Part shown: positions 1-64,000 of the stretch, piece by piece
How the letters are laid out: each line of letters opens with the position of its first letter
Position numbering within the stretch: position 1 is the first letter of the stretch
Source: Myxococcota bacterium
Lineage (GTDB): Bacteria; Myxococcota_A; UBA9160; SMWR01
Length of the DNA: 64,000 nucleotides
Reading direction: 5' to 3'
Assembly: GCA_039030075.1 (NCBI GenBank)
Contig: JBCCEW010000002.1
Location: 124,001-188,000, forward strand
Program-made: the position numbers and the translations under genes
The notes under the pieces: generated by a model
Databases searched by the model: none
Seen by the model: the letters and a program-made list of their open reading frames with translations, nothing else
Told to the model about the DNA's origin: nothing

Positions 1-1022
1 GGAATGCCGGCATCCTGCAGGAGGGCGTCGGCGCTGCCCTCGACCGGGCCGTTCGCGACCTCGGCGATCAGCTTTGCGCGGATGCGGCCCGCGTTCTCGG
101 TGGTGATGACGCCCTCGAGGGCGGCCGGGATCAGCAGGTCGACTTCGAGCTCGAGGAGCTCCGCGTTGCTGATCTGCTGGTGGTCCACCAACTCACAGAC
201 CGAACCTTCGCAGTACACGCCCTGGAGCTTCCGCGTCTCCTGCTTGTTGTGGTAGAGGCTCTCGACGTCGAAGCCGTCCTTCGCGTAGATGCCGCCCTTC
301 GAATCGCTGACGGCGATGATCTTGTAGCCGGTCTGCTGCAGCAGTCGCGCGACGTGGTAGCCCGCGTTGCCGAGGCCCTGGACGGCGACCGTGGTCTCGC
401 CCGGCACCAGGCCGACGCGCTTCGCGTACTCCTGGATCACGATGAAGGCGCCGCGGCCGGTGGCTTCGTCGCGCCCCAGGCTCCCGCCCAGGGCGATCGG
501 CTTGCCGGTGATCACGCCGGGGTGTCGTTCGCGCTTGATGATCGCGTACTCGTCGGCCATCCAGCCCATGATCCGCGCGTTCGTGTAGACGTCGGGGGCG
601 GGGATGTCGGTGGCAGGCCCGACGAAGTCGGCCATCGCCCGCATGTAGGCGCGCGACAGGCGCTCGAGCTCGAGGCGCGACAGCTCCTTCGGGTTGACGA
701 TCACGCCGCCCTTGCCGCCGCCGTAGGGGATGCCGACGACGGCGCATTTGATCGCCATCCACAGGGCCAGAGCCTGGACCTCGGCGAGGGTGACGCCCGG
801 GTGGTAGCGGATGCCCCCCTTGGTGGGGCCGAGCGCGTCGTTGTAACGGCAGCGGTAGGCCTGGAAGTGGCGCGTCGAGCCGTCGTCCATGCGCACCGGC
901 AGATCGGCCGAGAGCACCGCCTTCGGTTGCCGCAAGGCATCGACAACTTCGGGGGCTACGCCGGCTTCCTCGGCGATCCGCTCGACGCGGGCCACCGCAT
1001 CCTGAAAGACATCGGTTTCCAT
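1..1022 (-). CDS. Glu/Leu/Phe/Val dehydrogenase, probably glutamate dehydrogenase (3' end cut by window)
   Basis: Amino-acid dehydrogenase interconverting glutamate (or a branched or aromatic amino acid) and its 2-oxo acid with NAD(P). The ATG at 1022 opens METDVFQDAVARVERIAEEA, and about 340 residues are present before the window edge; the family usually has about 410-430. The family active-site block PYGGGKGG with the catalytic lysine lies near residue 105. A Rossmann segment GLGNAGYHVARLL follows near residue 220. The start lies 23 bp after the stop of the FAD oxidoreductase on the same strand, so it is probably the last gene read in that operon. The exact substrate cannot be told from the visible part. 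The last C-terminal residues are not in view. Confidence 0.88.
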   Translation of the reverse strand, partial: METDVFQDAVARVERIAEEAGVAPEVVDALRQPKAVLSADLPVRMDDGSTRHFQAYRCRYNDALGPTKGGIRYHPGVTLAEVQALALWMAIKCAVVGIPYGGGKGGVIVNPKELSRLELERLSRAYMRAMADFVGPATDIPAPDVYTNARIMGWMADEYAIIKRERHPGVITGKPIALGGSLGRDEATGRGAFIVIQEYAKRVGLVPGETTVAVQGLGNAGYHVARLLQQTGYKIIAVSDSKGGIYAKDGFDVESLYHNKQETRKLQGVYCEGSVCELVDHQQISNAELLELEVDLLIPAALEGVITTENAGRIRAKLIAEVANGPVEGSADALLQDAGI

Positions 1023-1045
1023 CACGGTCCTCTCGCTCTCGGCTA

Positions 1046-2575
1046 CTAGCGCTGGAAGGCCATCCAGCGCGAAAGCCACTTCACGACGGTCGGGGTCGCG
1101 CGCTGACGGGTGTAGAGACCGGCGGCGCGCTTGATGCCCTCGGCCTGGGTCGGGTAGGGGTGGATCACTTCCAGGATCTTCCCGAGCCCGAGCTTGCCGA
1201 CGATCGCGAGGGTGATCTCGCTGATCATCTCACCCGCGTGCGAGGCCACGATCGTGGCGCCCAGGATCTGATCGCTGCCCTTCTTCGTGTGGATCTTCAC
1301 GAAGCCCTCGTCCTCACCGTCGGCGACGGCGCGGTTCACCTGCGACAGGGGGACGTGGAAGGTGTCGACCTCGATCCCCTTCGCCCGGGCGTCCTGCTCG
1401 TACATGCCGACGTGGGCGATCTCCGGGTCGGTGTAGGTGGCCCAGGGCATCACCAGGCTCGACAGCTTCTTCGTGCGGAAGAAGAGGGCGTTCTGGACGA
1501 CGATCTTTGCCGCCGCGTCGGCCGCGTGGGTGAACTTCCAGTTCATGCAGATGTCGCCGGCCGCGTAGATGCGCGGGTTCGTCGTCTGCAGGTAGTCGTT
1601 CACATGGACTCCGCGCCGTGCGTCGTACTCGACGCCGACCTCTTCGAGGCCGAGCCCGTCGACGTTCGGAGCGCGCCCGACGCCGAGCAGCAGCTCGTCG
1701 ACGACCACCCTGTCCTCGGTGCCGTCGGCCTTGGCGAAGTGAACGATCTTCTCGTCGCCCTGGCGCTCGACCCGCAGGATCTTGGCGTTCGCGGCGAGCC
1801 GGATCCCCTCGTCGAGGAACTGTTGCTCGACGATCTTCGCGGCGTCGGCGTCCTCGCGCGGGAGGATGTGGTCGTCGGCGTGGATCACCGTGACTTCCGA
1901 GCCGAGGCGACCGAAGGCCTGGGCCATCTCGCAGCCGATCGGGCCGGCGCCGATCACGCCGAAGCGGCGCGGGCGCTCGGTCAGGTTGAAGATCGTCTCG
2001 TTGGTGAGGTAGCCCGAATCCGCCAGGCCCTCGATCGGCAGGGCGATCGCGCGGGCGCCGGTCGCGATCACGGCCTTCTTGAAGCGCAGGGTCTGGCCCG
2101 CGACCTCGACCGTGTCCTTCCCGGTGAAGCGGGCGTCCCCGATGAACACCTCGACGCCGAGCTCGTCCCGGTAGCGGGTCGCGGCGTCCTCGTGGCTGAT
2201 CTCGGCGCGCACGCGGCGCATCCGCTCCATCGCCGCGCCGAAGTCGGGCTCGGCGTCGGGAGCCAGGGCGAGTCCGACCTCCTTCGTGGCGCGGCGCGCC
2301 TCTGCGACCATGCGCGACGCGCGAATCACGCCCTTCGAGGGCACGCAACCGACGTTCAGGCAGTCGCCGCCGAGGTAGTGGCGCTCGATCAGGGCCACCT
2401 TCGCGCCGAGGCCGGCCGCGATCGCCGCGGTGATCAGCCCGGCCGAGCCCGCCCCGATGATCACGAGGTTGTAGCGGCCGTCCGGCGTCGGGTTCTGCCA
2501 CTCGGAGGGGTGGACGTTGTCGACGAGGGTGCGGTTGTGCTCGTCGAGCGGGGAGACCTCGGGCAAATCGGACAT
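1046..2575 (-). CDS. FAD-dependent pyridine nucleotide-disulfide oxidoreductase (mercuric reductase-like family)
   Basis: Cytosolic flavoprotein of 509 residues in the dihydrolipoamide dehydrogenase / mercuric reductase superfamily. The FAD-binding GAGSAG is near residue 41. The redox-active pair is C72 and C77 in GGDCLNVGCVPSK. An NAD(P)-binding GAGPIGCEMA and a second FAD motif (AAGDIC) follow. The C-terminal HPYPTQAE gives the His-Glu dyad of the interface domain. It has no N-terminal HMA domain and no C-terminal vicinal cysteines, so a true mercury reductase is unlikely despite the usual database name. A good Shine-Dalgarno (AGGAGA) precedes ATG 2575. It sits directly after a TVP38 gene; this pairing recurs in bacteria, but its joint role is not established. 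Confidence 0.9.
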   Translation of the reverse strand: MSDLPEVSPLDEHNRTLVDNVHPSEWQNPTPDGRYNLVIIGAGSAGLITAAIAAGLGAKVALIERHYLGGDCLNVGCVPSKGVIRASRMVAEARRATKEVGLALAPDAEPDFGAAMERMRRVRAEISHEDAATRYRDELGVEVFIGDARFTGKDTVEVAGQTLRFKKAVIATGARAIALPIEGLADSGYLTNETIFNLTERPRRFGVIGAGPIGCEMAQAFGRLGSEVTVIHADDHILPREDADAAKIVEQQFLDEGIRLAANAKILRVERQGDEKIVHFAKADGTEDRVVVDELLLGVGRAPNVDGLGLEEVGVEYDARRGVHVNDYLQTTNPRIYAAGDICMNWKFTHAADAAAKIVVQNALFFRTKKLSSLVMPWATYTDPEIAHVGMYEQDARAKGIEVDTFHVPLSQVNRAVADGEDEGFVKIHTKKGSDQILGATIVASHAGEMISEITLAIVGKLGLGKILEVIHPYPTQAEGIKRAAGLYTRQRATPTVVKWLSRWMAFQR

Positions 2576-2616
2576 CGTTTCTCCTGGGTGGAAGCGGTGG
2601 CGCGTGACGGGCCGGA

Positions 2617-3351
2617 CTAGGCGTCTTCGCCCGTGGCTTCAGCCAGGGCGCGGCGCGCGATGCGCGTGACGAACACGGTGACGATGAGCGTCGCGACGAG
2701 ACCCACACCGAGCAGGACGTAGTCGCTGGCGCCGCGTTCTGGGGCGGCACCGCCGGCGAGGGCCGCGACGTCGCCGACGGCCTTCCCCGAGTAGACGTAG
2801 AGCAGGGTGCCGGGGAGCATGCCCAGCGAAGCCACCAGGTAGTCGATGAACTTCACGCGGGTGAGCCCGAGTGCGTAGTTCAACAGGTTGAAGGGGAACG
2901 CGGGCGACAGCCGCAAGAGGAACACGATCTTGCGTCCCTCGGCTGCGACGGCTTTGTCGATGGCGTCGAACTTCGTGTTGCCCTCGAGCTTCTTCTCGAT
3001 CGCCTCGCGTGCGAAGTAGCGCGACACCAGGAAAGCGAGTGAGGCGCCAAGGGTGGCGGCGACGAAGACGTAGGCCGTACCGGACGCGATCCCGAAGATG
3101 GCCCCCGCGGCCAGGGTCAAGAGCGACGCGGGCACGAAGGCCACGACGGCGACGGCGTACCCGAAGATGAAGACCAGCGGTCCCCAGAAGCCCAGGCTGT
3201 CGACCCACTGTGCGAAGTCCTGCACATAGCCGCCGGCCTGCCGACCGAGGACGACGATCGCGGCGAGTGCCACGACGGCGATCCCGATCTTTGCCCAGGG
3301 GATCCCGCCCGTTTCCGCTGCCTGCTCTTCCGTCACCGATTGGGTTTCCAT
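2617..3351 (-). CDS. TVP38/TMEM64 family inner-membrane protein
   Basis: Polytopic membrane protein of 244 residues in the TVP38/TMEM64 (SNARE-associated, DedA-related) family. The frame is open further upstream, but ATG 3351 (METQSVTEEQ) has a well-placed GAGGAG and removes a low-complexity leader. A first membrane segment starts near residue 18. The family core (VFIFGYAVAVVAFVPASLLT, then GAIFG) falls near residues 60-95, and AFPFNLLNYALGLT lies near residue 160. Members are thought to handle lipid or small-ion transport, but the substrate is unknown. It lies 41 bp before the FAD oxidoreductase and 82 bp after the radical SAM gene, in one transcription direction. Confidence 0.88.
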   Translation of the reverse strand: METQSVTEEQAAETGGIPWAKIGIAVVALAAIVVLGRQAGGYVQDFAQWVDSLGFWGPLVFIFGYAVAVVAFVPASLLTLAAGAIFGIASGTAYVFVAATLGASLAFLVSRYFAREAIEKKLEGNTKFDAIDKAVAAEGRKIVFLLRLSPAFPFNLLNYALGLTRVKFIDYLVASLGMLPGTLLYVYSGKAVGDVAALAGGAAPERGASDYVLLGVGLVATLIVTVFVTRIARRALAEATGEDA

Positions 3352-3433
3352 CGCCGGTCTCCTCGTTGTCCGTGTTCCGATGCCCGGGACCTGGGGAGGT
3401 TTCGAGTGGCTGCGCGCGCCCGGCAGGATGGGA

Positions 3434-4417
3434 TCAGGCGAGCGCTCCGCCGCAGCTGGAACCGCTTCCCGCCGTGCACCCATAGCAGTGTGGCGCGGTG
3501 GCGATCGCTCCCGCGCGCAGCTCGGACAGGGACCCGATGTCCCAGACCGTGCGCTTGGCGTTGCCGAGGGGAATCTCGAGGATCTGGTGGAAGTCGCAGT
3601 CGTGGAGCACGCCGTCCCAGCTCACCGACACCATCGAGCGACACATCAGTGACTCGACCGTGTCGGGGTTGAAGGACTGGACCAGCAGACTCATGTATTC
3701 GGTGTCGCGACCGTCTCGGGCCAGTGCATGGGCGAAGCGCTTGATCGGCATGTTGGTGATCGTGATCAGCCGATCGAAGCCGATGTCGAAGAGCTCGCGC
3801 AGCTCCTGCTTGTAGTCCTGCTCGAGCTGGCTCTGGGCCGGCGGCAAAGACGGACCCAGCGGGTTGTAGACGAGATCCAGCTCGAGCCCGGTACCGGGTT
3901 GGGCGTAGCCGAGCCGGTTCAGCTGCTGGAGGCCCTCGATGCTGCGCGTGAAGACGCGCTTGCCGCGCTGGGCGTCGACGTTCTCCTTCGTGTAGCAGGG
4001 CAGGGACGCCACGATCTTGGCACCGCTCTCGGCGAGGAACTCGGCCGTGTCCTCCTGGCCGGGCTCGTAGAGCACCGTCAGGTTGCAGCGGTCGATCACC
4101 TGGCGCCCGAGGGCCCGGGCCTCGGTGACGAGCCAGCGGAAGTTCGGGTTGAGTTCAGGGGCGCCGCCGGTGATGTCGAGGGTGGCCACCTCCGGCGCGC
4201 CGGCGAGCAGCTCGACCAGTCGCTCGGCGGTCGGGCGGTCCATCGCCTCGGTGCGCTTCGGCCCGGCTTCCACGTGACAATGGTGGCAGGCAAGGTCGCA
4301 GCGCTTGCCGATGTTCACCTGCAGGGTCGTGACCGCGCCCCGCAGCAGCGCGCCCTTGCCGTGGTCCGCGAGTGCGCGGTCGAAGCTGGGGAGTTCGGGA
4401 GATCGGTCCAGATTCAT
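3434..4417 (-). CDS. arsS: Radical SAM/Cys-rich protein, ArsS-like (TIGR04167-type)
   Basis: Radical SAM enzyme of 327 residues. The 4Fe-4S cluster motif CDLACHHC is near residue 40. Further cysteines follow (MCRSMVS, HDCDFH), and a Cys-rich tail ends in CYGCTAGSGSSCGGALA. This layout matches the family named ArsS or radical SAM/Cys-rich (TIGR04167), implicated in making arsenosugars after methylation by ArsM. No ArsM is visible here, so the arsenosugar role is inferred from the family only. Some relatives carry selenocysteine in the tail; here the tail is all cysteine. ATG 4417 (MNLDRSPELPS) has AAGGA upstream and overlaps the DUF3047 stop by four bases (ATGA), which implies translational coupling. 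Confidence 0.85.
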   Translation of the reverse strand: MNLDRSPELPSFDRALADHGKGALLRGAVTTLQVNIGKRCDLACHHCHVEAGPKRTEAMDRPTAERLVELLAGAPEVATLDITGGAPELNPNFRWLVTEARALGRQVIDRCNLTVLYEPGQEDTAEFLAESGAKIVASLPCYTKENVDAQRGKRVFTRSIEGLQQLNRLGYAQPGTGLELDLVYNPLGPSLPPAQSQLEQDYKQELRELFDIGFDRLITITNMPIKRFAHALARDGRDTEYMSLLVQSFNPDTVESLMCRSMVSVSWDGVLHDCDFHQILEIPLGNAKRTVWDIGSLSELRAGAIATAPHCYGCTAGSGSSCGGALA

Positions 4418-5187
4418 GGATCCTTCGACGAGGAGGGCGAGGACGCGTCGGGGGGTTCGATGCCGGTGGGGCGCTCGAGGTCTCCGTCCGCGGCGGTCCA
4501 CCGGAAGTTGGCATAGAGCGCCCGGCTCGCGCCGCAGTGGTCGTCGCTATCCGTCATCAGGGCGACGGCCACCGGTGTCGGCCCGCTGCGGCCGAAGGCC
4601 TGCCGGTAGGCGGCTCCGACGTCGATCGAGGCCTCCTGCCAGCCCGGGGCGGGGCCCTGGGCGAGGGCCCACATCTTCACCTCGGTGGCGCGGGGGCTGG
4701 TCCAGACCGTCCCGGCCGGGATCTCGTGGGTCCAGACGAAGTGGATCGCCGTCCCGGGCACCTCGGAGCCCATCAGGCGCTCGGCGAACTCGTGCCGCAC
4801 CCGGTCGAGCAGGCTGGCCCGCCCCGACTCGAAGGGGAACATCACCGTGACCCGGCCCGCGAAGTCGTCGCCGGCCTTGGTCCGCTCCGCCGGGACCGGC
4901 GCCAGCTCGGTCACCCACCAGCGCCAGCGGAGCACGGGGGTCTCGGCGAGGTCCAGGCCCTCGAGCCGTACCGCCCGCCCCGAGGCGGAGCAGCGCGCGA
5001 TCGCCTCGACGCCGCCATTCTCGGCGGGTCGGTACTCGGTGTGGTCCACCCCGGGAAACTCGACAGGTTCCCAGGCGGCTTCGGTCGGCGCCGGCAGCGC
5101 GAGGTCGGCGCTTCCCCCGAGGGGAAGAAGGAGGCCGAACGCCGCCCAGAGCGGGATCCAGCGTCGTCGCGGTCGATTCCCGACCAT
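4414..5187 (-). CDS. DUF3047 family secreted protein
   Basis: Exported protein of 257 residues with an N-terminal signal peptide (basic MVGNRPRRRW, then a hydrophobic run). It matches the DUF3047 family: the core LRWRWWV near residue 95, then AGDDFAGRVTVMFPF, FVWTHEIPAG, and a C-terminal DSDDHCGASRALYANFRW. Function is unknown; the fold is probably a secreted beta-sandwich. A frame open to 5619 is an artefact of high GC; ATG 5187 with GGGAGGAAAAC is the convincing start. It is the first gene of the radical SAM/TVP38/FAD operon and is coupled to the next gene by ATGA. Confidence 0.82.
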   Translation of the reverse strand: MVGNRPRRRWIPLWAAFGLLLPLGGSADLALPAPTEAAWEPVEFPGVDHTEYRPAENGGVEAIARCSASGRAVRLEGLDLAETPVLRWRWWVTELAPVPAERTKAGDDFAGRVTVMFPFESGRASLLDRVRHEFAERLMGSEVPGTAIHFVWTHEIPAGTVWTSPRATEVKMWALAQGPAPGWQEASIDVGAAYRQAFGRSGPTPVAVALMTDSDDHCGASRALYANFRWTAADGDLERPTGIEPPDASSPSSSKDP

Positions 5188-5554
5188 TCTGTTTTCCTCC
5201 CGCCGCGACCCGAGCGCCGCCCTCGGACACCCGGCGTAGCGCACTGGATGTGAATGCCCAGGGGGTCGCCTCCACCGCCGAGCGGGAGTCCGACGGCCGC
5301 GCCCTCGATCGATTCGCCCTGCGGGCGCTGCTAGGATGCCCGCGCCGCGCGCCGCGCGGCGAACGCTTCGCACCGTGGCCCCCCAGCGGCTCCCCGGAGC
5401 GGTGTTCTTCCCCATCTGGACCCTGATCTGAACCTCACCGGGGACCGGCCGACGCGCACCCGCGTTCCGCCCGGCACCCGAGCGGACGCACGACGTGCGC
5501 CGCGATCCGGCTCGCACGGGCTCGTCCGGGCAGCCCAACTGTAAGGAGATGCGC
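5188..5554. other. Intergenic region between divergent DUF3047 and SDR genes
   Basis: This 367 bp stretch separates two divergent operons and should hold both promoters. No protein-coding frame here has a ribosome binding site or family features. It holds one perfect 8-bp inverted repeat with a 3-nt spacer, CGCCGCGC at 5343-5350 and GCGCGGCG at 5354-5361. No clear -35/-10 pair stands out. Confidence 0.5.
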
Positions 5555-6466
5555 ATGAGCGACATTCGATTCGACGGCCGGGTGGCCATCGTCACCGGCG
5601 CGGGCGGCGGCCTGGGCAAGACCTACGCCCTCGACATGGCCTCCCGCGGCGCCAGCGTCGTGGTGAACGACCTCGGTGGTTCCCAGGACGGCACGGGCGG
5701 CGGCAGCGCAATGGCCGACGCCACGGTGAAGGAGATCATCGAGGCCGGCGGTACCGCGGTCGCCAACTATGACTCGGTCGCGACGCCCGAGGGCGGCAAG
5801 GCCATCGTCCAGACGGCCCTCGACAACTTCGGCAAGGTCGACGTCCTGGTGAACAACGCCGGGATCCTGCGCGACAAGAGCTTCCTGAAGCTCGAGCCCG
5901 CCGAGCTCGAGATCGTGCTCGACGTGCACCTGAAGGGCGCGTTCTTCGTGACCCAGCCGGCCTTCGCGAGCATGAAGGAGAACGGCTACGGCCGGATCGT
6001 GATGGCGTCGTCGGGTGCCGGCATCTTCGGCAACTTCGGCCAGACCAACTACGGCGCCGCGAAGATGGGCCTGGTCGGCCTGATGAACGTGCTCGCCGTC
6101 GAAGGCGCGAAGTACAACATCAAGGTCAACACGATCGCGCCGATCGCGCGCACCCGCATGACCGAGCAGCTGCTCGGGCCGGCGGCCGACGCGCTCGACC
6201 CGTCCTATGTGACGCCGCTCGTGACCTACCTCGGTTCCGAGAAGTGCGAGCTCAGCCACGAGATCTTCGACGTCGGCGGCGGACGCTACGCGCGGATCTT
6301 CATCGGCATGGCCCAGGGCTGGGTCGCCCCCGGCGACGGTGCGCCGAAGGCCGAGGACATCTTCGACAACATCGACGTGATCCGCGATCAGGAGGGCTAC
6401 ACCGTGCCCGAGAGCATCGCCGACGAGACCAAGGCCGTCCTGCAGGCCGTCCAGAGCCGAGGGTAG
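5555..6466 (+). CDS. SDR family (3R)-hydroxyacyl-CoA dehydrogenase-like protein
   Basis: Short-chain dehydrogenase of 303 residues, closest in pattern to the dehydrogenase domain of peroxisomal multifunctional enzyme 2. It probably oxidises 3-hydroxyacyl-CoA to 3-oxoacyl-CoA with NAD. The cofactor loop TGAGGGLGKTYA is near residue 14. LVNNAGILRDKSF is near residue 93, and the catalytic Ser and Tyr-x3-Lys lie in ASSGAGIFGNFGQTNYGAAK near residues 150-170. The C-terminal extension (VAPGDGAPKAEDIFDNID) is typical of the MFE-2-like group. ATG 5555 follows GTAAGGAG at good spacing. Four bases separate its stop from the MaoC hydratase, so the two genes form a beta-oxidation pair. Confidence 0.9.
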   Translation: MSDIRFDGRVAIVTGAGGGLGKTYALDMASRGASVVVNDLGGSQDGTGGGSAMADATVKEIIEAGGTAVANYDSVATPEGGKAIVQTALDNFGKVDVLVNNAGILRDKSFLKLEPAELEIVLDVHLKGAFFVTQPAFASMKENGYGRIVMASSGAGIFGNFGQTNYGAAKMGLVGLMNVLAVEGAKYNIKVNTIAPIARTRMTEQLLGPAADALDPSYVTPLVTYLGSEKCELSHEIFDVGGGRYARIFIGMAQGWVAPGDGAPKAEDIFDNIDVIRDQEGYTVPESIADETKAVLQAVQSRG

Positions 6467-6470
6467 AAGG

Positions 6471-7325
6471 ATGGCATTCGATCCCGACAAGGCGCGCGGC
6501 GCCTCGATGCCCGAGGGCGAAACCGCCTACACCGAGAAGCAGGTGATGCTCTATCACCTGGGTCTCGGCGCCGGCGTGCCCGCCACCGATCCGAAGGAGC
6601 TCGAGTACACCTTCGAAAAGAACCTGAAGGTGCTGCCGAGCTTCGCCGTGATCCCGGCCTTCGGGGCCATGAGCGGCCTCACCAGCATCCCGGGCATGGA
6701 CTTCAACCTGGCGATGCTGTTGCACGGCGAGCAGGAGGTGATCCTGCACCAGCCGTTGCCCACGGCCGCGAAGCTGAAGACCACCGGGCACATTCCGGAG
6801 ATCTACGACAAGGGCAAGGCGGCGCTCGTGATCATGGAGTCGACCGCCAGCGACGCGGACAGCGGCGAGAAGCTCTTCACCAACCGCTTCTCCCTGTTCA
6901 TTCGCGGCGAGGGCGGGTTCGGTGGCGAGTCGGGCCCGAAGGCTGGCAACCAGCCGCCGGATCGCGCGCCCGACGGCGTCGTCGTGCGCGACACGCTGCC
7001 CCAGCAGGCGCTGATCTACCGGCTGTCGGGCGACATGAACCCGCTCCACGCCGACCCCGAGTTCGCGAAGCTCGGCGGTTTCGATCAGCCGATCATCCAC
7101 GGCCTCTGCTCCTACGGCATCGCCTGCAAGGCGATCGTCGACGAAGTGCTCGGCGGCGACGTGACCCAGGTGGCGCGCTACCAGGCGCGCTTCGCCGGGG
7201 TCGCGTTCCCGGGCGAGACCTACCAGGTCTCGTACTGGAAGGAGGGGAAGCAGATCCTCCTCGAAGCCTCGAGCAAGGAACGCGACGCGAAGATCATCAC
7301 CAACGCGGTGATCGAGCTGCGCTAG
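6471..7325 (+). CDS. MaoC family (R)-specific enoyl-CoA hydratase
   Basis: Double hot-dog hydratase of 284 residues that adds water to trans-2-enoyl-CoA to give (3R)-hydroxyacyl-CoA, the substrate of the upstream SDR. The N-terminal half is the non-catalytic hot-dog. The C-terminal half carries the hydratase-2 motif YRLSGDMNPLHADPEFAKLG followed by FDQPIIHGLCSYG, with the catalytic Asp and His near residues 186 and 191. Together with the SDR it rebuilds, as two polypeptides, the two activities fused in eukaryotic MFE-2. Length and motifs are complete. The gene ends before a strong hairpin at 7336-7366. Confidence 0.92.
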   Translation: MAFDPDKARGASMPEGETAYTEKQVMLYHLGLGAGVPATDPKELEYTFEKNLKVLPSFAVIPAFGAMSGLTSIPGMDFNLAMLLHGEQEVILHQPLPTAAKLKTTGHIPEIYDKGKAALVIMESTASDADSGEKLFTNRFSLFIRGEGGFGGESGPKAGNQPPDRAPDGVVVRDTLPQQALIYRLSGDMNPLHADPEFAKLGGFDQPIIHGLCSYGIACKAIVDEVLGGDVTQVARYQARFAGVAFPGETYQVSYWKEGKQILLEASSKERDAKIITNAVIELR

Positions 7326-7335
7326 CCGCATCGTG

Positions 7336-7366
7336 CACCCGGCGTCGGCGGAGCCGGCGCCGGGTG
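7336..7366. terminator. Candidate bidirectional terminator hairpin
   Basis: A 14-bp stem with a GGA loop (CACCCGGCGTCGGC pairing with GCCGGCGCCGGGTG, one T-G wobble) lies between the convergent hydratase and ABC transporter genes. No U-tract follows on either side, so it is an intrinsic-like hairpin rather than a textbook terminator. Confidence 0.6.
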
Positions 7367-7390
7367 TCGGCTGCAGCTCGCGTGCGGGCC

Positions 7391-8926
7391 CTAGAACGCG
7401 CCCGCCAGGAAGGCCCGCGCGACTTCGCCGGGCGCACGGCCGTCGGCGTCGACGGCGTGGTTGAGGCGCTGCATCGTCGCTGCGTCGATCCGGCCCGCCA
7501 ACGCTTCGAGGCGCGCGAGCGCCTCGGGGTGCTCTCGCTGGAGGCGCGCGCCGACGAGCACGAGCGCGTCGTAGGGCGGGATCACCCCGCGGTCGTCTGC
7601 GAGGACCGCGAGGTCGAGGGCCGCGATGCGCCCGTCCGTCGAGAACGCGCTGATGACGTCTACTTCGCCCGCGGCGACCGCGTCGTACATCAGCGCCGGA
7701 TCCATACTGCGCTCCTCCTCGAACGCAAAGCCGTAGCGGGTCACGAGGTCGCGCCATTCGGCGCGCGCGAAGAACTCGTAGTCGCCGCCGATCGAGAGGC
7801 GGGGCGTGTGGCGGGAGAGCGCGCTGAGCTGGCTCAGACCGAGCGCTTCCGCATCGGCGCGGCGCATGGCGAGGGCGTAGGTGTTCTCGAATCCGAGGGC
7901 GGCGGCGACCCCGATGCCGTGCTCGTTCGCGAGGTAGTCCGTGACTTCGCGCAGCACTTCGGCGCGCGAGGCCGCACCCGTCTCCCGCTTCAGGATCGTG
8001 GCCCAGAGGGTTCCCGAGTAGTCGACGTAGACGTCGAGGTCGCCCGAGGCGAGGGCGTCGAAGGCGACCGTCGAGCCGAGCGACGGAACGGCCTCGGTGT
8101 CGACACCGGTGGCCGCCAGCTCCTGGGCGAGCACCTCGGCCAGGATGTACTGCTCGGTGAAGGATTTCGATCCGATCCGGAGCGGGCGTTCCGAGGCATC
8201 TCCGAGCGCGCCGTGGGCCAGCACGAAGCCGACCAACGCGAGCAACCCGGCCGCCCCGGCCAGGACGAAGCCGCGCCGTCGCTCGCGGGCGCCCCGCTCG
8301 ATCCAGCGAATCGCCAGATCGAGCACCAGGGCGAGGCCGGCGGCGGCGATGCAGCCGAGCCAGATGGCGGCGTCGTTGCGCGTCGCGAGCCCGCTGAAGA
8401 TGTAGTTGCCGAGGCTGGTGGCGCCGATCGGTGTCGAGAGGGTGGCGGTCCCGACGACCCAGACGGCCGCGGTGCGCAGCCCGGCCACGATCACCGGAAG
8501 CGCGAGCGGGAGCTCCACCTGCCACAGCTGCTGCGACGCGGTCATGCCGACACCCCGCGCCGCCTCGCGCACGTCGGGGTCGACTCCCGCCAGGCCGGTC
8601 ACCGTGTTCCGCAGGATCGGGAGCAGGCTGTAGAGGGTGAGCGCAACGGCCGCGGGCAGGAACCCGATGCCGCGGATCTCGAGCCCGGTCCCGGCCAGCG
8701 CCGCGCCGAGGCCCGCGAACAGCGGGACCATCACGGCGAGCAGGGCGAGGCTCGGGATCGTCTGGATCACGCTCGCCACGCCGAGCACGCCGGGCTCCCA
8801 ACGCGGCTGTCGGTGGATCGCGATACCGAGGGGAACGGACACGGAGGTTCCGACTCCCAGCGCGAGCAGCACCAGCTGAAGGTGGGCGGCGAGGTAGCCG
8901 GGCAGCAGCGCGAGTTGCTCGCTCAC
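7391..8926 (-). CDS. Osmoprotectant (glycine betaine/choline) ABC transporter, fused permease and substrate-binding protein
   Basis: Fusion protein of 511 residues in the OpuC/ProWX class that imports compatible solutes such as glycine betaine, carnitine or choline. Residues 1-210 are the permease, with several membrane segments and the coupling-loop region EAARGVGMTASQQLWQVELP. After a further hydrophobic segment near residue 225, residues 245-511 are an OpuBC-type binding domain (RIGSKSFTEQYILAEVLAQE, then YVDYSGTLW and VISAFSTDGRIAALDL). Such fusions are known in this family. Its ATG overlaps the stop of the ATPase gene by four bases, so it is co-translated as the last gene of the operon. 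Confidence 0.92.
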   Translation of the reverse strand: MSEQLALLPGYLAAHLQLVLLALGVGTSVSVPLGIAIHRQPRWEPGVLGVASVIQTIPSLALLAVMVPLFAGLGAALAGTGLEIRGIGFLPAAVALTLYSLLPILRNTVTGLAGVDPDVREAARGVGMTASQQLWQVELPLALPVIVAGLRTAAVWVVGTATLSTPIGATSLGNYIFSGLATRNDAAIWLGCIAAAGLALVLDLAIRWIERGARERRRGFVLAGAAGLLALVGFVLAHGALGDASERPLRIGSKSFTEQYILAEVLAQELAATGVDTEAVPSLGSTVAFDALASGDLDVYVDYSGTLWATILKRETGAASRAEVLREVTDYLANEHGIGVAAALGFENTYALAMRRADAEALGLSQLSALSRHTPRLSIGGDYEFFARAEWRDLVTRYGFAFEEERSMDPALMYDAVAAGEVDVISAFSTDGRIAALDLAVLADDRGVIPPYDALVLVGARLQREHPEALARLEALAGRIDAATMQRLNHAVDADGRAPGEVARAFLAGAF

Positions 8927-9708
8927 GGTGCGCCTCCCACTTCTTCGAGCGCCTGGGCCTGGCGCTTCGGCGTCCGCAGCAACGCGGCCACGTGTTCGTC
9001 GGCCGGCGCGGCGAGCAGCTCGGCCGGGGTGCCCACCTGGACGAGGCGTCCCGCGTGGAGCACCGCGATCCGGTCGGCGAGCAGCAGCGCTTCGACCATG
9101 TCGTGGGTGACGAAGATCGCGGTGAGCCCGAGTTCGCGGCGCAGCTCTTGAAACGCGCTCTGCAGGCTCTCCCGGATCAGCGGGTCGAGGGCACCGAAGG
9201 GTTCGTCGAGCAGCATGAGCTCGGGCTTGGCGGCGAGGGCGCGTGCGAGGCCCACCCGCTGACGCTGACCGCCCGAGAGCGCGTCCGGCGCGCGGTCTCC
9301 GTACTGCTGCGGATCCAGGTCGACGAGCCGGAGCAGGGCGTCGACGCGCTCGGCGATCGCGTCGGGCGCCCAGTCGAGGAGGCGCGGCGTGACGCCGACG
9401 TTCTCGCGCACCGACAGGTGGGGGAACAGGCCGACGCCCTGAAAGCAGTAGCCGATGCGCCGGCGCAGCTCGGGGCCGGATAGCCCCTCGGTATCCGCTC
9501 CGTCGATCCAGACCGAGCCGCCGCTGGGTTCGATCAGCCGGTTGATGAGCTTCAGGGTGGTCGTCTTCCCCGACCCGGACCCGCCCACCAGCATCATCAG
9601 CTCACCGCGGGCCACCTCGAGGCAGACGTCGTCGACGGCCATCGCGTCACCGGCTGGATCGCCGGTCGGGCTGCCGTAGCGTTTGCTGAGGTTTCGCAGC
9701 TCGATCAC
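8923..9708 (-). CDS. Osmoprotectant ABC transporter ATP-binding protein
   Basis: ABC ATPase of 261 residues that powers the fused OpuC-type importer. Walker A GGSGSGKTTT is near residue 42, followed by a Q-loop (YCFQGVGLFPHLSV), the signature LSGGQRQRVGLARAL near residue 145, Walker B LMLLDEPFGALD and the switch FVTHDM. It lacks the C-terminal CBS domains found in OpuA/ProV enzymes that sense ionic strength. It overlaps both the glycosyltransferase upstream and the permease fusion downstream by four bases. Confidence 0.93.
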   Translation of the reverse strand: MIELRNLSKRYGSPTGDPAGDAMAVDDVCLEVARGELMMLVGGSGSGKTTTLKLINRLIEPSGGSVWIDGADTEGLSGPELRRRIGYCFQGVGLFPHLSVRENVGVTPRLLDWAPDAIAERVDALLRLVDLDPQQYGDRAPDALSGGQRQRVGLARALAAKPELMLLDEPFGALDPLIRESLQSAFQELRRELGLTAIFVTHDMVEALLLADRIAVLHAGRLVQVGTPAELLAAPADEHVAALLRTPKRQAQALEEVGGAP

Positions 9709-10472
9709 GAGCGTTCGGCGATCCAGAGCTTCGCGTACTTGAGCCGCACGTAGTGGGCGGCGAGGTACGCCAGCAGGAGCCCGCGCCAGCCGTCGAGGAA
9801 GCCGCGGCGCAGGACGTAGAAGACGAAGAAACGGGCGGGCGGGCGCAGCACGACGTCGCGCCAGCGCGCGCGCCGACCCTCGCTGCGCATCTCCTCGGCC
9901 ATCGTGGTCGTGTAGGTGTCGATGGTGCGCAGGTGGTCCGAGAAGCTGCGGTAGGGGTCGTGTTCGAGCTCTCCGGCCAGGCGGGTGACCGGGCCGTCCA
10001 CCCGCACGTGGTCGTGGGGGTTGCGCCCGCTCCAGCCGCCGCGACGTCGGTCGAAGAGCCGCAGCTTCCAGTCGGGGTACCAGGTGCCGTGACGGATCCA
10101 GCGCCCGAGGTAGCGCGACACCCGCGACACCTCGTAGCCCGCCGCGTTCCCGAAGCCCCCCTCCTGCACGCGCTCGATGGCGGCGCGCAGCTCGGGCGCG
10201 ACGCGCTCATCCGCGTCGATGCAGAACACCCAGTCGTGTTTCGCCTCGCGGATCGCGAACTCTTTCTGGGCGACGTGGCCGGGCCAGTCGCGTTCGATCA
10301 CACGCGCGCCGTGCTCGGCGGCGATCTCGCGCGTGCGGTCCTCGGAGTGGGAGTCGACGACGAGGACCTCGTCGCAGAAGGCCACGCTGTCGAGGCATGC
10401 ACCGATGCGATCGGCTTCGTTGCCCGCGATGATGCAGGCGCTCACCGGGTGCGGAGCGTTCGGAGAGGCCAC
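9705..10472 (-). CDS. Glycosyltransferase family 2, LPS-core WaaE/KdtX-like
   Basis: Family 2 glycosyltransferase of 255 residues. It has the nucleotide-sugar fold start VSACIIAGNEADRIGACLDS, the segment VVDSHSEDRT and the metal-binding DAD in FCIDADERVAPEL near residue 92. The later WYPDWKLRLF and NPHDHVRV segments and a hydrophobic C-terminus resemble WaaE/KdtX enzymes that add sugars to the lipopolysaccharide inner core. The donor and acceptor are unknown. The start is GTG 10472 with GGAGG upstream. It overlaps the ABC ATPase by four bases, a tight link to an osmolyte importer that has no obvious biochemical reason. Confidence 0.85.
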   Translation of the reverse strand: MASPNAPHPVSACIIAGNEADRIGACLDSVAFCDEVLVVDSHSEDRTREIAAEHGARVIERDWPGHVAQKEFAIREAKHDWVFCIDADERVAPELRAAIERVQEGGFGNAAGYEVSRVSRYLGRWIRHGTWYPDWKLRLFDRRRGGWSGRNPHDHVRVDGPVTRLAGELEHDPYRSFSDHLRTIDTYTTTMAEEMRSEGRRARWRDVVLRPPARFFVFYVLRRGFLDGWRGLLLAYLAAHYVRLKYAKLWIAERS

Positions 10473-10487
10473 GCGCCCTCCGTCGGG

Positions 10488-10970
10488 TCAGTCCGTGAAG
10501 CCGAGCAGGGCGTCGAGGGTCGGCCACTCGACGGCGCCCTGGGCCGCGAACGCCTGAAGCAGCAGCTCGCGATCGGGCTCGTCGCCGGCCTCGCGGTACG
10601 ACTTCACCGACGTCTCGAGGTGGGCCTTCTCGGGTTCGTCCGGCGTGTCCTCTTCGAGGGCGCCGTCCTCGTGCTTCAAGCCCACCAGATCCAGCCACTC
10701 GAGCAGCAGGTCCTTCCGGCACTCGAGGAAGTACACCGCCAACAGCTCATCGGCGACCGGATTGGCGGCCAGGCGCGCGAGTGAGCGTCGCACCGCGGCG
10801 GCCCGCTTCTCGAAGGGCTGCTTCCGCAGGTAGACCGGGCGCGCCTTCATCGAGATCGCCGCCGCGTCCACCGCCTGCCGAAACATCGGCGGCGTCTCCT
10901 TCGAAAGCACCTTCATCATGCGGGTGGCTTCCTCGGGCGACATCCGCGCGAACACCTGGAACGAGCGCAT
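10488..10970 (-). CDS. Hypothetical protein, 160 residues
   Basis: I do not recognise this family. The protein is 160 residues, soluble and mostly helical in appearance, with many Arg, Lys and Glu. It starts MRSFQVFARMSPEEATRMM, with a conserved-looking middle (KRAAAVRRSLARLAANPVAD, then LLAVYFLECRKDLLLEWLDL) and an acidic stretch near residue 115. ATG 10970 has a strong GGAGG at good spacing, so this short frame is preferred over the longer open frame reaching 11759. It ends 15 bp before the glycosyltransferase and probably heads that operon. Confidence 0.7.
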   Translation of the reverse strand: MRSFQVFARMSPEEATRMMKVLSKETPPMFRQAVDAAAISMKARPVYLRKQPFEKRAAAVRRSLARLAANPVADELLAVYFLECRKDLLLEWLDLVGLKHEDGALEEDTPDEPEKAHLETSVKSYREAGDEPDRELLLQAFAAQGAVEWPTLDALLGFTD

Positions 10971-11044
10971 CCAGTACCTCCGAGCAGGGGTGTAGCACCC
11001 TTCCGGTGGGCTCTGCCGCGGGCCGATCGGGACCCAGCGCCCGG

Positions 11045-11995
11045 TCAGGCGTGCCGGAACCACGCGTCGCGGACCGCCAGGGTGGCGGTCAGGACCAGGG
11101 CGGTGGCCAGGGCCGAATGGAGCCCCGTCACCTCGACCGGCAGCGCCAGCACGACGTTCGCGATGCCGACGGCCACCTGGGCGAGGCCCAGCGCGCCGGC
11201 GAGCCGGGCCAGCCAGGCCAGTCGGCCCGTGCCTCGGGCGGTCGCGGCCCAGCCGAGGAGCACGCCGAGCAGGGCATAGCCGTTGAGCCGGTGCAGCAGG
11301 TGTATGCCGACGGTTCCCTGCCAGGTCGGGAACCAGAGTCCGCCGTTGCAGGTGGGCCACTCGGGACAGGCGAGGCCGGCGTAGCGCGAAGAGACCTGGC
11401 CACCCAAGAACATCTGAAGGAGCAGGAGCCCGCCGACGACCCACAGCCAGCGACGCGCGTGGGCTGCGACGTCGGCCGCCGCAGCCGGCGCTCCCGCGTT
11501 TCGGTCGCGGAGCTCCCAACCGATCCAGGCGAAGCAGGCGACGATCGAGTTTCCGACGAGCAGGTGCGACGTGACGGTCCACGAGGCGAGCAGTTCCCAG
11601 ACCGTGAGGGCCCCCAGGACGATCTGCACCAGCAGCAGCACGGCGGCCAGCACGAAGAGCGGGCGCAAGCGATCGCCATCTCCGGTGATCCGCCAGCCCC
11701 AGAAGGCGAGGGCCGCGAAGGAGAGGGCGACCGTGCCCGCCACCACCCGATGCGACCACTCGAAGGCGACCTTCAGGTCCATGGCCGGGACGAACTCGCC
11801 GAAGCAGAGCGGCCAGTCGGGGCAGGCGAGCCCGGCGCCGTGGGCGCGCACCAGCGCGCCGAGCACGATCAAGCCGTAGGTGAGCAGCACGAGCGCCAGG
11901 AAACCGGCGGTCAGGCCCGACGGACGCGGAGCGGCGGTGCCGCGGCCCTCGACCCGCGCGAGCGCGTCGCCTCGGGTCGTTCCCTCGTCTAGCAT
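11045..11995 (-). CDS. ctaA: Heme A synthase (COX15/CtaA family)
   Basis: Inner-membrane protein of 316 residues that converts heme O to heme A for aa3-type cytochrome oxidase. Eight membrane segments are visible. Heme-ligand histidines lie in EWSHRVVAG, TVTSHLLVGN, HLLHRLNGY and LHSALATA. The two internal halves each carry a cysteine pair (GLACPDWPLC and GLACPEWPTC), the disulfide pattern of several CtaA subtypes. I chose ATG 11995 (MLDEGTTRG); a start at 12046 would run across the divergent ABC gene start. Only 32 bp separate it from that gene. Confidence 0.9.
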   Translation of the reverse strand: MLDEGTTRGDALARVEGRGTAAPRPSGLTAGFLALVLLTYGLIVLGALVRAHGAGLACPDWPLCFGEFVPAMDLKVAFEWSHRVVAGTVALSFAALAFWGWRITGDGDRLRPLFVLAAVLLLVQIVLGALTVWELLASWTVTSHLLVGNSIVACFAWIGWELRDRNAGAPAAAADVAAHARRWLWVVGGLLLLQMFLGGQVSSRYAGLACPEWPTCNGGLWFPTWQGTVGIHLLHRLNGYALLGVLLGWAATARGTGRLAWLARLAGALGLAQVAVGIANVVLALPVEVTGLHSALATALVLTATLAVRDAWFRHA

Positions 11996-12027
11996 GCCGG
12001 CCTCGCTCACCCGAATCACCCTAGGCA

Positions 12028-13026
12028 ATGGCTCCCCCCGAAACAAACACGGCCATCGAGGTTCGCGGCCTCGAGAAGCGCTACGGCGACCACCGCGCGC
12101 TGGCGGGGATCAATCTCTCGGTCCCGGCCGGCAGCTGCTTCGGCTTGCTGGGTCCGAACGGGGCTGGGAAGTCGACCACCGTCGGCGTCCTCACCACGCT
12201 CCTTTCGCCGAGCGGCGGCACGGCCACGCTGCTCGGCCACGACGTCGAGCGCGAGCGCGCCGCGGTCCGGGCTCGGCTCGGCGTGGTGTTCCAGGAGCCC
12301 GCTCTCGATCCCGAGCTCTCGGCTCGGGAGCAGCTGCGCTTGCACGCGCGCCTGTTTCGCTTGGAGTCGCCCGCCGCGGTCGTGGACGACTGGATCGAAC
12401 GGCTCGACCTGGTCGAGCACGCCGATCGCGCGGTGCGCAAGCTCTCCGGCGGCCTGCGTCGCCGCGTCGAGATCGCGCGCGGCTTGCTCAACCGCCCCGG
12501 GGTGCTCTTTCTCGATGAGCCGACCACGGGCCTCGACCCCGCGGCCCGCGCCCGGATCTGGGACGAGCTGCGCAAGCTCCGGGACAGCGGCGAGACCACG
12601 CTCTTCCTGACCACCCACTCGATGGAAGAGGCCGATGCGCTGTGCGACGAGATCGCGATCCTCGACGCCGGCGAGGTGCGTGTCACCGGGCCGCCCGAGC
12701 GCCTCAAGGCCGATCTCGGCGGAGACGTCGTGACGGTGGTCCTGCGCGACGCGCCGGCGTCGGCGGAGGCTGCGCTGTCATCGGTCGCGGGCGTTCAGCG
12801 CGTCGACGCGAGCACGTCCGACGCCGGGACGACCTTCCACGTCACCGTGCGCGACGCCCCCCAGCAACTCGCGCGTCTGCTCGATCCCTTCCCGGCGGCC
12901 GACGTGCTGGCGGTCGAGATGCAGCGACCGAGTCTCGAGCACGTGTTCCTCCACCACACCGGTCATACGTTCGAGTCGGTCGAATCCGAAGCAGACGCGG
13001 CCGCATCCGATGCGGGGGCCGCATGA
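12028..13026 (+). CDS. ABC exporter ATP-binding protein (DrrA-like)
   Basis: ATPase subunit of 332 residues for an ABC-2 type exporter. Walker A GPNGAGKSTT is near residue 48, the signature LSGGLRRRVEIARGL near residue 143, Walker B VLFLDEPTTGLD near residue 160, and the H-loop FLTTHSMEEA near residue 195. The C-terminal 100 residues form the extra domain typical of DrrA/CcmA-like drug or lipid exporters. There is no clear Shine-Dalgarno before ATG 12028, which lies only 32 bp from the divergent heme A synthase start. It overlaps the permease by four bases (ATGA). Confidence 0.92.
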   Translation: MAPPETNTAIEVRGLEKRYGDHRALAGINLSVPAGSCFGLLGPNGAGKSTTVGVLTTLLSPSGGTATLLGHDVERERAAVRARLGVVFQEPALDPELSAREQLRLHARLFRLESPAAVVDDWIERLDLVEHADRAVRKLSGGLRRRVEIARGLLNRPGVLFLDEPTTGLDPAARARIWDELRKLRDSGETTLFLTTHSMEEADALCDEIAILDAGEVRVTGPPERLKADLGGDVVTVVLRDAPASAEAALSSVAGVQRVDASTSDAGTTFHVTVRDAPQQLARLLDPFPAADVLAVEMQRPSLEHVFLHHTGHTFESVESEADAAASDAGAA

Positions 13027-13778
13027 ACGCCGGGCTGGGTGATCTCTGGGCGCTCACCGGCCGCGAGCTGCGGCGCTATGCGCGCGATCGCGCGTACTGG
13101 GTCGGGCAGATCGTGTTTCCCCTCGCCTTCGTGGGGTTCATCGGCTTCGGGCTCAACGACGTCGTCGATCTACCCAGCGGGACCAGCTACGTCGGGCATC
13201 TGGCCACGGGCCTGCTCGCGCTGCTGGTCGGGTCGGGCGCGGTGGGCGGCGGCTTCTCGCTGATCGAAGACAAGACCAGCGGGTTTCTGCGCGCGCTGCT
13301 CGTCGCACCCGTGGCGCGCATCCATCTCGTACTGGCGAAGCTGATTTCGCGCACCCTCCTGTCCCTGGTGCTGGTGGCGGGGCTCGGCCTCTTGCTCGCG
13401 CTCTTCACGCCGGTGCGCATCCATGATCCGGTGGCGGGGATCGTCGCCGTCGTGGCGATCACCGCGATCTTCGTGGCACTCGGCGTGACCCTCGCGGTGC
13501 CGCTGCGGCGCCTCGAATCGTTCCGTCTGATCGCCGCCCTCGTGACGGTCCCGCTCTACCTGTTCTCGGGGATCTTCTACCCGGTCTCGACGCTGCCGGC
13601 GCCGACCCGCTGGCTCAGCGTCGTGAACCCGCTGACCTACGGCGTCGATCTGCTCCGCTACGCGCTCCTCGGTGTACACGAGTTGCCGGTCGGACGTTCC
13701 TTGGTTTTGCTCTGCGGATTGACGGCATTGGCCATCGCGCTTGCCGCCTACGCCTTCGACCGGGGCACCCGGGGCTGA
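13023..13778 (+). CDS. ABC-2 type exporter permease
   Basis: Membrane subunit of 251 residues with six predicted helices. N-terminal LWALTGRELRRYARDRAYW precedes the first segment. The ABC-2 family features near the C-terminus (LYLFSGIFYPVSTLP, then WLSVVNPLTYGVDLLRYALL) are intact. ATG 13023 overlaps the ATPase stop, so the subunits are translationally coupled. The substrate is unknown; related pairs export drugs, lipids or polysaccharide precursors. Confidence 0.92.
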   Translation: MNAGLGDLWALTGRELRRYARDRAYWVGQIVFPLAFVGFIGFGLNDVVDLPSGTSYVGHLATGLLALLVGSGAVGGGFSLIEDKTSGFLRALLVAPVARIHLVLAKLISRTLLSLVLVAGLGLLLALFTPVRIHDPVAGIVAVVAITAIFVALGVTLAVPLRRLESFRLIAALVTVPLYLFSGIFYPVSTLPAPTRWLSVVNPLTYGVDLLRYALLGVHELPVGRSLVLLCGLTALAIALAAYAFDRGTRG

Positions 13779-13821
13779 GCGCCGCCTTCAGTGGCACGCC
13801 CATGGGGTCGATAAGCGAGGC

Positions 13822-14241
13822 ATGGAACCCCAGGTGGAACGATCGACCTCCCAAGATCCCCGACGGCTCCGCGAGCTCTTGGCGCGCGCCGAGATGCTGG
13901 CCCAGGAGCACGGGCTGCGCTCCGTCCTGGTGGGCCTTTCCGGGTTCGAGGGCGATCTCGCCTTCCCGGAGATCGTCGACTACGTCGAGAGCGCGCTGCG
14001 CGTCGACGATGCGCTGTTCCGCATGACGCGCGAGCGCGTCGTGATCCTCCTGACCGATGTCGACGCCGACCAGGCGGCCGGGATCGTGGCCCGGCTGCTC
14101 GACGAGTACCGGGAGCACTACCCCTCGACGAGCGAGCCCACGGTGGGCCTGGGCCAGTTCGAGATCGGGCCCGATACGACCGAGGTCTCGCTGAAGCTCG
14201 TGCTGCCCGCGCTCTTCGCGACGCCTCCCACGTCCCACTAG
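13822..14241 (+). CDS. Degenerate GGDEF-like protein, 139 residues
   Basis: Small soluble protein that looks like a trimmed GGDEF domain. LRSVLVGLSGFEGD resembles the N-terminal strand and DxF metal region. LRVDDALFRMTRERVVILLT sits where RxGGDEFxxLL would be, followed by ADQAAGIVARLLDEY, the helix usual after the signature. The GGDEF signature itself is replaced by MTRER, so it cannot be an active diguanylate cyclase; it could bind nucleotide or act as a partner protein. ATG 13822 is chosen although its GCGAGG lies very close. It follows the ABC exporter by 43 bp. The assignment rests on visual similarity only. Confidence 0.55.
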   Translation: MEPQVERSTSQDPRRLRELLARAEMLAQEHGLRSVLVGLSGFEGDLAFPEIVDYVESALRVDDALFRMTRERVVILLTDVDADQAAGIVARLLDEYREHYPSTSEPTVGLGQFEIGPDTTEVSLKLVLPALFATPPTSH

Positions 14242-14325
14242 CGCGGCGCGAAGGCGCTCGGCCCAGGCAAGCGCCGGCGGCCCCGCGCTAGACCCGCAGC
14301 GAACGCGCGGTACTCTCCGGCGCCC

Positions 14326-15132
14326 ATGCCGGAGATCCACCCGACCGCGATCCTCGATGGGGACGTCGAACTGGCGGCGGACGTCCAGATCGGGCCCCAC
14401 TGCGTGATCCGCGGGCGGGTCCAGATCGGGGAAGAGACGCGCCTCATCGGCCACGTCTACCTCGAGGGCCCGCTGGTGCTGGGCGCGCACAACCTCGTCT
14501 ACCCCTTCACCACCCTGGGCTTCGCTCCCCAGGATCTGTCCTTTCCGCCTGACCGGGAGGGCGCCGGCCTGGTGATCGGCGACCAGAACCGCTTCCGTGA
14601 ATCGGTCACGATCTCGCGCGCCACCGGTGACGCGCCGACGCGGATCGGCGATCGCAACTACTGGATGGCGAACACCCACGCCGGTCACGATTCCGAGATC
14701 GGCAATGACTGCGTGATCGCGAATGGCACCCTGCTCGGCGGCTGGGTGCGGGTGGGCGACAACGTCTTCGCCGGCGGCAACGTGGCCGTGCATCAGCGCT
14801 GCCAGCTCGGGCGCGGCTCCTTCCTGACCGGCAGCGTCGGCCTGAACAAGGATCTGCCGCCCTTCTTCATGCTCACCGGCGGCAACGTGGCGGGCAGCAT
14901 CAACCTGATCGGGATGCGCCGCTCTGGGATGCCCAGCGATCAGATCGACGACGTGAAGTGGGTGTACAAGAAGCTCTATCGCAGCTCGCTCCCGCTGCGA
15001 AAGGCGCTCGACGAGATCGAGGAGCGCGGCGATCGCCCGCTCGTGGCCGAGTACCTGACGTTCCTTCGCGGCATGACCCAGGGGCTGTGCCCGCACCGCG
15101 GCGAAGCGCGTCGCGGTACCGGACTGGACTGA
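14326..15132 (+). CDS. lpxA: LpxA-like acyl-ACP--UDP-GlcNAc O-acyltransferase
   Basis: Left-handed beta-helix acyltransferase of 268 residues, the first enzyme of lipid A synthesis or a paralogue of it. Hexapeptide repeats run from residue 4 (IHPTAILDGDVELAADVQIG) to about 185. The catalytic histidine is in ANTHAGHDSEIG near residue 125, matching E. coli His125. RFRESVTISRAT and the helical C-terminus (VYKKLYRSSLPLRKALDEIE, then GMTQGL) also fit LpxA. The usual neighbours lpxD, fabZ and lpxB are absent, which suggests a stand-alone copy. No clear Shine-Dalgarno is visible before ATG 14326. Confidence 0.82.
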   Translation: MPEIHPTAILDGDVELAADVQIGPHCVIRGRVQIGEETRLIGHVYLEGPLVLGAHNLVYPFTTLGFAPQDLSFPPDREGAGLVIGDQNRFRESVTISRATGDAPTRIGDRNYWMANTHAGHDSEIGNDCVIANGTLLGGWVRVGDNVFAGGNVAVHQRCQLGRGSFLTGSVGLNKDLPPFFMLTGGNVAGSINLIGMRRSGMPSDQIDDVKWVYKKLYRSSLPLRKALDEIEERGDRPLVAEYLTFLRGMTQGLCPHRGEARRGTGLD

Positions 15133-15136
15133 GCCC

Positions 15137-15156
15137 GAACCCGGGTCCAGGGGTTC
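15137..15156. terminator. Weak hairpin between convergent genes
   Basis: GAACCC at 15137-15142 pairs with GGGTTC at 15151-15156 across an 8-nt loop, between the convergent lpxA-like and epimerase genes. There is no T-run. It is only a weak terminator candidate. Confidence 0.3.
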
Positions 15157-15161
15157 GCAAC

Positions 15162-16079
15162 CTAGAGCAGGTCGGCGAGCGCGGGCTCCAGCTCGGGATA
15201 CCGGAACGCGAAGCCACGCTCCTCGGCAACGCGCGGGACCACGCGTCGGCTGCCGAGCAGCTCTCCGGCGAGTTCGCCGAGCGCCGCGCGTACGGCGAAG
15301 CCCGGGACCGGGAGCAGGGTGGGGCGCCCCAGCACCCGGCCGAGGGTGCGCGTGAGCTCGGAGTTGGTCACCGGCTGGGGGGCGACCCCATTCACGGCGC
15401 CTTGCCAGCCCTCGTCGGTGATCGCGGCGAAGAGCAGGGCAGTGAGGTCGTCGAGGTGGATCCACGGAAACCACTGACGCCCGTCGCCGAGGCGCCCGCC
15501 GAGCCCGAAGCGGAAGGGCAGCACCAGCTGGGGCAGCGCTCCGCCGTCCTTCGCGAGCACGATGCCGATCCGCACGCGCACGGTGCGGACGCCCAACGCT
15601 TCGGCGGCCAGGGCTTCCCGTTCCCAGTCGACGCAGACCTCGGCGAGCAGTCCTTCGCCGGCGTCGGCGTCTTCGGCGAGGAGCGTGTCGCCGCGGTCCC
15701 CGTAGTAGCCGACGGCCGACGCACACACGAAGGTGCGCGGGCGCTCCGCGTCGGAGCACGCGCCGAGGGATTCGACGAGCGCGCGGGTCGAGGCCACCCG
15801 GCTCTCACGCACGCGCGCCTTGTGGGTGGCGGTGGGAAGCCCACCGAACACGGGTTCGCCGGCGAGGTGCACGACGGCGCGCAAGCCCGCCAGGTCTTCC
15901 GGCGCGACCTTCGTCCCATCCCACACGCAGCTCTCGGCGCCGGCAGGGAGTCCCCGCGGCGATGCGCGGCGCGAGACGATGCGCGCGCCGTGACCCGCGT
16001 CGAGCAGTGCCCGAGAGAGGGCACCTCCGACCAGACCGGTGCCGCCGGTGATCAGCACGGTGTCGGATGCAGCGGCCAT
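15162..16079 (-). CDS. TIGR01777 family NAD(P)-dependent epimerase/dehydratase-like protein
   Basis: Extended-SDR protein of 305 residues related to E. coli YfcH. The nucleotide-binding VLITGGTGLVGGALSRALL is near residue 8. VVHLAGEPVFGG is near residue 70, and CASAVGYYGDRGD with the Tyr region is near residue 120. The C-terminal DUF1731 region (RPTLLPVPGFAVRAALGE, then GSRRVVPRVAEERGFAFRYP) is complete. Substrate unknown. The ribosome binding site of ATG 16079 lies in a run of nine G on the coding strand (C at 16083-16091 on the plus strand). Confidence 0.9.
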   Translation of the reverse strand: MAAASDTVLITGGTGLVGGALSRALLDAGHGARIVSRRASPRGLPAGAESCVWDGTKVAPEDLAGLRAVVHLAGEPVFGGLPTATHKARVRESRVASTRALVESLGACSDAERPRTFVCASAVGYYGDRGDTLLAEDADAGEGLLAEVCVDWEREALAAEALGVRTVRVRIGIVLAKDGGALPQLVLPFRFGLGGRLGDGRQWFPWIHLDDLTALLFAAITDEGWQGAVNGVAPQPVTNSELTRTLGRVLGRPTLLPVPGFAVRAALGELAGELLGSRRVVPRVAEERGFAFRYPELEPALADLL

Positions 16080-16175
16080 GGTCCCCCCCCCTCGCGCGCC
16101 GTTCCTGGTTCGATCCGGACGCGGGTCGATCGGAGCGCGGCCGTGACCACGGTAGCGGCTGGTGGCCGGAGTGCT

Positions 16176-16982
16176 TCAGACCCGGTCGAGCAAGTCGGCC
16201 AGACGTGCCGCGAGGGCGTCGCCACCGGCCGGGAGCGGCGTCCCGTCGAGCGCGCCGAGCGCGCGGGCGCCGCGCACCGCGTTGGTGACACACACGCCTC
16301 GCGCCGAAGCGAGATCACGCGGGCCGAGGTCCCGTTCGTGGATCGCGGACCGCTCTCGCAGGATCTCGAGCGCGAGGCCGGCGACGCCGCCGCGCTCGGC
16401 GGGCGGCGTGAGCCAGTGCCCTTGCCCGTCCTCGAGAACGAGGTTGCTGCGCGTGCCCTCGACGAGACGTCCCTGTCGGTCGAAGAGCAGCGCCTCCTCG
16501 ACGCCCTCGGCTTGCGCGGCTTCGGCGGCACCTTCGATCTCCACCCGATTCGTGAGCTTCTGTCCGGGGAAGCGGGAGGGCCCGGGGTGGGCGATGGGCG
16601 AGGTGATGGCCCGCCACCGCACGGGATCGTTCCCGAGCGCACGCGGGATCCCCACCAGGCGGGTGCCGCTCGCGTCGCGCGAGAGCTGCATGCGGATGGC
16701 GCCGTCCCTGCCATCGAACGCCGCCCGGGCGAGCCCGCGAAACGCCTCGCGCACGGCGGTGTCGGAGGGCACCGCGAAGCCGAGCGCCTTCGCCGCCCGG
16801 CGCAGACGCGCGATGTGTCGGTCGAGGTGGCGCACGTCGCCGCCCCGCACGAGCGCACTCGTGTAGCAGCCGAGCCCGGAGCGGTACGCCGAGTCGTCCG
16901 CCGACACCACGAAGCTGCCCGCTGGATGCAGGCGTCCGTCGGCCCAGACCGGGAACGGCGGGAGACGCGAACCGTCCGTCAC
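16176..16982 (-). CDS. Class IV aminotransferase / aminodeoxychorismate lyase-like protein
   Basis: PLP-dependent fold-type IV enzyme of 268 residues. It may be PabC (making 4-aminobenzoate for folate) or a branched-chain or D-amino-acid aminotransferase. The likely PLP lysine is in FPGQKLTNRVEIEGA near residue 140. The conserved glutamate and turn are in LVEGTRSNLVLEDG near residue 175. TNAVRGARALGALDG near residue 233 is the typical C-terminal cofactor segment. The start is GTG 16982. It lies 45 bp after citrate synthase on the same strand. The family assignment is firm but the substrate is not. Confidence 0.85.
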   Translation of the reverse strand: MTDGSRLPPFPVWADGRLHPAGSFVVSADDSAYRSGLGCYTSALVRGGDVRHLDRHIARLRRAAKALGFAVPSDTAVREAFRGLARAAFDGRDGAIRMQLSRDASGTRLVGIPRALGNDPVRWRAITSPIAHPGPSRFPGQKLTNRVEIEGAAEAAQAEGVEEALLFDRQGRLVEGTRSNLVLEDGQGHWLTPPAERGGVAGLALEILRERSAIHERDLGPRDLASARGVCVTNAVRGARALGALDGTPLPAGGDALAARLADLLDRV

Positions 16983-17027
16983 CGCGAGCGTCCGATTCCT
17001 ACCGGAGTCGGTCGCAGCCGGATCGGG

Positions 17028-18314
<1,287 letters not shown>

Positions 18315-18359
18315 GGGACTCCTTCGGGCGCGGCGCCGGCGGGGCGTGCGCGGAACGGG

Positions 18360-18405
18360 AAGGGGATCCTCGGATCCCAAGGGTTGGGTCCGAATCCCTT
18401 CGGAC
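18360..18405 (-). promoter_or_regulatory. Overlapping inverted repeats upstream of citrate synthase
   Basis: Two hairpins can form here but share bases. GTCCGAA (18388-18394) pairs with TTCGGAC (18399-18405). Alternatively GGATCCCAA pairs, with one bulge, to TTGGGTCC ending at 18391. They lie between the SUI1 gene and gltA on the minus strand. The region may be a terminator for SUI1 or a leader structure for gltA; the sequence alone does not decide. Confidence 0.35.
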
Positions 18406-18558
18406 GAAACCGGTGGAAGCTTAGCCGAAGCTCGGGAAACGCGAAAGATCCCCAGCGATCACCGGGAGTTGCGCACCTGCGTGCACATCGGCCCAGGGGC
18501 GCCGCCGAAGGCCGTTCCGGTGTCCCGGGGACCGCGGGGCCTCTCCGGATGCTCCGCC

Positions 18559-18909
18559 TCAGCCGCCGGCGCGCTTGACGGTGAAGCCCTTCGCCTCGAG
18601 CTCCGGGATCACGGCGTCGCGGTGGTCGCCCTGGATCTCGATCACACCGTCCTTCACCGAGCCGCCACTGCCGCAGCGGCGCTTCAGCTCGCCGGCGAGA
18701 TCGCGCAGATCCTCCGACGGGAGCGGGACGCCCGAGATGGTGGTCACCGGTTTCCCTCGGCGCCCCTTCACCTCGCGTCGCACGCGCACCACGCCGTCGC
18801 CCTGGGGTGCGCGCGGGTTCTTCCGGCACACGCAGCCCTTCGACGAGCGACCACAGTGGGGGCACATCCGTCCGCTGCCCGTGGAATAGACCGTGCGATC
18901 CCGACTCAA
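18559..18909 (-). CDS. YciH/SUI1 family translation factor (eIF1-like)
   Basis: Protein of 116 residues in the bacterial YciH/SUI1 family, related to eukaryotic eIF1, thought to influence start-codon fidelity. The N-terminus RTVYSTGSGRMCPHCGRSSK has a Cys-x2-Cys plus CVC zinc-knuckle pattern as in YciH. The SUI1 fold follows with GKPVTTISGVPL, LKRRCGSGGSVKDGVIEIQG and DHRDAVIPELEAKGF. Homology begins right after TTG 18909, which has GGAGG nine bases upstream, so TTG is the likely start rather than the distant ATG of the open frame. Confidence 0.85.
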   Translation of the reverse strand: MSRDRTVYSTGSGRMCPHCGRSSKGCVCRKNPRAPQGDGVVRVRREVKGRRGKPVTTISGVPLPSEDLRDLAGELKRRCGSGGSVKDGVIEIQGDHRDAVIPELEAKGFTVKRAGG

Positions 18910-19042
18910 GCCTGTCTGCCTCCGGCCGTTCCATGGAGGGGTGCCGCGGCCCGGGGTGGGTCGGGCGCCGCATCGGCCCGTGCTCGGATGCCCGAGGTCG
19001 GTTCCTCGACACTCTTCAGGCCTCTGGATACTGTACCTCGCC

Positions 19043-20428
19043 ATGCAAAGACACCGCTTTCGAGGCTTTGGGCTCATCGTGTCCTGCGTCGTCGCGTTCG
19101 CGACGGCGGCAGCGGCCATCGACGATCCGGCCGCGCGCACGCAGGTCACCACCTTCGACAACGGACTCGTCGCGGTGACACTCGAAGACGACGCCACGCC
19201 CGTCGTCTCCTTCCAGATCTGGGTGCAGGTCGGCTCGCGCGACGAATCCGAGTACACCGGGCTCGCCCACCTCTTCGAGCACATGATGTTCAAAGGGTCG
19301 AAGCACATCGCCCCCGAAGAACACGCCCGGCTGGTGAACGCCCGCGGCGGTGTGATCAACGCGTTCACGAGCCGCGATTTCACGGTCTACTTCGAGGACG
19401 TCACCCGCGAATCCCTGCCGCTGGTGATCGACCTCGAGCACGAGCGCTTCTCGAACCTGCGTGTCACCGAAGACATGCTGAAGAGCGAGCGTCAGGTGGT
19501 GCTCGAAGAGCGCCGCTACCGCACCGAGGACAAGCCGGTGGGGCGTGCCTACGAGGCGCTGCTGGCCCTGCTCTGGCAGGCCCATCCCTACCGCTGGCCG
19601 GTGATCGGTTGGCGCAGCGACGTCGAGAAGGCGACCGTCGAGGTCTGCCAGGACTTCTTCGACCGCTTCTACGCGCCGAACAACCTGGTGATCGCGGTGG
19701 CCGGCGACTTCGACACCGAAGCCACGCTCGCCCACCTGGAGCGCACCTTCGGGCAGATGCCCAACCCGGGCCCGATCCTGCGCAACCCGACCGAGGAGCC
19801 CGAGCAGTCCGGCGAACGGCGCTCGACGGTGCACTTCGACCTGCGCAGCCCGGTACTCGCAGCGGCCTGGCACGCGCCGCCGACGGGGCACGAAGACGGC
19901 GAGGCCCTCGACGTGCTCTCCCAGATCCTCTCCGACGGCCGCTCGAGCCGTCTCTACAAGAGCCTCGTGCACGAAGCCGAGATCGCCCTGTCGGCGTCCG
20001 GGGGCTACTGGGAGATGATCGATGCCGGTGCGTTCCTGGCGCTGGCGGGTGTGCGTCCGGGTGAGGACATCGACGAAGTCGAGCGCCTGTTCTTCGCCGA
20101 GATCGACAAGCTGCGCGACGCGCCGGTGACCGAAGCCGAGCTCGCCAAGGCCAAGCGCCAGCTCGAGGTGTCACTGGTGAACGGCCTGGCCACGAGCCAC
20201 GCCCTGTCGTCCCGGATCGGCCGCGACTACGCGACCTTCGGCCGGATCCGCCCGCTCGACGAACGACTCGAACGGATCCGGTCGGTGACGGCCGAGGACG
20301 TGCAGCGGGTCGCCCGCACCTACCTCGTGAAAGCGAAACGCAACGTCGTCCACATCGTGCCACCGCCCGAGGAAGCGGCCGAAGCGCCTGCACCCGCGAA
20401 TGCACGCGACAATGGGGAGGGCGCCTGA
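19043..20428 (+). CDS. M16 family zinc metallopeptidase (catalytic partner)
   Basis: Exported protease of 461 residues. A signal peptide occupies the first 25 residues (MQRHRFRGFGLIVSCVVAFA). The inverted zinc motif HxxEH is intact at H76-E79-H80 in LAHLFEHMMFKG, and the downstream acidic region (LKSERQVVLEERR) near residue 155 supplies the third ligand. The C-terminal half is the second M16 domain, with SDGRSSRLYKSLV. It probably acts in the periplasm on peptides or surface proteins. Its stop overlaps the start of a second M16 gene by one base (TGATG), the usual two-subunit arrangement. Confidence 0.92.
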   Translation: MQRHRFRGFGLIVSCVVAFATAAAAIDDPAARTQVTTFDNGLVAVTLEDDATPVVSFQIWVQVGSRDESEYTGLAHLFEHMMFKGSKHIAPEEHARLVNARGGVINAFTSRDFTVYFEDVTRESLPLVIDLEHERFSNLRVTEDMLKSERQVVLEERRYRTEDKPVGRAYEALLALLWQAHPYRWPVIGWRSDVEKATVEVCQDFFDRFYAPNNLVIAVAGDFDTEATLAHLERTFGQMPNPGPILRNPTEEPEQSGERRSTVHFDLRSPVLAAAWHAPPTGHEDGEALDVLSQILSDGRSSRLYKSLVHEAEIALSASGGYWEMIDAGAFLALAGVRPGEDIDEVERLFFAEIDKLRDAPVTEAELAKAKRQLEVSLVNGLATSHALSSRIGRDYATFGRIRPLDERLERIRSVTAEDVQRVARTYLVKAKRNVVHIVPPPEEAAEAPAPANARDNGEGA

Positions 20429-21882
20429 TGCGCGCGCGCGAACGCTCTCGACGAATCGTCTCGGTGCTCCTCACCGGGGTCGGTGCCACGCTCCTCGGCG
20501 GCTGCGGCGGGCTCCTCGGCCCCGCGCCGGCCTGGGAAGAGCCGGCGCCCGCGCCGGTCGAGCGGCCCGTGGTGCGCGAGGGCGCGGTCAGCGTCCGTGA
20601 GCTGCCGAACGGGCTGCGCGTCCTGATCCACGAAGACCACCGGCTGCCGCGGGTGGTGCTCGGCCTGACCGTGCGCCGCGGGGCGACCGGTGAGTCCCCC
20701 GAAGACGCCGGTCTCGCTTCCTTCACCACCGAGCTGCTCGAGCGCGGCGCCGGCGACCGCGATGCCCTCGCGTTCGCGGAAGTCACCGACGCGCTGGGCG
20801 CGGGTTTCGGTGCCGCAGCCGACTGGGACACGATGGGCGCCTCGATCTCGGGCCTGTCGCGCGACTTCGACACGCTGGTCGAGCTGCTCTCCGACGCAGT
20901 GTTGCGGCCGCGCTTCGACGCGCGCGAAGCCGAACGCGCGCGCTCCCAGCTCCTGGCCGCCTTCGAGCGCGCCAAAGACGACCCGGCGACGTTGGCGCGC
21001 TGGAACCTGGCGAAGGCGATCTACGGAGACCATCGTTTCGGAATGCCCACCGCCGGGAGCCCGGAATCGGTGGAGGGCTTCGACGCCAAACGTGCGCGTG
21101 CCTTCCACGCAAAGCTCTTCGTCCCCAACGGCGCCATCCTCAGCGTGTCCGGCGACGTCGATCCCGACGCGGCCTTCGCGGCCGTGAAGGAGGCTTTCGG
21201 CGCCTGGGAGCGCGGCTCCGTCATCGACCCGGGCGCACCCCCGCCGTCTCCGTCACCCGCGAAGCGCCACATCGTGGTGGTCGATCGCCCGGACCTTGCC
21301 CAGGCGCGCATCAACGTCGGACACGACGGCATTGCGCGCACCGACGACATCCGCATTCCGGCGTCCCTGCTCAACACGGTGGTCGGCGGGGGCGGTTTCT
21401 CGTCGCGCCTGATGTCAGCGCTGCGCGCCGAGAACGAGGCGGGCCTCACCTACAGTGCGTCGTCCGGCTTCTCCCTGCGCCGCGCGCCGGGGCCGTTCGG
21501 GGCGGCGACCTTCACGCGCGTCGAGAAGGTGCGCGAGGCCCTCGACATTCTGCTCGCCGAGATCGAGCGCGGGCGCACGGAACCGCCGGCCGAGGACGAA
21601 CTCGGCTGGGCGCGGACGCTGGCCACCGGTCGCTTCTCGATGGGCCTGGAGACCGCCGACGCGGTGACGGGAGCCCTCGTCGACCTCGACGTGCACGGCC
21701 TGCCCGCGGACAGCCTCGACACCTACCGCGCGCGCGTGCGCGACGTGACACCCGAGGATGTCGCGGCGGCGGCAAAGCAGCTCCTGCACCCGGAGCGGAT
21801 CGCCATCGTGCTGGTCGGTCCGGCCGAAGCGATCGTGCCCCAGGTGGAAGACCTGGCGCCGGTCGAGGTGGTGCAGCCCTAG
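20428..21882 (+). CDS. M16 family peptidase-like lipoprotein (probably non-catalytic partner)
   Basis: Lipoprotein of 484 residues with lipobox LLGGC ending at about residue 26. It has the M16 fold start (VSVRELPNGLRVLIHEDHRL), but the place of HxxEH reads AGLASFTTELLERG, so the zinc ligands are lost. The second half contains VVGGGGFSSRLMSALRAENE, a typical substrate-grasping segment. Paired catalytic and inactive M16 proteins normally form a heterodimer. The gene ends in TAG at 21880-21882, inside a CTAG that also supplies the stop of the convergent HTTM gene. Confidence 0.9.
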   Translation: MRARERSRRIVSVLLTGVGATLLGGCGGLLGPAPAWEEPAPAPVERPVVREGAVSVRELPNGLRVLIHEDHRLPRVVLGLTVRRGATGESPEDAGLASFTTELLERGAGDRDALAFAEVTDALGAGFGAAADWDTMGASISGLSRDFDTLVELLSDAVLRPRFDAREAERARSQLLAAFERAKDDPATLARWNLAKAIYGDHRFGMPTAGSPESVEGFDAKRARAFHAKLFVPNGAILSVSGDVDPDAAFAAVKEAFGAWERGSVIDPGAPPPSPSPAKRHIVVVDRPDLAQARINVGHDGIARTDDIRIPASLLNTVVGGGGFSSRLMSALRAENEAGLTYSASSGFSLRRAPGPFGAATFTRVEKVREALDILLAEIERGRTEPPAEDELGWARTLATGRFSMGLETADAVTGALVDLDVHGLPADSLDTYRARVRDVTPEDVAAAAKQLLHPERIAIVLVGPAEAIVPQVEDLAPVEVVQP

Positions 21883-23318
21883 CCAGGCCTCGCACAGCGG
21901 TGGCGTCGGAGCACGATGCGCTTCGGCGTCGCCTCCAGCGGACCGAACAAGATCCGTTGGCGCTGGTAGGCGATCTCGAGCGATCGCAGGCGCTCCGGGC
22001 CGGTGTGGTTCTCGTTCCACGCCCGACACAGGTAGGCGGCGTAGAGCTCGAGATGCACGGCGCCCTCGGGCGCCGAGATGCGGCGGAGGTACTCGGCCCA
22101 GCGGAAGGTCGGGTACAGGCCCGCGAGGTCGTCGGGCCGTTCCCAGTCGACTGGCGCGCCGTCGCGGAAGAGGTCGACGACCCGACCGTCTTCGAGGGTG
22201 CCGGGCACCACGTGCCAGCCGCGGTCGCGGGGCGGCGACGGCGCGAACATCCACCAGCTCTGTCCCAGGCGCAGCGAAGTGCCGATCCGGACGATCGATG
22301 GCGACAGCTCCAGGGACGCGCCTGGCAGGCTCGCCAGGTTCCACACCAGCACCAGCGCCGTTGCGCCGAGGGCGGCGGCGTTGCGCAAGCGTCCGCCGAG
22401 CGACCGTTCGACGGCGATCGGCTGGGGCTCGGTGACGTCGGCCGTGTCGGTCGCGCGCCAACAGCCCGAGGGAATCAGTCCCAGCACGCTGACGATCCCA
22501 ACGAGCGGGAAGCCGCCCAGGGAGAGCGTGAGTGCGCTTCCCAGGTGGAAGCCCGCGATCGCGATCAGGGCCCCGAGCCGCAGCCACGGCCAGACGATCG
22601 GCGCGAGCAGAAACACCGGGACGGCGTACTCGAAGGCGAGGACCGCATGAGTCGCGGCGCGAAGAAACTCTGGGAAGTCGGCGAGCCGGACTCCGAGGGG
22701 CCGCGCCATGTCCGACGCGAAGGCGTAGCGGACGGCGCTGCCGTCGAACCATTCGGGGCCCGTCTTGAGCAGCGCGCCGAAGCCATAGACCGCGGCGATC
22801 TGGAGGGCGTAGCCGGAGGTGGCGAACGACCAGAAGCGATCGGGTCCGGGGGGTGACTCGGAGCCGCGCGTATCGAGCGAGAACCGCGCGCCCCAGGGCA
22901 ACAGCATCCCGAAGAAGAGGACGCAGACGAGCAGGATGTCTTCGCCGTGGTTGAGCATCGGGTTGCGCGCCTGGAGCGAACCGACCAAGACCCACGAGAC
23001 CACGCTTGCGGTGCGCGTCCAACACCCCAGCCCCAGGAGGACGCCTGCGATCGCCGCAACCACGAAGAGCACCGATTCGAACGCCGAGCCTCCGCCGACG
23101 GCGTGGAGAGAGGTGAGGTCGAAGACGGCGCGCGTGCCGTCTGCGAGCGGCGCACTGCGGGGCAGCACGCCGAAGTCCGTGTAGTGGGCCCGTAGAGCCG
23201 TCGCCCGTCCCGCGAGGTCGGTCAGCAGGGAGACGGCGACACCGATCCGGAGCAGGGCGAGGGAGCGAAGGTCGGCCCCGAAGACCGCGCCGGCGCGCTC
23301 GCGCCAGGAGAAGCTCAG
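21879..23318 (-). CDS. HTTM-domain membrane protein (vitamin K-dependent carboxylase-like), apparent CTG start
   Basis: Polytopic membrane protein of about 479 residues with the HTTM domain shared with vitamin K-dependent gamma-carboxylase. Typical features are RSLALLRIGVAVSLLTDLAG, then HYTDFGVLPRSAPL, and MLNHGEDILLVCVLFFGMLL. The first GTG (23168) would remove the conserved first helix. Homology continues upstream in the same frame with no ATG, GTG or TTG. The best start is CTG at 23316-23318, with GGGAG about nine bases upstream and a CTGA overlap with the PEP-CTERM stop. Function is unknown; it may modify or process the secreted proteins encoded just before it. Confidence 0.78.
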   Translation of the reverse strand: MSFSWRERAGAVFGADLRSLALLRIGVAVSLLTDLAGRATALRAHYTDFGVLPRSAPLADGTRAVFDLTSLHAVGGGSAFESVLFVVAAIAGVLLGLGCWTRTASVVSWVLVGSLQARNPMLNHGEDILLVCVLFFGMLLPWGARFSLDTRGSESPPGPDRFWSFATSGYALQIAAVYGFGALLKTGPEWFDGSAVRYAFASDMARPLGVRLADFPEFLRAATHAVLAFEYAVPVFLLAPIVWPWLRLGALIAIAGFHLGSALTLSLGGFPLVGIVSVLGLIPSGCWRATDTADVTEPQPIAVERSLGGRLRNAAALGATALVLVWNLASLPGASLELSPSIVRIGTSLRLGQSWWMFAPSPPRDRGWHVVPGTLEDGRVVDLFRDGAPVDWERPDDLAGLYPTFRWAEYLRRISAPEGAVHLELYAAYLCRAWNENHTGPERLRSLEIAYQRQRILFGPLEATPKRIVLRRHRCARPG

Positions 23319-23869
23319 CTGCGGCGACTCCCGAGGGCGAGCCCGGTGAGCGCAAAGGCCAGCAGCAGTGCGGTCGTGGGTTCGGGGACGATCTGTACGC
23401 TGAGCAGGGGTGCCGTCGCGCCGAAGAAATCCGCGACGGGGAAGTCGAAGCTGGCTTCACCCACGGCGTCCGCGCTGAACTCGATGATGGCGAAGCTGGT
23501 GTAGGGGTCCGCCGGGGTGCCGGTCGGGCTCACGGCCAGCTGGTCCATCACGCGGCAGCGGCCCGGCTGGTCACATTGTCCCTGGAGCCCGCTGGGCATC
23601 CACGAGGCCGATCCGAAGGACATGACGTTGGCGGGGACGGTCGTGATCGTCGCGTTCCCCAGGAGCGCGTCATCGAAGCCGAGGGTGAGGATCGCCGCCG
23701 AGGCGGTGGGACTGCCCGTCACGCTCAGGTCGACGCGCACCGAGATCGTCTCGCCCAACGTGTACGTCGACTGGTCGGCGCTGAGCAGGATCGATGCAGC
23801 GCTCGCGGGCATGGCTGGTGCGAACAGGAGCATCAGAAGAGAGATCGCCTGGATCAATCGATGCAGCAT
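23315..23869 (-). CDS. PEP-CTERM protein, array member 1
   Basis: Secreted protein of 184 residues. A signal peptide (MLHRLIQAISLLMLLFAPAM) is followed by a beta-rich domain with YTLGETISVRVDLSV near residue 36, a two-cysteine loop GLQGQCDQPGRCRVMDQ near residue 93, and DFFGATAPLL near residue 148. The sorting tail has VPEPTT, a hydrophobic helix and terminal RRS, so it should be handled by an exosortase encoded elsewhere. TGGAGG precedes ATG 23869. It is the last and most divergent of six tandem paralogues, and its stop overlaps the HTTM start. Confidence 0.88.
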   Translation of the reverse strand: MLHRLIQAISLLMLLFAPAMPASAASILLSADQSTYTLGETISVRVDLSVTGSPTASAAILTLGFDDALLGNATITTVPANVMSFGSASWMPSGLQGQCDQPGRCRVMDQLAVSPTGTPADPYTSFAIIEFSADAVGEASFDFPVADFFGATAPLLSVQIVPEPTTALLLAFALTGLALGSRRS

Positions 23870-23900
23870 GGGGCCTCCAGTCGCGATTGCAAGACGAGGG

Positions 23901-24485
23901 TCAGCCGGTCTTCGCCCCGCGAAACGTCGAGCGGCGCAGCCGGGCTCCTGCCCCTGCGAGCAACGCCGCGAACGAAATCAACCCGAGGGTGCCGGGTTCG
24001 GGCACCGTGATCAGGTGCAGCGCCGGGGGATTCGCGGCCCCGAAGAAGTTGTTGACAGCGATGTCGAAGAACGAGTCGATCCCCTCGATCAGGAACGAGA
24101 AGACCGCCGAAGACGTGTAGGAGGGCTGCACGCCGGCGCCGGTTGGATTCGGAGCGATCTGATCGATGACCCGGCACAGGTTGCGCTGATCGCATTGACC
24201 CTCGAGCGCGGCGGTGGTCCAGGGTGCCGACCCCCCAAAGGACGTGAGCTGGTCCACTCCGTTCACGAGCGTCGCATTGGTCGGAGCGCCCGCGTACCCG
24301 AGCGTCACCAGTGCACCGGGGGCCGTCTCTCCTTCGTCGATCGAGAGTGTGACCGTGATGAACACGGTCTCGCCCCAGGTAGGAAACAGGGTGTTCGCGC
24401 TGAGGTCGATCGTCGCTGCTGGCGCAGGCAGGGCCGTACCCCAGGCGAGCAACGAAACCAGGCTGAGAAGCAACGGTCTTCGCAT
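23901..24485 (-). CDS. PEP-CTERM protein, array member 2
   Basis: Secreted protein of 194 residues with the array domain plan: signal peptide, then FPTWGETVFITVTLSIDEGE, VDQLTSFGGSAPWTTAALEG, the two-cysteine loop QCDQRNLCRVIDQIAPNPTG, NNFFGAANPP and the sorting tail TVPEPGTLGLISF ending in a basic stretch. GAGGAGAG precedes ATG 24485. Only 15 bp separate it from member 3. Function is unknown; the beta-sandwich pattern resembles cohesin-like carbohydrate- or protein-binding modules. Confidence 0.88.
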   Translation of the reverse strand: MRRPLLLSLVSLLAWGTALPAPAATIDLSANTLFPTWGETVFITVTLSIDEGETAPGALVTLGYAGAPTNATLVNGVDQLTSFGGSAPWTTAALEGQCDQRNLCRVIDQIAPNPTGAGVQPSYTSSAVFSFLIEGIDSFFDIAVNNFFGAANPPALHLITVPEPGTLGLISFAALLAGAGARLRRSTFRGAKTG

Positions 24486-24500
24486 GGGATGCTCTCCTCT

Positions 24501-25058
24501 TCAGCGTCGGCGCTTGCGCGCCATGAGGCTCAGGCCGAGGAGAACGAGCGCGCCCGTCGCCGGCTCGGGGACGATGAAGGCGGTGAAGGTCGGTGTCGGT
24601 GCCCCGAAGAAGGTGCTCTGCGCGAAGCTGAAATCCCAGTTCTGCACACCTTCGGCCAAGAAGGTCAGGACGGCCGTCGAGGAGTAGCCCGGATCGACTG
24701 CGGCCCCGGTCGGGTTCGGCGCGATCTGATCGACGATCCGGCAGAGCTGCGGCTGGTCGCACTGGCCCTGCAGCGCCGCGACCGTCCAGCTCGCCGAGCC
24801 GCCGAACGAGGTGATCGGGTCGACCCCCTGGTCGACGCTCGCGCCGCCGAGGCCGTTGTCGTAGAACAGTGTCAGGATCGCGCCGGGCGCCGATTCTCCC
24901 GCATCGATCGTGATGTCGATGGTCAGCGTGATCGTCTCGCCGATGATGTACGAGGGTTTGTCCGAGCTGATCGTCACCGACGCGGCCTGCGCCACGCTCG
25001 CGACGGACAGCAGACCGAGCCCGAACACCAGGGCCGCAATTCGTGAGGGATGAATCAT
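24501..25058 (-). CDS. PEP-CTERM protein, array member 3
   Basis: Secreted protein of 185 residues. After the signal peptide come SSDKPSYIIGETITLTIDI, GESAPGAILTLFYDNGLGG, VDPITSFGGSASWTVAALQG, the loop QCDQPQLCRIVDQIAPNPTG, STFFGAPTP and VPEPATGALVLLGL, ending RKRRR. It is closest to member 4. ATG 25058 with GAGGAGG is chosen over the longer frame to 25085. An 87-bp gap before it holds a perfect 10-bp hairpin (25091-25113). Confidence 0.88.
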   Translation of the reverse strand: MIHPSRIAALVFGLGLLSVASVAQAASVTISSDKPSYIIGETITLTIDITIDAGESAPGAILTLFYDNGLGGASVDQGVDPITSFGGSASWTVAALQGQCDQPQLCRIVDQIAPNPTGAAVDPGYSSTAVLTFLAEGVQNWDFSFAQSTFFGAPTPTFTAFIVPEPATGALVLLGLSLMARKRRR

Positions 25059-25090
25059 CAGGGGCCTCCTCTTGCCAGGGCCCATTCTGG

Positions 25091-25113
25091 CACGAACGCG
25101 CGACGCGTTCGTG
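25091..25113. promoter_or_regulatory. Perfect 10-bp hairpin between PEP-CTERM array genes
   Basis: CACGAACGCG at 25091-25100 and CGCGTTCGTG at 25104-25113 form a 10-bp stem with a 3-nt loop, between array members 4 and 3. There is no T-run, so it could be a processing or stability hairpin that sets different levels of the flanking genes, or a protein-binding palindrome. Confidence 0.5.
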
Positions 25114-25145
25114 TGAAGTTGGTGCGACGGGTCCCCCCCCGGGAG

Positions 25146-25718
25146 CTAGCGCCGGCTGCGCGCGCGCCCTGCGAGCGCGCCAAGCCCGAGCCACAGCAGC
25201 CCTGCGGTCGCCGGCTCGGGGATCCGGGGCACCTGCACCGAGGGCAGGCTGGCGCCGAAGAACGAGCTGCTGTCGAGGAACCCGAACTCGATCAAGCCGG
25301 GGGAGCCCTTGAGGAACGTGAGGACGACGGTGCTGCTGTACCCCGGGTCGACTGCCGCGCCGGTGGGGTTCGGCGCGATCTGATCCACCAGCCGACACTG
25401 GCCCGGGTTGTCGCACTGGCCCTGCAGCGCCGCCACGGTCCAACCGGCCGAGCCGCCGAAGGAGGTGAGCTGCGCGGCGCCCTGGTCGACGCTCGAGCCA
25501 CTCAGACTGCCGAGGCCGCTGAACGCCAGCGTGAGGATGGCGCCGGGTGCCGACTCGCCCGCGTCAACCGTGAGCCCGACGGTGACGGTGATCGTCTCCC
25601 CGACGTTGTAGTTGGTCTTGTCGGTCGTGATCGTCACCGTCGCGGCGTGACCCGCTTGGGCGAACAGCACGACCAGGAAGGCGAGCCCAAGGGCAGTCTG
25701 CTTCGTGGAACGGGCCAT
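25146..25718 (-). CDS. PEP-CTERM protein, array member 4
   Basis: Secreted protein of 190 residues with the same plan: signal peptide (TALGLAFLVVLFAQAGHA), TTDKTNYNVGETITVTVGL, GESAPGAILTLAFSGLG, AQLTSFGGSAGWTVAALQG, QCDNPGQCRLVDQIAPNPTG, SSFFGASLP and IPEPATAGLLWLGLG with a basic end. ATG 25718 has AAGGAG at good spacing. Its close match to member 3 indicates a recent duplication. Confidence 0.88.
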   Translation of the reverse strand: MARSTKQTALGLAFLVVLFAQAGHAATVTITTDKTNYNVGETITVTVGLTVDAGESAPGAILTLAFSGLGSLSGSSVDQGAAQLTSFGGSAGWTVAALQGQCDNPGQCRLVDQIAPNPTGAAVDPGYSSTVVLTFLKGSPGLIEFGFLDSSSFFGASLPSVQVPRIPEPATAGLLWLGLGALAGRARSRR

Positions 25719-25758
25719 GAGTGATCTCCTTCGGATCCCGAAGAGGCGTGCGGCGGGT

Positions 25759-26337
25759 TCAGTGGGTGCGAGGTCTCGTCGCGGTGCGACGCCCGCGGAC
25801 ACCGAGGGCGGCGAGTCCGAGCCCGACGAGCCCGACGCTCCCCGGCTCGGGGCCTACGAAGACCGAGATGCTCGGCGCGCTGGCTCCGAAGAAGTTGTCG
25901 ACGGTGAAGTTGAACTCGGGCAAACCGGGGCGCAGGGCATCGAAGGCGAATACGACCTCGGACGCGTAGGGATCCACCTCGACCCCGATCGGGCTCGGAG
26001 CGATCCGGTCAAGCACCCGGCACTGCCCGGGTTGGTCGCAGGCACCCTCGAGCGCAGCCTGGATCCAGAGCACACTCCCGAACGAAGTGAGTGGACCGGC
26101 GCCCTGGACGAGCCGCGCGTTGCCGAAGATGTCCGTGTCGTAGCCCAGGGTGAGTAGGGCGCTGGGGGCCGACTCGCCGCCCGCCTGGAGCGCGATCGTG
26201 ATTTGGATGGTCTCGCCCGGGAAGGTGTTCGACCGATCGGCGGAGATCGAGATCGAAGCGGCGCCGCTGGGGAGCGCGGCGGCCAGGCTCGCGATCGCGC
26301 AAAGCAGGCGGAGTCCTCGGGGCGCGCTCCAACGCAT
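25759..26337 (-). CDS. PEP-CTERM protein, array member 5
   Basis: Secreted protein of 192 residues. The signal peptide begins MRWSAPRGLRLLCAIASL. The array domain follows: ADRSNTFPGETIQITIALQ, ESAPSALLTLGYDTDIFG, GPLTSFGSVLWIQAALEG, ACDQPGQCRVLDRIAPSPIG, NFFGASAPS and GPEPGSVGLVGLGLAALG. The sorting motif reads GPEP rather than VPEP. GGAGGAAG precedes ATG 26337. The extended reading frame of member 6 overlaps this gene completely on the same strand. Confidence 0.87.
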   Translation of the reverse strand: MRWSAPRGLRLLCAIASLAAALPSGAASISISADRSNTFPGETIQITIALQAGGESAPSALLTLGYDTDIFGNARLVQGAGPLTSFGSVLWIQAALEGACDQPGQCRVLDRIAPSPIGVEVDPYASEVVFAFDALRPGLPEFNFTVDNFFGASAPSISVFVGPEPGSVGLVGLGLAALGVRGRRTATRPRTH

Positions 26338-27109
26338 GACACTTCCTCCGAGGTCGCCGACGAGGGGCGACTTGCCCCGGTTCCGTCGGGGCCACGGAGC
26401 CGGAGTCCTGAACGGGAAGTGGCGGTCGCGGTCGGGTCCGTGGCACCGAAACCCGGCCCCCGTGCCAGGACCGGTCGGCAGGGCCCGCGGCGATGGCTCG
26501 CGAGGGCTCGGACAAGGCGGGCGCATCGCGGTGCTTCGGGACGCAGCGACCACGGCGCCTGGTCGTCGGGTGGGCCAAGGCCGCGAGGCCGAGCGCGATC
26601 AGGCCGGCGCTGCCGGGCTCGGGGACGACCTGCAAGCGAAGGGAGGGTGTCGGCGCTCCGAAGAAGTCCTCCTCCACGAAACCCACCTCGGTCAAGGTGA
26701 TCGCGACCGCTTCGAAGCGAAGGACGGCGGTCGCTGCATAGCCGGGGCTCACGGGTGCATGCGGGGGGATCGGGTCGGGAACCACCTGGTTCACGATTCG
26801 GCAGAGGCCCGGGCGGTCGCACAGGCTCTCGTCGGTGCCCACCGTCCACGGGGCCGCACCTCCGAACGCCGTGAGCGGGGCGACGCCTTCCTCGACGCGC
26901 GGGTTCCCCAGGCCGGGACCGAACGCGACCGTCAATCGGGCGAGGAGCGGCGAGCCCTCGCCCTCGTCGATCGCGATCCCGACGCGGATCGTGATCGTCT
27001 CACCGACCGTGTACGAGGGCTGGTCCGAGCGAATCGTGACCGAAGCAGCGGTGGCTTGGGAAGACGCGAATCCAATCGCGATGCCAGCGAACAGGACGAT
27101 CCAGCGCAC
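26009..27109 (-). CDS. PEP-CTERM protein, array member 6, with apparent stop loss
   Basis: Residues 1-188 (to about 26546) are a full array paralogue: signal peptide, DQPSYTVGETITIRVGIAI, APLTAFGGAAPWTVG, the loop LCDRPGLCRIVNQVVPDPI, EDFFGAPTPSL, VPEPGSAGLIALGLAALA and a basic end TTRRRGR. Codon 189 is TGC (26543-26545) where a TGA would be expected. The frame then stays open for 178 more low-complexity, Arg/Pro-rich residues across the start and most of member 5. This is a stop-loss substitution, an assembly error or a real read-through. The start is GTG 27109 with GAGGAG upstream. If the protein is made as read, the sorting tail would no longer be terminal. Confidence 0.7.
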   Translation of the reverse strand: MRWIVLFAGIAIGFASSQATAASVTIRSDQPSYTVGETITIRVGIAIDEGEGSPLLARLTVAFGPGLGNPRVEEGVAPLTAFGGAAPWTVGTDESLCDRPGLCRIVNQVVPDPIPPHAPVSPGYAATAVLRFEAVAITLTEVGFVEEDFFGAPTPSLRLQVVPEPGSAGLIALGLAALAHPTTRRRGRCVPKHRDAPALSEPSRAIAAGPADRSWHGGRVSVPRTRPRPPLPVQDSGSVAPTEPGQVAPRRRPRRKCHALERAPRTPPALRDREPGRRAPQRRRFDLDLRRSVEHLPGRDHPNHDRAPGGRRVGPQRPTHPGLRHGHLRQRAARPGRRSTHFVRECALDPGCARGCLRPTRAVPGA

Positions 27110-27217
27110 GCGGCTCCTCGAGCGGCACCCACGCGGAGGGCGGAGCGTGGGCCTCGCTCTGGAAGTGGGCGCCGTGCAGCTCGCGTGTCGGAGAATCTCG
27201 GGGTCCCGTCCGCGGGA

Positions 27218-28426
27218 TCAGGTCGGTTCGGCGGCTCCCCCCGCTGGTGCGCGCACGGCCAGGGCGACGCGCTCGGGTGTGGGGGCGGGGTGGGGTGCCT
27301 TGCTGCCCAGCTCGCGCAGACGCCTCGTCTGAGGGAGGACGCGCGCTTCGAAGGAGCCCACGGCCTTGTTGAAGGCTTCGACCGACTTCCCCAGGCTCGC
27401 GCCGACCTTCGAGAAGTGGTCGACGAAGACCCCCAGCCGCTCCTCGAGCTCGCGCGCCTGGGCCAGCGCCTCGCGGGTGTCCTCGCCGAGGCGTACCTCG
27501 CGCCAGCCGCGGGCGACGGCGCCGAGCAGGGCGAAGAGGGTGGCAGGCGTGGCGAGCACCACGCCCTTGCCGAGCGCATGCTCGACGAGCCCCGCGTCGT
27601 GGGAGACGGCGGCGCCGAGGAAGCCCTCGTCGGGCAGGAAGAGCACGACGAAAGCGAGGGTGTCGTCCAGGCGCGCGGCGTAGTCGCGCCCGGCCAACGC
27701 ATCGACGTGTCGGCGCACCTGGCGCGCGTGGTCGGCCAGCGCCGTCTTGCGCTCTTCTTCCGATGCTGCTTCGGCGGCGGTCCAGTAGGCGTCGAGCGGC
27801 GCCTTCGCGTCGACGGCGAGTTCACGACCGCCGGGCAGGCGCACCAGCATGTCGGGCCGTTGGACGGCACCGGCGCGACCGACCGTCACCTGCTCCGCGA
27901 AGTCGCAGTGTTCGCGCAGGCCGGCCAGCTCGGCGGTGCGCCGCAGGGTGAGCTCGCCCCAACGGCCGCGCGCGGCGGGGCCGCGCAGGGCCGTCGCCAG
28001 CCGCGTCGTTTCCGTGGCCAGTCCGCGCAGCTGCTCGCCGAGCTCGCCACTCTGCTCCGCGCGACGTGTTTCGCTCGCCTGGGCCTCGGCCCGGTAGCGC
28101 TCGAGGGCTTCGCGCAGCGGCGCCACCGTCGTTTCGACGCTCTTGCGCCGCGCGTCCCAGTCCGATTCGGCGGCGTCTTCGAGGCGCTGGAAGCGCTCGG
28201 CGGCCAGGGCGAGGAAGCCGGCGTTGTTGCGGTCGAGGGCTTCGGCAGCGACGGCGGCGAAGTGCTCGCTCGAGCGGCGCGCGCGGCCGGCGGCGAGCAG
28301 GGCGCCCACGCCCGCGCCCAGCGCGAAGAGCAGGGCTCCGGCCAGGCCGGCCAGCGCCCATACCAGGGGGTCGCCGCCGGCGGCGCGCAGCAGGTCGGGG
28401 AGGAGGAAAGGAGAGGCTTCGGTCAC
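27218..28426 (-). CDS. rmuC: RmuC family DNA recombination protein
   Basis: Protein of 402 residues in the RmuC family, which limits recombination at inverted repeats and has a nuclease-like fold. One N-terminal membrane helix (residues 18-45) is followed by a long coiled coil. The RmuC core is then visible: GRWGELTLRRTAELAGL, RPDMLVRLPGGRELAVDAKA with the PD-(D/E)xK-like acids near residue 205, LDDTLAFVVLFLPDEGFLGA and PATLFALLGAVARGWR. The start is GTG 28426 with GGAGG; the open frame to 29296 is an artefact. It lies 108 bp upstream of the PEP-CTERM array on the same strand. Confidence 0.9.
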   Translation of the reverse strand: MTEASPFLLPDLLRAAGGDPLVWALAGLAGALLFALGAGVGALLAAGRARRSSEHFAAVAAEALDRNNAGFLALAAERFQRLEDAAESDWDARRKSVETTVAPLREALERYRAEAQASETRRAEQSGELGEQLRGLATETTRLATALRGPAARGRWGELTLRRTAELAGLREHCDFAEQVTVGRAGAVQRPDMLVRLPGGRELAVDAKAPLDAYWTAAEAASEEERKTALADHARQVRRHVDALAGRDYAARLDDTLAFVVLFLPDEGFLGAAVSHDAGLVEHALGKGVVLATPATLFALLGAVARGWREVRLGEDTREALAQARELEERLGVFVDHFSKVGASLGKSVEAFNKAVGSFEARVLPQTRRLRELGSKAPHPAPTPERVALAVRAPAGGAAEPT

Positions 28427-28552
28427 GGGGACCTCCGGGTTTCCTCGAACCTCGGCAGGCCCTGTGACGGATCCGGTCACGCCGCGCCTGCGGAGCCTGG
28501 AGGGCGCCCCCCTGCGTCTCAGGCGGCACACCCGTCCGTTCGATAGAGATGT

Positions 28553-29008
28553 GTGGCTTCCCCGCAAGACCTCCTCCGCGAGTACGCCGTCCTGAACCGC
28601 CGCCGCAAGGGCGACGACGGCGTCACGCCGCTGGAATACCAGCGCTGGAGCGACCTGCGCGGAAAGCTCGAGAAGACCTTTCCGGGGCGTTCGGCTCCCG
28701 GGTCCGAGGGCCGCTCGCGGATCCGGGTCGAGTTCGAGTGCCGGGACGCTCTGGCCGACGCGGCGATGTTCAACGTGCGGCCCGTCGGGCTCTTCATCGC
28801 CACCCCGTTCGCCCTCGAGAGCGGCATCGAGTTCGAGCTGCTCGCGGTCGTCGAGGACACCGGCGAGCGCTTCGAGACGCGCTGCAAGGTGGTCTCGAAC
28901 AACGTGGGTCCCGACTTCTCCACCGCGGCGCTGGGCATGGGCGTGCGCTTCCGCAACGCCGAGTGCCCGCTCGGCGACCTGCTCGCCGAGATCTGCCAGG
29001 AGTCCTAG
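28553..29008 (+). CDS. PilZ-domain-like protein
   Basis: Soluble protein of 151 residues. A helical N-terminus (LLREYAVLNRRRKGDDGVTP) precedes a PilZ-like barrel. SRIRVEFEC supplies an arginine-rich start, NVRPVGLFIAT stands for the usual D/NxSxxG element, and LGMGVRFRNAE closes the barrel. The pattern also resembles the Myxococcus paralogous domain TIGR02266. With a degenerate second motif, c-di-GMP binding is uncertain. The start is GTG 28553; the ribosome binding site is poor. It is divergent from rmuC. Confidence 0.7.
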   Translation: MASPQDLLREYAVLNRRRKGDDGVTPLEYQRWSDLRGKLEKTFPGRSAPGSEGRSRIRVEFECRDALADAAMFNVRPVGLFIATPFALESGIEFELLAVVEDTGERFETRCKVVSNNVGPDFSTAALGMGVRFRNAECPLGDLLAEICQES

Positions 29009-29053
29009 CGGGCTCAAGGGCGCGCGGCGTCGGGTCGATCCACGGCTTGACGC

Positions 29054-29101
29054 CCGACCGGTCGGTCGGGTAGGCTTCAGGAGTCGACCGACCGATCGGT
29101 C
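29054..29101. promoter_or_regulatory. Paired palindromic operators for the TetR regulator
   Basis: Two 12-bp perfect palindromes, CCGACCGGTCGG (29054-29065) and GACCGATCGGTC (29090-29101), share the core ACCGRTCGGT and have centres 36 bp apart. They sit 47-94 bp upstream of the tetR start. The ACCGACCGGTCGGT type of sequence is known for TetR-family fatty-acid regulators. Autoregulation and control of the downstream diiron gene are inferred. Confidence 0.7.
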
Positions 29102-29147
29102 AGGTCCCGTCCGGCCCTCCGGTCCACCCGACCCGCCCGAGGAACCC

Positions 29148-29783
29148 ATGGCCGAACCGCTCAGCTCCCGCGAGAAGATCCTCGACGTCGCCGAATCGCT
29201 CTTCGCGCGCCGTGGCTTCGCCGCAGTGGGCCTGCGCGAGGTGGCCGAGGTCTCGGGGCTCTCGAAGTCGTCGCTCTTCCACCACTTCAAGAACAAGGAC
29301 CAGCTCTACGCCGAGGTGCTGATCCGCGTGCTCTCCCAGATTCGGGACGGCTTCGATCACGTGCTGGCGCAGACCCTGTCGCCCCGGGAGCAGATCGAGC
29401 GCTGGCTCTCCGAGCTGATCGACAGCCTGGCCGAACACCCCACGGTGTCACGCCTGCTGCTCCGCTCGCTCTTCGAGGAAGAGGAGCGCGAGACGCCGGA
29501 GGGGAAGCAGGCCGAGTCGCTGCTGGCCTCGATCCTGATGGACGCCGAGAAGCTCGTCCGCAAGGGCATCGCCGCGGGAGACGTGCGTCAGGTCTCGGCG
29601 CCCCACACGCTGCAGACCCTGATCGGCGCCGTCGTCTACCACTTCGCCTCTGGCGAGATCGGCGAAGGGATTCTCGGTCGCCCGATTTTCACGGCAGAGG
29701 AGGTCGCACGTCGCAAGCGCGAAGTGATCGGCCTCCTGCGTCACGGACTGTTCACCCAGGTCAACGCCCAACCCGCCGGCTGA
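29148..29783 (+). CDS. TetR family transcriptional regulator
   Basis: Regulator of 211 residues. The N-terminal helix-turn-helix is complete: SSREKILDVAESLFARRGFA, then LREVAEVSGLSKSSLFHHFK and NKDQLYAEVL. The C-terminal ligand domain is helical, with EEEERETPEGKQAESLLAS near residue 108 and a plausible dimer interface. It is preceded by two palindromes that look like its own operators. It is 27 bp upstream of the diiron protein and probably co-transcribed. The ligand is unknown; the operator style hints at an acyl-CoA or fatty acid. Confidence 0.92.
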   Translation: MAEPLSSREKILDVAESLFARRGFAAVGLREVAEVSGLSKSSLFHHFKNKDQLYAEVLIRVLSQIRDGFDHVLAQTLSPREQIERWLSELIDSLAEHPTVSRLLLRSLFEEEERETPEGKQAESLLASILMDAEKLVRKGIAAGDVRQVSAPHTLQTLIGAVVYHFASGEIGEGILGRPIFTAEEVARRKREVIGLLRHGLFTQVNAQPAG

Positions 29784-29810
29784 GTCGGCGCAGCGCCCAA
29801 GGAGAACCCC

Positions 29811-30875
29811 ATGGACAAGCTCATCCAAGAACACCGCAAGCGTTTCGGTGAGTTCGAAGTGATCGACTTCGTCGACGAGGCCGCCGTCGAGCGCCTGCGC
29901 GACGACATCGACGTCGACGTGCCGATGGAGCTCCACTGGACGTGGAACTACGGCAGCGAGGTCGAGGAGCTGCGCCGCCTCTACGAAAAGGGGAAGGTGA
30001 ACCAGTGGAACGCAGAGACCGACCTCGACTGGTCCCTGCCCGTCTCGAAGGACGAGTTCGTCATCAATCCCGAGAACTCGTTGCTCGCCCAGGCGACCCA
30101 GCTGATGGGCAAGGACGAGGCGACCCAGAAAGCCGCCGCCTTCGACGAGGTGAACTACCTGCTCTCGCAGCTGCTCCACGGCGAGCAGGCCGCGCTCCAG
30201 CTCTGCGGTCAGCTCACCAACGTCTGCGACAAGATGGACGAGAAGTGGTACGCGGCCAGCCAGGTGATCGACGAGGCGCGCCACATCGAGGCGATGTCGA
30301 AGTTCCTGCAGCGCAAGATGGGCACGATCTACCCGATCGGTGGCACCCTGAAGGTCCTGCTCGACATGCTCCTCGAAGCCGAGACCGCCCAGAAGAAGAC
30401 CCTCGGCATGCAGACCCTCTTCGAGGGCATGGCCGTCGGCATCATGGACATGATGCGCAGCCAGTCGCGCAACCCGCTGTTCTCGGACATGCTGCGCCGG
30501 GTCGAGCAGGACGAGTCGCGCCACGCGGCCTTCGGCGTCCTGATGATGCGACGGGTCGTTCGCGATGCGAGCACCGACGAGCGCGGTGAGATGGAGGACT
30601 GGGCCTACTCGATCCTCGAGGCCCTGAACGCGAACCAGCAGCTCGACATGCTCCACCAGCTCGGACCGAAGTACGACCTCGACCCCGAGCAGATCACCCG
30701 TGCCATGCTCGGCCTGGAGAACTGGGCCACGATCAACAGCGAGCCCTACATGCACACGGTGATCCCGAACCTGCGCAACCTCGGGCTCATCACCGAGCGC
30801 ACCGAGGACAAGTGGCGCGGCGCCGGCATGATGGTCGACAGCGCCCCGGGCGTGAAGGGCGCCGCGCGCGCCTGA
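29811..30875 (+). CDS. Ferritin-like diiron protein (ribonucleotide reductase R2-like fold)
   Basis: Protein of 354 residues with a four-helix diiron fold. The ligand pattern is glutamate in LLHGEQAALQL near residue 125, DEARHIEAMSKF near residue 155, glutamates in ETAQKKTLGMQTLFEG near residue 195, and EQDESRHAAFGVLMM near residue 232. This double E...DE/SxRH pattern fits R2-like oxidases and desaturases. It lacks the R2 C-terminal tail, so it is unlikely to be a standard ribonucleotide reductase. TetR linkage suggests a lipid- or stress-related oxidase. AAGGAG precedes ATG 29811. A strong terminator hairpin follows. Confidence 0.82.
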   Translation: MDKLIQEHRKRFGEFEVIDFVDEAAVERLRDDIDVDVPMELHWTWNYGSEVEELRRLYEKGKVNQWNAETDLDWSLPVSKDEFVINPENSLLAQATQLMGKDEATQKAAAFDEVNYLLSQLLHGEQAALQLCGQLTNVCDKMDEKWYAASQVIDEARHIEAMSKFLQRKMGTIYPIGGTLKVLLDMLLEAETAQKKTLGMQTLFEGMAVGIMDMMRSQSRNPLFSDMLRRVEQDESRHAAFGVLMMRRVVRDASTDERGEMEDWAYSILEALNANQQLDMLHQLGPKYDLDPEQITRAMLGLENWATINSEPYMHTVIPNLRNLGLITERTEDKWRGAGMMVDSAPGVKGAARA

Positions 30876-30893
30876 GCCCCAGACGAATCCCCG

Positions 30894-30919
30894 CCGGAGC
30901 GGCCTGCGGGCCGCTCCGG
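30894..30919 (+). terminator. Strong terminator-like hairpin after the diiron gene
   Basis: CCGGAGCGGCC (30894-30904) and GGCCGCTCCGG (30909-30919) form an 11-bp stem with a TGCG tetraloop, followed by TTCTGGGTT. It lies 18 bp after the stop codon and before the adenylate cyclase gene. It is the best intrinsic-terminator candidate in the window. Confidence 0.75.
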
Positions 30920-30976
30920 TTCTGGGTTCAACCCGGCTAGAATTCCGCTCCGAGTCCCCCATCGGAGCAGCGCGCC

Positions 30977-33900
30977 TTGGCCGAGCCGGAGCAGAGTGTC
31001 ACCCGCAAGCGGGCCTCGGTGATGTTCGTGGACATCCTGGGGTTCAGCGAGATCGCGACGGCGCGTGGCACCGAGGCGGCCTACGCCGCGATCGCCGGCT
31101 GTCTCCGCGAGTTCGACTCGGTGGCCCGCCGCCATCGGGGGGCCGTCGACAAGTACCTCGGCGATTCGCTGATGGTGCTCTTCGGCGGGCTCGATGCCGC
31201 CGAGGGGGCAGAGAGCGCGGCCTGTGCCGCTGCCCTCGAGATGCGCGAGGTGGCCCACGCCTACCGCGCCGGGCTCCCGGACGGCGACCCGATCGACGTC
31301 CAGATCGGCATCAACACCGGTTTCGTGACGATCGGCGGGGTCGGCGCCTCCGTGGTGCGCGAGTTCGCCGTGATGGGCGATGCCGTGAACGTGGCCGCGC
31401 GACTCGAGTCGAAGGCCGGGCGCGGCGGCATCTACGTGGGCGCCGAGACGCGCGACGCCGCCCAGGATGGTTTCGCGTTCGAGCCCATCGAGCCGCTCGC
31501 GCTCAAGGGAAAGTCGCAACCGGTTCCCGCCTTCTCCCTGCTTCGTGCGCGCATCGACGCAGCCGCCGCACTCGCGCTCCCCCGCGACAGCGCTTCGCAT
31601 CCCTTCTTCGGCCGGAGCGCCGAGCGCGCACGCATCGCGGCCTGGCAGTCGGGCGACGCGCCGGCCGCGCTGTGGCTCTGGGGCGACGCGGGGATCGGGA
31701 AGACCCGCCTCGTCCTCCAGGCCTGCGACGACAGCGGCGTGCACTACGCCACGCCCCAGGGCGGCGGCTCCCTCGCGAGCTTCTCGGTGCTGGCGCGCTT
31801 CGGCCCCTGGCCCGAGGCGGTGCCCCTCGACGCCAGCCGTCTGCACGCCGCGATCGACGCGAGCGGGGCGCGTTTCGTCTTCGACGACCTCGACCGCAGC
31901 GACCCGGCGAGCCGGGATCTCGTCCGCGAACTCGCGCAGGCGGGCGTCGGAGTGCTGGCGATCAGCCGGAACCCACCGCCGCCGGCGTGGCCCGGCGACA
32001 CCCTGTCGCTCGAGGCCTTGCCCGGCGACGTCGCGGAAGCGCTGCTCGAGGCGGTCGACACCGGAGCGCGTCTCGGGCCGGAAGACCGCACGCGCGTGCT
32101 CGAGCGCGCGTCGGGAAACCCCGCGACGCTGACACGGGGCCCGGCGTTGGCGGAGGCGCTCGCTGCCGACGCGGTTCGTTCGGAAGCCTCGTCCGACCGC
32201 AGCGAAGAGGCCGAGCGGCGTCGCGCGACACTGCTCTTCGCCGACCTCTCGGGCTTCACCGCTATGTCGGAACGCGAAGATCCCGCCGTCGCCTACGACA
32301 TCGTGACCGACTGTTTGACGCGCCTGGGGAGCGTCGCCACGCGTTGGGGTGGCACCGTCGAGAAGCACCTCGGCGACTGCGTGCTGGCGCTCTTCGGAGT
32401 TCCGCGCGCCATCGAAGATGCGCCGCGCGCAGCGATCAATGCGGCCATCGAGATGCGCCACGTGGCCGAACGCTTCAACGAGGAGCGCGGCATCGATCCG
32501 CCGCTCTCGATCCACGTGGGAATCGAAACGGGCCTCGGGATCAGCGCCGACATCAGCGGGCCCCTGATCCGTGAGTTCGCGTTGATGGGCGACACCGTCT
32601 CCCTCGCCAACGAGCTCACCGACGCCGCCGGATCCTGGGAGATCCTGATCGGCGAGGAGGCTCACCGCGCGGCGCGCGACCACTTCGCGTGTGAGCCGCG
32701 TGCGGCGGTCGAGCGCTCGCGGGGCGGCGCGCCGGCGCCGGCCTTCGAGGTGACGACCCGCGAGGTGCAGCGCTATCGCAGGCGCGCGGTCGGGCGGCGG
32801 ATCGCCTCCGAGCTGGTGGGCCGCGATCGCGAGCTGGCCGTCGCAGGCGACGCCCTGACCGCGCTCGCGGCCGGGCAGGGCAACGTCCTCGAAGTGGTCG
32901 GCGAGGCTGGGCTCGGAAAATCGCGTTTGCTCGAAGAGATCCGCACGGCCGCGCCCGATGGGGTGCGTTGGCTGTGGGCCCGCTCGCTCTCCAACGGCTC
33001 GGGGCTCCGCTTCCACCCCTTCGCCGATCTGGTGTTGCAGTGGCTAGGACTCTCTCCCGACGAGGACGAGGCAGTGACCGCGTCCACCCTCGAGCGGCAG
33101 CTCGTGGCGCTGGTCGGCGAGGAGGAGGCCAGCGAGCTCGCTCCGTCGTTCCGGCGCATGCTCGGCCTGGCCGCCGAGGACGCGGGTTCCGGCGAGGCGA
33201 TGAGCAAGGTGATCCTGAGCCACACGACCCGCTGGCTACGGGCGCTGGCGGCCGAACGACCGTCGCTGCTGGTGTTCGAAGATCTCCACTGGGCCGATCT
33301 GTCGTCCATCGATCTGCTGGAGCCGCTGCTGCGACTGGCAAGAGAGGAACCGCTGCTCTTCGTGCTGCTGCACCGACCGGGCTACGGCGAGACGTCGGGT
33401 CGGGTCGGCGAACACCTGCGCGGCCTGCTGCCCGACGCACCCCATCTGCGGCTGCAGCCCCTCGACCGCGAGGGTTCGCGCGAGCTGGTCCGCAATCTGT
33501 TCCGTGGCGCCGACGTGCCTCACAAGCTGCGCAACGACCTGATCGAGCGCGCGGCGGGCAACCCGTTCTTCCTCGAAGAGGCGATTCGCGCGCTGCTCGA
33601 CGAGGGCGCCCTGGTGCTCGAGGGCGATCAGCTGCTGACCACCGATCGCATTCACGAAGCCGAGATCCCGGGGACGATCCAGGAGGTGGTGCTCGCCCGG
33701 ATCGATCGCCTCGCGCGCGCGAAGCGCGAGTTCCTGCAGGTCGCCTCGATCATGGGCGTGAACTTCTACCTCCGCGTGGTAGAGGAAGTGCTGGGGAAGG
33801 AGGACTCGAGCGCGCTCTGCGCCGAGCTCGTCGACGCCGAGCTCTTGCAGCACGCCGACGCGTTGCCCGGTCTGGAACTCGCCTTCCAGCACCCACTCAT

Positions 33901-35578
33901 CCAGGAAGTCGCCTACGACACGCTGCTCGAAGAGCGCCGTCGCGAACTTCACAGCGAGGTCGGGCACGCGATCGAGGGCACGCTGTCCCCTGCACTCCCG
34001 GGCTACCACGCGATGCTGGCCTTCCACTTCGGTCGCGGGGCCGACCCCACCGAGGCCGAGCCCCACCTGTTCGCTGCGGGCGAAGAGGCGGCGCGCTCGG
34101 CGGCTTCGAACGAGGCGCTCCAGTTCTTCCGCGAGGCGTCCGCGCTCTACTTCCAGCTGCACGGTGAAGCCGGCGACCGCGAGAAGCGCGCCACCCTCGA
34201 AGGTCACCTCGCCGTCGCGCTCTTGAACCGTGGCCAGCTGGGCGAGTCGGTCGACCACTTCGACGCGGCGCTCGCCCTGCGTCGGATCCCCGTCGCGAAC
34301 TCGGGACCGCGACAGATCTGGCGGGTGCTCACCGACCTGCCGGTCGTGATGTCGCGTCTGTACCTGTCCGGGACGCTGCGGGGTCGGGTCCAGGCCGACG
34401 ACACCGAGCGGGCCGTCTTCGAGACGATGTTCCGACGGGCGGTGGCCCAATCGACCTCGGACCCGAACCGCTTCGTGGTCGACAGCCTGTCGATGCTGCG
34501 TCGGCTGGGATCGCTGGATCCGGGCTCGGTGCCCGACGCCGCGGCGCTCTACGCCGGGGCGATCTCCATCTTCTCCTACGGCGCCGGGCTCTTCGGGGTG
34601 GGCGAACGCATCCTGCAGGTGGCCGACGACCTCGCCGAACGCGGTGCCATCGACGAGCGCGAGCTCTACTACCGCTTGCTGCGATTCCTTCACTATTTCT
34701 GGTCCGGCGATTGGTCGGAAGAGCACCGCATCCCGAACGAACTCTTGAATCGTGGGCTGGCCGAAGGACGGCTCTGGGAGGTGTCGACCTACCTCGACAT
34801 CGACACCGACCGGCGGCTGCGCTGTGGGGAGTTCGCGGCCGCCGAAGCCCGACTGAACGATCTGGCCGAGGTCGCCGACAACTTCCAGCACGATCTCGCC
34901 TGGTCGGCGGTTCGTGCGCAACGCACCTTCTTGCCCCTCGAGCGGCGCGAACTGGACGTCGCTGCACGCGCGGTGGAGAGCTACTACGAGGAGCACGGCG
35001 ACATCCCGTTGAACCTCTATGCCTTGGGCGAACGCGCGAAGATCGAGATCCTGCAGGAGCGTTGGCCCGATGCCGAGCGCACCCTCCAGCGCTGTCGCGA
35101 ACTCCGCAAGGCGGGGGGCCGGATCGCGGCCTTCCACGGCATCACCCACGCGCGGTCCGCGCTGCTCTTCGACGTGACCCGCGCCGAGCGCGCGCGGGAC
35201 GCCGGCGATTCTCGCGAGGCCGCGCAGGCCCTGCGCCGCGCGAAGAGCAGCGCGCGCGCCGCGATCGCGACGTCGCGGGGCATCGCGTCGCGGCGGCCCG
35301 AGGTCTACCGCCTGGCCGGGCGACTCGCCTGGTTGCAGCGCAGTCCGCGCAACGCCGCGAAGTGGTGGGCCCGCTCGCGCGAGGCTGCCGAAGCGATGGG
35401 GGCGCGTCCCGAGCTCGGACGTCTCTTCGCCGAGGTGGCGGTGCGCACCGGCGCGTCGGGAGCGTCGGTCTTCTCCGATCATTCGGCCGATGACTGCGCC
35501 CGCGAGGCGCGTGCGCTCTTCCAGGAGATGGGACTCGAGAGCGATCTCGCCCGTCTCGCCGACGGAGTGTCGCCCTGA
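30977..35578 (+). CDS. Double class III adenylate/guanylate cyclase with AAA ATPase and TPR-like region
   Basis: Giant signalling protein of 1533 residues. Cyclase domain 1 (about 10-175) has VMFVDILGF, KYLGDSLMVLFGG and MGDAVNVAARLES, so both metal aspartates and the Asn-Arg pair are present. An ATPase-like domain follows (WGDAGIGKTRL near 234). Cyclase domain 2 (about 415-580) has LLFADLSGF and HLGDCVLALFG, but MGDTVSLANELTD lacks the Asn and Arg. A second ATPase domain has Walker A GEAGLGKSRL near 641 and Walker B LLVFEDLHWAD near 764. Residues 1000-1500 are helical repeats of TPR type. The start is TTG 30977 with GGAG upstream. The ligand is unknown. Confidence 0.88.
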   Translation: MAEPEQSVTRKRASVMFVDILGFSEIATARGTEAAYAAIAGCLREFDSVARRHRGAVDKYLGDSLMVLFGGLDAAEGAESAACAAALEMREVAHAYRAGLPDGDPIDVQIGINTGFVTIGGVGASVVREFAVMGDAVNVAARLESKAGRGGIYVGAETRDAAQDGFAFEPIEPLALKGKSQPVPAFSLLRARIDAAAALALPRDSASHPFFGRSAERARIAAWQSGDAPAALWLWGDAGIGKTRLVLQACDDSGVHYATPQGGGSLASFSVLARFGPWPEAVPLDASRLHAAIDASGARFVFDDLDRSDPASRDLVRELAQAGVGVLAISRNPPPPAWPGDTLSLEALPGDVAEALLEAVDTGARLGPEDRTRVLERASGNPATLTRGPALAEALAADAVRSEASSDRSEEAERRRATLLFADLSGFTAMSEREDPAVAYDIVTDCLTRLGSVATRWGGTVEKHLGDCVLALFGVPRAIEDAPRAAINAAIEMRHVAERFNEERGIDPPLSIHVGIETGLGISADISGPLIREFALMGDTVSLANELTDAAGSWEILIGEEAHRAARDHFACEPRAAVERSRGGAPAPAFEVTTREVQRYRRRAVGRRIASELVGRDRELAVAGDALTALAAGQGNVLEVVGEAGLGKSRLLEEIRTAAPDGVRWLWARSLSNGSGLRFHPFADLVLQWLGLSPDEDEAVTASTLERQLVALVGEEEASELAPSFRRMLGLAAEDAGSGEAMSKVILSHTTRWLRALAAERPSLLVFEDLHWADLSSIDLLEPLLRLAREEPLLFVLLHRPGYGETSGRVGEHLRGLLPDAPHLRLQPLDREGSRELVRNLFRGADVPHKLRNDLIERAAGNPFFLEEAIRALLDEGALVLEGDQLLTTDRIHEAEIPGTIQEVVLARIDRLARAKREFLQVASIMGVNFYLRVVEEVLGKEDSSALCAELVDAELLQHADALPGLELAFQHPLIQEVAYDTLLEERRRELHSEVGHAIEGTLSPALPGYHAMLAFHFGRGADPTEAEPHLFAAGEEAARSAASNEALQFFREASALYFQLHGEAGDREKRATLEGHLAVALLNRGQLGESVDHFDAALALRRIPVANSGPRQIWRVLTDLPVVMSRLYLSGTLRGRVQADDTERAVFETMFRRAVAQSTSDPNRFVVDSLSMLRRLGSLDPGSVPDAAALYAGAISIFSYGAGLFGVGERILQVADDLAERGAIDERELYYRLLRFLHYFWSGDWSEEHRIPNELLNRGLAEGRLWEVSTYLDIDTDRRLRCGEFAAAEARLNDLAEVADNFQHDLAWSAVRAQRTFLPLERRELDVAARAVESYYEEHGDIPLNLYALGERAKIEILQERWPDAERTLQRCRELRKAGGRIAAFHGITHARSALLFDVTRAERARDAGDSREAAQALRRAKSSARAAIATSRGIASRRPEVYRLAGRLAWLQRSPRNAAKWWARSREAAEAMGARPELGRLFAEVAVRTGASGASVFSDHSADDCAREARALFQEMGLESDLARLADGVSP

Positions 35579-37158
35579 TCCCTGCCACCCTTGCGCCGCT
35601 CGGGGCCACGCTGTTCTCTTCGGTGCTCTTCCTCGGAGCGTTTCGAGGCGGGCTGTGGAGCGCCCTGGCCTGGGTCGCCCTGGTGCCGCTCTTGTGGGCG
35701 GTGCGCCGGGTGACGCTCCCCACGGCCCTGGGGTTGGCTGCGCTCTGGGGCGTGCTGTCGGGCTACGCCATCGCCGAGCCGTTCCCGCCCTCGATTTCCG
35801 AGTATTTCGAGCAGCCGGTCTGGGTGGGCTGGGCCTTCGCCGTGGGTCTCTTCGCCGTGATGGCGTCGCCCTACTACATGCTCTTCGTCGCACTCGACCG
35901 GGGCCTAGCCGCCGGGCGCGGGCGCGCATGGCACCCGATCGTCGTGGCCTGCGCCTGGATCGCGGTCGAGTGGCTGCGCGGTCGCCTCTTCACCGAGACG
36001 ATCTTCTTCATCGGGAATCCGTGGGGGCAGCTCGGCGCGTCCCAGCTAGCGGCGTTGCCGCTCGTGCAGATCGCGGCGTGGACGGGCCTCTACGGTCCGA
36101 GTTTCCTGGTCGCGCTCGTCAACGCGGTGATCGCGGACGCGCTCGAGGCGCGGGAGCACGGGGGCGCGTACGCGCCCGAACATGGGGGCTGGCAGGCGCG
36201 CGACGCCGGGGCGCGGTTCGCGCTGGTAGCGGTGCCGATCGTCGCCTCGCTCGCCTACGGCTGGAGCGTGGTGCCCCCCTTCGACCCCGAGCCGCCCGGC
36301 GCCGTGCGCGTGGCCGCCGTGCAGCCGAACCTCGAACTCGGGGTGCGCTGGAAGCGCGAGTACTACGGCCGCAACCTCGAACGGCATCTACGCCAGAGCG
36401 TCGAAGTCGCGCGCGAGACCCGGCCGCCCGTGATCTTCTGGCCCGAGGGTTCGTTCACCTTCTTCCTCGAGGACGAGCCCGCCTATCGCCGCACGATCGC
36501 GCGCACCCTGGCCGTGCTCGACGCCGAACTCGTGGCCGGGGGCCCGGCGAAGGAGGTCGAGGGGGAGGGCGCCACCCTGCGCAATCGGGTGTTCGTGCTC
36601 GATCCGCGCGGCACGATCCGCGGGCGCTACGACAAGGAGCATCTCGTCCCCTTTTCTGAGTACGTGCCCGGGCGCGCCCCCGACCCGATGCGCCGCGACT
36701 TCGGTCAGGCCCGCGCGTTCGTCCACGGCACGCGCACGGCGCCCCTCCAAACCCGCGCCGGCCGGATCGGGGTGCTCATCTGCAACGAGGCGCTGCTCTC
36801 GGAGGTCGCGGCGGAACGCGTACGCGCCGGTGCCCAGCTCCTCGCGAACCCGTCGAACGACAGCTGGGTGGCCGAAGAGGACTTCGCGCGGCGGATGCTC
36901 GAACACGTCGCCTTCCGCTCGATCGAGCTGCGTCGCTGGCAGGTACGCGCCTCGACCGAAGGTCCCTCTGCCGTGATCGACCCCTTCGGCCGCGTCACCG
37001 CCGCCACCCCTCACGGCGAAGCCGGCACCCTGCTCGCCGCCGTCGTCCCGCGCGACGACCTGACGGGCTACGCCCGCTTCGGGGATTGGTTTCCCGCACT
37101 CTGCGTCGCGATCGTGGGCGTCGCCGCCGTCGCCCTGCGGCGACGGGCGAGGGACTAG
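35575..37158 (+). CDS. lnt: Apolipoprotein N-acyltransferase, apparent CTG start
   Basis: Inner-membrane enzyme of 527 residues that adds the third acyl chain to lipoproteins. The catalytic triad is visible: E291 (FWPEGSFTFF), K354 (RYDKEHLVPFSEYVPGR) and C403 (LICNEALLSE). ANPSNDSWVAEEDFARRM and FRSIELRRWQVRAS are typical Lnt segments. The first GTG (35623) would cut the first membrane helix (LAPLGATLFSSVLFLGAF). In-frame homology reaches CTG 35575, which has GGAG seven bases upstream and overlaps the cyclase stop as CTGA. The stop TAG lies inside a CTAG shared with the convergent gene. Confidence 0.9.
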   Translation: MIPATLAPLGATLFSSVLFLGAFRGGLWSALAWVALVPLLWAVRRVTLPTALGLAALWGVLSGYAIAEPFPPSISEYFEQPVWVGWAFAVGLFAVMASPYYMLFVALDRGLAAGRGRAWHPIVVACAWIAVEWLRGRLFTETIFFIGNPWGQLGASQLAALPLVQIAAWTGLYGPSFLVALVNAVIADALEAREHGGAYAPEHGGWQARDAGARFALVAVPIVASLAYGWSVVPPFDPEPPGAVRVAAVQPNLELGVRWKREYYGRNLERHLRQSVEVARETRPPVIFWPEGSFTFFLEDEPAYRRTIARTLAVLDAELVAGGPAKEVEGEGATLRNRVFVLDPRGTIRGRYDKEHLVPFSEYVPGRAPDPMRRDFGQARAFVHGTRTAPLQTRAGRIGVLICNEALLSEVAAERVRAGAQLLANPSNDSWVAEEDFARRMLEHVAFRSIELRRWQVRASTEGPSAVIDPFGRVTAATPHGEAGTLLAAVVPRDDLTGYARFGDWFPALCVAIVGVAAVALRRRARD

Positions 37159-38336
37159 CTCCGGCTCCAGCAAGCGCGCCCGAGCTGGCCGGGCAGCAGC
37201 TGCTCCTCGGTGTGGGCCACGCGCTCGATGGCCGTCGGCGCGCGCTCGTCGGCTCCCCGCGCGTAGCGCGCCTCGAGGGATCCGCCGTTCTCGAGCAGCT
37301 CCGCCACGGTGTCGACGGTGGCACGCAAGAGGGCGGGCGAGAAGAGTTGGGCGAACGAAAACAGGCGGTTCGTGTCCGGCAGCCAGGACAGAGTCCAGCG
37401 ACTCGCGGCACCCACGGTATCCGGGTCGAGGTTCTCGACGCGGTGCCACCACCAGGGCGGACTCACCAGCACGTCGCCGGGCTCGAGCACGACCTCTTCC
37501 CGCGGACAGCTGGCGAAGAGGTCGGTGTGGCTGCTTGGAATGTCGGGATGGTCGAGGATCGAGGCGACATAGGCGGCGTCGCGCGTGACCCACGGATACA
37601 TCGCGTAGCTGTAGGCCGGGTCGACGAAGGTCCAGCGCTTGCGCCCGTGCAGCATCGTGAACAGGTTCAGGTTGTTCGCGCAGTGGAAGCTGAGGCCCGA
37701 ACCCGAGCGCGCGCCGAGGAAGAGCTGGAGCGCGTAGGGGCGTCCGCCGGTCCACGCCCGGTAGCGATCGACGTCGAGCTGGCGGACGAGCTCGGGATGT
37801 CGCAGCAGCAGCTGCTCGCTGTTTGCGACGTAGCGCGCATCGCCGGCCCCGAGTCGTCCCAGCGCCTCCCACGCGAAGTGATCCCGATCCCGAACCCAGA
37901 CGGGGGTCCGCGGGAAGGCTTCGCGGAGGGCCGCCAGACTCCAATCGCGCGCGAGAGGGGCGCCGCCTCGGATCACCCACGGGCGGGGATGCTGGCGCAG
38001 GCTCGGGCCCAGGGTCGCGGCGGCCGCGAGGTCGAGTTCGGGGACGGGGGTGGCGCGGGCGGGTGCACGCGGGAGCTCGCGTCGCGCGCGCGCGAGGTAG
38101 CCGCGTGCCCAGGGGCGATGGACATCGTTGCGTCCGCGCAGGAACCGCAGCAGGACGAGCAGGCGAAAGGCGAGAGCGGTGCGCCGGCTCGGCAGGAAGT
38201 GCCGGTCGACCTCGCCGACGCTCGACAGCGACCGCCGCAGCACCGCAGCGGCTCCGAAGCCGCCGCGCGCGGCCCCGTAGGCCCAGGAGGCCGATGCGAG
38301 GGTCCAGGCGAAGCAACGCGCGAGCCCCGGCCTCAC
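37155..38336 (-). CDS. Cupin/JmjC-like protein with H-x-A metal motif
   Basis: Protein of 393 residues with a C-terminal cupin_8/JmjC-like fold. WVIRGGAPLARDWSLAALRE near residue 120 is the typical domain start. LSFHCANNLNLFTMLHGRKR (H218) and VLVSPPWWWHRVENLD (H298) mark the metal-binding strands. In the Fe(II)/2-oxoglutarate dioxygenases of this family the first motif is H-x-D/E, but here it is H-C-A (A220). The site therefore has two histidines and no carboxylate, as in 2-oxoglutarate-dependent halogenases, or it may be inactive. The N-terminal 100 residues are unusual and partly hydrophobic. Its stop overlaps the lnt stop on the other strand (CTAG, 37155-37158). Confidence 0.8.
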   Translation of the reverse strand: MRPGLARCFAWTLASASWAYGAARGGFGAAAVLRRSLSSVGEVDRHFLPSRRTALAFRLLVLLRFLRGRNDVHRPWARGYLARARRELPRAPARATPVPELDLAAAATLGPSLRQHPRPWVIRGGAPLARDWSLAALREAFPRTPVWVRDRDHFAWEALGRLGAGDARYVANSEQLLLRHPELVRQLDVDRYRAWTGGRPYALQLFLGARSGSGLSFHCANNLNLFTMLHGRKRWTFVDPAYSYAMYPWVTRDAAYVASILDHPDIPSSHTDLFASCPREEVVLEPGDVLVSPPWWWHRVENLDPDTVGAASRWTLSWLPDTNRLFSFAQLFSPALLRATVDTVAELLENGGSLEARYARGADERAPTAIERVAHTEEQLLPGQLGRACWSRS

Positions 38337-38358
38337 GAGCGCCTCGCTCGACTGGAGG

Positions 38359-38943
38359 TCAGCGGGACCGGCGCCCGTAGCGCGCCGCGATCCACAGCGC
38401 GGTTCCGAAGATCAGCGCCGCCGAGGGCTCGGGAATCGCCGGGATCGTGAGCGATGCGCCCATCACCGTCGGCATCAGGTCGTTGCCCAGGGCATCGGAG
38501 AGCAGGGCCTGATCGAAGCTGAGCGCCGTGGTGCCCGCCGCGATCGCCTGGAAGGTGAGGGTCGCGAGGACGACGGTGTCGCCCTGGGCTGCGTCCAGGG
38601 CCGCGGGCGCCAGGAACGAGACCTCGAAGATGTCCAGCACGCCGCCCGCCGCGTTCTGGGAGAAGAACGTGGTCGGAGGCATGCCGTTCGGGTCACCGAG
38701 CTCACCGCCGGGTACCGCGTCGATGAACTGGATCAGACCCGCATCGAAGGCGATGTCGAAGTCGTAGGCGCCCACGGAAGGGGCGACACCGTTGCCGAGG
38801 CCGGCCGCGACGATGTCCACCGTGAAGAGATCGCTGATCGCCGGGTCGGTCGCCGGTGTGGCGAAGGCGAGCGTCGCCGCGCCCGCCGAGGCGCCCGTCA
38901 GGGAGAGGGCCAGGGTCAGCGCTGCAAGGATTCCGCGTTTCAT
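38359..38943 (-). CDS. Cohesin-like PEP-CTERM protein
   Basis: Secreted protein of 194 residues. After the signal peptide (KRGILAALTLALSLTGASAG), the domain reads like a cohesin: DLFTVDIVAAGLGNG, VGAYDFDIAFDAGLIQFIDA, VLATLTFQAIAAGTTALSFD and MGASLTIPA. The sorting tail is IPEPSAALIFGTALWIAARY with terminal RRSR. It lies 14 bp after the stop of a 1779-residue protein that ends in a dockerin, so both are probably on one mRNA and may bind each other. ATG 38943 has GGGAG at better spacing than the ATG one codon upstream. Confidence 0.88.
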   Translation of the reverse strand: MKRGILAALTLALSLTGASAGAATLAFATPATDPAISDLFTVDIVAAGLGNGVAPSVGAYDFDIAFDAGLIQFIDAVPGGELGDPNGMPPTTFFSQNAAGGVLDIFEVSFLAPAALDAAQGDTVVLATLTFQAIAAGTTALSFDQALLSDALGNDLMPTVMGASLTIPAIPEPSAALIFGTALWIAARYGRRSR

Positions 38944-38957
38944 CATTCGCTCCCGTC

Positions 38958-41900
38958 TCATCGGAGGGCTCCGGCGCGCGCCTGGCGCGCTCGGCGTCGG
39001 AAGTAGGGGATGGCCACCAGCAGCAGCTCGATGCCCAGCAGGCCGCAGCCCGACTTGTTCTGACAGTTCGGGCGGTCGCACGAGAGCGTGCAGATCCGGG
39101 CGTCGAAGACGTTGATCGAGCCGTCGCCGTTGGCGTCGCGCGGATCGCCTGGGCCCGTGGACGTCTGGCCGAAGGCCTGGGTGATCAGCTGGATGTCCAT
39201 CGAGTCGATGAACTCGTTGCCGTCGACATCGCAGACCATCGGCGGGGCGGCGGCCCGGCAGTCCGACGGGCAGCTGTCGCCGTCGTCTAGGTTGCCGTCG
39301 TCGCAGGCCTCGTTGGCCTCGAGAACGCCGTTGCCGCAGGTCGAGAAGTCGCAGGCGTCGCCCAGGTCGTCCTGGTCGACGTCGGTCTGCTGCACGTTCG
39401 GCTCGAAGACGCAGTTGTCGAAGGCGTCGCTCACGCCGTCGCCGTCGATGTCGCCGCTCGCGACGAGGATCCGGTCGTCCCGACAGGTGATCGTCGCGTC
39501 GATGCACGGGGTCTCGCCGCCGCAACCCGGGCAGTCGGCGTCGGTCACGCAGGAGCCGAGCTGACGCGCGCACACGCCCATGTCGGCACCGGGCGCGATG
39601 TCGCAGATCTCGTCGCCGCCGCAGTCCTGGCTCGACATGGCGCCAGCGGGGCTGCCGCAGACCGTGGCCGTCTGCTGGAAGCAGAGGCCTTCGCCGAGGA
39701 ACGCGGTGTCGCCGCCGCTGCCGGCCAGCGGGTCTCCCTGGCTGTCGCCCGTCTCGACGGTGCCGCCGATCTCGACTTCGCCCGAGCGGCCGAAGCAGAG
39801 CGCCACCAGGAGCTCGCCACTGACCCCGTTCGCGTTGAGGTCGCCACCGGGGAGCGGCACGCCGTCGAAGAATCCGCAGCTGCCGTCGGCGATCGTGGGT
39901 TCGACGCCCTGCGAGCACTCCTGGGTGAGGGCGCGGATCTGCGCCTCGTCGACGCGGAAGGTCTCGCGCGGGTCACAGGCCTCTTCGACGCACGGCGTGA
40001 TTGCGAGCTCGCAGCTCACGAGCCGGTCGTTCGCCGTGTCGTAGGCCGAGAGGACGTCGTCGCAGCAGTCGCCGTCGCCGTTCAAGTCGCAGCCGCAGGT
40101 GTTCACGATGCCCGAGTCGAGACAGAAGTCGCGCTCGCTGCAGCCCGAGAGCAGCAGACCCTCTTCGAAGTCGCAGCAATCGCCGTCGCCGTCGAGATCG
40201 CAGCCACAGCCCAGGTTCTGGGCCTCTTCGCAGAAGAGGGTCTCGGCGCAGAGACTGATCTCGCGGGTGGCGATCCCGATCAGCGCGCCTTCGCGGCAGG
40301 TCTCGCCGGTCTGGCAGTCGGCGGCAGCGGCGCAGGTCTCGCCGAACGCCCGACACGCGCCGGCGTCGCAGAATTCGCCGGCGCCGCAGTCGTCGTCGAC
40401 GGTGCAGGCCGCGCCGGGCGCGCCGACGCAGACGCCCGAGAACGGGCCGATCTCGCAGAACTGAGCGCCGATGCCCGGCTCGAGCAGGGTGCCCGTGCTC
40501 GCGTCGTAGGCCTGGGCGTAGCGGTCGGCCATGTCGCCGTCGCCGTTCGCATCCACGCCCTGCTCGCTCTCGAGGGTGGTGAAGGACACGATCGGTCCAG
40601 ACACGCCGCAGATCTCGTCCGAGGTCTGCGCCGCGCCGGCACCGTCCGTCACCGGGGTCCAGCCGCCGGCCGTCACGTCCCAGACCGAGACCACGTCTCC
40701 GCCGGCAACGCCGTCGTCGACGCGGGCGGCCAGGTGGGTCTCGGAGAGCTTCACCTCGCTCGCGTCCTCACCGAGGTTCTGGACGCTGCCGCGGTTGGTG
40801 TAGAAGCAGACGTTCACGTCGTCGGTGTCGGTGTCGCCGTTGCCGTCGACGGGCGCGATGCGGTCGGCGTCCTCATCGCAGAGGAAGGCCGCGTTTCCGG
40901 CCGCAACGCTGGCCTGGCTCGCGGGGCCGAGCTGAGTGGGCGCGCCCGGGCTCCGGGCGTCGAAGACGTGGAGCAGGATGTCGTCGAGATCGCCGTCCTG
41001 GAGCAGGTCGCCGGTCAGACCGCCGATGCCCGGCAGCCGCGTGCGAATGCCGTGGATGTACGTGTCGATGCGCTCGTTGCCGTCGAAAGCGACGAGCGGG
41101 GCGATCGTGGCCAGGCCTGCGTGGAGGCCCCGGGTGGAGATCCCCGGAGCATCGATCTCGTTGGGCTCGACCGACTGGAGCACGCCGTCCTGATCGATCG
41201 CGGTGAAGTGGGTGATGCCCGTGGTGAGATCGACTTGCAGGCTCTGGGGCTCGATCAGGACCGTGCCCTCGATGGGGTCGAAGACCAGTTCCGAGACCAT
41301 CGCGACGTAGCGGCCGTCGGGCGAGATCCGCGGCGGCTCGCCGACGCTGAGGACGGCCGGCACCGAGGCGCCGTAGGTGTTCGTGAGGGCGACGGCCGCC
41401 GCCGGCACGAACTGCAACCGCTCGGCGTCGGCGTGGTAGACGTACACGTCGCTCGAACCGCCCGTGTCCTCGGGCAGGAGGTTCGCGGTCGTGGTGAACG
41501 CCACGCGCTTCCCGTCGGCCGAGATGGAGGGGTCCGAGGAAAAGCCCGTCGCGGCGCCGGGGCTGGCCCATTCGGCCTGGCCCGTCTCGCGATCCAGGAT
41601 GTAGACGTCGGTGCCGCCGCCGTAGCCGTCCCCGTCGACGTCGTTCTCGTCGATGTTCCGGTTCGTGGCGAAGGCGAGATAGCGACCGTCTTCGGAGAGC
41701 GACGGGCGCTCGTTGAAGATGTCGTCGCCGAAGAAGCCCGGGTCGCCCTCCGAGCCGGGCAGTACGAGTTCGACGGTGTCGGTCGCGACGTCGTAGGTGC
41801 AGATGGAGGCCGGCGGCTCGCCTTCCTGGGGAGAGACCTCCCAGGCGGCCGTCGAGCCGTCGTTGCTGATCACCGGGTACTCGGCGTCGGAGCTGCTGCC

Positions 41901-44297
41901 AGCGGCGCAAGGCGGCCGCGAGATCCAGGTCGTGGTGCCGTTCTGACGATCGCGCAAATAGACGTGGGTGACGAAACTGCCGGGCGCGCCGAAGTTGCTC
42001 GCGCGGCTGGGGAAGACCACGAAGCGGCCGTCGTCGGAGACGTCCGCTCCCGGCGTGAAGCGCTCACCCGACCCTTCGTCGCCGAGGTCGCCATTCGTCG
42101 CGACGCTGATCAGCTCGGTCAGGATCTCGCCGGGCTCGTCGTAGAGCCCGTCCTCGTCGGGGTCGCGGTCGATCAGGTAGACGTCGCGCTCGTCGTTCGT
42201 GTCGGCGGGCACGGTGACGATGTCGACGGCCGTGGTGTCGTAGGCCACGAAGCGGCCGTCGCTGCTCATCGCCGCGCGCTCCCGGCTGAACTCGGTGAAC
42301 GAGAAGCTCGAGAACTCGACGGGAACGTTTCCGTCCGCGTCGCTGCTGGACGGCGTCGAGACCCGCTCGCCTTCGTCGGCTTCGGAGACCCGGTAGAAGA
42401 CCTGGCCGTCCGAGATCGCGAGGGAGAGGCCGTCGATCACCGGGCCGGCGTCGGCCGTGGTGAGCGGGTTCAGCGGCGCGTTCGGGGTCGCGTCGTCGGC
42501 GGAGCGCTGGTAGACCCGCAGGAAGTTGTCTTCGACCCGGTTGTTGCTGTTGAGGTCGTTGCCGAAGTCGGTCGGCTCGGACTGCAGGAAGGCGAGGATG
42601 TCGTCTTCGACGCCCACCGCCGTGAAGCGGTAGGGCGGCTGGATCACCTGGGTGGCCGCCACACCGACCGCCGTCGCCTGGATGCCGATCTGCTGCTCGG
42701 TGCCGGTCTCGCGGTTGACCATGGTCATCGCGATGTCGGTGACGTCCCCGTCGGCGTTGAAGTCGGCGTCGGTGGGTGAGCCCTCGGCCGCTTCGAAGGC
42801 CTCGACCCGCGGCAGGGCGAGGATGTCGTCGCTCTGCTGGATGAACAGCGACTCGAGGGGCACGAGATTGCCGGCCGTCGCGACGTAGGTGTCGTCGAGG
42901 GTGGGGCCGCAGCCCTCGCCCGCGAAGCGCGTCGAGAAGTCGAAGAGCGACGGGCCGCACTCGCTCCCGCTCGGGCAGTCGCTGTCTGCGTTGCAGGCTA
43001 CGTCGGCCAGCGGGGCCGGCAGCTGGGAGAGCGGGACGGGCCGCTCGCCGAGGTTCGGCGCCTGGTGGCACACGCTCGGGTCGCAGCTGAAGCCCTCACC
43101 GCACTCTTCGTCCAGGTTGCAGGGCTCGCCGGCGAAGGGGCTGCCGGCGGCACACGCGGCGAACGTCTCTCCGCGGCGGTTGATGCGGGTGATCGAGAAC
43201 GGCGCGTCGACCGAGCCGTAGAGCACGACCGAACCCCCGCCCTCTTCGGCGAAGGGCGACAGGATCGGCGGCAGGAAATGGCCTTGAGGCGAGAGCGCCG
43301 AGCTGAAGCTCTGGCCGGGAACGCGAATCGCGTCCGCACTTCCGGTGAAGGCGGAGATCTCGCTCGACAGGTTCACCAGTCGCGGCACCGGCGTGCCGTC
43401 GTCGAGGCGCACCAGCACGCCGGCCCAGTTCACGGGCACCAGCAGGTTGCCCGCTGTGTCGATCGTGAAGCGCGCGTCGGGGCGGATCCCGTCGCAGGGC
43501 GAGCCCGGCTCGGGCGTACACATCGCCTCGTAGTTGTTGTAGACGGGCAGCGCCGTGAAGGACGGGAACGTGCCCTGGATCTGCGCCGGGTCGGTCTCGC
43601 AGGTGTCGTTGACGTCGTAGAGCTCGTCGACGCAGGCGACGAGGTCGCTGCCCACCACGGTGTCGGCGCAGCGATTGCTCGCGAGCTCACACGGCAGGTC
43701 GCCCGCCGGGTCGCGCGGCTGGATCGCGATCTTGACGGTGCCGGCCAGGGTCGAGCCCGCAGGTGCGCTCGGGCCGGCCAGGGCGTTGGTATCCGGGAAG
43801 GGGAAGATCAGGGTTCCCGAATCCGGGATCACGAGGTCTGCCGCCTGGCAGATGGCCTGGCGGGTGGCGGTCGGATCGCCGGCGCCGAGCACCGGCAGCT
43901 CGGCCTGGCAGGCGTTGGCCTGGGCGCTGCCCGCGAAGCCGGCGCACGCGACGGGCCCGTCCTGGAGCACCAGCGCATTCGCCGGCCCGTTCGGCGGCGT
44001 GAAGATCAAGACGACCTGGTAGTCGTCGTCGGGGCCCACGTTCGTGCCGAGGTCGATCAGGCCGGCGCCGGCCGACGACTCGCAGCCGGTCAGGTCCAGG
44101 CTCAGGGTGACCGGGTCGCCGGGGGCGGCGAAGGGTCGGTCGAGGCTACTCAGGCTCGCCCGGAAGGTGTTCTCGGTCCCGGGGACGAAGTTGCAGCTCG
44201 CGTCGGCCGGGCGCGCCGTGGACGCGCAGATCGCCAGGGCAATGGCGCCCAGGACGAGGCCGAAGCGAGACGAACGAAAGGGATCCGGAGAGGGCAT
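38958..44297 (-). CDS. Giant secreted protein with TolB-like repeats, Cys-rich modules, dockerin and sorting tail
   Basis: Exported protein of 1779 residues; ATG 44297 has GGAGG, and a signal peptide follows. Residues 30-350 are beta-rich with many cysteines. TolB/PD40-like propeller repeats lie near residues 670-1010 (DGRFVAYDTTA, DGKRVAFTTTANLLPED, DGRYVAMVSEL). Cys-rich EGF-like modules lie near 1285-1400 (CTVDDDCGAGEFCDAGAC). Thrombospondin type 3 and Myxococcus-type repeats (ACDDGNLDDGDSCPSDC) lie near 1620-1685. A dockerin with two calcium loops, DVDGNEFIDSMD and DANGDGSINVFD, is at 1690-1735. The C-terminus is SGCGLLGIELLLVAIPYF plus arginines, a sorting-signal-like tail with cysteine. 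Probably surface-attached; function unknown. Confidence 0.88.
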   Translation of the reverse strand: MPSPDPFRSSRFGLVLGAIALAICASTARPADASCNFVPGTENTFRASLSSLDRPFAAPGDPVTLSLDLTGCESSAGAGLIDLGTNVGPDDDYQVVLIFTPPNGPANALVLQDGPVACAGFAGSAQANACQAELPVLGAGDPTATRQAICQAADLVIPDSGTLIFPFPDTNALAGPSAPAGSTLAGTVKIAIQPRDPAGDLPCELASNRCADTVVGSDLVACVDELYDVNDTCETDPAQIQGTFPSFTALPVYNNYEAMCTPEPGSPCDGIRPDARFTIDTAGNLLVPVNWAGVLVRLDDGTPVPRLVNLSSEISAFTGSADAIRVPGQSFSSALSPQGHFLPPILSPFAEEGGGSVVLYGSVDAPFSITRINRRGETFAACAAGSPFAGEPCNLDEECGEGFSCDPSVCHQAPNLGERPVPLSQLPAPLADVACNADSDCPSGSECGPSLFDFSTRFAGEGCGPTLDDTYVATAGNLVPLESLFIQQSDDILALPRVEAFEAAEGSPTDADFNADGDVTDIAMTMVNRETGTEQQIGIQATAVGVAATQVIQPPYRFTAVGVEDDILAFLQSEPTDFGNDLNSNNRVEDNFLRVYQRSADDATPNAPLNPLTTADAGPVIDGLSLAISDGQVFYRVSEADEGERVSTPSSSDADGNVPVEFSSFSFTEFSRERAAMSSDGRFVAYDTTAVDIVTVPADTNDERDVYLIDRDPDEDGLYDEPGEILTELISVATNGDLGDEGSGERFTPGADVSDDGRFVVFPSRASNFGAPGSFVTHVYLRDRQNGTTTWISRPPCAAGSSSDAEYPVISNDGSTAAWEVSPQEGEPPASICTYDVATDTVELVLPGSEGDPGFFGDDIFNERPSLSEDGRYLAFATNRNIDENDVDGDGYGGGTDVYILDRETGQAEWASPGAATGFSSDPSISADGKRVAFTTTANLLPEDTGGSSDVYVYHADAERLQFVPAAAVALTNTYGASVPAVLSVGEPPRISPDGRYVAMVSELVFDPIEGTVLIEPQSLQVDLTTGITHFTAIDQDGVLQSVEPNEIDAPGISTRGLHAGLATIAPLVAFDGNERIDTYIHGIRTRLPGIGGLTGDLLQDGDLDDILLHVFDARSPGAPTQLGPASQASVAAGNAAFLCDEDADRIAPVDGNGDTDTDDVNVCFYTNRGSVQNLGEDASEVKLSETHLAARVDDGVAGGDVVSVWDVTAGGWTPVTDGAGAAQTSDEICGVSGPIVSFTTLESEQGVDANGDGDMADRYAQAYDASTGTLLEPGIGAQFCEIGPFSGVCVGAPGAACTVDDDCGAGEFCDAGACRAFGETCAAAADCQTGETCREGALIGIATREISLCAETLFCEEAQNLGCGCDLDGDGDCCDFEEGLLLSGCSERDFCLDSGIVNTCGCDLNGDGDCCDDVLSAYDTANDRLVSCELAITPCVEEACDPRETFRVDEAQIRALTQECSQGVEPTIADGSCGFFDGVPLPGGDLNANGVSGELLVALCFGRSGEVEIGGTVETGDSQGDPLAGSGGDTAFLGEGLCFQQTATVCGSPAGAMSSQDCGGDEICDIAPGADMGVCARQLGSCVTDADCPGCGGETPCIDATITCRDDRILVASGDIDGDGVSDAFDNCVFEPNVQQTDVDQDDLGDACDFSTCGNGVLEANEACDDGNLDDGDSCPSDCRAAAPPMVCDVDGNEFIDSMDIQLITQAFGQTSTGPGDPRDANGDGSINVFDARICTLSCDRPNCQNKSGCGLLGIELLLVAIPYFRRRARQARAGALR

Positions 44298-44649
44298 GCG
44301 ACCTCCAGCGCAGCAGGGGGACAGGACTCGGACGAGGTCGGAACAGGAGCGCGGTGGCGCCCCCACGTTGTAGCTCCCTGGATCGCCCGGGGTCAATCGA
44401 ATCCCCTGATTCTCCAGGGATTTCCGCCCGAGTCGAGGGCGTCCCCGTCGTGTCTCCGTCGTCTGGGAGTGGGTCGTCGCCGGGCGGTTCCCGTTACCCG
44501 CACCGGGCCGGCTGGCCCCGGCGCGGACGTGCACCGGGCGGCCCAGGGGTGCGCTCCGCGACCGGGGGCGTGACCCGGCCGGAGCCGGCCGCATCGAGGA
44601 AGCCGGATCCGGGCCCGCAAATGCGGGCCCAGAAACGAAAGGGGGTGCT
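44298..44649. other. Intergenic region between divergent giant protein and outer-membrane protein genes
   Basis: This 352-bp stretch should hold the two divergent promoters. AATCCC (44400-44405) and GGGATT (44417-44422) form an imperfect inverted repeat on the side of the giant protein gene, and a perfect hairpin lies at 44611-44630. Open frames here lack ribosome binding sites and family features, so I see no gene. Confidence 0.5.
44611..44630 (+). promoter_or_regulatory. Perfect 8-bp hairpin in the leader of the 169-residue protein gene
   Basis: GGGCCCGC (44611-44618) and GCGGGCCC (44623-44630) form a perfect stem with loop AAAT, 19 bp before GTG 44650 and just before the ribosome binding site (AAAGGGGG). 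No T-run follows. It could control translation, act as a 5' stabiliser, or be an operator. Confidence 0.55.
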
Positions 44650-45159
44650 GTGTACCGGAACCGCCCGCGGATCGGGGCTCTAGGGACCTGTGCTGCCGGG
44701 TTCGTCGCCTGGCTCGGGGCGTCGTGTCTCGGGGGCGCGGCCCGCGCCGACGAACCGCTCTGGCACGAGCATCCCCATCACCTGTCCCTGCTGGTCGCGG
44801 GCTCGGACGACGCCGAGGAGACGGCCCTCACCCTGGGCGTCGACTACGAATACCGGCTGAATGCGTTGCTCGGGCTGGGGGTGGTGGCCGAGTACGCCTT
44901 CGAGGAGATCGATGCGGTGACGGTCCTGGCGGTCGCCGACCTGCATCTCTGGCGGGGTCTCATCGTCCAGACGGGGCCCGGCATCGAGATCGTGGACGGT
45001 CCGGCGGGTGGTTCGGACGACCTCGAGATCGCCTACCGCGTCGGGGTGCTCTACGAACTCGAGGTCGGACACTTCACGGTGTCTCCCCAGCTCCACTACG
45101 ACTTCACCAGCGGGGAGAACTCGTTCGTATTCGGTGGCGCGGTCGGCGTCGGGTTCTGA
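44650..45159 (+). CDS. Small outer-membrane beta-barrel-like protein
   Basis: Exported protein of 169 residues. A signal peptide (residues 1-33, ending GGAARA) is followed by alternating beta strands: HHLSLLVAGSDDAEETALTL, GVDYEYRLNALLGLGVVAEY, ELEVGHFTVSPQLHYDFTSG and the terminal FGGAVGVGF ending in phenylalanine, the outer-membrane assembly signal. The histidine-rich mature N-terminus (WHEHPHH) might bind metal. The start is GTG 44650. No named family is recognised. It is convergent with the lipase gene. Confidence 0.75.
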   Translation: MYRNRPRIGALGTCAAGFVAWLGASCLGGAARADEPLWHEHPHHLSLLVAGSDDAEETALTLGVDYEYRLNALLGLGVVAEYAFEEIDAVTVLAVADLHLWRGLIVQTGPGIEIVDGPAGGSDDLEIAYRVGVLYELEVGHFTVSPQLHYDFTSGENSFVFGGAVGVGF

Positions 45160-45183
45160 GCCCGCCCGCGCGTTTCGTGAGGG

Positions 45184-46494
45184 CTAGCGGCGTGCGCTGT
45201 CGGCCTCGGCCACGCGCTCGCCGTCCGGCGCGCCGTGGCAGCGCCCCAACAGCTCGAAGACCGGGCGCGCCACCCGGGCGTCCGCGAGGACACTGATGTG
45301 GGTCGCGGGAAAGCCCCGGACGCGTTCGGCTTCGAGCTGGGCCTCGAGGCGGAGCTGGCTGGCGATCTCGACCACGCCGTCGCTGCTCTCCCGCGGCTGG
45401 AACGCGAACAAGAGGAAGTAGGGAATCGCGTCGGGGAGCGGACGGGCATAGAGCCCTTCCAGGAAGGCGCTGCCGGGATCGACATCGCGCCACGAGGGCA
45501 CGACCGCGGGCGCCACCTCGACGCCCATCGCCGCGCTCGCGACACCGCCGAAGGGCGACGCGATGCTCACGAAACCGCGCACGGGAACCCCCCGCCCGAC
45601 CAGCGAATCGATCGCCTTCCGCGACACCAGGCCACCCATCGAGTGGGCCACCAGACACACCCGCGAGAAGCCGACCCGTCCGTGGACCTCGTGGAGCGCC
45701 CGGGTCAGCCCCTGGGCAATCGCATCGAGAGGGAGGGCGCTCGGGTACTGGAAGACCCAGGGTTGGAAGCGCTCCCGGTCGAGCTGCTCGATCAAGCCCG
45801 CGAGGTCGCGCGCGGTGCCGCCCATGCCGTGCACGAAGACGACCGGGGTGCGCGCCGGGTCGATCGGTTCGAGCACGAAGAGCCCGACCGCGTGGCGTTG
45901 CAGGGCGTGCAGCGGTCGCCAGAGCCCGATGGTCGCTTCGGCGCGCGCGAAGCGCGGGTGGTCGAGCGAGCTGAGTTCACCGGCGACGAAGGAGCGCCCT
46001 TCGCGGAGCTGGATGTGTTGGGGATTCGCCGACGAGGGCTCCTCGAGGGTGAGTTCGATCCCCGGAATCCAGTCCTCGGCATCGAGGCGATAGGGCGAAG
46101 CGTGCAGCACGAAGCGCTCGTCGGGATCGACGTCGAGCCCAGCGTCGCGATCCTCGACGGCGCCCAGGTAGTACTCGCCCGGCGGCAGGGTGAATTCGAA
46201 GTAGCCCGGCTCGGAGAGGGTGACGTGGGCCACCACGACGAGTGGCGCGTTCCAATCCCGGCCGCGGGTGGCGACGGCGACGAGGATCGGGTCGCCCTGC
46301 CAATCGGGCACCGTCGCGGTTCCCGACAATACGCCGAAGCGCGACAGGGCTTCGAGGTCCGAGCCGAGTCGCACGAAGCGACAGCCCCCTGCCGTCAGCG
46401 CGACGAGGACGAGGAGTGCCAGCAGGGCACACGGCCCGCGTCGCCACCGGTACGCGCGCGGAGGAGCGGCGCTCGCGTCACGGTTGGTTCGCAC
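45184..46494 (-). CDS. Alpha/beta hydrolase (lipase-like) lipoprotein
   Basis: Lipoprotein of 436 residues with a C-terminal alpha/beta hydrolase. GTG 46494 has AGGAG upstream; the open frame to 47676 is an artefact. The lipobox ends at cysteine in LTAGGC near residue 33. Residues 60-190 form a beta-rich domain. The hydrolase starts with VVFVHGMGGTARD near residue 225, the nucleophile elbow is AHSMGGL near residue 286 (G/A-x-S-x-G), and the likely catalytic His is in FPATHISVLAD near the C-terminus. It is probably a membrane-anchored lipase or esterase. Substrate unknown. Confidence 0.85.
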   Translation of the reverse strand: MRTNRDASAAPPRAYRWRRGPCALLALLVLVALTAGGCRFVRLGSDLEALSRFGVLSGTATVPDWQGDPILVAVATRGRDWNAPLVVVAHVTLSEPGYFEFTLPPGEYYLGAVEDRDAGLDVDPDERFVLHASPYRLDAEDWIPGIELTLEEPSSANPQHIQLREGRSFVAGELSSLDHPRFARAEATIGLWRPLHALQRHAVGLFVLEPIDPARTPVVFVHGMGGTARDLAGLIEQLDRERFQPWVFQYPSALPLDAIAQGLTRALHEVHGRVGFSRVCLVAHSMGGLVSRKAIDSLVGRGVPVRGFVSIASPFGGVASAAMGVEVAPAVVPSWRDVDPGSAFLEGLYARPLPDAIPYFLLFAFQPRESSDGVVEIASQLRLEAQLEAERVRGFPATHISVLADARVARPVFELLGRCHGAPDGERVAEADSARR

Positions 46495-46713
46495 GGTGTT
46501 GGCTCCTCGCAAGGCTCGCGTCGGGGTTGCTGCGTCCCGGGGTGACGATCTCAGGCGGATCGCCTCGTGTCCAGCATTCCAGACTGCGGAGGGCCTCGGC
46601 ACCGCCCGCGCGAAGTCGACACGCGGCTGGATCGCCCGGGCGCCGTTGGGGGCCGAGCGGCGCTTCTCGTCGATCGAGCCTGCAGGCCGCGTGCTAGCCT
46701 CGCCAACCACCCG

Positions 46714-49563
46714 ATGGCCCCGATTCTCTACCTCGTTTTCTTCCTCTCGGGTGCCGCTGCTCTCCTCTTCGAGACGCTGTGGTTTCACCAGGCGTCGCTG
46801 GCCTTCGGGAGCAGCGTCTGGGCGTCGAGTCTGGTGCTGTCGAGCTTCATGTGCGGGCTCGCGCTCGGGAACCTCCTGGCCGGGCGATTCGCCACGCGCC
46901 TGCGCCAGCCCGTGGTCGCCTATGCGGTCCTCGAGGGCGTGATCGCCCTGACCGGATTCGCGCTCGTGCTCGGACTGCCGACGGTGGGCAAGGCGTTGGC
47001 GCCAGTCTTGGGAGCACTCGAGGCGGCGCCCTGGGCCCAGAACCTCAGCCGCCTCGGGTTCGGGTTCGTTCTCCTGCTGGTTCCCGCCACGGCGATGGGC
47101 GCCACCCTGCCTTTGCTGGTGGGGGTCCTCGAGGCCCGCGACGCGAACTTCGGCGCCGTGCTGGGCCGACTCTATGGCTGGAACACCTGGGGCGCGGTCT
47201 GCGGTGCCTTGGCCGCCGAGCTCTTCCTGGTCGCCTGGCTCGGGGTGCGGTTCAGCGCCGTGGTCGCGGCGAGCGCGAATCTCCTGGCCGCGGTCGGCGC
47301 AGCCTGGGTCGCTCGCCAGCCGGGTGCCGCCGTGCCTGCCGAGACGGCGTCCCAACCAACGGCGACCGGGGCCCGCGTCTGGCCCCTGTGTCTGGCCGCC
47401 TTTGGCGCGGGTCTGGTGCTGCTGGCGCTGGAAGTCGTGTGGTTTCGCTTCCTCACCCTGTTCGTCGCAGGCACGTCCCTCGCGTTCGCCGCGATGCTGG
47501 CGTCGGTGCTCGCGGGCATCGCCAGTGGCGGGCTGCTGGCCGGCGCCTGGCTGGGGCGTCGTCCCGACGCCCACCGCCACGTGTCCCTGTTGGCGTGGGG
47601 CGCGGGCGCCTGGGTCGGCCTCGGTTATCTGATCTTTCCCCTGGTGAGTGCGCCCTTCGCCGAGGGCATCGTCCACGGTTGGTTGGCGGTTCTCTGGCTC
47701 ACCGCAGCGCTGAGCTTTCCGGTGGCGGCCGCGTCGGGAGCGCTCTTCGCGATGCTCGGCGCGAAGCTGCGGGTGGTGTCGCCGTCAGCGCCGCGCGCGG
47801 CCGGGTGGCTGACCTTCTGGAACACCGCCGGCGCCGGCCTCGGTTCGCTTCTGGGCGGTTTCGTGCTGCTGCCCGGCCTCGGCATCGAGCCCGCGCTGTT
47901 CGTGCTGGCGTTGGCCTACGGCGGGGTGGCGCTCGCCTGTGTGTTCGGTGCGACGGAGGCGCCGCGCCTGTCGCGCCTGGCCGCCGTCGGCGCCGTCGTT
48001 TGGCTCGGCGCCGCGCTCGTCTTTCCCCACGGCGTTCTCCGCGACCACCACTTGCAGCGCTCGGTCGCGCGCGTCGCAGCGGGCGACGCCTACGAAGTGG
48101 TCGCCGTGCGCGAGGGGCGCACCGAGACCGCGGTCTGGCTGCGTCACTTCCTGGAAGGGGAGCCCTACGCCGACACCCTGGTCACGAACAACTATTCGAT
48201 GTCGGGGACCAACTGGGGTGGGCAGCGCTACATGAAGCTGTTCACCTGGTGGCCGGTCGCGCTTCACCCCGACATGCGCGACGCCCTCTTGATCAGCTAC
48301 GGCGTCGGCTCGACCGCCGAGTCGCTGATCGATACGCGCGCCCTCGAGCGGATCGACGTCGTCGACATTTCCGAGGACATCCTGGAGCTCTCGGATCTGC
48401 GCTTTCCCGATCCCGCGAAACACCCGCTGCGGGATCCTCGCGTCGAAGTGCACATCGAGGACGGTCGCTACTTCCTCGAGACGACGGACCGCCGCTTCGA
48501 CCTGATCACCGGCGAGCCGCCGCCGCCGAAGATGGCCGGCGTCGTCAACCTCTACACCCGGGAGTACTTCGCCCTGGTGCGCAGTCGCCTGCGACCCGGA
48601 GGCATCAACACCTACTGGCTCCCCGTCCACAGCTTGGGCGCCGAGGACGCGAAGGCGATCGTGCGCGCCTACTGCGAGGCCTTCCCCGACTGCAGTCTGT
48701 GGGGCGGCCATGGATTCAGCTGGATGCTCATCGGTTCGCACGATGGTCTCCCGCCGGCTACGGAAGCCGCCTTCGCGCGCCAATGGCAAGACCCGGTGGT
48801 CGGTCCCGAGCTGCGGCATCACGGCATCGAGCGCCCGGAGCAAATGGGCGCCCTGTTCCTTGCCGATGCGGATCAGCTCCTCGACTGGACGCGCGACACA
48901 CCGCCCCTCACCGACGACCACCCGAAGCGGCTCTCGGACGAAGCGGCGCCCTGGCCGGTCGACCCGCTCTTCGACGCCTGGATCGAGGCGAGCGGAGCGC
49001 GCGAGCGCTTCGCCCAGAGTCCCTTCATCGAAGCGGTGTGGCCTGCGGCGCTACGCGAGCGAACCCTCGGCTACTTCGCCGTCCAGGACCAGTTCAACGA
49101 ACGCGCCGGCGGGCGTCTGCCCACCCTCGACACCCCCGCGCGCCTGCAGCGTCTGGAGGGCCTGCTCGCGACGACCGACGTGGAAGTGCCGGTCTACTGG
49201 ATCCTCGGTACGACCGTCCAGGAAGTCGCGACCTACGCGCGGCGTGCGGCACGCGGGCGTCGGGCAGACCCGCGACGCCAGGCGCTCCACGACACCGCGC
49301 GGGCCTACGCGGCGCGCGACTACCTGGGCGCGGCGCTCGCGCTCTCGCGCGCACAACGTCAGCAACCGCGAAACCCGGCCCTCGTCTATCTCCGCGTGCA
49401 CGCTCTGCTTCGCGCCGGCCAGGCTGACGCCGCCCGCGACGTCGCCCAGCAAGCCGCCGCGTGGCTGCCGTCGCGCGACGCGGATCGCCGCGTCTGGAGC
49501 TGGTTCGGCGAGCGCTTCGGGTTCGACGCGCCCTTCGATGCGAGCGAGACCGGCCAGCCCTAG
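46714..49563 (+). CDS. Fused MFS-like transporter and spermidine-synthase-like protein
   Basis: Membrane protein of 949 residues. Residues 1-430 carry about ten to twelve helices of MFS type (MAPILYLVFFLSGAAALLFE). Residues 440-720 form a spermidine-synthase-like Rossmann domain with LLISYGVGSTAESLID near residue 527 and VVDISEDILEL. The catalytic Asp region of true aminopropyltransferases reads TGEPPPPKMAG near residue 597, so polyamine synthesis is doubtful. The last 200 residues are helical, TPR-like. ATG 46714 is chosen over the longer frame. The stop lies in a CTAG shared with the convergent DUF1214 gene. Confidence 0.87.
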   Translation: MAPILYLVFFLSGAAALLFETLWFHQASLAFGSSVWASSLVLSSFMCGLALGNLLAGRFATRLRQPVVAYAVLEGVIALTGFALVLGLPTVGKALAPVLGALEAAPWAQNLSRLGFGFVLLLVPATAMGATLPLLVGVLEARDANFGAVLGRLYGWNTWGAVCGALAAELFLVAWLGVRFSAVVAASANLLAAVGAAWVARQPGAAVPAETASQPTATGARVWPLCLAAFGAGLVLLALEVVWFRFLTLFVAGTSLAFAAMLASVLAGIASGGLLAGAWLGRRPDAHRHVSLLAWGAGAWVGLGYLIFPLVSAPFAEGIVHGWLAVLWLTAALSFPVAAASGALFAMLGAKLRVVSPSAPRAAGWLTFWNTAGAGLGSLLGGFVLLPGLGIEPALFVLALAYGGVALACVFGATEAPRLSRLAAVGAVVWLGAALVFPHGVLRDHHLQRSVARVAAGDAYEVVAVREGRTETAVWLRHFLEGEPYADTLVTNNYSMSGTNWGGQRYMKLFTWWPVALHPDMRDALLISYGVGSTAESLIDTRALERIDVVDISEDILELSDLRFPDPAKHPLRDPRVEVHIEDGRYFLETTDRRFDLITGEPPPPKMAGVVNLYTREYFALVRSRLRPGGINTYWLPVHSLGAEDAKAIVRAYCEAFPDCSLWGGHGFSWMLIGSHDGLPPATEAAFARQWQDPVVGPELRHHGIERPEQMGALFLADADQLLDWTRDTPPLTDDHPKRLSDEAAPWPVDPLFDAWIEASGARERFAQSPFIEAVWPAALRERTLGYFAVQDQFNERAGGRLPTLDTPARLQRLEGLLATTDVEVPVYWILGTTVQEVATYARRAARGRRADPRRQALHDTARAYAARDYLGAALALSRAQRQQPRNPALVYLRVHALLRAGQADAARDVAQQAAAWLPSRDADRRVWSWFGERFGFDAPFDASETGQP

Positions 49564-51011
49564 TAGGCGCGCCAGCGTTGCTTGATGTGGGCCTGGCGCA
49601 CGGCCACCTCGGCGCGGCGCGCCTCCACCGTGACCACCGGCGTGTCGTCGGGCAGCTGGTCACTCACCCGATCCACCGGCCCAAGGTGGGTGGTGATCGT
49701 CGGCAGGTCCGCCGGATCCGGATCGTCGCGATAGACCAGCCGCAGGGTGTGGAAGCCCTTCGGGAGCCCGGTGGTCGCGACCCACCCCGGAACGCCCGGG
49801 TCGCGGTGGGACACGACGTAGTAGCGCGCACCGTCCGACGCCGGCGGCAGCTGCTGACCGGTCCGACTGCTCGTGTAGTTCTGCTGATCGGGGCCTTCCA
49901 TCCAGAAGTTGTTCAGCTGGAACCCGATGTAGTGGGGCTCCTTCGGAGTTTCGACCCGGATCACCAGCGCCTGGTCGGGCGCGAGCTCGAAGACGCCGCT
50001 CGCGTAGAGTTGCTTCGAGCCGGCGGCACCGCCGGCAGTGAAGGGCGGACGAGCTTCGTTCATGCCGTTGACCGGGAGGTTGCGCACGCCGTCGCCGTTC
50101 GCGTCGCGGCGCACCTCGAGCGGGAACTCCTGGAGCAGACTCCAGAACCGGATGTGGTTCGGCACATGCACCGCGAGGCGCTCGAGGATTTCGGCCATCT
50201 GTTCGGGGGTGATCGGCGGTCGGCTCGCCCCGACGGAGTCGAGCCGTTCGATCTCGAGCTCGAGGGGTCGTTCGTGCTCCCAATCCGAGAAGATCTCGCG
50301 CACGGCGACGTACTTCGCGTCGCGCACGGCGCTCGTCTGGTTGGCCGCGCAAGCGAGCTGCTTACGCGACGGGAGGAAGAGTCCGTCGTAGCCCTTCGGG
50401 CGTTTCGGTCCGATGCGGATCTCGAACTCGCCGGAGGCGTCGGGCTCGATCTCGAAGCTGTTGACGAAGCCGAGGGTCTGGCTCGCGCACTGGCCCATCT
50501 CGGCGAGCTCCCCCGTGTTGCCCGGGATGTCGGTGATGGTCTGGAAAGTGACGAGCCGCGGGGCCTTCGGTCCGCTCGCGTGGCGTTCCGAGCTGCGCCA
50601 CTCCCGGGTGTCGGCGACCCGGCCGCGGATGCGATAGCTCCCGGTCCCGTCGATCGGGGCCTTCAGATACATCGCGTCCGGGTTCTCGCCGGTGTGCTTG
50701 CGCAGCATGTCGACCGAGCGGTGGAACTCGGGGAAGCGCGGGTCGAGGCGCAGTTCCGCCTCGGCCATGCGCACCACGTGTCCCAGCAGATAGCGGTAGC
50801 CCTCGGCCAGGTTCCGATCGCTGGGCTCGGGCGGGAAGTCCTCCCGGTTCTCGAGCCGGTCGCGGGCTTCGGCGAGTCCCGCGTGGAACGACTGCCACGC
50901 CCGGTCGAGTCGCACGCTCGCCGACTCCTCGGCCAGCGCCATCCCGGGCAGCACGGTGCAGCCGCCGAGGATCAAACCGATCCACACTCCTCCGAAATCG
51001 TGGCCTCGCAT
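49560..51011 (-). CDS. DUF1214-type secreted protein
   Basis: Exported protein of 483 residues with a signal peptide or lipobox-like start (WIGLILGGCTVLPGMALA). The C-terminal third looks like DUF1214: LVIRVETPKEPHYIGFQLNN, FWMEGPDQQNYTSSRTGQ, YVVSHRDPGVPGWVATTGLP and a closing RLVYRD. The N-terminal two thirds are helical with LRKHTGENPDAMYLKAPIDG. Function unknown. ATG 51011 has AAGGAGGTG upstream, the best ribosome binding site nearby. Convergent with the MFS fusion, sharing CTAG at 49560-49563. Confidence 0.82.
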   Translation of the reverse strand: MRGHDFGGVWIGLILGGCTVLPGMALAEESASVRLDRAWQSFHAGLAEARDRLENREDFPPEPSDRNLAEGYRYLLGHVVRMAEAELRLDPRFPEFHRSVDMLRKHTGENPDAMYLKAPIDGTGSYRIRGRVADTREWRSSERHASGPKAPRLVTFQTITDIPGNTGELAEMGQCASQTLGFVNSFEIEPDASGEFEIRIGPKRPKGYDGLFLPSRKQLACAANQTSAVRDAKYVAVREIFSDWEHERPLELEIERLDSVGASRPPITPEQMAEILERLAVHVPNHIRFWSLLQEFPLEVRRDANGDGVRNLPVNGMNEARPPFTAGGAAGSKQLYASGVFELAPDQALVIRVETPKEPHYIGFQLNNFWMEGPDQQNYTSSRTGQQLPPASDGARYYVVSHRDPGVPGWVATTGLPKGFHTLRLVYRDDPDPADLPTITTHLGPVDRVSDQLPDDTPVVTVEARRAEVAVRQAHIKQRWRAY

Positions 51012-51253
51012 CGCGCACCTCCTTCGCTGGACAGGCCGCGCGGTCCGGCACCCATGGCTGCTTCCGCCCGGCCTGCTTCCGTCAGACTGGCCGCCGCAGG
51101 GTAGTCCGGGCTGCGCCCGGGGGCGCGCGGGGACGCTTGCCCCGGTCGTGGGGCAGGGCGCCCCTGGCGACGTCACGGGGGGCGCGCTCGCGCGCAGGCG
51201 CGTTGGCATCGGTCGTGCACAAGAAGAGGAGGAAACCCACTGGAGGATTCCCC

Positions 51254-51970
51254 ATGGAAACGCGCGAACGTCTCGTCAGCGAGATCATGAAGCACGACGT
51301 CGTGACCCTCGCGCCCGAGGAGACCCTCGATCTCTCCGACGACGTGATGAGCCTCGGTCGCATCCGCCACATGCCCGTCGTCGAGAACGAGAAGCTGGTG
51401 GGCATCGTCTCTCGCAGCGACCTCCTGGGTGCGTCGCTCACCCAGGCCTTCGACTTCACGCCCGAGCGGCGCCGCGCGTTCCTGCGCTGCATCGCCGTGC
51501 GCGACGTGATGACGAAGGATGTCGTGGCGGCGGGGCCCACGACCACCCTCGAGGAGGCCGCGCGCATCTTCCGCAAGCGCCAGATCAGCGGTCTCCCCAT
51601 CGTCGACTCCGACGGCACCCTGCGCGGCATCCTGACCCAGAGCGATCTGCTCGACGCCGCCTACCTCGACCCGAAGCACACCGACGCGCCCGCGGACGGC
51701 GCCGGTGAGTCGGCCTTCTCTTCCTGGATCACGGGCGAAGTGCGCGACCTCGAGCGGCTGCGCGACGAGCTCCGGGTGCAGATCCATTTGGGCAAGGCCG
51801 AGGTGCGTGCGCGCTGGACGGCGCTCGAGCGGGGGCTCGAAGCCCTGGAGATGCGTTCGCGGCGGGCGGCCGATTCCGCGCGCGAGCCGTTGAAGGAGCT
51901 CGAGGCCGACGCGAAGAAGCTGGTGTCGGATCTGCGGGAGGGCTTCAAGCGCATCCGAGACGCGCTCTAG
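51254..51970 (+). CDS. Two-CBS-domain protein with coiled-coil tail
   Basis: Cytosolic protein of 238 residues. CBS domain 1 (about 8-60) has MKHDVVTLAPEETLDLSDDV and RIRHMPVVENEKLVGIVSRS; CBS domain 2 (about 85-140) has VMTKDVVAAGPTTTLEEAAR and ISGLPIVDSDGTLRGILTQS. CBS pairs sense adenosine nucleotides. The C-terminal 80 residues are a charged helical, coiled-coil segment with repeated Leu. It is probably a regulator that binds partners through the coil. ATG 51254 has GGAGG eight bases upstream. Confidence 0.9.
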   Translation: METRERLVSEIMKHDVVTLAPEETLDLSDDVMSLGRIRHMPVVENEKLVGIVSRSDLLGASLTQAFDFTPERRRAFLRCIAVRDVMTKDVVAAGPTTTLEEAARIFRKRQISGLPIVDSDGTLRGILTQSDLLDAAYLDPKHTDAPADGAGESAFSSWITGEVRDLERLRDELRVQIHLGKAEVRARWTALERGLEALEMRSRRAADSAREPLKELEADAKKLVSDLREGFKRIRDAL

Positions 51971-51987
51971 CGCGGAGTGACGCCGGG

Positions 51988-53019
51988 CTAGGCGCGGGCG
52001 CCGGACCGCGGGCCCCGCGAACGCGGCGCGCGCTTGCGCTTCGGCGAATCCTGATAGCGCACCAGGGCGCCGGCGAGCTCCTCGGCGACGGAGTTGCGCA
52101 GGGCTTCGGGTTCGAGCACCTCGGCGCCGGCACCGAAGGAGAGGATCCAGGTGCGCAGGTCGGCCGTGCCGCCGACCTCCATCACCAGCTCGATGCGTCC
52201 GCCGGGGCGGGAGACGAGTTCCTGGCTCGGGTGCCAGGTGCGCTCTTCGACATAGCTCGCCCAGCGGCGATCGAAGAGGATGCGCACCGTCGTGGCCGGT
52301 TCGGCGATCACCCCGAAGGCGTTGGCCATGGTCGTCTCGAAGTCGAAGTCGTCCGGGACGGCGAAGGCATCCTCGGTGGCCTGGATCGCGCGAATCCGGT
52401 CGACGGCGAAGGTGCGCAGCTCATCGGATTTGTGGTCGTGGCCGACCACGTAGAGGCCCCCGCTGCGGTACCAGACCCGATAGGGATCGAGTTTGCGTGA
52501 CGAGACCGCGCCCGTGCGGCCCGTGCGGTAGCGCATCTTCACGCTCTTCTGGGACAGCACCGCGTCGCTCAGGGTGCGGATCGTCTCGCGCAGGTGCGCA
52601 TAGCTCTTGTGCGGGCCCGGCAGCACGCGGAACGACTCGCCCAGCCGCGACAGGTATTCGGTGAGCTCCGGGCCGAGCCCCGCGCGGATCTTCGAGAGCG
52701 CCGAGCGGATCGAGTCGTGGAAGACCGTCCCCTCGAGCACGCGCAGGAGGTCTTCCCCGAATGCGAGGGCGAGGATCTCGTCGGGCGTGAACGGGACGTC
52801 GCCGAGCCGGAAGGTCTCGAGGAAGCGGTAGTAGACCCGACCGTCCCGCTTCTCGCTGACCACCGGGAAGCCAGCCAGCATGAGCGCATCGAGGTCGCGG
52901 TAGACCGTGCGTCGGACGACTTCGAGCTCGTCGGCGAGGTCGTCGAGGGAGGCGCCGACACGACTCTTCGCGAGGCGCTGAATCAGCTGCCACTGTCGAG
53001 CGAGCTGGTCCCCCCGCAC
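51988..53019 (-). CDS. WYL-domain transcriptional regulator (YafY-like)
   Basis: DNA-binding regulator of 343 residues. The N-terminal winged helix is MRGDQLARQWQLIQRLAKS, then LADELEVVRRTVYRDLDALM and FPVVSEKRDGRVYYRF. The WYL domain (about 145-225) has SRKLDPYRVWYRSGGLYVVG and LRTFAVDRIRAI. A WCX-like C-terminus follows with an Arg/Lys-rich tail (SPKRKRAPRSRGPRSGARA). Many WYL proteins bind nucleic-acid ligands after DNA damage or phage attack; no defence genes are seen here. The start is GTG 53019. Convergent with the CBS gene, 17 bp apart. Confidence 0.9.
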   Translation of the reverse strand: MRGDQLARQWQLIQRLAKSRVGASLDDLADELEVVRRTVYRDLDALMLAGFPVVSEKRDGRVYYRFLETFRLGDVPFTPDEILALAFGEDLLRVLEGTVFHDSIRSALSKIRAGLGPELTEYLSRLGESFRVLPGPHKSYAHLRETIRTLSDAVLSQKSVKMRYRTGRTGAVSSRKLDPYRVWYRSGGLYVVGHDHKSDELRTFAVDRIRAIQATEDAFAVPDDFDFETTMANAFGVIAEPATTVRILFDRRWASYVEERTWHPSQELVSRPGGRIELVMEVGGTADLRTWILSFGAGAEVLEPEALRNSVAEELAGALVRYQDSPKRKRAPRSRGPRSGARA

Positions 53020-53224
53020 GCCGGAACTCTACCGCATGGTGGGGAGGTGGCGCGCGCGTCGGGCGGGCTTTCCTCCGCGAAATGGCTCGCTGCGCACCGG
53101 GACGCGTGGGCGCGCGGCTCGGCCCGACGCTACGCCGAGGCTGGGACCGCGTTCACTCGGGCTGCGCTGAGTTTCGCTCCGGAAACCCGCCCGACGCGCC
53201 GCGGGGGTCCGCCCGAAGCGGGGT

Positions 53225-55114
53225 TCACTCGCGTCGCAGCCGATAGCCCAGCGCCTCGATCACCTCGCCCTGTCGATCCCGCGTCACCCGGATGCGCGCT
53301 CCCCCGCTGCGTCCCAGCGACCACGACACCGCCTCGGTGTCCGACAGCGGCTCGAAATACTGGGAGAGGGGCATCGGCTCGCCCACCGCGAACAGCGAGA
53401 CGACCAGGCGATCGCCCTGGATCGAGAGCTCGGCGCGCTCGAAGAACCGAAAGTCCCCTTCGCCGTTCGTCAGCCGATAGCCACCGACGCGCGCGCGCCA
53501 GGCCTCCGTCGCAGGCGATGGGTTCGCCCGCCAACCGAACAGGGTGCTCGGGCTGTTCTTGGCTTCGAGGAACACGGCATCGAGGTCGCCGACCCGCTCG
53601 AAGCGCAGCCGGTTGCGCGCGAGGAAGTCGGTCGCGTAGGGGAACAGCCCGAAGACCCGGATCCGCGGTTCGAAGGTGCCTTCCGCCGCGGGCACGAGCT
53701 CCAGGGCACTGGCCCAGGCGAGGTTCTGCGATCGCAGGGCGCCTCCCTGACGTCGCAGCGCGAGTGCGGCCGCGCTCGTCGCCCAGCGGCCCGCGAGCGC
53801 GTCGAGCGAGGGAGCGTCGGTGCGGGGCGTCGCGACGTCAGGCGGCTCGGGCGCGTCCGGCGCGATGCCGTACTTCGCCTCCATGCCGAGCCGGAGCGCG
53901 AGTTGCATCAGCCGGTGGGCGCGGAAGCCACCCTCGGCGGTGTTCGTGACCGCGACCGCCCCGAGGTTGCGTTCGGGGAGCAGCAGCAGGTGCGCCCGGT
54001 GCGCCACCATGGCGCCGCTGTGCCCGACTGCGAGTCCCCCGTTCCGGATCTTCCTGCCGGGCGGGTTGCGCCACCAGGTGAGGCCGATCTCGACTTCGCC
54101 ATCGAGGGCGACCTCGGCATTCTGCTGGACCCACATCGACGCGAGGGTGGTCTTCTCGAGGACGCGTCCCCGCTCGCCTTCTCCCCCTCGCAGCGCCATC
54201 TGTCCGAACCGGGCGAGGTCCTGAACCGAACTGAAGAGCCCGCCGGCACCGAGCTGGCCGATGCGGCGCGCGGGGACCTCATCTTCGCCCCGGTACGAAC
54301 GCGCGACGCGATCGAGGATCTCGGGGGTGGGTTCGAAGGACGAGGCGTCCATCGCCGCGGGCGCGAGGATCTGGGTGCGGACGTACTCGGGGAACGGGAC
54401 CCCGCTCACGACTTCGACGACCTGCCCGAGCAGCGTGTACGCGATGTTCGAGTACGCCATCACGAAGCCCACGGGCGCCTGGGCGTGGTAGGTCCCGATC
54501 AGTTCGACGTAGTCCGCCTGGCGAGGCGGGTCGTCGCTGAAGAAGCCTTTCAGGATGTCGCTCGGAATCCCCGAGTGATGCGTCAGCATGCTGCGCAGCG
54601 TGATGTCGTCGAGCGACCACGCGGCGGATCCGGGCAGGAAGGGCGGGGGAGGACCCAGGCGGAACGCGGGCAGGTAGCGCGTGAGGGGCGCATCCAGCTC
54701 GAGTTGGCCTGCCTCGACGAGCTGCAGGACCGCGATAGCGGTGAAGAGCTTCGAGATCGATCCCACGCGGTAGAGCGTGTCCGCCGTCGCGGGACGCCCG
54801 TTCGCCGCGTCGGCCTCGCCGTAGCCGGCGGCGAAGAGCACGCGATCGCGATCGAAGAGGGCGAGCGACACGCCTTCGAGCTCGGAGAGCGCGCGCTCCC
54901 CCGCGTAGTCGAGGCGCTTCTCGAGGTACGCGAAGTCGCCCCGCGCCTCGCGGCCCGCCGGTCGCTCGGGCGGTCCGGGCGACGCGCACGCCAGGAAGCC
55001 GAACAGGCAGGCCACGAACGCCCATCGCCCGGCGCGCGCCCACCCTCGCAGGGGGCGTCCGCGCCCCCGGTTCCCGCGCGTCGCGTTCATGGCGCGGCCG
55101 TCCCACGGTTCCAT
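53225..55114 (-). CDS. Serine beta-lactamase-family lipoprotein (esterase / penicillin-binding protein-like)
   Basis: Lipoprotein of 629 residues with a class C beta-lactamase fold. The lipobox ends at cysteine in GFLACAS near residue 44. The catalytic SxxK is in YRVGSISKLFTAIAVLQLV near residue 119. The YxN motif is in FVMAYSNIAYTLLGQVVEVV near residue 222, and the KTG-equivalent is VGHSGAMV near residue 365. The C-terminal 200 residues are a beta-rich domain. It is probably a peptidase or esterase acting on cell wall or small substrates. ATG 55114 has GAGGG upstream; ATG 55090 is a possible alternative. Confidence 0.85.
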   Translation of the reverse strand: MEPWDGRAMNATRGNRGRGRPLRGWARAGRWAFVACLFGFLACASPGPPERPAGREARGDFAYLEKRLDYAGERALSELEGVSLALFDRDRVLFAAGYGEADAANGRPATADTLYRVGSISKLFTAIAVLQLVEAGQLELDAPLTRYLPAFRLGPPPPFLPGSAAWSLDDITLRSMLTHHSGIPSDILKGFFSDDPPRQADYVELIGTYHAQAPVGFVMAYSNIAYTLLGQVVEVVSGVPFPEYVRTQILAPAAMDASSFEPTPEILDRVARSYRGEDEVPARRIGQLGAGGLFSSVQDLARFGQMALRGGEGERGRVLEKTTLASMWVQQNAEVALDGEVEIGLTWWRNPPGRKIRNGGLAVGHSGAMVAHRAHLLLLPERNLGAVAVTNTAEGGFRAHRLMQLALRLGMEAKYGIAPDAPEPPDVATPRTDAPSLDALAGRWATSAAALALRRQGGALRSQNLAWASALELVPAAEGTFEPRIRVFGLFPYATDFLARNRLRFERVGDLDAVFLEAKNSPSTLFGWRANPSPATEAWRARVGGYRLTNGEGDFRFFERAELSIQGDRLVVSLFAVGEPMPLSQYFEPLSDTEAVSWSLGRSGGARIRVTRDRQGEVIEALGYRLRRE

Positions 55115-55168
55115 CTGGACCCTCGTGAAGCGCTTCGGGCTCCCGTCGCCAGGGCCCTCAGGGATCGA

Positions 55169-55804
55169 TCAGGTGCGCTTGCGTCGCTTCAGACCGATGA
55201 TCGCGCCGCCGCCGACACAGAGCATCCACGCCGAGCTGGGCTCCGGCAAGAACGCGCCGGTGCCCGAGGCGATCGTCACCAGGCCGACGCCGGTGTCGAA
55301 CATCGTGACGAAGGTTCCCGCATCGACGTCGATGTCGGTGATGAGTCGGGGCTGGCCGAGCAGCTCCGGCAGCCCGTCCAGCGTCTGGACGTTCAGGAAC
55401 CCCCCGGTCACATTGTTCGAAGCATCGAGGTCCAGGCTCGTCGCGCCGGGGCTCTCGGGGGCTCCGTTGACGTGGAGTCCGATCGAAGCGGTCCCCAACA
55501 CGACCGTCCCGACGCCGAAGTCGCGCAGGCAGGCCGTGTTCTGGACGTCGGACTGCGGGTCCTGGCTCTGCGGCACGTTGGGGATCCCGATATCGGTTCC
55601 CAGGGTGTGCGTGCCCGGCCCGGGCGCTACCTGGCGGAACTCGGCCGTGAAGGGATCGCCGACGCTCGCGAACAGCGTGCAGACACCGACACACGTGTCG
55701 AGGGTGCCCTCGTAATCCAGCGTCACTTCGGGCATCACGGCCGTCGCGGGAGATCCAGAAAGCAGGAAGGCCAGGGCAAGGAAGATCCGATTCGACTGAA
55801 GCAT
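55169..55804 (-). CDS. PEP-CTERM protein, unrelated to the six-gene array
   Basis: Secreted protein of 211 residues. Signal peptide MLQSNRIFLALAFLLSGSPA. The mature part begins VTLDYEGTLDTCVGVC with two close cysteines, then repeats of beta strands (TSLDLDASNNVTGGFLNVQT, PRLITDIDVDAGTFVTMFDT). The sorting tail is LPEPSSAWMLCVGGGAIIGL with terminal KRRKRT. It does not share the Cys-loop domain of the 23-27 kb array. No clear ribosome binding site is close to ATG 55804. It lies 54 bp upstream of the beta-lactamase gene. Confidence 0.8.
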   Translation of the reverse strand: MLQSNRIFLALAFLLSGSPATAVMPEVTLDYEGTLDTCVGVCTLFASVGDPFTAEFRQVAPGPGTHTLGTDIGIPNVPQSQDPQSDVQNTACLRDFGVGTVVLGTASIGLHVNGAPESPGATSLDLDASNNVTGGFLNVQTLDGLPELLGQPRLITDIDVDAGTFVTMFDTGVGLVTIASGTGAFLPEPSSAWMLCVGGGAIIGLKRRKRT

Positions 55805-56045
55805 GGAAGGGATGTCCGTTTCTCCGGAGCCCGCACCACCCCGGGCGAGGGGAGCGGGTCGATGGGTTTTGCCTGGCGCGAGACCGTCGCAGGAAGCTGC
55901 TTCGGGGTCATGCTCGGTTTCCGGCCGCGCCGATCGCGCGGCTTTCGGGGAGACGACGAGCGAACCCCGCGAAACGACACCGCGAATCCGGCCGCGGGCC
56001 TCTTTTTCCGGCGCGTCGCCCTGGGGGACCCCGCGGCCCGCGAAC

Positions 56046-57653
56046 TCAGGCCCGAGTGCCCTCGTCGGCGTCCGCGTCACCACGTGCCGCCGCCGCGCGG
56101 CGCGCCGAGCGCGCGGCGAACCGGCTCAACCCGGGGGTGGCCGCCCAGATTGCCAGTCCGGTCAGCAGCGCGCTGGCGTTCACCCACGCATGAGGTACCC
56201 CGCGCCCGAGGTCCTCGATCGCCACCAGGCCACCCCCGGTCGCGGCGTCGACGAGCGGCACTCCCACGCACAGCCCGGCGAGGAGACGGAGGAGTTCACG
56301 GAGGGCCGCGTCCCGGTCGGAACGGACGGCTGCGTAGAGGCCCGTGGCCGCGGCGACCGACAGATACACGGCTCCGATGCCGACGCGGGGACTCCCGGCG
56401 GCACCGAACCACAGCTTGTCGGCGTGAAAGCAGGCGAAGGTGGCGAGCGGGATGCCTAGCGCGATTCCCACGTTCGCCCGGTCGAGCCTCCGATAGCGCC
56501 GGCTCGCCGTCGAGACCGCGCCGAGCCGGGAGCGACGCGAGATCCACATCGCGTTTCCGAGGAGCACGGCGATCGCCAGCAGCGTGCCCAGGAGCGCGTA
56601 GACGACCTTCGTGGCGAGCGTGCCGTAGGTCCCGAAGTGGAGCGGAGCGACGGTTCCGTAGAGGCGTTGCGCGGTCGTGACCGGCCGGTTGCCGGCGTGG
56701 CCCGGCACCTCCGCCGCCGAGACCGCATTCACCACCCGGATCTCGTACCGCGCGAGCCGCTCTTCCACGGGGAAACGCAGCTCGGCCGTTGCGTCGGGTT
56801 CGCCCCAACGGCGGAACTGCACGAGGGCAGGGACGTGTCCCGTCGCCGGGTGGCGGATCTCTAGGAAGCGTTCGATCGGGAGCATCGCCGTGGCGGCCCG
56901 TTCCGCCGTCGGCGGAGCGGGCGGGGGACGGTTGCCGCGGTCGATGGCGGACCGGTCTCCGCCGATGGCCAGGAAGACCGCCGCCGGGCTCACGACGACC
57001 ATCCCGAGCATGGCTCCCGTCGCGGCGATCGCCGATGCGAAGGGCAGCAGCCAGAGTCCGAGCACTTTGTGCAGGTCTTGCCAACGCAAGCGGTCGGATC
57101 GGTCTACGCGCAGCACGTGAAAGGAACGTGCCCACTTCGTGTGGATGAGCGCTCCCGTGAGCAAGGAGAGCAGCAGCGCCACCCCCGCGATGCCGACCAG
57201 GGTGCGGCCGACGCGATATCCGCCCCACGCGTCCGGCCACATCAGGCTGCGGTGGAACTCGAGCAGCCATTCCGAGAGCCCCATGGCGTGTTCGGGGAGC
57301 GGCTCGCCCGTCGCGACGTTCCAGCGACGGTGCACCATGCCCGACGTGCCGTCGGTGGCGCGGGTGCCCACCCGCGCTGCGTGGTAGGGCTCGATCCCGG
57401 TGGCGGGCGTGAACGCGACGAAGCGGATCTCCATCCCAGCAGAGGCCTCCGCGACGAAGCGCTCGAGGGCCGACTGCATGGGGGCCCCTTGCGCCGGAAG
57501 CGTCAGGCGCCTCGCGGGATCCTCCCAGGTGCGGATCTCCTTCTCGAAGAGGGCAAAGCAACCCGTCAAGGTCACCAGGTACACGAACCAGCCCAGCGTG
57601 ATGCCCGTCCAGGAATGCAGATCGTAGAGGCGGCGATGCCGATCGCGTTCCAA
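56046..57653 (-). CDS. PepSY-associated membrane protein (siderophore-iron reductase-like)
   Basis: Inner-membrane protein of 535 residues in the PepSY_TM / PiuB-FoxB group, thought to reduce or release iron from imported siderophores. A membrane anchor near residues 15-35 follows LYDLHSWTGITLGWFVYLVT. EFHRSLMWPDAWGGYRVGRT, DLHKVLGLWLLPFA, and the C-terminal helices carry the family's histidines, including VAPLHFGTYGT and ACFHADKLWFG. The start is TTG 57653 with GAGG. It is the last gene of the TonB-receptor operon. Confidence 0.87.
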   Translation of the reverse strand: MERDRHRRLYDLHSWTGITLGWFVYLVTLTGCFALFEKEIRTWEDPARRLTLPAQGAPMQSALERFVAEASAGMEIRFVAFTPATGIEPYHAARVGTRATDGTSGMVHRRWNVATGEPLPEHAMGLSEWLLEFHRSLMWPDAWGGYRVGRTLVGIAGVALLLSLLTGALIHTKWARSFHVLRVDRSDRLRWQDLHKVLGLWLLPFASAIAATGAMLGMVVVSPAAVFLAIGGDRSAIDRGNRPPPAPPTAERAATAMLPIERFLEIRHPATGHVPALVQFRRWGEPDATAELRFPVEERLARYEIRVVNAVSAAEVPGHAGNRPVTTAQRLYGTVAPLHFGTYGTLATKVVYALLGTLLAIAVLLGNAMWISRRSRLGAVSTASRRYRRLDRANVGIALGIPLATFACFHADKLWFGAAGSPRVGIGAVYLSVAAATGLYAAVRSDRDAALRELLRLLAGLCVGVPLVDAATGGGLVAIEDLGRGVPHAWVNASALLTGLAIWAATPGLSRFAARSARRAAAARGDADADEGTRA

Positions 57654-57662
57654 TGCGTGCCT

Positions 57663-57992
57663 CTACCCAACGACCCGCGCGGTCAGGGTCGCCAGCGCGC
57701 CGCCGCTGGCGAACACGGCCAGCCAAGTCAGGGCACGCCGTCCCGTTTCCGTCCAGAAGCAGATCACTTCGAAGACGACCCACACCAGCGGCAGCGTCAT
57801 CGTGGCCACCCGCACCTCGTCGCGAAACGAGAGCGAGAGCATGGCGACGAGTCCCGACGTGACGAGGAGTGCCGCGGCGAAGGCCCAGACCAGGGCGCCG
57901 AGGAGCCGCGGCGCCCGGCGCGTCGCGAACCCGAGGCCGACCCCGGCCAGTCCGGCGAGGGTCACGACTCCCGCGATCAGAAGCGGGCTCAC
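57663..57992 (-). CDS. Small membrane protein of the iron-uptake operon (DUF3649-like position)
   Basis: Membrane protein of 109 residues with about four helices (SPLLIAGVVTLAGLAGVGLG, LLGALVWAFAAALLVTSGLV, LPLVWVVFEVICFW). GTG 57992 overlaps the stop of the previous gene (GTGA). In many iron-uptake operons two small proteins, DUF3325 and DUF3649, sit between the TonB receptor and the PepSY reductase; this one fits by position and topology only. Confidence 0.7.
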   Translation of the reverse strand: MSPLLIAGVVTLAGLAGVGLGFATRRAPRLLGALVWAFAAALLVTSGLVAMLSLSFRDEVRVATMTLPLVWVVFEVICFWTETGRRALTWLAVFASGGALATLTARVVG

Positions 57993-58306
57993 GTGAGCCA
58001 GGCGCGGCAACCCGCGAGGCCGACGCAAGCGAGGGCCGACGACAGCAGCCACGGCTGCCAGGTGCGACGGAACGCAGCGATCCACAGATCCAGGATGGCG
58101 GCGAGGGAAAGGGACGCGGCCCACAGGGGCAGGCCGCGTTCGAAGCCCGTGTGGTGAGAGAGGAACGAGAGAGCGCCGAGCGCGGCCGTGGCACCGAGCG
58201 CCCGCGTCATGCGCCGGCCCGGCGCCTTCGTGCTCGATCGCACCTCCCGCGGTCCGCGAACCAGCGCGCTGCAGACGTACAGCCAACAGACCAGCACCGC
58301 TTCCAT
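57989..58306 (-). CDS. Small membrane protein of the iron-uptake operon (DUF3325-like position)
   Basis: Membrane protein of 105 residues with three or four helices (MEAVLVCWLYVCSALV, TRALGATAALGALSFLSHH, ASLSLAAILDLWIAA). ATG 58306 lies 6 bp after the TonB receptor stop, and its ribosome binding site overlaps that stop. It resembles DUF3325 proteins in size, basic loop and place in the operon. Family membership is inferred from context. Confidence 0.68.
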   Translation of the reverse strand: MEAVLVCWLYVCSALVRGPREVRSSTKAPGRRMTRALGATAALGALSFLSHHTGFERGLPLWAASLSLAAILDLWIAAFRRTWQPWLLSSALACVGLAGCRAWLT

Positions 58307-58312
58307 GGCTTC

Positions 58313-60940
58313 CTAGAAGTAGACCTCGAGTGCCGCCCCGACCATGCGCGGCGGCGTCAGCGATTGGGAGGGGTTGCCGAACAGACTCACGGTTCCCGTG
58401 TTTCGGTTCACGCTCCCCAGGTTGACGCCCACGGGCTCGTCCTCGTCGAGCGCGTTGGTGACGAACCCGTAGAGCATGAAATGCTCGTGGGCGTAGCCGC
58501 CCCGCAGGTTCACGATGGTGCGACTGCCCACCTTCTCTGCGAGGCCGGGGCCCAGCTCGGTCTGGCCCAGGTTGGCGATGTCGGTCTCGTAGCCGTCGAC
58601 CACGGTGACGCCGCCGTCGACGAAGAGTCCCGTGTCGTGTTGATAGCGGCCGCCGACCGAGACCGAGTACTCGGGGGCGCGCGGGAGCTCGTTCCCTTCC
58701 AGGTTCTCGAAGGGCATGCCGGGCAGCGCGAAGGGAAAGTCGTCGAACTCGGTGAACAGATACCCGAAGCTCGCATAGAGCTGCAGACCCGAGATGGGTT
58801 TCCATTCGGCCGTCGCTTCGACGCCGGCGATCGTCGATTCGCCTGCGTTGACGACCTGGCTGTCGAAGAGCGTCATGCTGGGTCCTGGGACCGTGAGCTG
58901 CTGGTCCTCGTACTTCGAGTAGAAGGCGTTCGCGTTGAAAGTGAGCGTCCGATCGCGCCAGCGGGTTCGGAACCCGACCTCGACCTGGTCGAGGAACTCG
59001 GGGTCGAATTCGCCCACGACGAAGCGCTCGCCCGAACGTTGCAGGAACGTTCCGCCGGCGCGATAGCCGCGCTGGGCGGTGACGAAGACGGAGTGGTTGC
59101 TGGTGAAGCGATAAGTGAGTTCGGCCTGCGGGAGCCAGACCCCGAACCCACCGGATTGGTTCGGGTCCACTCGCTCCGACGAGAACGCGCGCACCAGGGC
59201 GATGCAGGTGGGCGGCGGGGTGATGCCGGTCAGCGCGACGCAGCTGGGCGGATCGACGAAGAGGTTCGTCACGGGAGCGCTCTTCGTGCGGGTCGTCTCG
59301 TTGTCGTAGCGGAGGGCGATCTCGACGCTGAAACGCTCGTGGAAGTCGGCGCGTGCGCTTCCGAACAGCGCCCAGTTGCGCGTCTTCGAGTCGACGTCTT
59401 GATCCGCGCTGAGGCGGGAATCGATCGGATCGATCGGGATTCCCATGGAGAGCGGGGCGAGCAGCAGCACCTGGGTGCCCCCGAGCTCGCGGCGATCCTC
59501 GAAGTAGTAGCCGCCACCCACGAGCCGGAGCCAGTCGAGTTCGAGCTCGAGCCGCGCTTCGCCCGAATACGTGGCGGTGTTCTCGATCGACTCGAGGTTT
59601 CGATCGAAGCTCCCCGGGTCGCGCAGGCTGCCGACCCTCTGGCGTCGTTCGGCGTCCTCGTAGGTGCCGATGAGACGCAGCTTCAGCTTCTCGTCGAACT
59701 CGTGGGTGACGTCGCCGACCACGCGGATGACTTCGGTGTCGTTGCGCTGCGGGTCGTTGAAGGTCTTGCGGTCGGTGAAGTCGAAGCTGGCGAAGGCCGG
59801 GTCGTCTGCTCCAAACGGAGCGTTGACGAACGACGACGTTCCGCCCACCTCGCTCTCGGCGTGCTCGACGAGCAGCTCGACGCGCAGGCCCTCGATCGCC
59901 TCGGGCTCGGCGAGGAGCTTGCCGCGGACGAGCAGACTCTCGGTCGGGTCGAATTCCGAACCGTCTTCCGCGCGTCTCACGACGCCGTCGCTCTCCTGGA
60001 GGTCCGAGCTCACGCGGAACGCGAGTTGGTCGTCGATGAGGGGGCCGGACACTGCGATGGCGTACTGTCGCGTGTCGAAGTTGCCCGCCCGGGCGCGGGC
60101 CCGTCCCTCCCAGTGATACGTCGGGTCCCGCGTCGAGAGGTAGATCGAGCCGGCGAGTGCGTTCCGCCCCTGGGTGACCGATTGAGCGCCGCGCAGGACC
60201 TCAACCTGGCCGACGTCCCAGAGCGACTCGAAGCCGCCCGTGAGGGCGATGGTCGACACCGGCGCGCCATCCGAATAGACGTTCGAGGTGACTCCCGCGA
60301 CCGTGTTGTCGGTTCCCGTCGTCCCGTTCCGGCTGATGCCGCGGATCGTGACATTGCTGGTCGGCCCGGAGAGCGTCACGTTCGGTGTGCGCAAGAGCAG
60401 CTCGTCGAGCTCGAAGATGGACTCGCCATCGATGCGCTGCTCCGAGAAGACTTCCACGGACACCGCTTCCTCGTGGAGGGTGGAGCGGTCCTTGGTCCCG
60501 GCCACGATGATCTCACCGCCATCGAACGGGTCGGGCTCGGGATCGGGCGCCGCCGGCTCCACCACCACCGGAGGAGGTTTCGGAGGCACGGTGCGGATCA
60601 GCACGGCCCCGGAGTTCAGCCGATGGCCCTCGAGGCCACTGCCGCGCAGCACCTCGCGCAGCGCCTCTTCCGCCGTCCAGGTTCCGGCGATCGCAGGCGC
60701 CGTGCGGCCGGCGACCACTTCCGCCGGTGCGATCAAGGGGAAGCCGTAGTGCTCCGCCAACCAGAGCAGGGAGGTCTGCAGCGACTGCGCCGGCAGATCG
60801 ACGGCAAGGGGTGCGTCTGCGGCGAGTGCGCCGCTTGCGCACAGGAGCCAGATGGTCACGAGGAGGCGGCCAAGCGCCGTGCGCGGGCGGTTCGCATCGC
60901 AGCCAGACCGCCGGCTCCGCGGATGGGGGACGGGATTCAC
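58313..60940 (-). CDS. TonB-dependent siderophore receptor with STN signalling domain (FecA type)
   Basis: Outer-membrane receptor of 875 residues. After the signal peptide, an STN domain (residues 45-110, LPAQSLQTSLLWLAEHYGFP, then LREVLRGSGLEGHRLNSGAV) marks it as a transducer that signals to FecR. The TonB box/plug follows (GEIIVAGTKD, VEVLRGAQSVTQGRNALAGS), then a 22-strand-type barrel with YRAGGTFLQRSGERFVVGEF, and terminal GAALEVYF ending in phenylalanine. The start is uncertain: GTG 60940 is preferred over the open frame to 61162. Its neighbours FecI and FecR are divergent; the ligand is probably a ferric siderophore. Confidence 0.88.
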   Translation of the reverse strand: MNPVPHPRSRRSGCDANRPRTALGRLLVTIWLLCASGALAADAPLAVDLPAQSLQTSLLWLAEHYGFPLIAPAEVVAGRTAPAIAGTWTAEEALREVLRGSGLEGHRLNSGAVLIRTVPPKPPPVVVEPAAPDPEPDPFDGGEIIVAGTKDRSTLHEEAVSVEVFSEQRIDGESIFELDELLLRTPNVTLSGPTSNVTIRGISRNGTTGTDNTVAGVTSNVYSDGAPVSTIALTGGFESLWDVGQVEVLRGAQSVTQGRNALAGSIYLSTRDPTYHWEGRARARAGNFDTRQYAIAVSGPLIDDQLAFRVSSDLQESDGVVRRAEDGSEFDPTESLLVRGKLLAEPEAIEGLRVELLVEHAESEVGGTSSFVNAPFGADDPAFASFDFTDRKTFNDPQRNDTEVIRVVGDVTHEFDEKLKLRLIGTYEDAERRQRVGSLRDPGSFDRNLESIENTATYSGEARLELELDWLRLVGGGYYFEDRRELGGTQVLLLAPLSMGIPIDPIDSRLSADQDVDSKTRNWALFGSARADFHERFSVEIALRYDNETTRTKSAPVTNLFVDPPSCVALTGITPPPTCIALVRAFSSERVDPNQSGGFGVWLPQAELTYRFTSNHSVFVTAQRGYRAGGTFLQRSGERFVVGEFDPEFLDQVEVGFRTRWRDRTLTFNANAFYSKYEDQQLTVPGPSMTLFDSQVVNAGESTIAGVEATAEWKPISGLQLYASFGYLFTEFDDFPFALPGMPFENLEGNELPRAPEYSVSVGGRYQHDTGLFVDGGVTVVDGYETDIANLGQTELGPGLAEKVGSRTIVNLRGGYAHEHFMLYGFVTNALDEDEPVGVNLGSVNRNTGTVSLFGNPSQSLTPPRMVGAALEVYF

Positions 60941-61134
60941 GTCAGGAACGACGCGTGGGCGTCGGAAAACGACACCCCCGGTCGCCCGCGTCGCGTCCCG
61001 ACTCCGGCCGGACCGGCGCAGGGCCGAACCTTTGCGGCGGCGCGCCGGCCCCTGCCCCAGATCGGGCCTTGGGCCCGGAGACGCAAGCCTTTGAAAAATC
61101 ACGAAAAAACGGGAGCGGCGTGCCGGTTCCACTT

Positions 61135-61153
61135 GAAAATGAATTTCAAAGTC
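61135..61153. promoter_or_regulatory. Fur-box-like site between TonB receptor and FecI genes
   Basis: The 19-bp A/T-rich sequence starting GAAAATGAATTTCA matches the Fur consensus at 12 of 19 positions by hand alignment. It also has TTGAAA/TTTCAA dyad symmetry, in an otherwise GC-rich genome. It overlaps the expected promoter of fecI and lies in the 220-bp divergent gap. Iron-responsive repression is inferred. Confidence 0.6.
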
Positions 61154-61160
61154 GACTAGC

Positions 61161-61721
61161 ATGGCGCGGTGGAACGACTACAGGAGCGCGGCGGGCGTGA
61201 AGCAGGTGGGTGATTCGGTCTGGTCGGCTTCGGCGGTGGGCCAGCTCTACGTCGAGCACTTCGAGCGCCTGGTCGCGTCCCTCTACGCCGCGTTCGGCGC
61301 CGGTCCTCCCGAGCCCGAGGACGTCGCCCAGCGGGCGTTCGCGAAGCTGATCGGGCATCGGCCGACGCGCGAGGTGGACAATCCTGCCGCTTTTCTGTGG
61401 CGCACTGCCTCGAACATCGCGATTTCCGACAAGCGGGCCCAGCAGGTGCGTCACCGCTACGCCCGAGATTCTCGCTCGATGCAAAACGAGGGTGTCGTCC
61501 TCACCCCCGAGCGCGTCTTAGAATCGAAGGAACGGTTGGACGTCGTGCTTGCGACCCTTCGCAAGATGCCGGAGCAGCGACGCCGGGTCTTCCTCCTCAA
61601 TCGCGTGGAGGGGCTCAGCTACTCCGAGGTCTCGAAGCGGATCGGCATCGGGCGCACGGCGGTGACCAAGCACGTCGCGCGTGCGACGGCGGACATCGAC
61701 GCAGCTCTCTCGAAGCGCTAA
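61161..61721 (+). CDS. FecI-like ECF sigma factor
   Basis: ECF sigma factor of 186 residues. Region 2 has LYVEHFERLVASLYAAFGA, then EPEDVAQRAFAKLIGH and NPAAFLWRTASNIAISDKRA; region 4 has MPEQRRRVFLLNRVEGLSYS, then EVSKRIGIGRTAVTKHVARA. It should direct transcription of the iron-uptake genes when FecR is triggered by the receptor. ATG 61161 lacks a ribosome binding site; GTG 61197 with AGGAG is a good alternative, giving 174 residues. FecR follows 13 bp later. Confidence 0.9.
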   Translation: MARWNDYRSAAGVKQVGDSVWSASAVGQLYVEHFERLVASLYAAFGAGPPEPEDVAQRAFAKLIGHRPTREVDNPAAFLWRTASNIAISDKRAQQVRHRYARDSRSMQNEGVVLTPERVLESKERLDVVLATLRKMPEQRRRVFLLNRVEGLSYSEVSKRIGIGRTAVTKHVARATADIDAALSKR

Positions 61722-61734
61722 CGGGACGCGATAC

Positions 61735-62751
61735 ATGGAGCGATTGCCGGATCACATCCGGGACGCCGCCTATGGGTGGCGTGCGCTTCTGGCGGACGGG
61801 CCCTTGCCCGCCGAAGCGCAGGCGAAGTTCGACGCCTGGCTGGCTTCGGACCCGCGCCACGCGGCGGCGCTCGCACGCGCCGAGGCGCTCTGGCGCGAGC
61901 TCGGAAGCCTCGACCGGGCAGACCTCGATGCGGCCTGGATCGACGAGCCCGCTCCGCAGGTGCGGGTGGCACCGGCACGGCCTCGTCGGCGCTCCGCGAC
62001 CCGCTTCGGGCTGGTGCCGTCCCTGGCGCTGGTCGGCACGCTGTTCGCGGCCGTGTTCTGGTGGGCATCCCCCGCCGAACGCGGGTTGGGCTGGCCCTGG
62101 TCCGGTTCCCCCCGAACGCTCTCGACCGCGCATGCGGAGGTGACGACCACCGCGTTGTCGGACGGCACGCGCGTGACACTCGGCGGTGCTTCTGAGCTCG
62201 AGATCGCATTCGACCGGCAACACCGCAGGCTGCGACTCCTCTCGGGCGAGGCCTACTTCGAGGTCGCGCACGATGCCGATCGACCCTTCGAGGTCACCGC
62301 GGGGGCGACCCAGGCGCGCGCGCTCGGAACCGCATTCGAGATGCGGCGGCGAGGCGAACGGACGGTCGTGGCGGTCGCCGAGGGGATCGTCGGTGTCGGC
62401 GACGGCCAGTCCTCGCTGGATCGCGGAGTTCGGTTGAATCCCGGCCAGCGCGTCATCGTGTCCGATCGGCGCGGCGCGGGCGATCTCGCGCACGTGCGGG
62501 TCGAGTCGGTCGGAGCCTGGCGGCGCGGTCGGCTGGTCTTCACGAATGCCACGCTTGCCGATGTCGTGGCCGACGCGAGTCGCTACCACGACCGCCCCGT
62601 CGTGCTCGCCGATCCCGACCTCGGCGCCCTGCAGGTGACCGCCTCGTTCCGCGCGGAGGACATCGACGCGCTGCTCGCCGGGCTCACCGAGATGTTCCCG
62701 GTGCGCATCGACCGCTCGGGCGACGCCACCCGCATCCTCGCCCGCGATTGA
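61735..62751 (+). CDS. FecR-like anti-sigma factor
   Basis: Inner-membrane regulator of 338 residues. The N-terminal DUF4880 domain (AYGWRALLADGPLPAEAQAK, then DAWLASDPRHAAALARAEAL) binds the sigma factor. One membrane helix is near residue 100 (LVPSLALVGTLFAAVFWW). The periplasmic FecR domain has LSTAHAEVTTTALSDGTRVT and LLSGEAYFEVAHDADRPFEV. The C-terminal DUF4974-like part (LADVVADASRYHDRPVVL) contacts the receptor STN domain. The full set FecI, FecR and STN-receptor is present, so the signalling chain is complete. Confidence 0.92.
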   Translation: MERLPDHIRDAAYGWRALLADGPLPAEAQAKFDAWLASDPRHAAALARAEALWRELGSLDRADLDAAWIDEPAPQVRVAPARPRRRSATRFGLVPSLALVGTLFAAVFWWASPAERGLGWPWSGSPRTLSTAHAEVTTTALSDGTRVTLGGASELEIAFDRQHRRLRLLSGEAYFEVAHDADRPFEVTAGATQARALGTAFEMRRRGERTVVAVAEGIVGVGDGQSSLDRGVRLNPGQRVIVSDRRGAGDLAHVRVESVGAWRRGRLVFTNATLADVVADASRYHDRPVVLADPDLGALQVTASFRAEDIDALLAGLTEMFPVRIDRSGDATRILARD

Positions 62752-62767
62752 GCGGCGTCGCGGAGCG

Positions 62768-62791
62768 GCGACGACCGGACCCGATCGTCGC
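62768..62791. terminator. Hairpin between convergent fecR and patatin genes
   Basis: GCGACGA (62768-62774) pairs with TCGTCGC (62785-62791) across a 10-nt loop, between two convergent genes. No T-run follows. It is a modest bidirectional terminator candidate. Confidence 0.4.
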
Positions 62792-62795
62792 TCGC

Positions 62796-64000
62796 TCAGT
62801 CCTCGAAGAAGCGCGCGAGTTCGTCTTCGCGGGCGGCGGCGTCGCGGAAGCCGAGCTCGGTCAGAGGGGCGAGGAAGTCGCCGTCGAAGAGGAGGTAGGA
62901 AAACAGGTCGCTCTCGGCGCTGCGCGGGTCGTCGCCCAGGTTGCGCATCGCCAGCCGGAAGAAGGGCGAGCGCAGCTTCGCTTCCGGGATGTCCTGCAGC
63001 ACGTCGGCGGCCAGGGCACCGAGGTCGGCGGTGGGCCGGATCACCAGGTCGTCGATCAGGCGGAAGCGCTGGCCGCGCTCGCTCGTCGACACCTCGTTCA
63101 GCCGGTGGGTGTACTCCTCACCGAAGGCCTTCTCGCCGTCGCGAATCATGTCGTTCATCACGCGCATGCGCGCGAGGTCCGTGTCCAGGTGATCGAGCAG
63201 CATCGAGTTCAGGATCTTCCCGAACAGGAAGGCGGGGTTCGCGTAGTCCTCGACCCGGTGCCGCGCGAGGGTTTGCGCATGGGCGTGCTGGGCGTGGGGC
63301 CGCAGCGCCACCACCAGCACCTTGTCGGCGCCGAGTCGAAGCGCCGGCGAGAGCGGCGTGTTGAGGCGCAGGCCCCCGTCGGCGAAGTAGGTCTGGGAGA
63401 TGCGCACGGCCGGGAAGAGCAGCGGGATCGCGGCGCTGGCCAGTGCATGGGTGGGACGCAGGTGGGTCACCTTCGGTACCACCGAGGGATCGCGCGTCCA
63501 GCCCGGCAGGTCGCGGTCGCGGGTCTCGAGGAAGGCGACGACGCGGCCCGTGGCGATCTCGGTGGCGGCGACGCACACGGCACTCACGTGGCCCTGGTTG
63601 ACGTTGCTCCGGATCCGTCGCCACGGCACCGCGCGCACCACCATGCGCTCCAGGGGCTGGGTGTTCAGGAGGCCGTAGATGCGCTCCGGCGGGCTTCCGC
63701 CCCGCATGGCGTCGGCCATGCGTCGCAGCCCCAGCATTCGCCGGGGGAGGCCCAGCAGGTCGCGCCGGCTGAAGGGCAGGACCTCCTCGATCTTCATCCG
63801 CCGCCAGAAGTCGACGAGCTGGGCGCCGCGGACGGGGCCCTGCTGGGAGGTCGCGGCCATGTAGCACGCGTGGATGGCCCCGACCGAGGTGCCGCACAGG
63901 ATGTCGAAGGTGACCGGCTTGCCGATGCGCTTCGGCAGCTCTTCCACCAGGTAGCGGACGACTCCGGCTTCGTAGGCGCCGCGGGCGCCGCCGCCAGAGA
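62796..64000 (-). CDS. Patatin-like phospholipase (5' end beyond window)
   Basis: Patatin-family acyl hydrolase; about 401 codons are in view and the N-terminus lies past the window edge. The oxyanion-hole motif GGGARGAYEAGVV is near 63960-63997. The nucleophile serine is in CGTSVGA and the catalytic Asp in FADGGLRL. The DUF3336-like or helical C-terminus includes NPAFLFGKILNSMLLDHLD. It is probably a cytosolic or membrane-associated lipase or phospholipase. The GTG at 63947 is not the start, because conserved sequence continues upstream. Confidence 0.9.
   Translation of the reverse strand, partial: SGGGARGAYEAGVVRYLVEELPKRIGKPVTFDILCGTSVGAIHACYMAATSQQGPVRGAQLVDFWRRMKIEEVLPFSRRDLLGLPRRMLGLRRMADAMRGGSPPERIYGLLNTQPLERMVVRAVPWRRIRSNVNQGHVSAVCVAATEIATGRVVAFLETRDRDLPGWTRDPSVVPKVTHLRPTHALASAAIPLLFPAVRISQTYFADGGLRLNTPLSPALRLGADKVLVVALRPHAQHAHAQTLARHRVEDYANPAFLFGKILNSMLLDHLDTDLARMRVMNDMIRDGEKAFGEEYTHRLNEVSTSERGQRFRLIDDLVIRPTADLGALAADVLQDIPEAKLRSPFFRLAMRNLGDDPRSAESDLFSYLLFDGDFLAPLTELGFRDAAAREDELARFFED

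Follow-up and report, generated by a model that had tools for sequence, protein, structure and literature searches.

Two adjacent genes in the window (the whole 64,000-nucleotide stretch of Myxococcota bacterium DNA that was analysed) are best explained as encoding a non-cellulosomal, exosortase-linked plug-and-socket system that would tether large surface proteins. We favour this explanation by a modest margin only, and the binding between the two proteins on which it depends is inferred. The genes form an operon-like pair on the minus strand, with 38958-44297 encoding a giant dockerin-bearing protein and 38359-38943 encoding a small cohesin protein. A gene for a 393-aa cupin/JmjC-like protein (37155-38336) lies on the same strand, 22 bp after the cohesin gene. 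A first-pass annotation, made from sequence alone, had placed the pair 14 bp apart in one operon, and both the spacing of 14 bp and the shared strand held. The features of the locus are as follows.

38359..38943, minus strand: gene for the PEP-CTERM cohesin protein, 194 aa (PF00963, 29.3 bits), 14 bp downstream of the dockerin gene
38878..38943, minus strand: signal peptide of the cohesin protein, about residues 1-22, read from the sequence
38434..38877, minus strand: mature cohesin domain (AlphaFold2 pLDDT 94.1, pTM 0.87; Foldseek cohesin matches)
38362..38433, minus strand: PEP-CTERM tail of the cohesin protein, PEPSAALIFGTALWIAARYGRRSR (TIGR02595, 17.0 bits against a cut-off of 16, isolated tail)
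38958..44297, minus strand: gene for the dockerin-bearing secreted protein, 1779 aa, with PD40 repeats, weak TSP3 and dockerin
44196..44297, minus strand: probable signal peptide of the giant protein, about residues 1-34, read from the sequence
41439..41549, minus strand: best beta-propeller-type PD40 repeat, residues 917-953 (PF07676, 40.6 bits)
39387..39455, minus strand: thrombospondin type 3-like repeat, residues 1615-1637 (PF02412, 21.2 bits, below the cut-off of 25)
39063..39233, minus strand: four-cysteine type I dockerin, residues 1689-1745 (PF00404, 32.4 bits; Cys 1, 48, 52 and 57 invariant in 42 homologues)
38961..39047, minus strand: Cys/transmembrane/Arg tail of the giant protein, CGLLGIELLLVAIPYFRRRARQ, MYXO-CTERM-like (by sequence; the homologue in genome G011 passes TIGR03382)

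The product of 38359-38943 is a true cohesin by family and by fold, although its binding to a dockerin is inferred. It exceeds the PF00963 cut-off of 24.1 bits, the mature domain alone reaches 30.3 bits, and 25 of 28 relatives also match this family (E <= 0.1). When all PDB sequences were searched with the profile of these 28 relatives (A4), the top matches were cohesins (3l8q at 6.6e-9, 6kg8, 1g1k and 2vn5). All 50 matches listed by Foldseek for the AlphaFold2 model of the mature domain against the PDB are likewise cohesins, with TM-scores by query of 0.62-0.79 and with 5nrm_A as the best match (E 1.7e-9, TM 0.77/0.81). The model includes a short helix at residues 91-97 ahead of the strand at 102-111, and type II cohesins have a helix in the region matching these residues. 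The cohesin-like domain read in the first-pass annotation was thus upheld by the family cut-off and by structure comparison. The PEP-CTERM tail that it had also assigned, which consists of PEP, a transmembrane segment and Arg, held when scanned in isolation with TIGR02595 but stayed below the cut-off in whole-protein scans. The genome of the window carries four PF09721 exosortase matches above cut-off, the best at 253 bits. The same genome (5.76 Mb) holds a single cohesin and three dockerins above cut-off, and this sole cohesin adjoins one of the three dockerins.

The giant protein begins with a probable signal peptide and contains propeller-type PD40 repeats and a weakly matching thrombospondin type 3 repeat, followed by the type I dockerin and a tail. 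PF00404 matches residues 1690-1734 at 23.9 bits in the whole protein (cut-off 22.9) and at 32.4 bits in the excised domain. Both calcium loops, DVDGNEFIDSMD and DANGDGSINVFD, are present as had been claimed, which upholds the earlier assignment of a type I dockerin at this end, and the dockerin profile matches PDB chain 1ohz_B with an E value of 0.0011. An alignment of 42 dockerin relatives, of which 30 match PF00404 (E <= 0.1), has invariant residues C1, D4, D10, D13, D30, R32, D33, D44, C48, C52 and C57. The dockerin of locus L106, which lacks the last cysteines, was excluded from this alignment. The classical type I dockerin is not known to have four invariant cysteines. The four invariant cysteines mark the window dockerin family as a distinct subtype, while bracing by disulphides and calcium-dependent binding are inferred.

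Beyond the dockerin, the tail CGLLGIELLLVAIPYFRRRARQ has the right architecture but matches no NCBIfam model. In G011, the homologous tail does exceed the cut-off of the MYXO-CTERM model TIGR03382 (19.2 versus 15.85), and matches to this model across the window genome are weak. A whole-genome search for the tail motif CG[LV]xGxE found it at the C terminus of the window protein only, with eight other matches attributable to chance, and therefore we make no claim of a numerous tail system.

The strongest support for a functional link between the two proteins is that their genes lie side by side far more often than chance would allow, a conclusion that is shown by the scarcity of these cohesins in genomes, by the adjacency itself and by its recurrence elsewhere. 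When only the dockerin was used to scan the 11 million genome contigs, 41 loci were obtained from Myxococcota, Beta- and Gammaproteobacteria, Nitrospirota and other groups, and their neighbours were then searched with the cohesin profile. A cohesin gene is adjacent on the same strand in 25 of them. Because the searched genomes hold only about 1-4 cohesins of this family, adjacency by chance is expected at no more than about 1% per locus, and under that bound P is below 1e-37 (the loci are not all independent). The reverse test agrees, with a dockerin neighbour found for 13 of 16 further cohesins (E <= 1e-10) that had not been selected through a dockerin. Among 191 genomes drawn evenly from the phylum, the cohesin occurs in 7, the dockerin in 8 and the two together in 5 (P about 6e-7, with shared ancestry not corrected for). 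Seven of the 12 dockerins in this draw lie within 300 bp of a cohesin, and all seven belong to the order of the window. Within this order, the dockerins of G047, G048 and G066 have no adjacent cohesin, and the cohesins of G038 and G039 have no adjacent dockerin. The scattered distribution, which includes Desulfobacterota as well as the groups named above, is compatible with horizontal spread, which remains an inference. Single records, such as the one from Saprospiraceae, might reflect contamination of metagenome-assembled genomes.

The anatomy of the paired proteins follows the gene order. Among the 25 loci, a downstream cohesin gene goes with a C-terminal dockerin, and an upstream cohesin gene goes with an N-terminal dockerin placed directly after the signal peptide. 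The dockerin end tracks the side of the cohesin gene, and therefore the dockerin faces that gene. The 'upstream' labels of L084 and L123 are an artefact of stop-to-stop frame starts, and the cohesins of both start downstream. The passengers of these dockerins are mutually unrelated, including PKD, Ig-like, VCBS, cadherin-like, PASTA, LamG, EGF and DUF11 domains as well as propellers. Their domain content looks adhesin-like, and an adhesive role is inferred from it. Furthermore, three copies of the giant protein homologue in G007 have neither dockerin nor tail, and the homologue in G071 has the Cys tail without the dockerin. Because the passengers are unrelated and these homologues lack the domain, the dockerin is probably a portable module that is present where a cohesin gene adjoins.

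No glycoside hydrolase was found in the window dockerin protein or in the relatives scanned, and the earlier claim that catalytic carbohydrate modules are absent held for these proteins. The genome's two further dockerin proteins were inspected by reading only and lie outside this domain scan. The claim that both proteins carry a sorting tail needed to be refined. Dockerin proteins with a tail occur in the order of the window (G000, G011, G014, G040-C42 and G074), and none was seen in the other loci read, such that the double tail is typical of this order and not general. The broader proposal of a non-cellulosomal structural or adhesive surface complex is supported by the fold, the families, the passengers and the adjacency across phyla, with binding still inferred. 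The proposed pairing of cohesin and dockerin is likewise supported by conserved adjacency, but was refined in that, in some bacteria, members of the dockerin family are paired with a PEP-CTERM protein unrelated to cohesin.

This other partner family (A8), which is unrelated to the cohesin, neighbours the dockerin in ten loci, mostly from Betaproteobacteria. It weakly resembles the model of the flocculation protein PepA (E 5e-10, 39.7 bits against a cut-off of 80) and has no relative in the PDB. The possibility that A8 is a divergent cohesin was ruled out by a profile comparison probability of 0.1%. Nine of the ten A8-paired (B-type) loci have alignable dockerins, and these are set apart, without overlap, from cohesin-paired dockerins by the residues at three sites around the second helix (K versus R/L, V/F versus others, and P versus others). 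Of eight B-type genomes searched for this cohesin family, six have none and two have weak matches. A change of receptor is possible and would be expected to leave such a pattern, although the shared descent of the nine dockerins would also explain the letters.

In the mechanism we propose, the two genes would form an operon for a cognate cohesin-dockerin pair that operates outside any cellulosome. The small cohesin protein would be exported via its signal peptide and then processed by an exosortase at its PEP-CTERM tail, and the processed cohesin would become a socket associated with the surface or with exopolysaccharide. The calcium-loaded dockerin of the exported giant protein, braced by its four cysteines, would plug into this socket, and docking would keep its large ectodomain, of adhesin or propeller type, at the surface of the cell. 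In most relatives, the dockerin protein has no end feature besides the dockerin, and the cohesin would therefore serve as its anchor. In the order of the window, where the dockerin protein usually has a membrane or sorting tail of its own, the pair would lock together two differently anchored proteins. The domain identities, the cohesin fold, the adjacency in two gene orders, the swapping of passengers and the genomic exosortases in this scheme are shown; its binding, calcium dependence, processing, surface location and adhesive role are inferred. An AlphaFold2 model of an in-frame read-through cohesin and dockerin from the homologous pair L111 (pTM 0.55, dockerin pLDDT 72-81) has a well-folded cohesin but no resolved docked interface. 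The tool gives no inter-domain error, and therefore this model neither supports nor excludes binding.

Several observations stand against tethering. The tail of the giant protein may make a second anchor needless, ten loci have an unrelated PEP-CTERM protein where the cohesin would be, and in the order of the window some dockerins and two cohesins have no partner gene beside them.

A rival explanation is that cohesin and dockerin are general surface-protein domains that do not bind each other, and that they are neighbours merely through shared clusters of exosortase-linked secreted proteins. Either domain type can indeed be found alone elsewhere, several dockerins in the order of the window stand without a cohesin next to them, and the dockerin family is paired at ten loci with a PEP-CTERM protein that is not a cohesin. 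However, this account must contend with adjacency in 25/41 and 13/16 cases despite about 1-4 such cohesins per genome, with a dockerin end that faces the cohesin gene in 25 of 25 loci, and with the B-type genomes checked, where such a cohesin is missing from 6/8 and only weakly matched in 2/8. We consider it unlikely. Even less probable, in our judgement, is binding in trans, whereby the cohesin on one cell would engage a dockerin protein displayed by the next, and the pair would work as an adhesin between cells or within flocs. This idea draws on the prediction that both proteins are membrane- or surface-anchored in the window's order, and on the ties of other PEP-CTERM families to floc formation (PMC9850573). 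However, no topology data stand behind it, and the absence of a visible anchor on the dockerin protein of most relatives fits tethering in cis better.

The remaining rival, a small cellulosome or degradative complex whose enzymes are encoded elsewhere in the genome, can be almost entirely dismissed. Although cohesin and dockerin are classical cellulosome parts, one above-cut-off cohesin in the genome leaves no multi-cohesin scaffoldin, and PKD, Ig, cadherin, LamG and PASTA domains, but no glycoside hydrolases, were found in the dockerin proteins that were scanned. We reject the cellulosome reading on these two grounds, the single genomic cohesin and the non-catalytic passengers.

The tethering pair that we prefer shares its two families with the type I and type II pairs of clostridial cellulosomes (1ohz, 2vn6, 5nrm and 5k39), to which the window cohesin compares with TM-scores of about 0.73-0.78. 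However, it differs from them in having a single cohesin, no scaffoldin and no catalytic passengers among the proteins scanned, and in having a PEP-CTERM anchor, four invariant dockerin cysteines and adjacent genes. Non-cellulosomal cohesins and dockerins were already known (Peer et al. 2009, as cited in PMC9012536 and PMC8542988). The window fold matches the non-cellulosomal cohesin 2xdh of Archaeoglobus and 2jh2 of Clostridium perfringens NagJ (2jh2/2ozn), and, as in the window, the known cases are single cohesins or dockerins outside cellulosomes. However, the accounts citing these cases mention no two-gene cassette that is exosortase-anchored and has adhesin passengers. Surface proteins of ANME archaea (PMC9012536) similarly have cohesin and dockerin on extracellular proteins without cellulose degradation, but that system is archaeal and the sections bearing on it show neither an adjacent two-gene cassette nor a PEP-CTERM tail. 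The tails of the two window proteins resemble in architecture those of the PEP-CTERM/exosortase (PMC1569441) and MYXO-CTERM/myxosortase (PMC11980579) systems, although these are described as anchors of single proteins and not as half of a plug-and-socket. No paper in the open-access literature searched brings dockerin and PEP-CTERM together, and subscription papers were outside the search. Thus, as far as that literature can tell, non-cellulosomal cohesins and dockerins are known and the exosortase-linked, adjacent two-gene version appears to be new.

A bolder reading, which we offer tentatively and judge the less probable outcome, is that this is a widespread and probably horizontally spread plug-and-socket surface system of Gram-negative bacteria. 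Giant adhesins unrelated to one another would carry, at one end or the other, a portable dockerin braced by cysteines. This dockerin would be matched with an adjacent exosortase-anchored cohesin, and would have been re-paired in Betaproteobacteria and some others with the unrelated PEP-CTERM family, which would be the first non-cohesin receptor for a dockerin.

The binding of cohesins to dockerins is among the strongest known protein-protein contacts and has mostly been studied in cellulose degraders. If the tethering explanation is true, it would offer new orthogonal binding pairs for protein engineering and would provide a class of functionally uncharacterised PEP-CTERM proteins with a role that can be tested. 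It would also explain how many environmental Gram-negative bacteria, including Accumulibacter and Thauera of activated sludge, hold very large adhesin-like proteins.

Ten of the fetched loci (L096, L098, L099, L102, L103, L106, L107, L112, L114 and L115) have a dockerin of the same family beside an unrelated PEP-CTERM protein family, aligned as A8, with cohesin absent from that place. A distinct DVKxC.P signature is present in nine aligned dockerins from these loci. The A8 family is a possible dockerin receptor other than cohesin.

Several other gene arrangements were also observed. Locus L160 (G089:C46, 1962-15296) encodes a PKD-rich protein of 3827 aa with a four-cysteine dockerin at its C terminus, and this dockerin gene has a cohesin PEP-CTERM gene on either side (two in all). 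At L019 and L165 (G108:C23, ORF 503-5008, minus strand), a single stop-free frame spans the cohesin/PEP-CTERM sequence, a second signal-peptide-like stretch after it, and the dockerin-bearing region; fused genes, overlapping genes and a frame error could each account for this. At L180 (G014:C140), the dockerin protein has a C-terminal PEP-CTERM-like tail of its own, and a cohesin PEP-CTERM gene lies just upstream of, or overlaps, the dockerin gene.

Two further features belong to the genome that contains the window:

G000:C7:220581-226041 (L003, L127), the genome's second dockerin protein

Window 37155-38336, minus strand, a Cupin_8/JmjC-like gene downstream of the cohesin gene, with 22 bp between them

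The former has as neighbours two PEP-CTERM proteins in tandem, encoded on the opposite strand, and an exosortase lies approximately 3 kb from it. The latter is probably in one operon with the cohesin gene, and its product might be a modifying enzyme or, alternatively, an oxygenase that is unrelated.

A divergent second subtype of cohesin PEP-CTERM is found at L029, L173 and L174 (genomes G065 and G074). Because these cohesin genes precede genes with a different type of dockerin that lacks the four cysteines, several cohesin-dockerin subtypes coexist in the taxonomic order of the window's organism.

Follow-up and report, generated by a model that had tools for sequence, protein, structure and literature searches.

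A recurring cysteine-containing C-terminal tail on the dockerin half of a cohesin–dockerin gene pair in Myxococcota

Does one gene pair of a Myxococcota bacterium carry two different sorting signals, and is the cysteine-containing one of the two a genuine signal? The question arises from the window, the whole 64,000-nucleotide stretch analysed here (C2:124001-188000 of the source assembly G000, 5.76 Mb in 55 contigs), in which a giant surface protein with a dockerin module ends in a cysteine-containing tail and the partner gene encodes a cohesin protein with a PEP-CTERM tail. The features concerned are listed below.

38958..44297, minus strand: giant surface protein of 1779 aa (start ATG of MPSPDPFRSS; open frame up to 44594)
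41439..41549, minus strand: PD40 beta-propeller repeat (Pfam PF07676, 40.6 bits, cut-off 20.9)
39096..39230, minus strand: dockerin type I module (Pfam PF00404, 23.9 bits, cut-off 22.9)
39027..39047, minus strand: tail signature CGLLGIE (C, G, G and E invariant, n=51 tails picked with a motif-favouring profile)
39000..39026, minus strand: hydrophobic stretch of the tail, LLLVAIPYF (sequence)
38961..38999, minus strand: Arg-rich C-terminus RRRARQARAGALR (sequence)
38958..38961, minus strand: ATGA overlap of the dockerin-gene stop and the cohesin-gene start (sequence)
38359..38961, minus strand: partner gene with a signal-peptide-like start, cohesin and PEP-CTERM
38452..38790, minus strand: cohesin domain (Pfam PF00963, 29.3 bits, cut-off 24.1)
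38362..38436, minus strand: PEP-CTERM tail of the cohesin protein (TIGR02595 PEP_CTERM, 16.7 bits, cut-off 16)

The 1779-aa protein runs from a signal-peptide-like start through the PD40 repeat and the dockerin to the cysteine tail; a TSP3 repeat within it scores 21.2 bits, under the Pfam cut-off of 25. The tail, CGLLGIELLLVAIPYFRRRARQARAGALR, occupies window 38958-39047 (minus strand) together with the TGA stop at 38960-38958, and is preceded in the minus-strand translation by RICTLSCDRPNCQNKSG. Its Cys codon (39047-39045, minus strand) lies about 17 residues beyond the end of the dockerin module. The Cys, the helix and the Arg cluster at the C-terminus reproduce the MYXO-CTERM layout, and the sequence holds no PEP motif. 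The three-part, Cys-containing plan without PEP in the preliminary description was therefore read correctly, as was its difference from the PEP-CTERM tail of the neighbour.

The whole 1779-aa protein was searched against 60 related genomes. The sister proteins found align via their dockerin part, and their ends read CGLLGLE, CGLLGIE, CGLVGLE or CGVGAE, followed by a helix and an Arg run, and an alignment of seven related tails, the window's included, keeps C, G, G, E and RRR invariant. The profile of these seven tails matches 57 of the 60 related genomes at E<=10; at the stricter E<=1e-3 it still matches 36. At 29 of the best 30 loci the match lies no more than 25 aa from the stop codon, where 2.6 would be expected from even placement on the open reading frames; in the thirtieth the tail is internal, and a second hydrophobic helix, signal-peptide-like, comes after it. 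Among 51 aligned tails C, G, G and E are all invariant, an invariance partly built in by the motif-favouring profile with which they were picked. Four dockerin chains first found via the cohesin profile also have the C-G..G-x-E tail (G028:C152, G005:C820, G031:C233 and G055:C19). The profile search across the source genome that the preliminary description had called for gave six matches at E<=10, two of which were located and read: the window and the next best, a 929-aa protein (G000:C43, E 3.1e-4) that ends in PNPPVCGFGPELALLLPGLLWWQRRRLQSKA, or CGFGPELALLLPGLLWWQRRRLQSKA in longer form. The objection that no other protein of this genome carries a similar tail thus falls away. Collectively, the tail is a real, recurring C-terminal signal of the form C-G-x(1-2)-G-x-E, short helix and Arg cluster.

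A plain similarity search with the tail as query returned nothing beyond itself, and the DNA pattern for CGLLGIEL with at most two mismatches occurred at 55 places in the source genome vs 40 for the reversed pattern, the one in the window being the sole C-terminal tail among the 30 loci opened. A near match at C2:123351 was rejected as a tail because it is the antisense of a sigma-factor-like open reading frame. A contig-wide pattern scan gave at least 120 stretches, mostly chance, from which true tails were chosen by eye (C-terminal helix and Arg run), so that it provides no counts. Outside the phylum, CGLLG-E tails are also present in Planctomycetota metagenome-assembled genomes (L290, L297, L265 and L286, among the matches listed). 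At G055:C10 (L299 / L079, JANQOX010000025.1), a single open frame runs through a CGLLGLE tail in its interior and a signal-peptide-like helix to a second Cys tail, CGLGFE, at its end.

The partner protein ends in IPEPSAALIFGTALWIAARYGRRSR. A profile of seven cohesin-PEP proteins searched against the PDB is led by cohesins (a NagJ chain at 7.2e-6 and cellulosomal scaffoldins), and a structural model of the cohesin, of modest quality (mean pLDDT 65), retrieves solved cohesins in all of the first 47 rows of a fold search. On the other side, a profile of 12 dockerin segments has its best PDB match at 4e-9 in 2y3n_B, a chain of a cohesin–dockerin complex with a cellulosomal dockerin, with calmodulins far behind. 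Scored singly, one of ten sister segments exceeds the Pfam PF00404 cut-off; several are thus called dockerin-like from their profile and Ca-loop pattern. The pair thus shares the cohesin fold and the dockerin Ca loops with cellulosomal and non-cellulosomal cohesin–dockerin pairs. It differs from them in that one cohesin and one dockerin are carried by a pair of genes, each with its own tag and coupled or fused, instead of a scaffoldin bearing many cohesins. Window 23318-23977 (minus strand) encodes a further PEP-CTERM protein, which matches the local profile of cohesin-PEP proteins weakly (E 1.5e-5).

At E<=1e-8, the cohesin-PEP protein occurs in 24 of 79 genomes of the order (35 rows), and 30 loci were read out of these rows, the five left out including one strong match (G038:C77). 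With dockerins and tails recognised by eye, 11 of the 30 loci, spread over 10 genomes and five families (f1, f4, f5, f7 and f10), have a Cys-tailed dockerin directly upstream: G000, G005:C820, G008:C86, G028:C152, G031, G034, G038:C42, G044, G049:C353, G049:C118 and G055. In two further loci (G038:C32 and G058:C52) the dockerin lies upstream of the cohesin but has no tail, which indicates that the tail is inessential to the pair. No upstream dockerin was seen in the remaining 17 loci, all counted in the denominator of 30 although several are weak matches, including G056, G070 and G066, which have no PEP-like end, and three (G046:C515, G005:C167 and G008:C459) showed no upstream open reading frame; at G057:C440, also among the 17, a Cys tail but no dockerin was seen on the upstream protein. 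A PEP-CTERM end is absent from all 13 upstream dockerin chains.

In four pairs the stop codon of one gene overlaps the start codon of the next, as ATGA in three (the window, G038:C42 and G034:C22) and as GTGA in one (G044:C24), and three loci (G049:C118, G008:C86 and G005:C820) are in-frame fusions with the tail inside, then a signal-peptide-like stretch, then the cohesin. Such fused forms suggest a topology in which the Arg end is cytoplasmic between two helices. The remainder of the upstream chains varies, with a PQQ propeller in G049:C118 and a subtilase with FG-GAP in G044, so the pair behaves as a cassette of dockerin-Cys-tail and cohesin-PEP attached to varied surface proteins. That two sorting tags serve one cohesin–dockerin gene pair is well supported. 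Our literature search returned no paper joining cohesin, dockerin and PEP-CTERM, and nothing related for dockerin and Myxococcota as judged from the titles listed. Dockerin and exosortase appear together in one study on methanotrophic archaea; the part of it consulted lists both without a link and calls the role of these modules outside the cellulosome unknown.

Which known signal, if any, does the tail belong to? An hmmscan of the window tail against NCBIfam gave no match at E<=10, so that TIGR03901 and TIGR03382, the models for MYXO-CTERM, fail on it at E<=10 as at E<=1, and no Pfam sorting model matches it. Across the 51 tails at E<=1, NCBIfam models match as MYXO-CTERM in 8, Synerg-CTERM in 7 and GC_trans_RRR in 5, the window tail being in none of these groups. 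The tail is thus a kind of signal without a model in NCBIfam release 20, and its motif may be mentioned in Haft 2024 on Cys-containing signals. The closest likeness is to MYXO-CTERM and its myxosortase MrtX (TIGR03901, NF040593): a Cys ahead of a helix and an Arg-rich end, on large exported proteins of the same phylum, with a few sister tails scoring weakly on the MYXO-CTERM models. However, the motif C-G-x-G-x-E of the window type, with its conserved Glu, differs from the generic GCGC of MYXO-CTERM. The likeness to PEP-CTERM is limited to the three-part plan and to the partner gene that bears such a signal. The GlyGly-CTERM signal of rhombosortase also resembles the Cys tail in its small residue, helix and Arg end. 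JDVT-CTERM with MrtJ and Synerg-CTERM with MrtS are comparable as sorting signals linked to CPBP proteases. MYXO-CTERM and JDVT-CTERM are described in PMC11980579 as Cys-containing signals linked to CPBP proteases; the paper also proposes an Lgt-like acyltransferase for MYXO-CTERM and states a myxosortase for all known Myxococcota genera.

A cognate protease gene co-occurring with the tail, which the preliminary description had suggested looking for, was not found among CPBP proteins, rhomboids, exosortases or tail-gene neighbours; the recurring neighbours at 44 loci include no multi-span membrane protease family. The CPBP proteins bear on the reading that the tail is a MYXO-CTERM signal in divergent form and that a likewise diverged CPBP protease, for example L002 (G000:C2:91158) or L001, cuts it. 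The invariant Cys fits this reading, as do two sister tails, L043 with 19.4 bits on TIGR03382 (cut-off 15.85) and L052 with 18.8 on TIGR03901 (cut-off 20), and the 25 bits of L002 on Mrt_core. However, the three CPBP proteins that pass the Pfam cut-off in the source genome include no known myxosortase: the best Mrt_core score is 25 of 100 bits, MrtX (NF040593) has no match in the genome, and MrtJ and MrtS reach at best 24.5 and 24.8 bits vs 75 and 130. No sampled member of the window's order exceeds the Mrt_core cut-off (0/60), whereas in the phylum-wide positive control 209 of 282 genomes do (230 newly added, G079-G308, hence 52 order members by subtraction), which means that the search works and that the absence is order-specific. 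The best order match in the phylum-wide search has an E value of 9.3e-11 (43.6 bits in the 60-genome search), so the 209 genomes all lie outside the order. Furthermore, the 72 CPBP proteins taken from 19 genomes, 11 tail-rich and 8 tail-poor as classed by the seven-tail profile search, form a tree with three near-universal clades in both kinds alike and no clade that tracks the tail. With the window tail itself unmatched by the models, we consider this reading quite unlikely; of the MYXO-CTERM resemblance noted earlier, the layout of Cys, helix and Arg cluster stands and membership is not supported.

Rhomboids occur in 19 of 19 genomes of another set, tail-rich and tail-poor alike, and the six rhomboid hits of the source genome reach at best 43.8 on the rhombosortase model TIGR03902 (cut-off 84), which separates the tail from GlyGly-CTERM. 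An exosortase of the source genome might instead also cut the Cys tail, with the Glu of CGLxGxE replacing that of PEP. The genome has four exosortase-family proteins, including an XrtA with 208.3 bits against a cut-off of 208 and an XrtH-like protein with 81.3 against 86, and exosortases are present in 54 of the 60 related genomes. Two exosortase-free genomes, G032 (96% complete) and G036 (92%), nevertheless have the tail at E<=1e-3 with no PF09721 match, which departs from the PEP-CTERM rule of occurring only with an exosortase, and exosortase and tail counts are uncorrelated over the 60 genomes (Spearman -0.17, p 0.20); exosortase cutting is very unlikely on these grounds. The XrtH-like short exosortase (L378 790-1539, G000:C8) stands apart from the three long exosortases of the source genome. 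Alternatively, the tail may never be cut and serve as an ordinary membrane anchor at the C-terminus, formed by a single short helix whose Arg end follows the positive-inside rule. The three-part plan suits a stop-transfer anchor, the searches gave no cognate protease, and signal peptidase alone could part the products of the fused forms, which are accordingly no proof of tail cleavage. Yet such an anchor has no need of conserved Cys, Gly, Gly and Glu, and a Glu in a short helix would be unfavourable for a permanent anchor, making this account unlikely.

For lipidation, the second place in the source genome with the tail offers a candidate. At G000:C43 the 929-aa Cys-tail gene lies between the gene of a 272-aa PEP-CTERM protein (TIGR02595, 22.8 bits) and that of a divergent Lgt paralog 135 bp downstream (PF01790 91.8 bits; TIGR00544 51.9 bits, cut-off 118.9), which is possibly the lipidating enzyme. 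This adjacency was seen once, and phmmer found no further Lgt-like open reading frames near tails in the loci searched. The PEP-CTERM and Cys-tail proteins stand side by side there (L125 4436-9115), with N-termini alike by eye, as a second own-genome place with both tags.

The explanation we favour, and to which we give even weight for and against, is a Cys-dependent sorting signal on the dockerin half and an exosortase route for the cohesin half, with one complex and two independent anchoring systems. After export, the dockerin protein would be kept in the inner membrane by the tail, whose Arg end would face the cytoplasm. By analogy with the MYXO-CTERM model of PMC11980579, the Cys would then most likely be lipidated by a putative acyltransferase, and an intramembrane protease would cut off the helix just after the Cys to leave a lipid-anchored surface protein. 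The partner cohesin, made from the overlapping start codon, would take the exosortase/PEP-CTERM route. The two chains would bind via cohesin and dockerin, the window cohesin presumably to the window dockerin, giving one complex that would be located at the cell surface on two anchoring systems. The earlier suggestion of two sorting systems for one operon is thereby upheld for the conserved two-tag pairing but not for the enzyme of the Cys tail, which was not found in the families searched.

For the lineage as a whole, it is a tentative proposal, possible but short of probable, that a myxosortase-less order of Myxococcota has an undescribed Cys-dependent sorting system (a CGxGxE tail, a protease yet unnamed and possibly the Lgt paralog for lipidation) and places cohesin–dockerin halves on two sorting systems, with translation coupling the halves or producing one fused chain that needs splitting. 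The order is an apparent exception to the universality of MrtX in Myxococcota genera given in PMC11980579. Because it nevertheless has Cys tails, it offers a place to look for their protease, and for the lipidating enzyme still missing, in the absence of the known one. The conserved pair places cohesin and dockerin in a specific context other than the cellulosome and is a natural example of two sorting tags serving one gene pair; the two different tails on paired proteins hint that a single surface complex is anchored along two separate routes.
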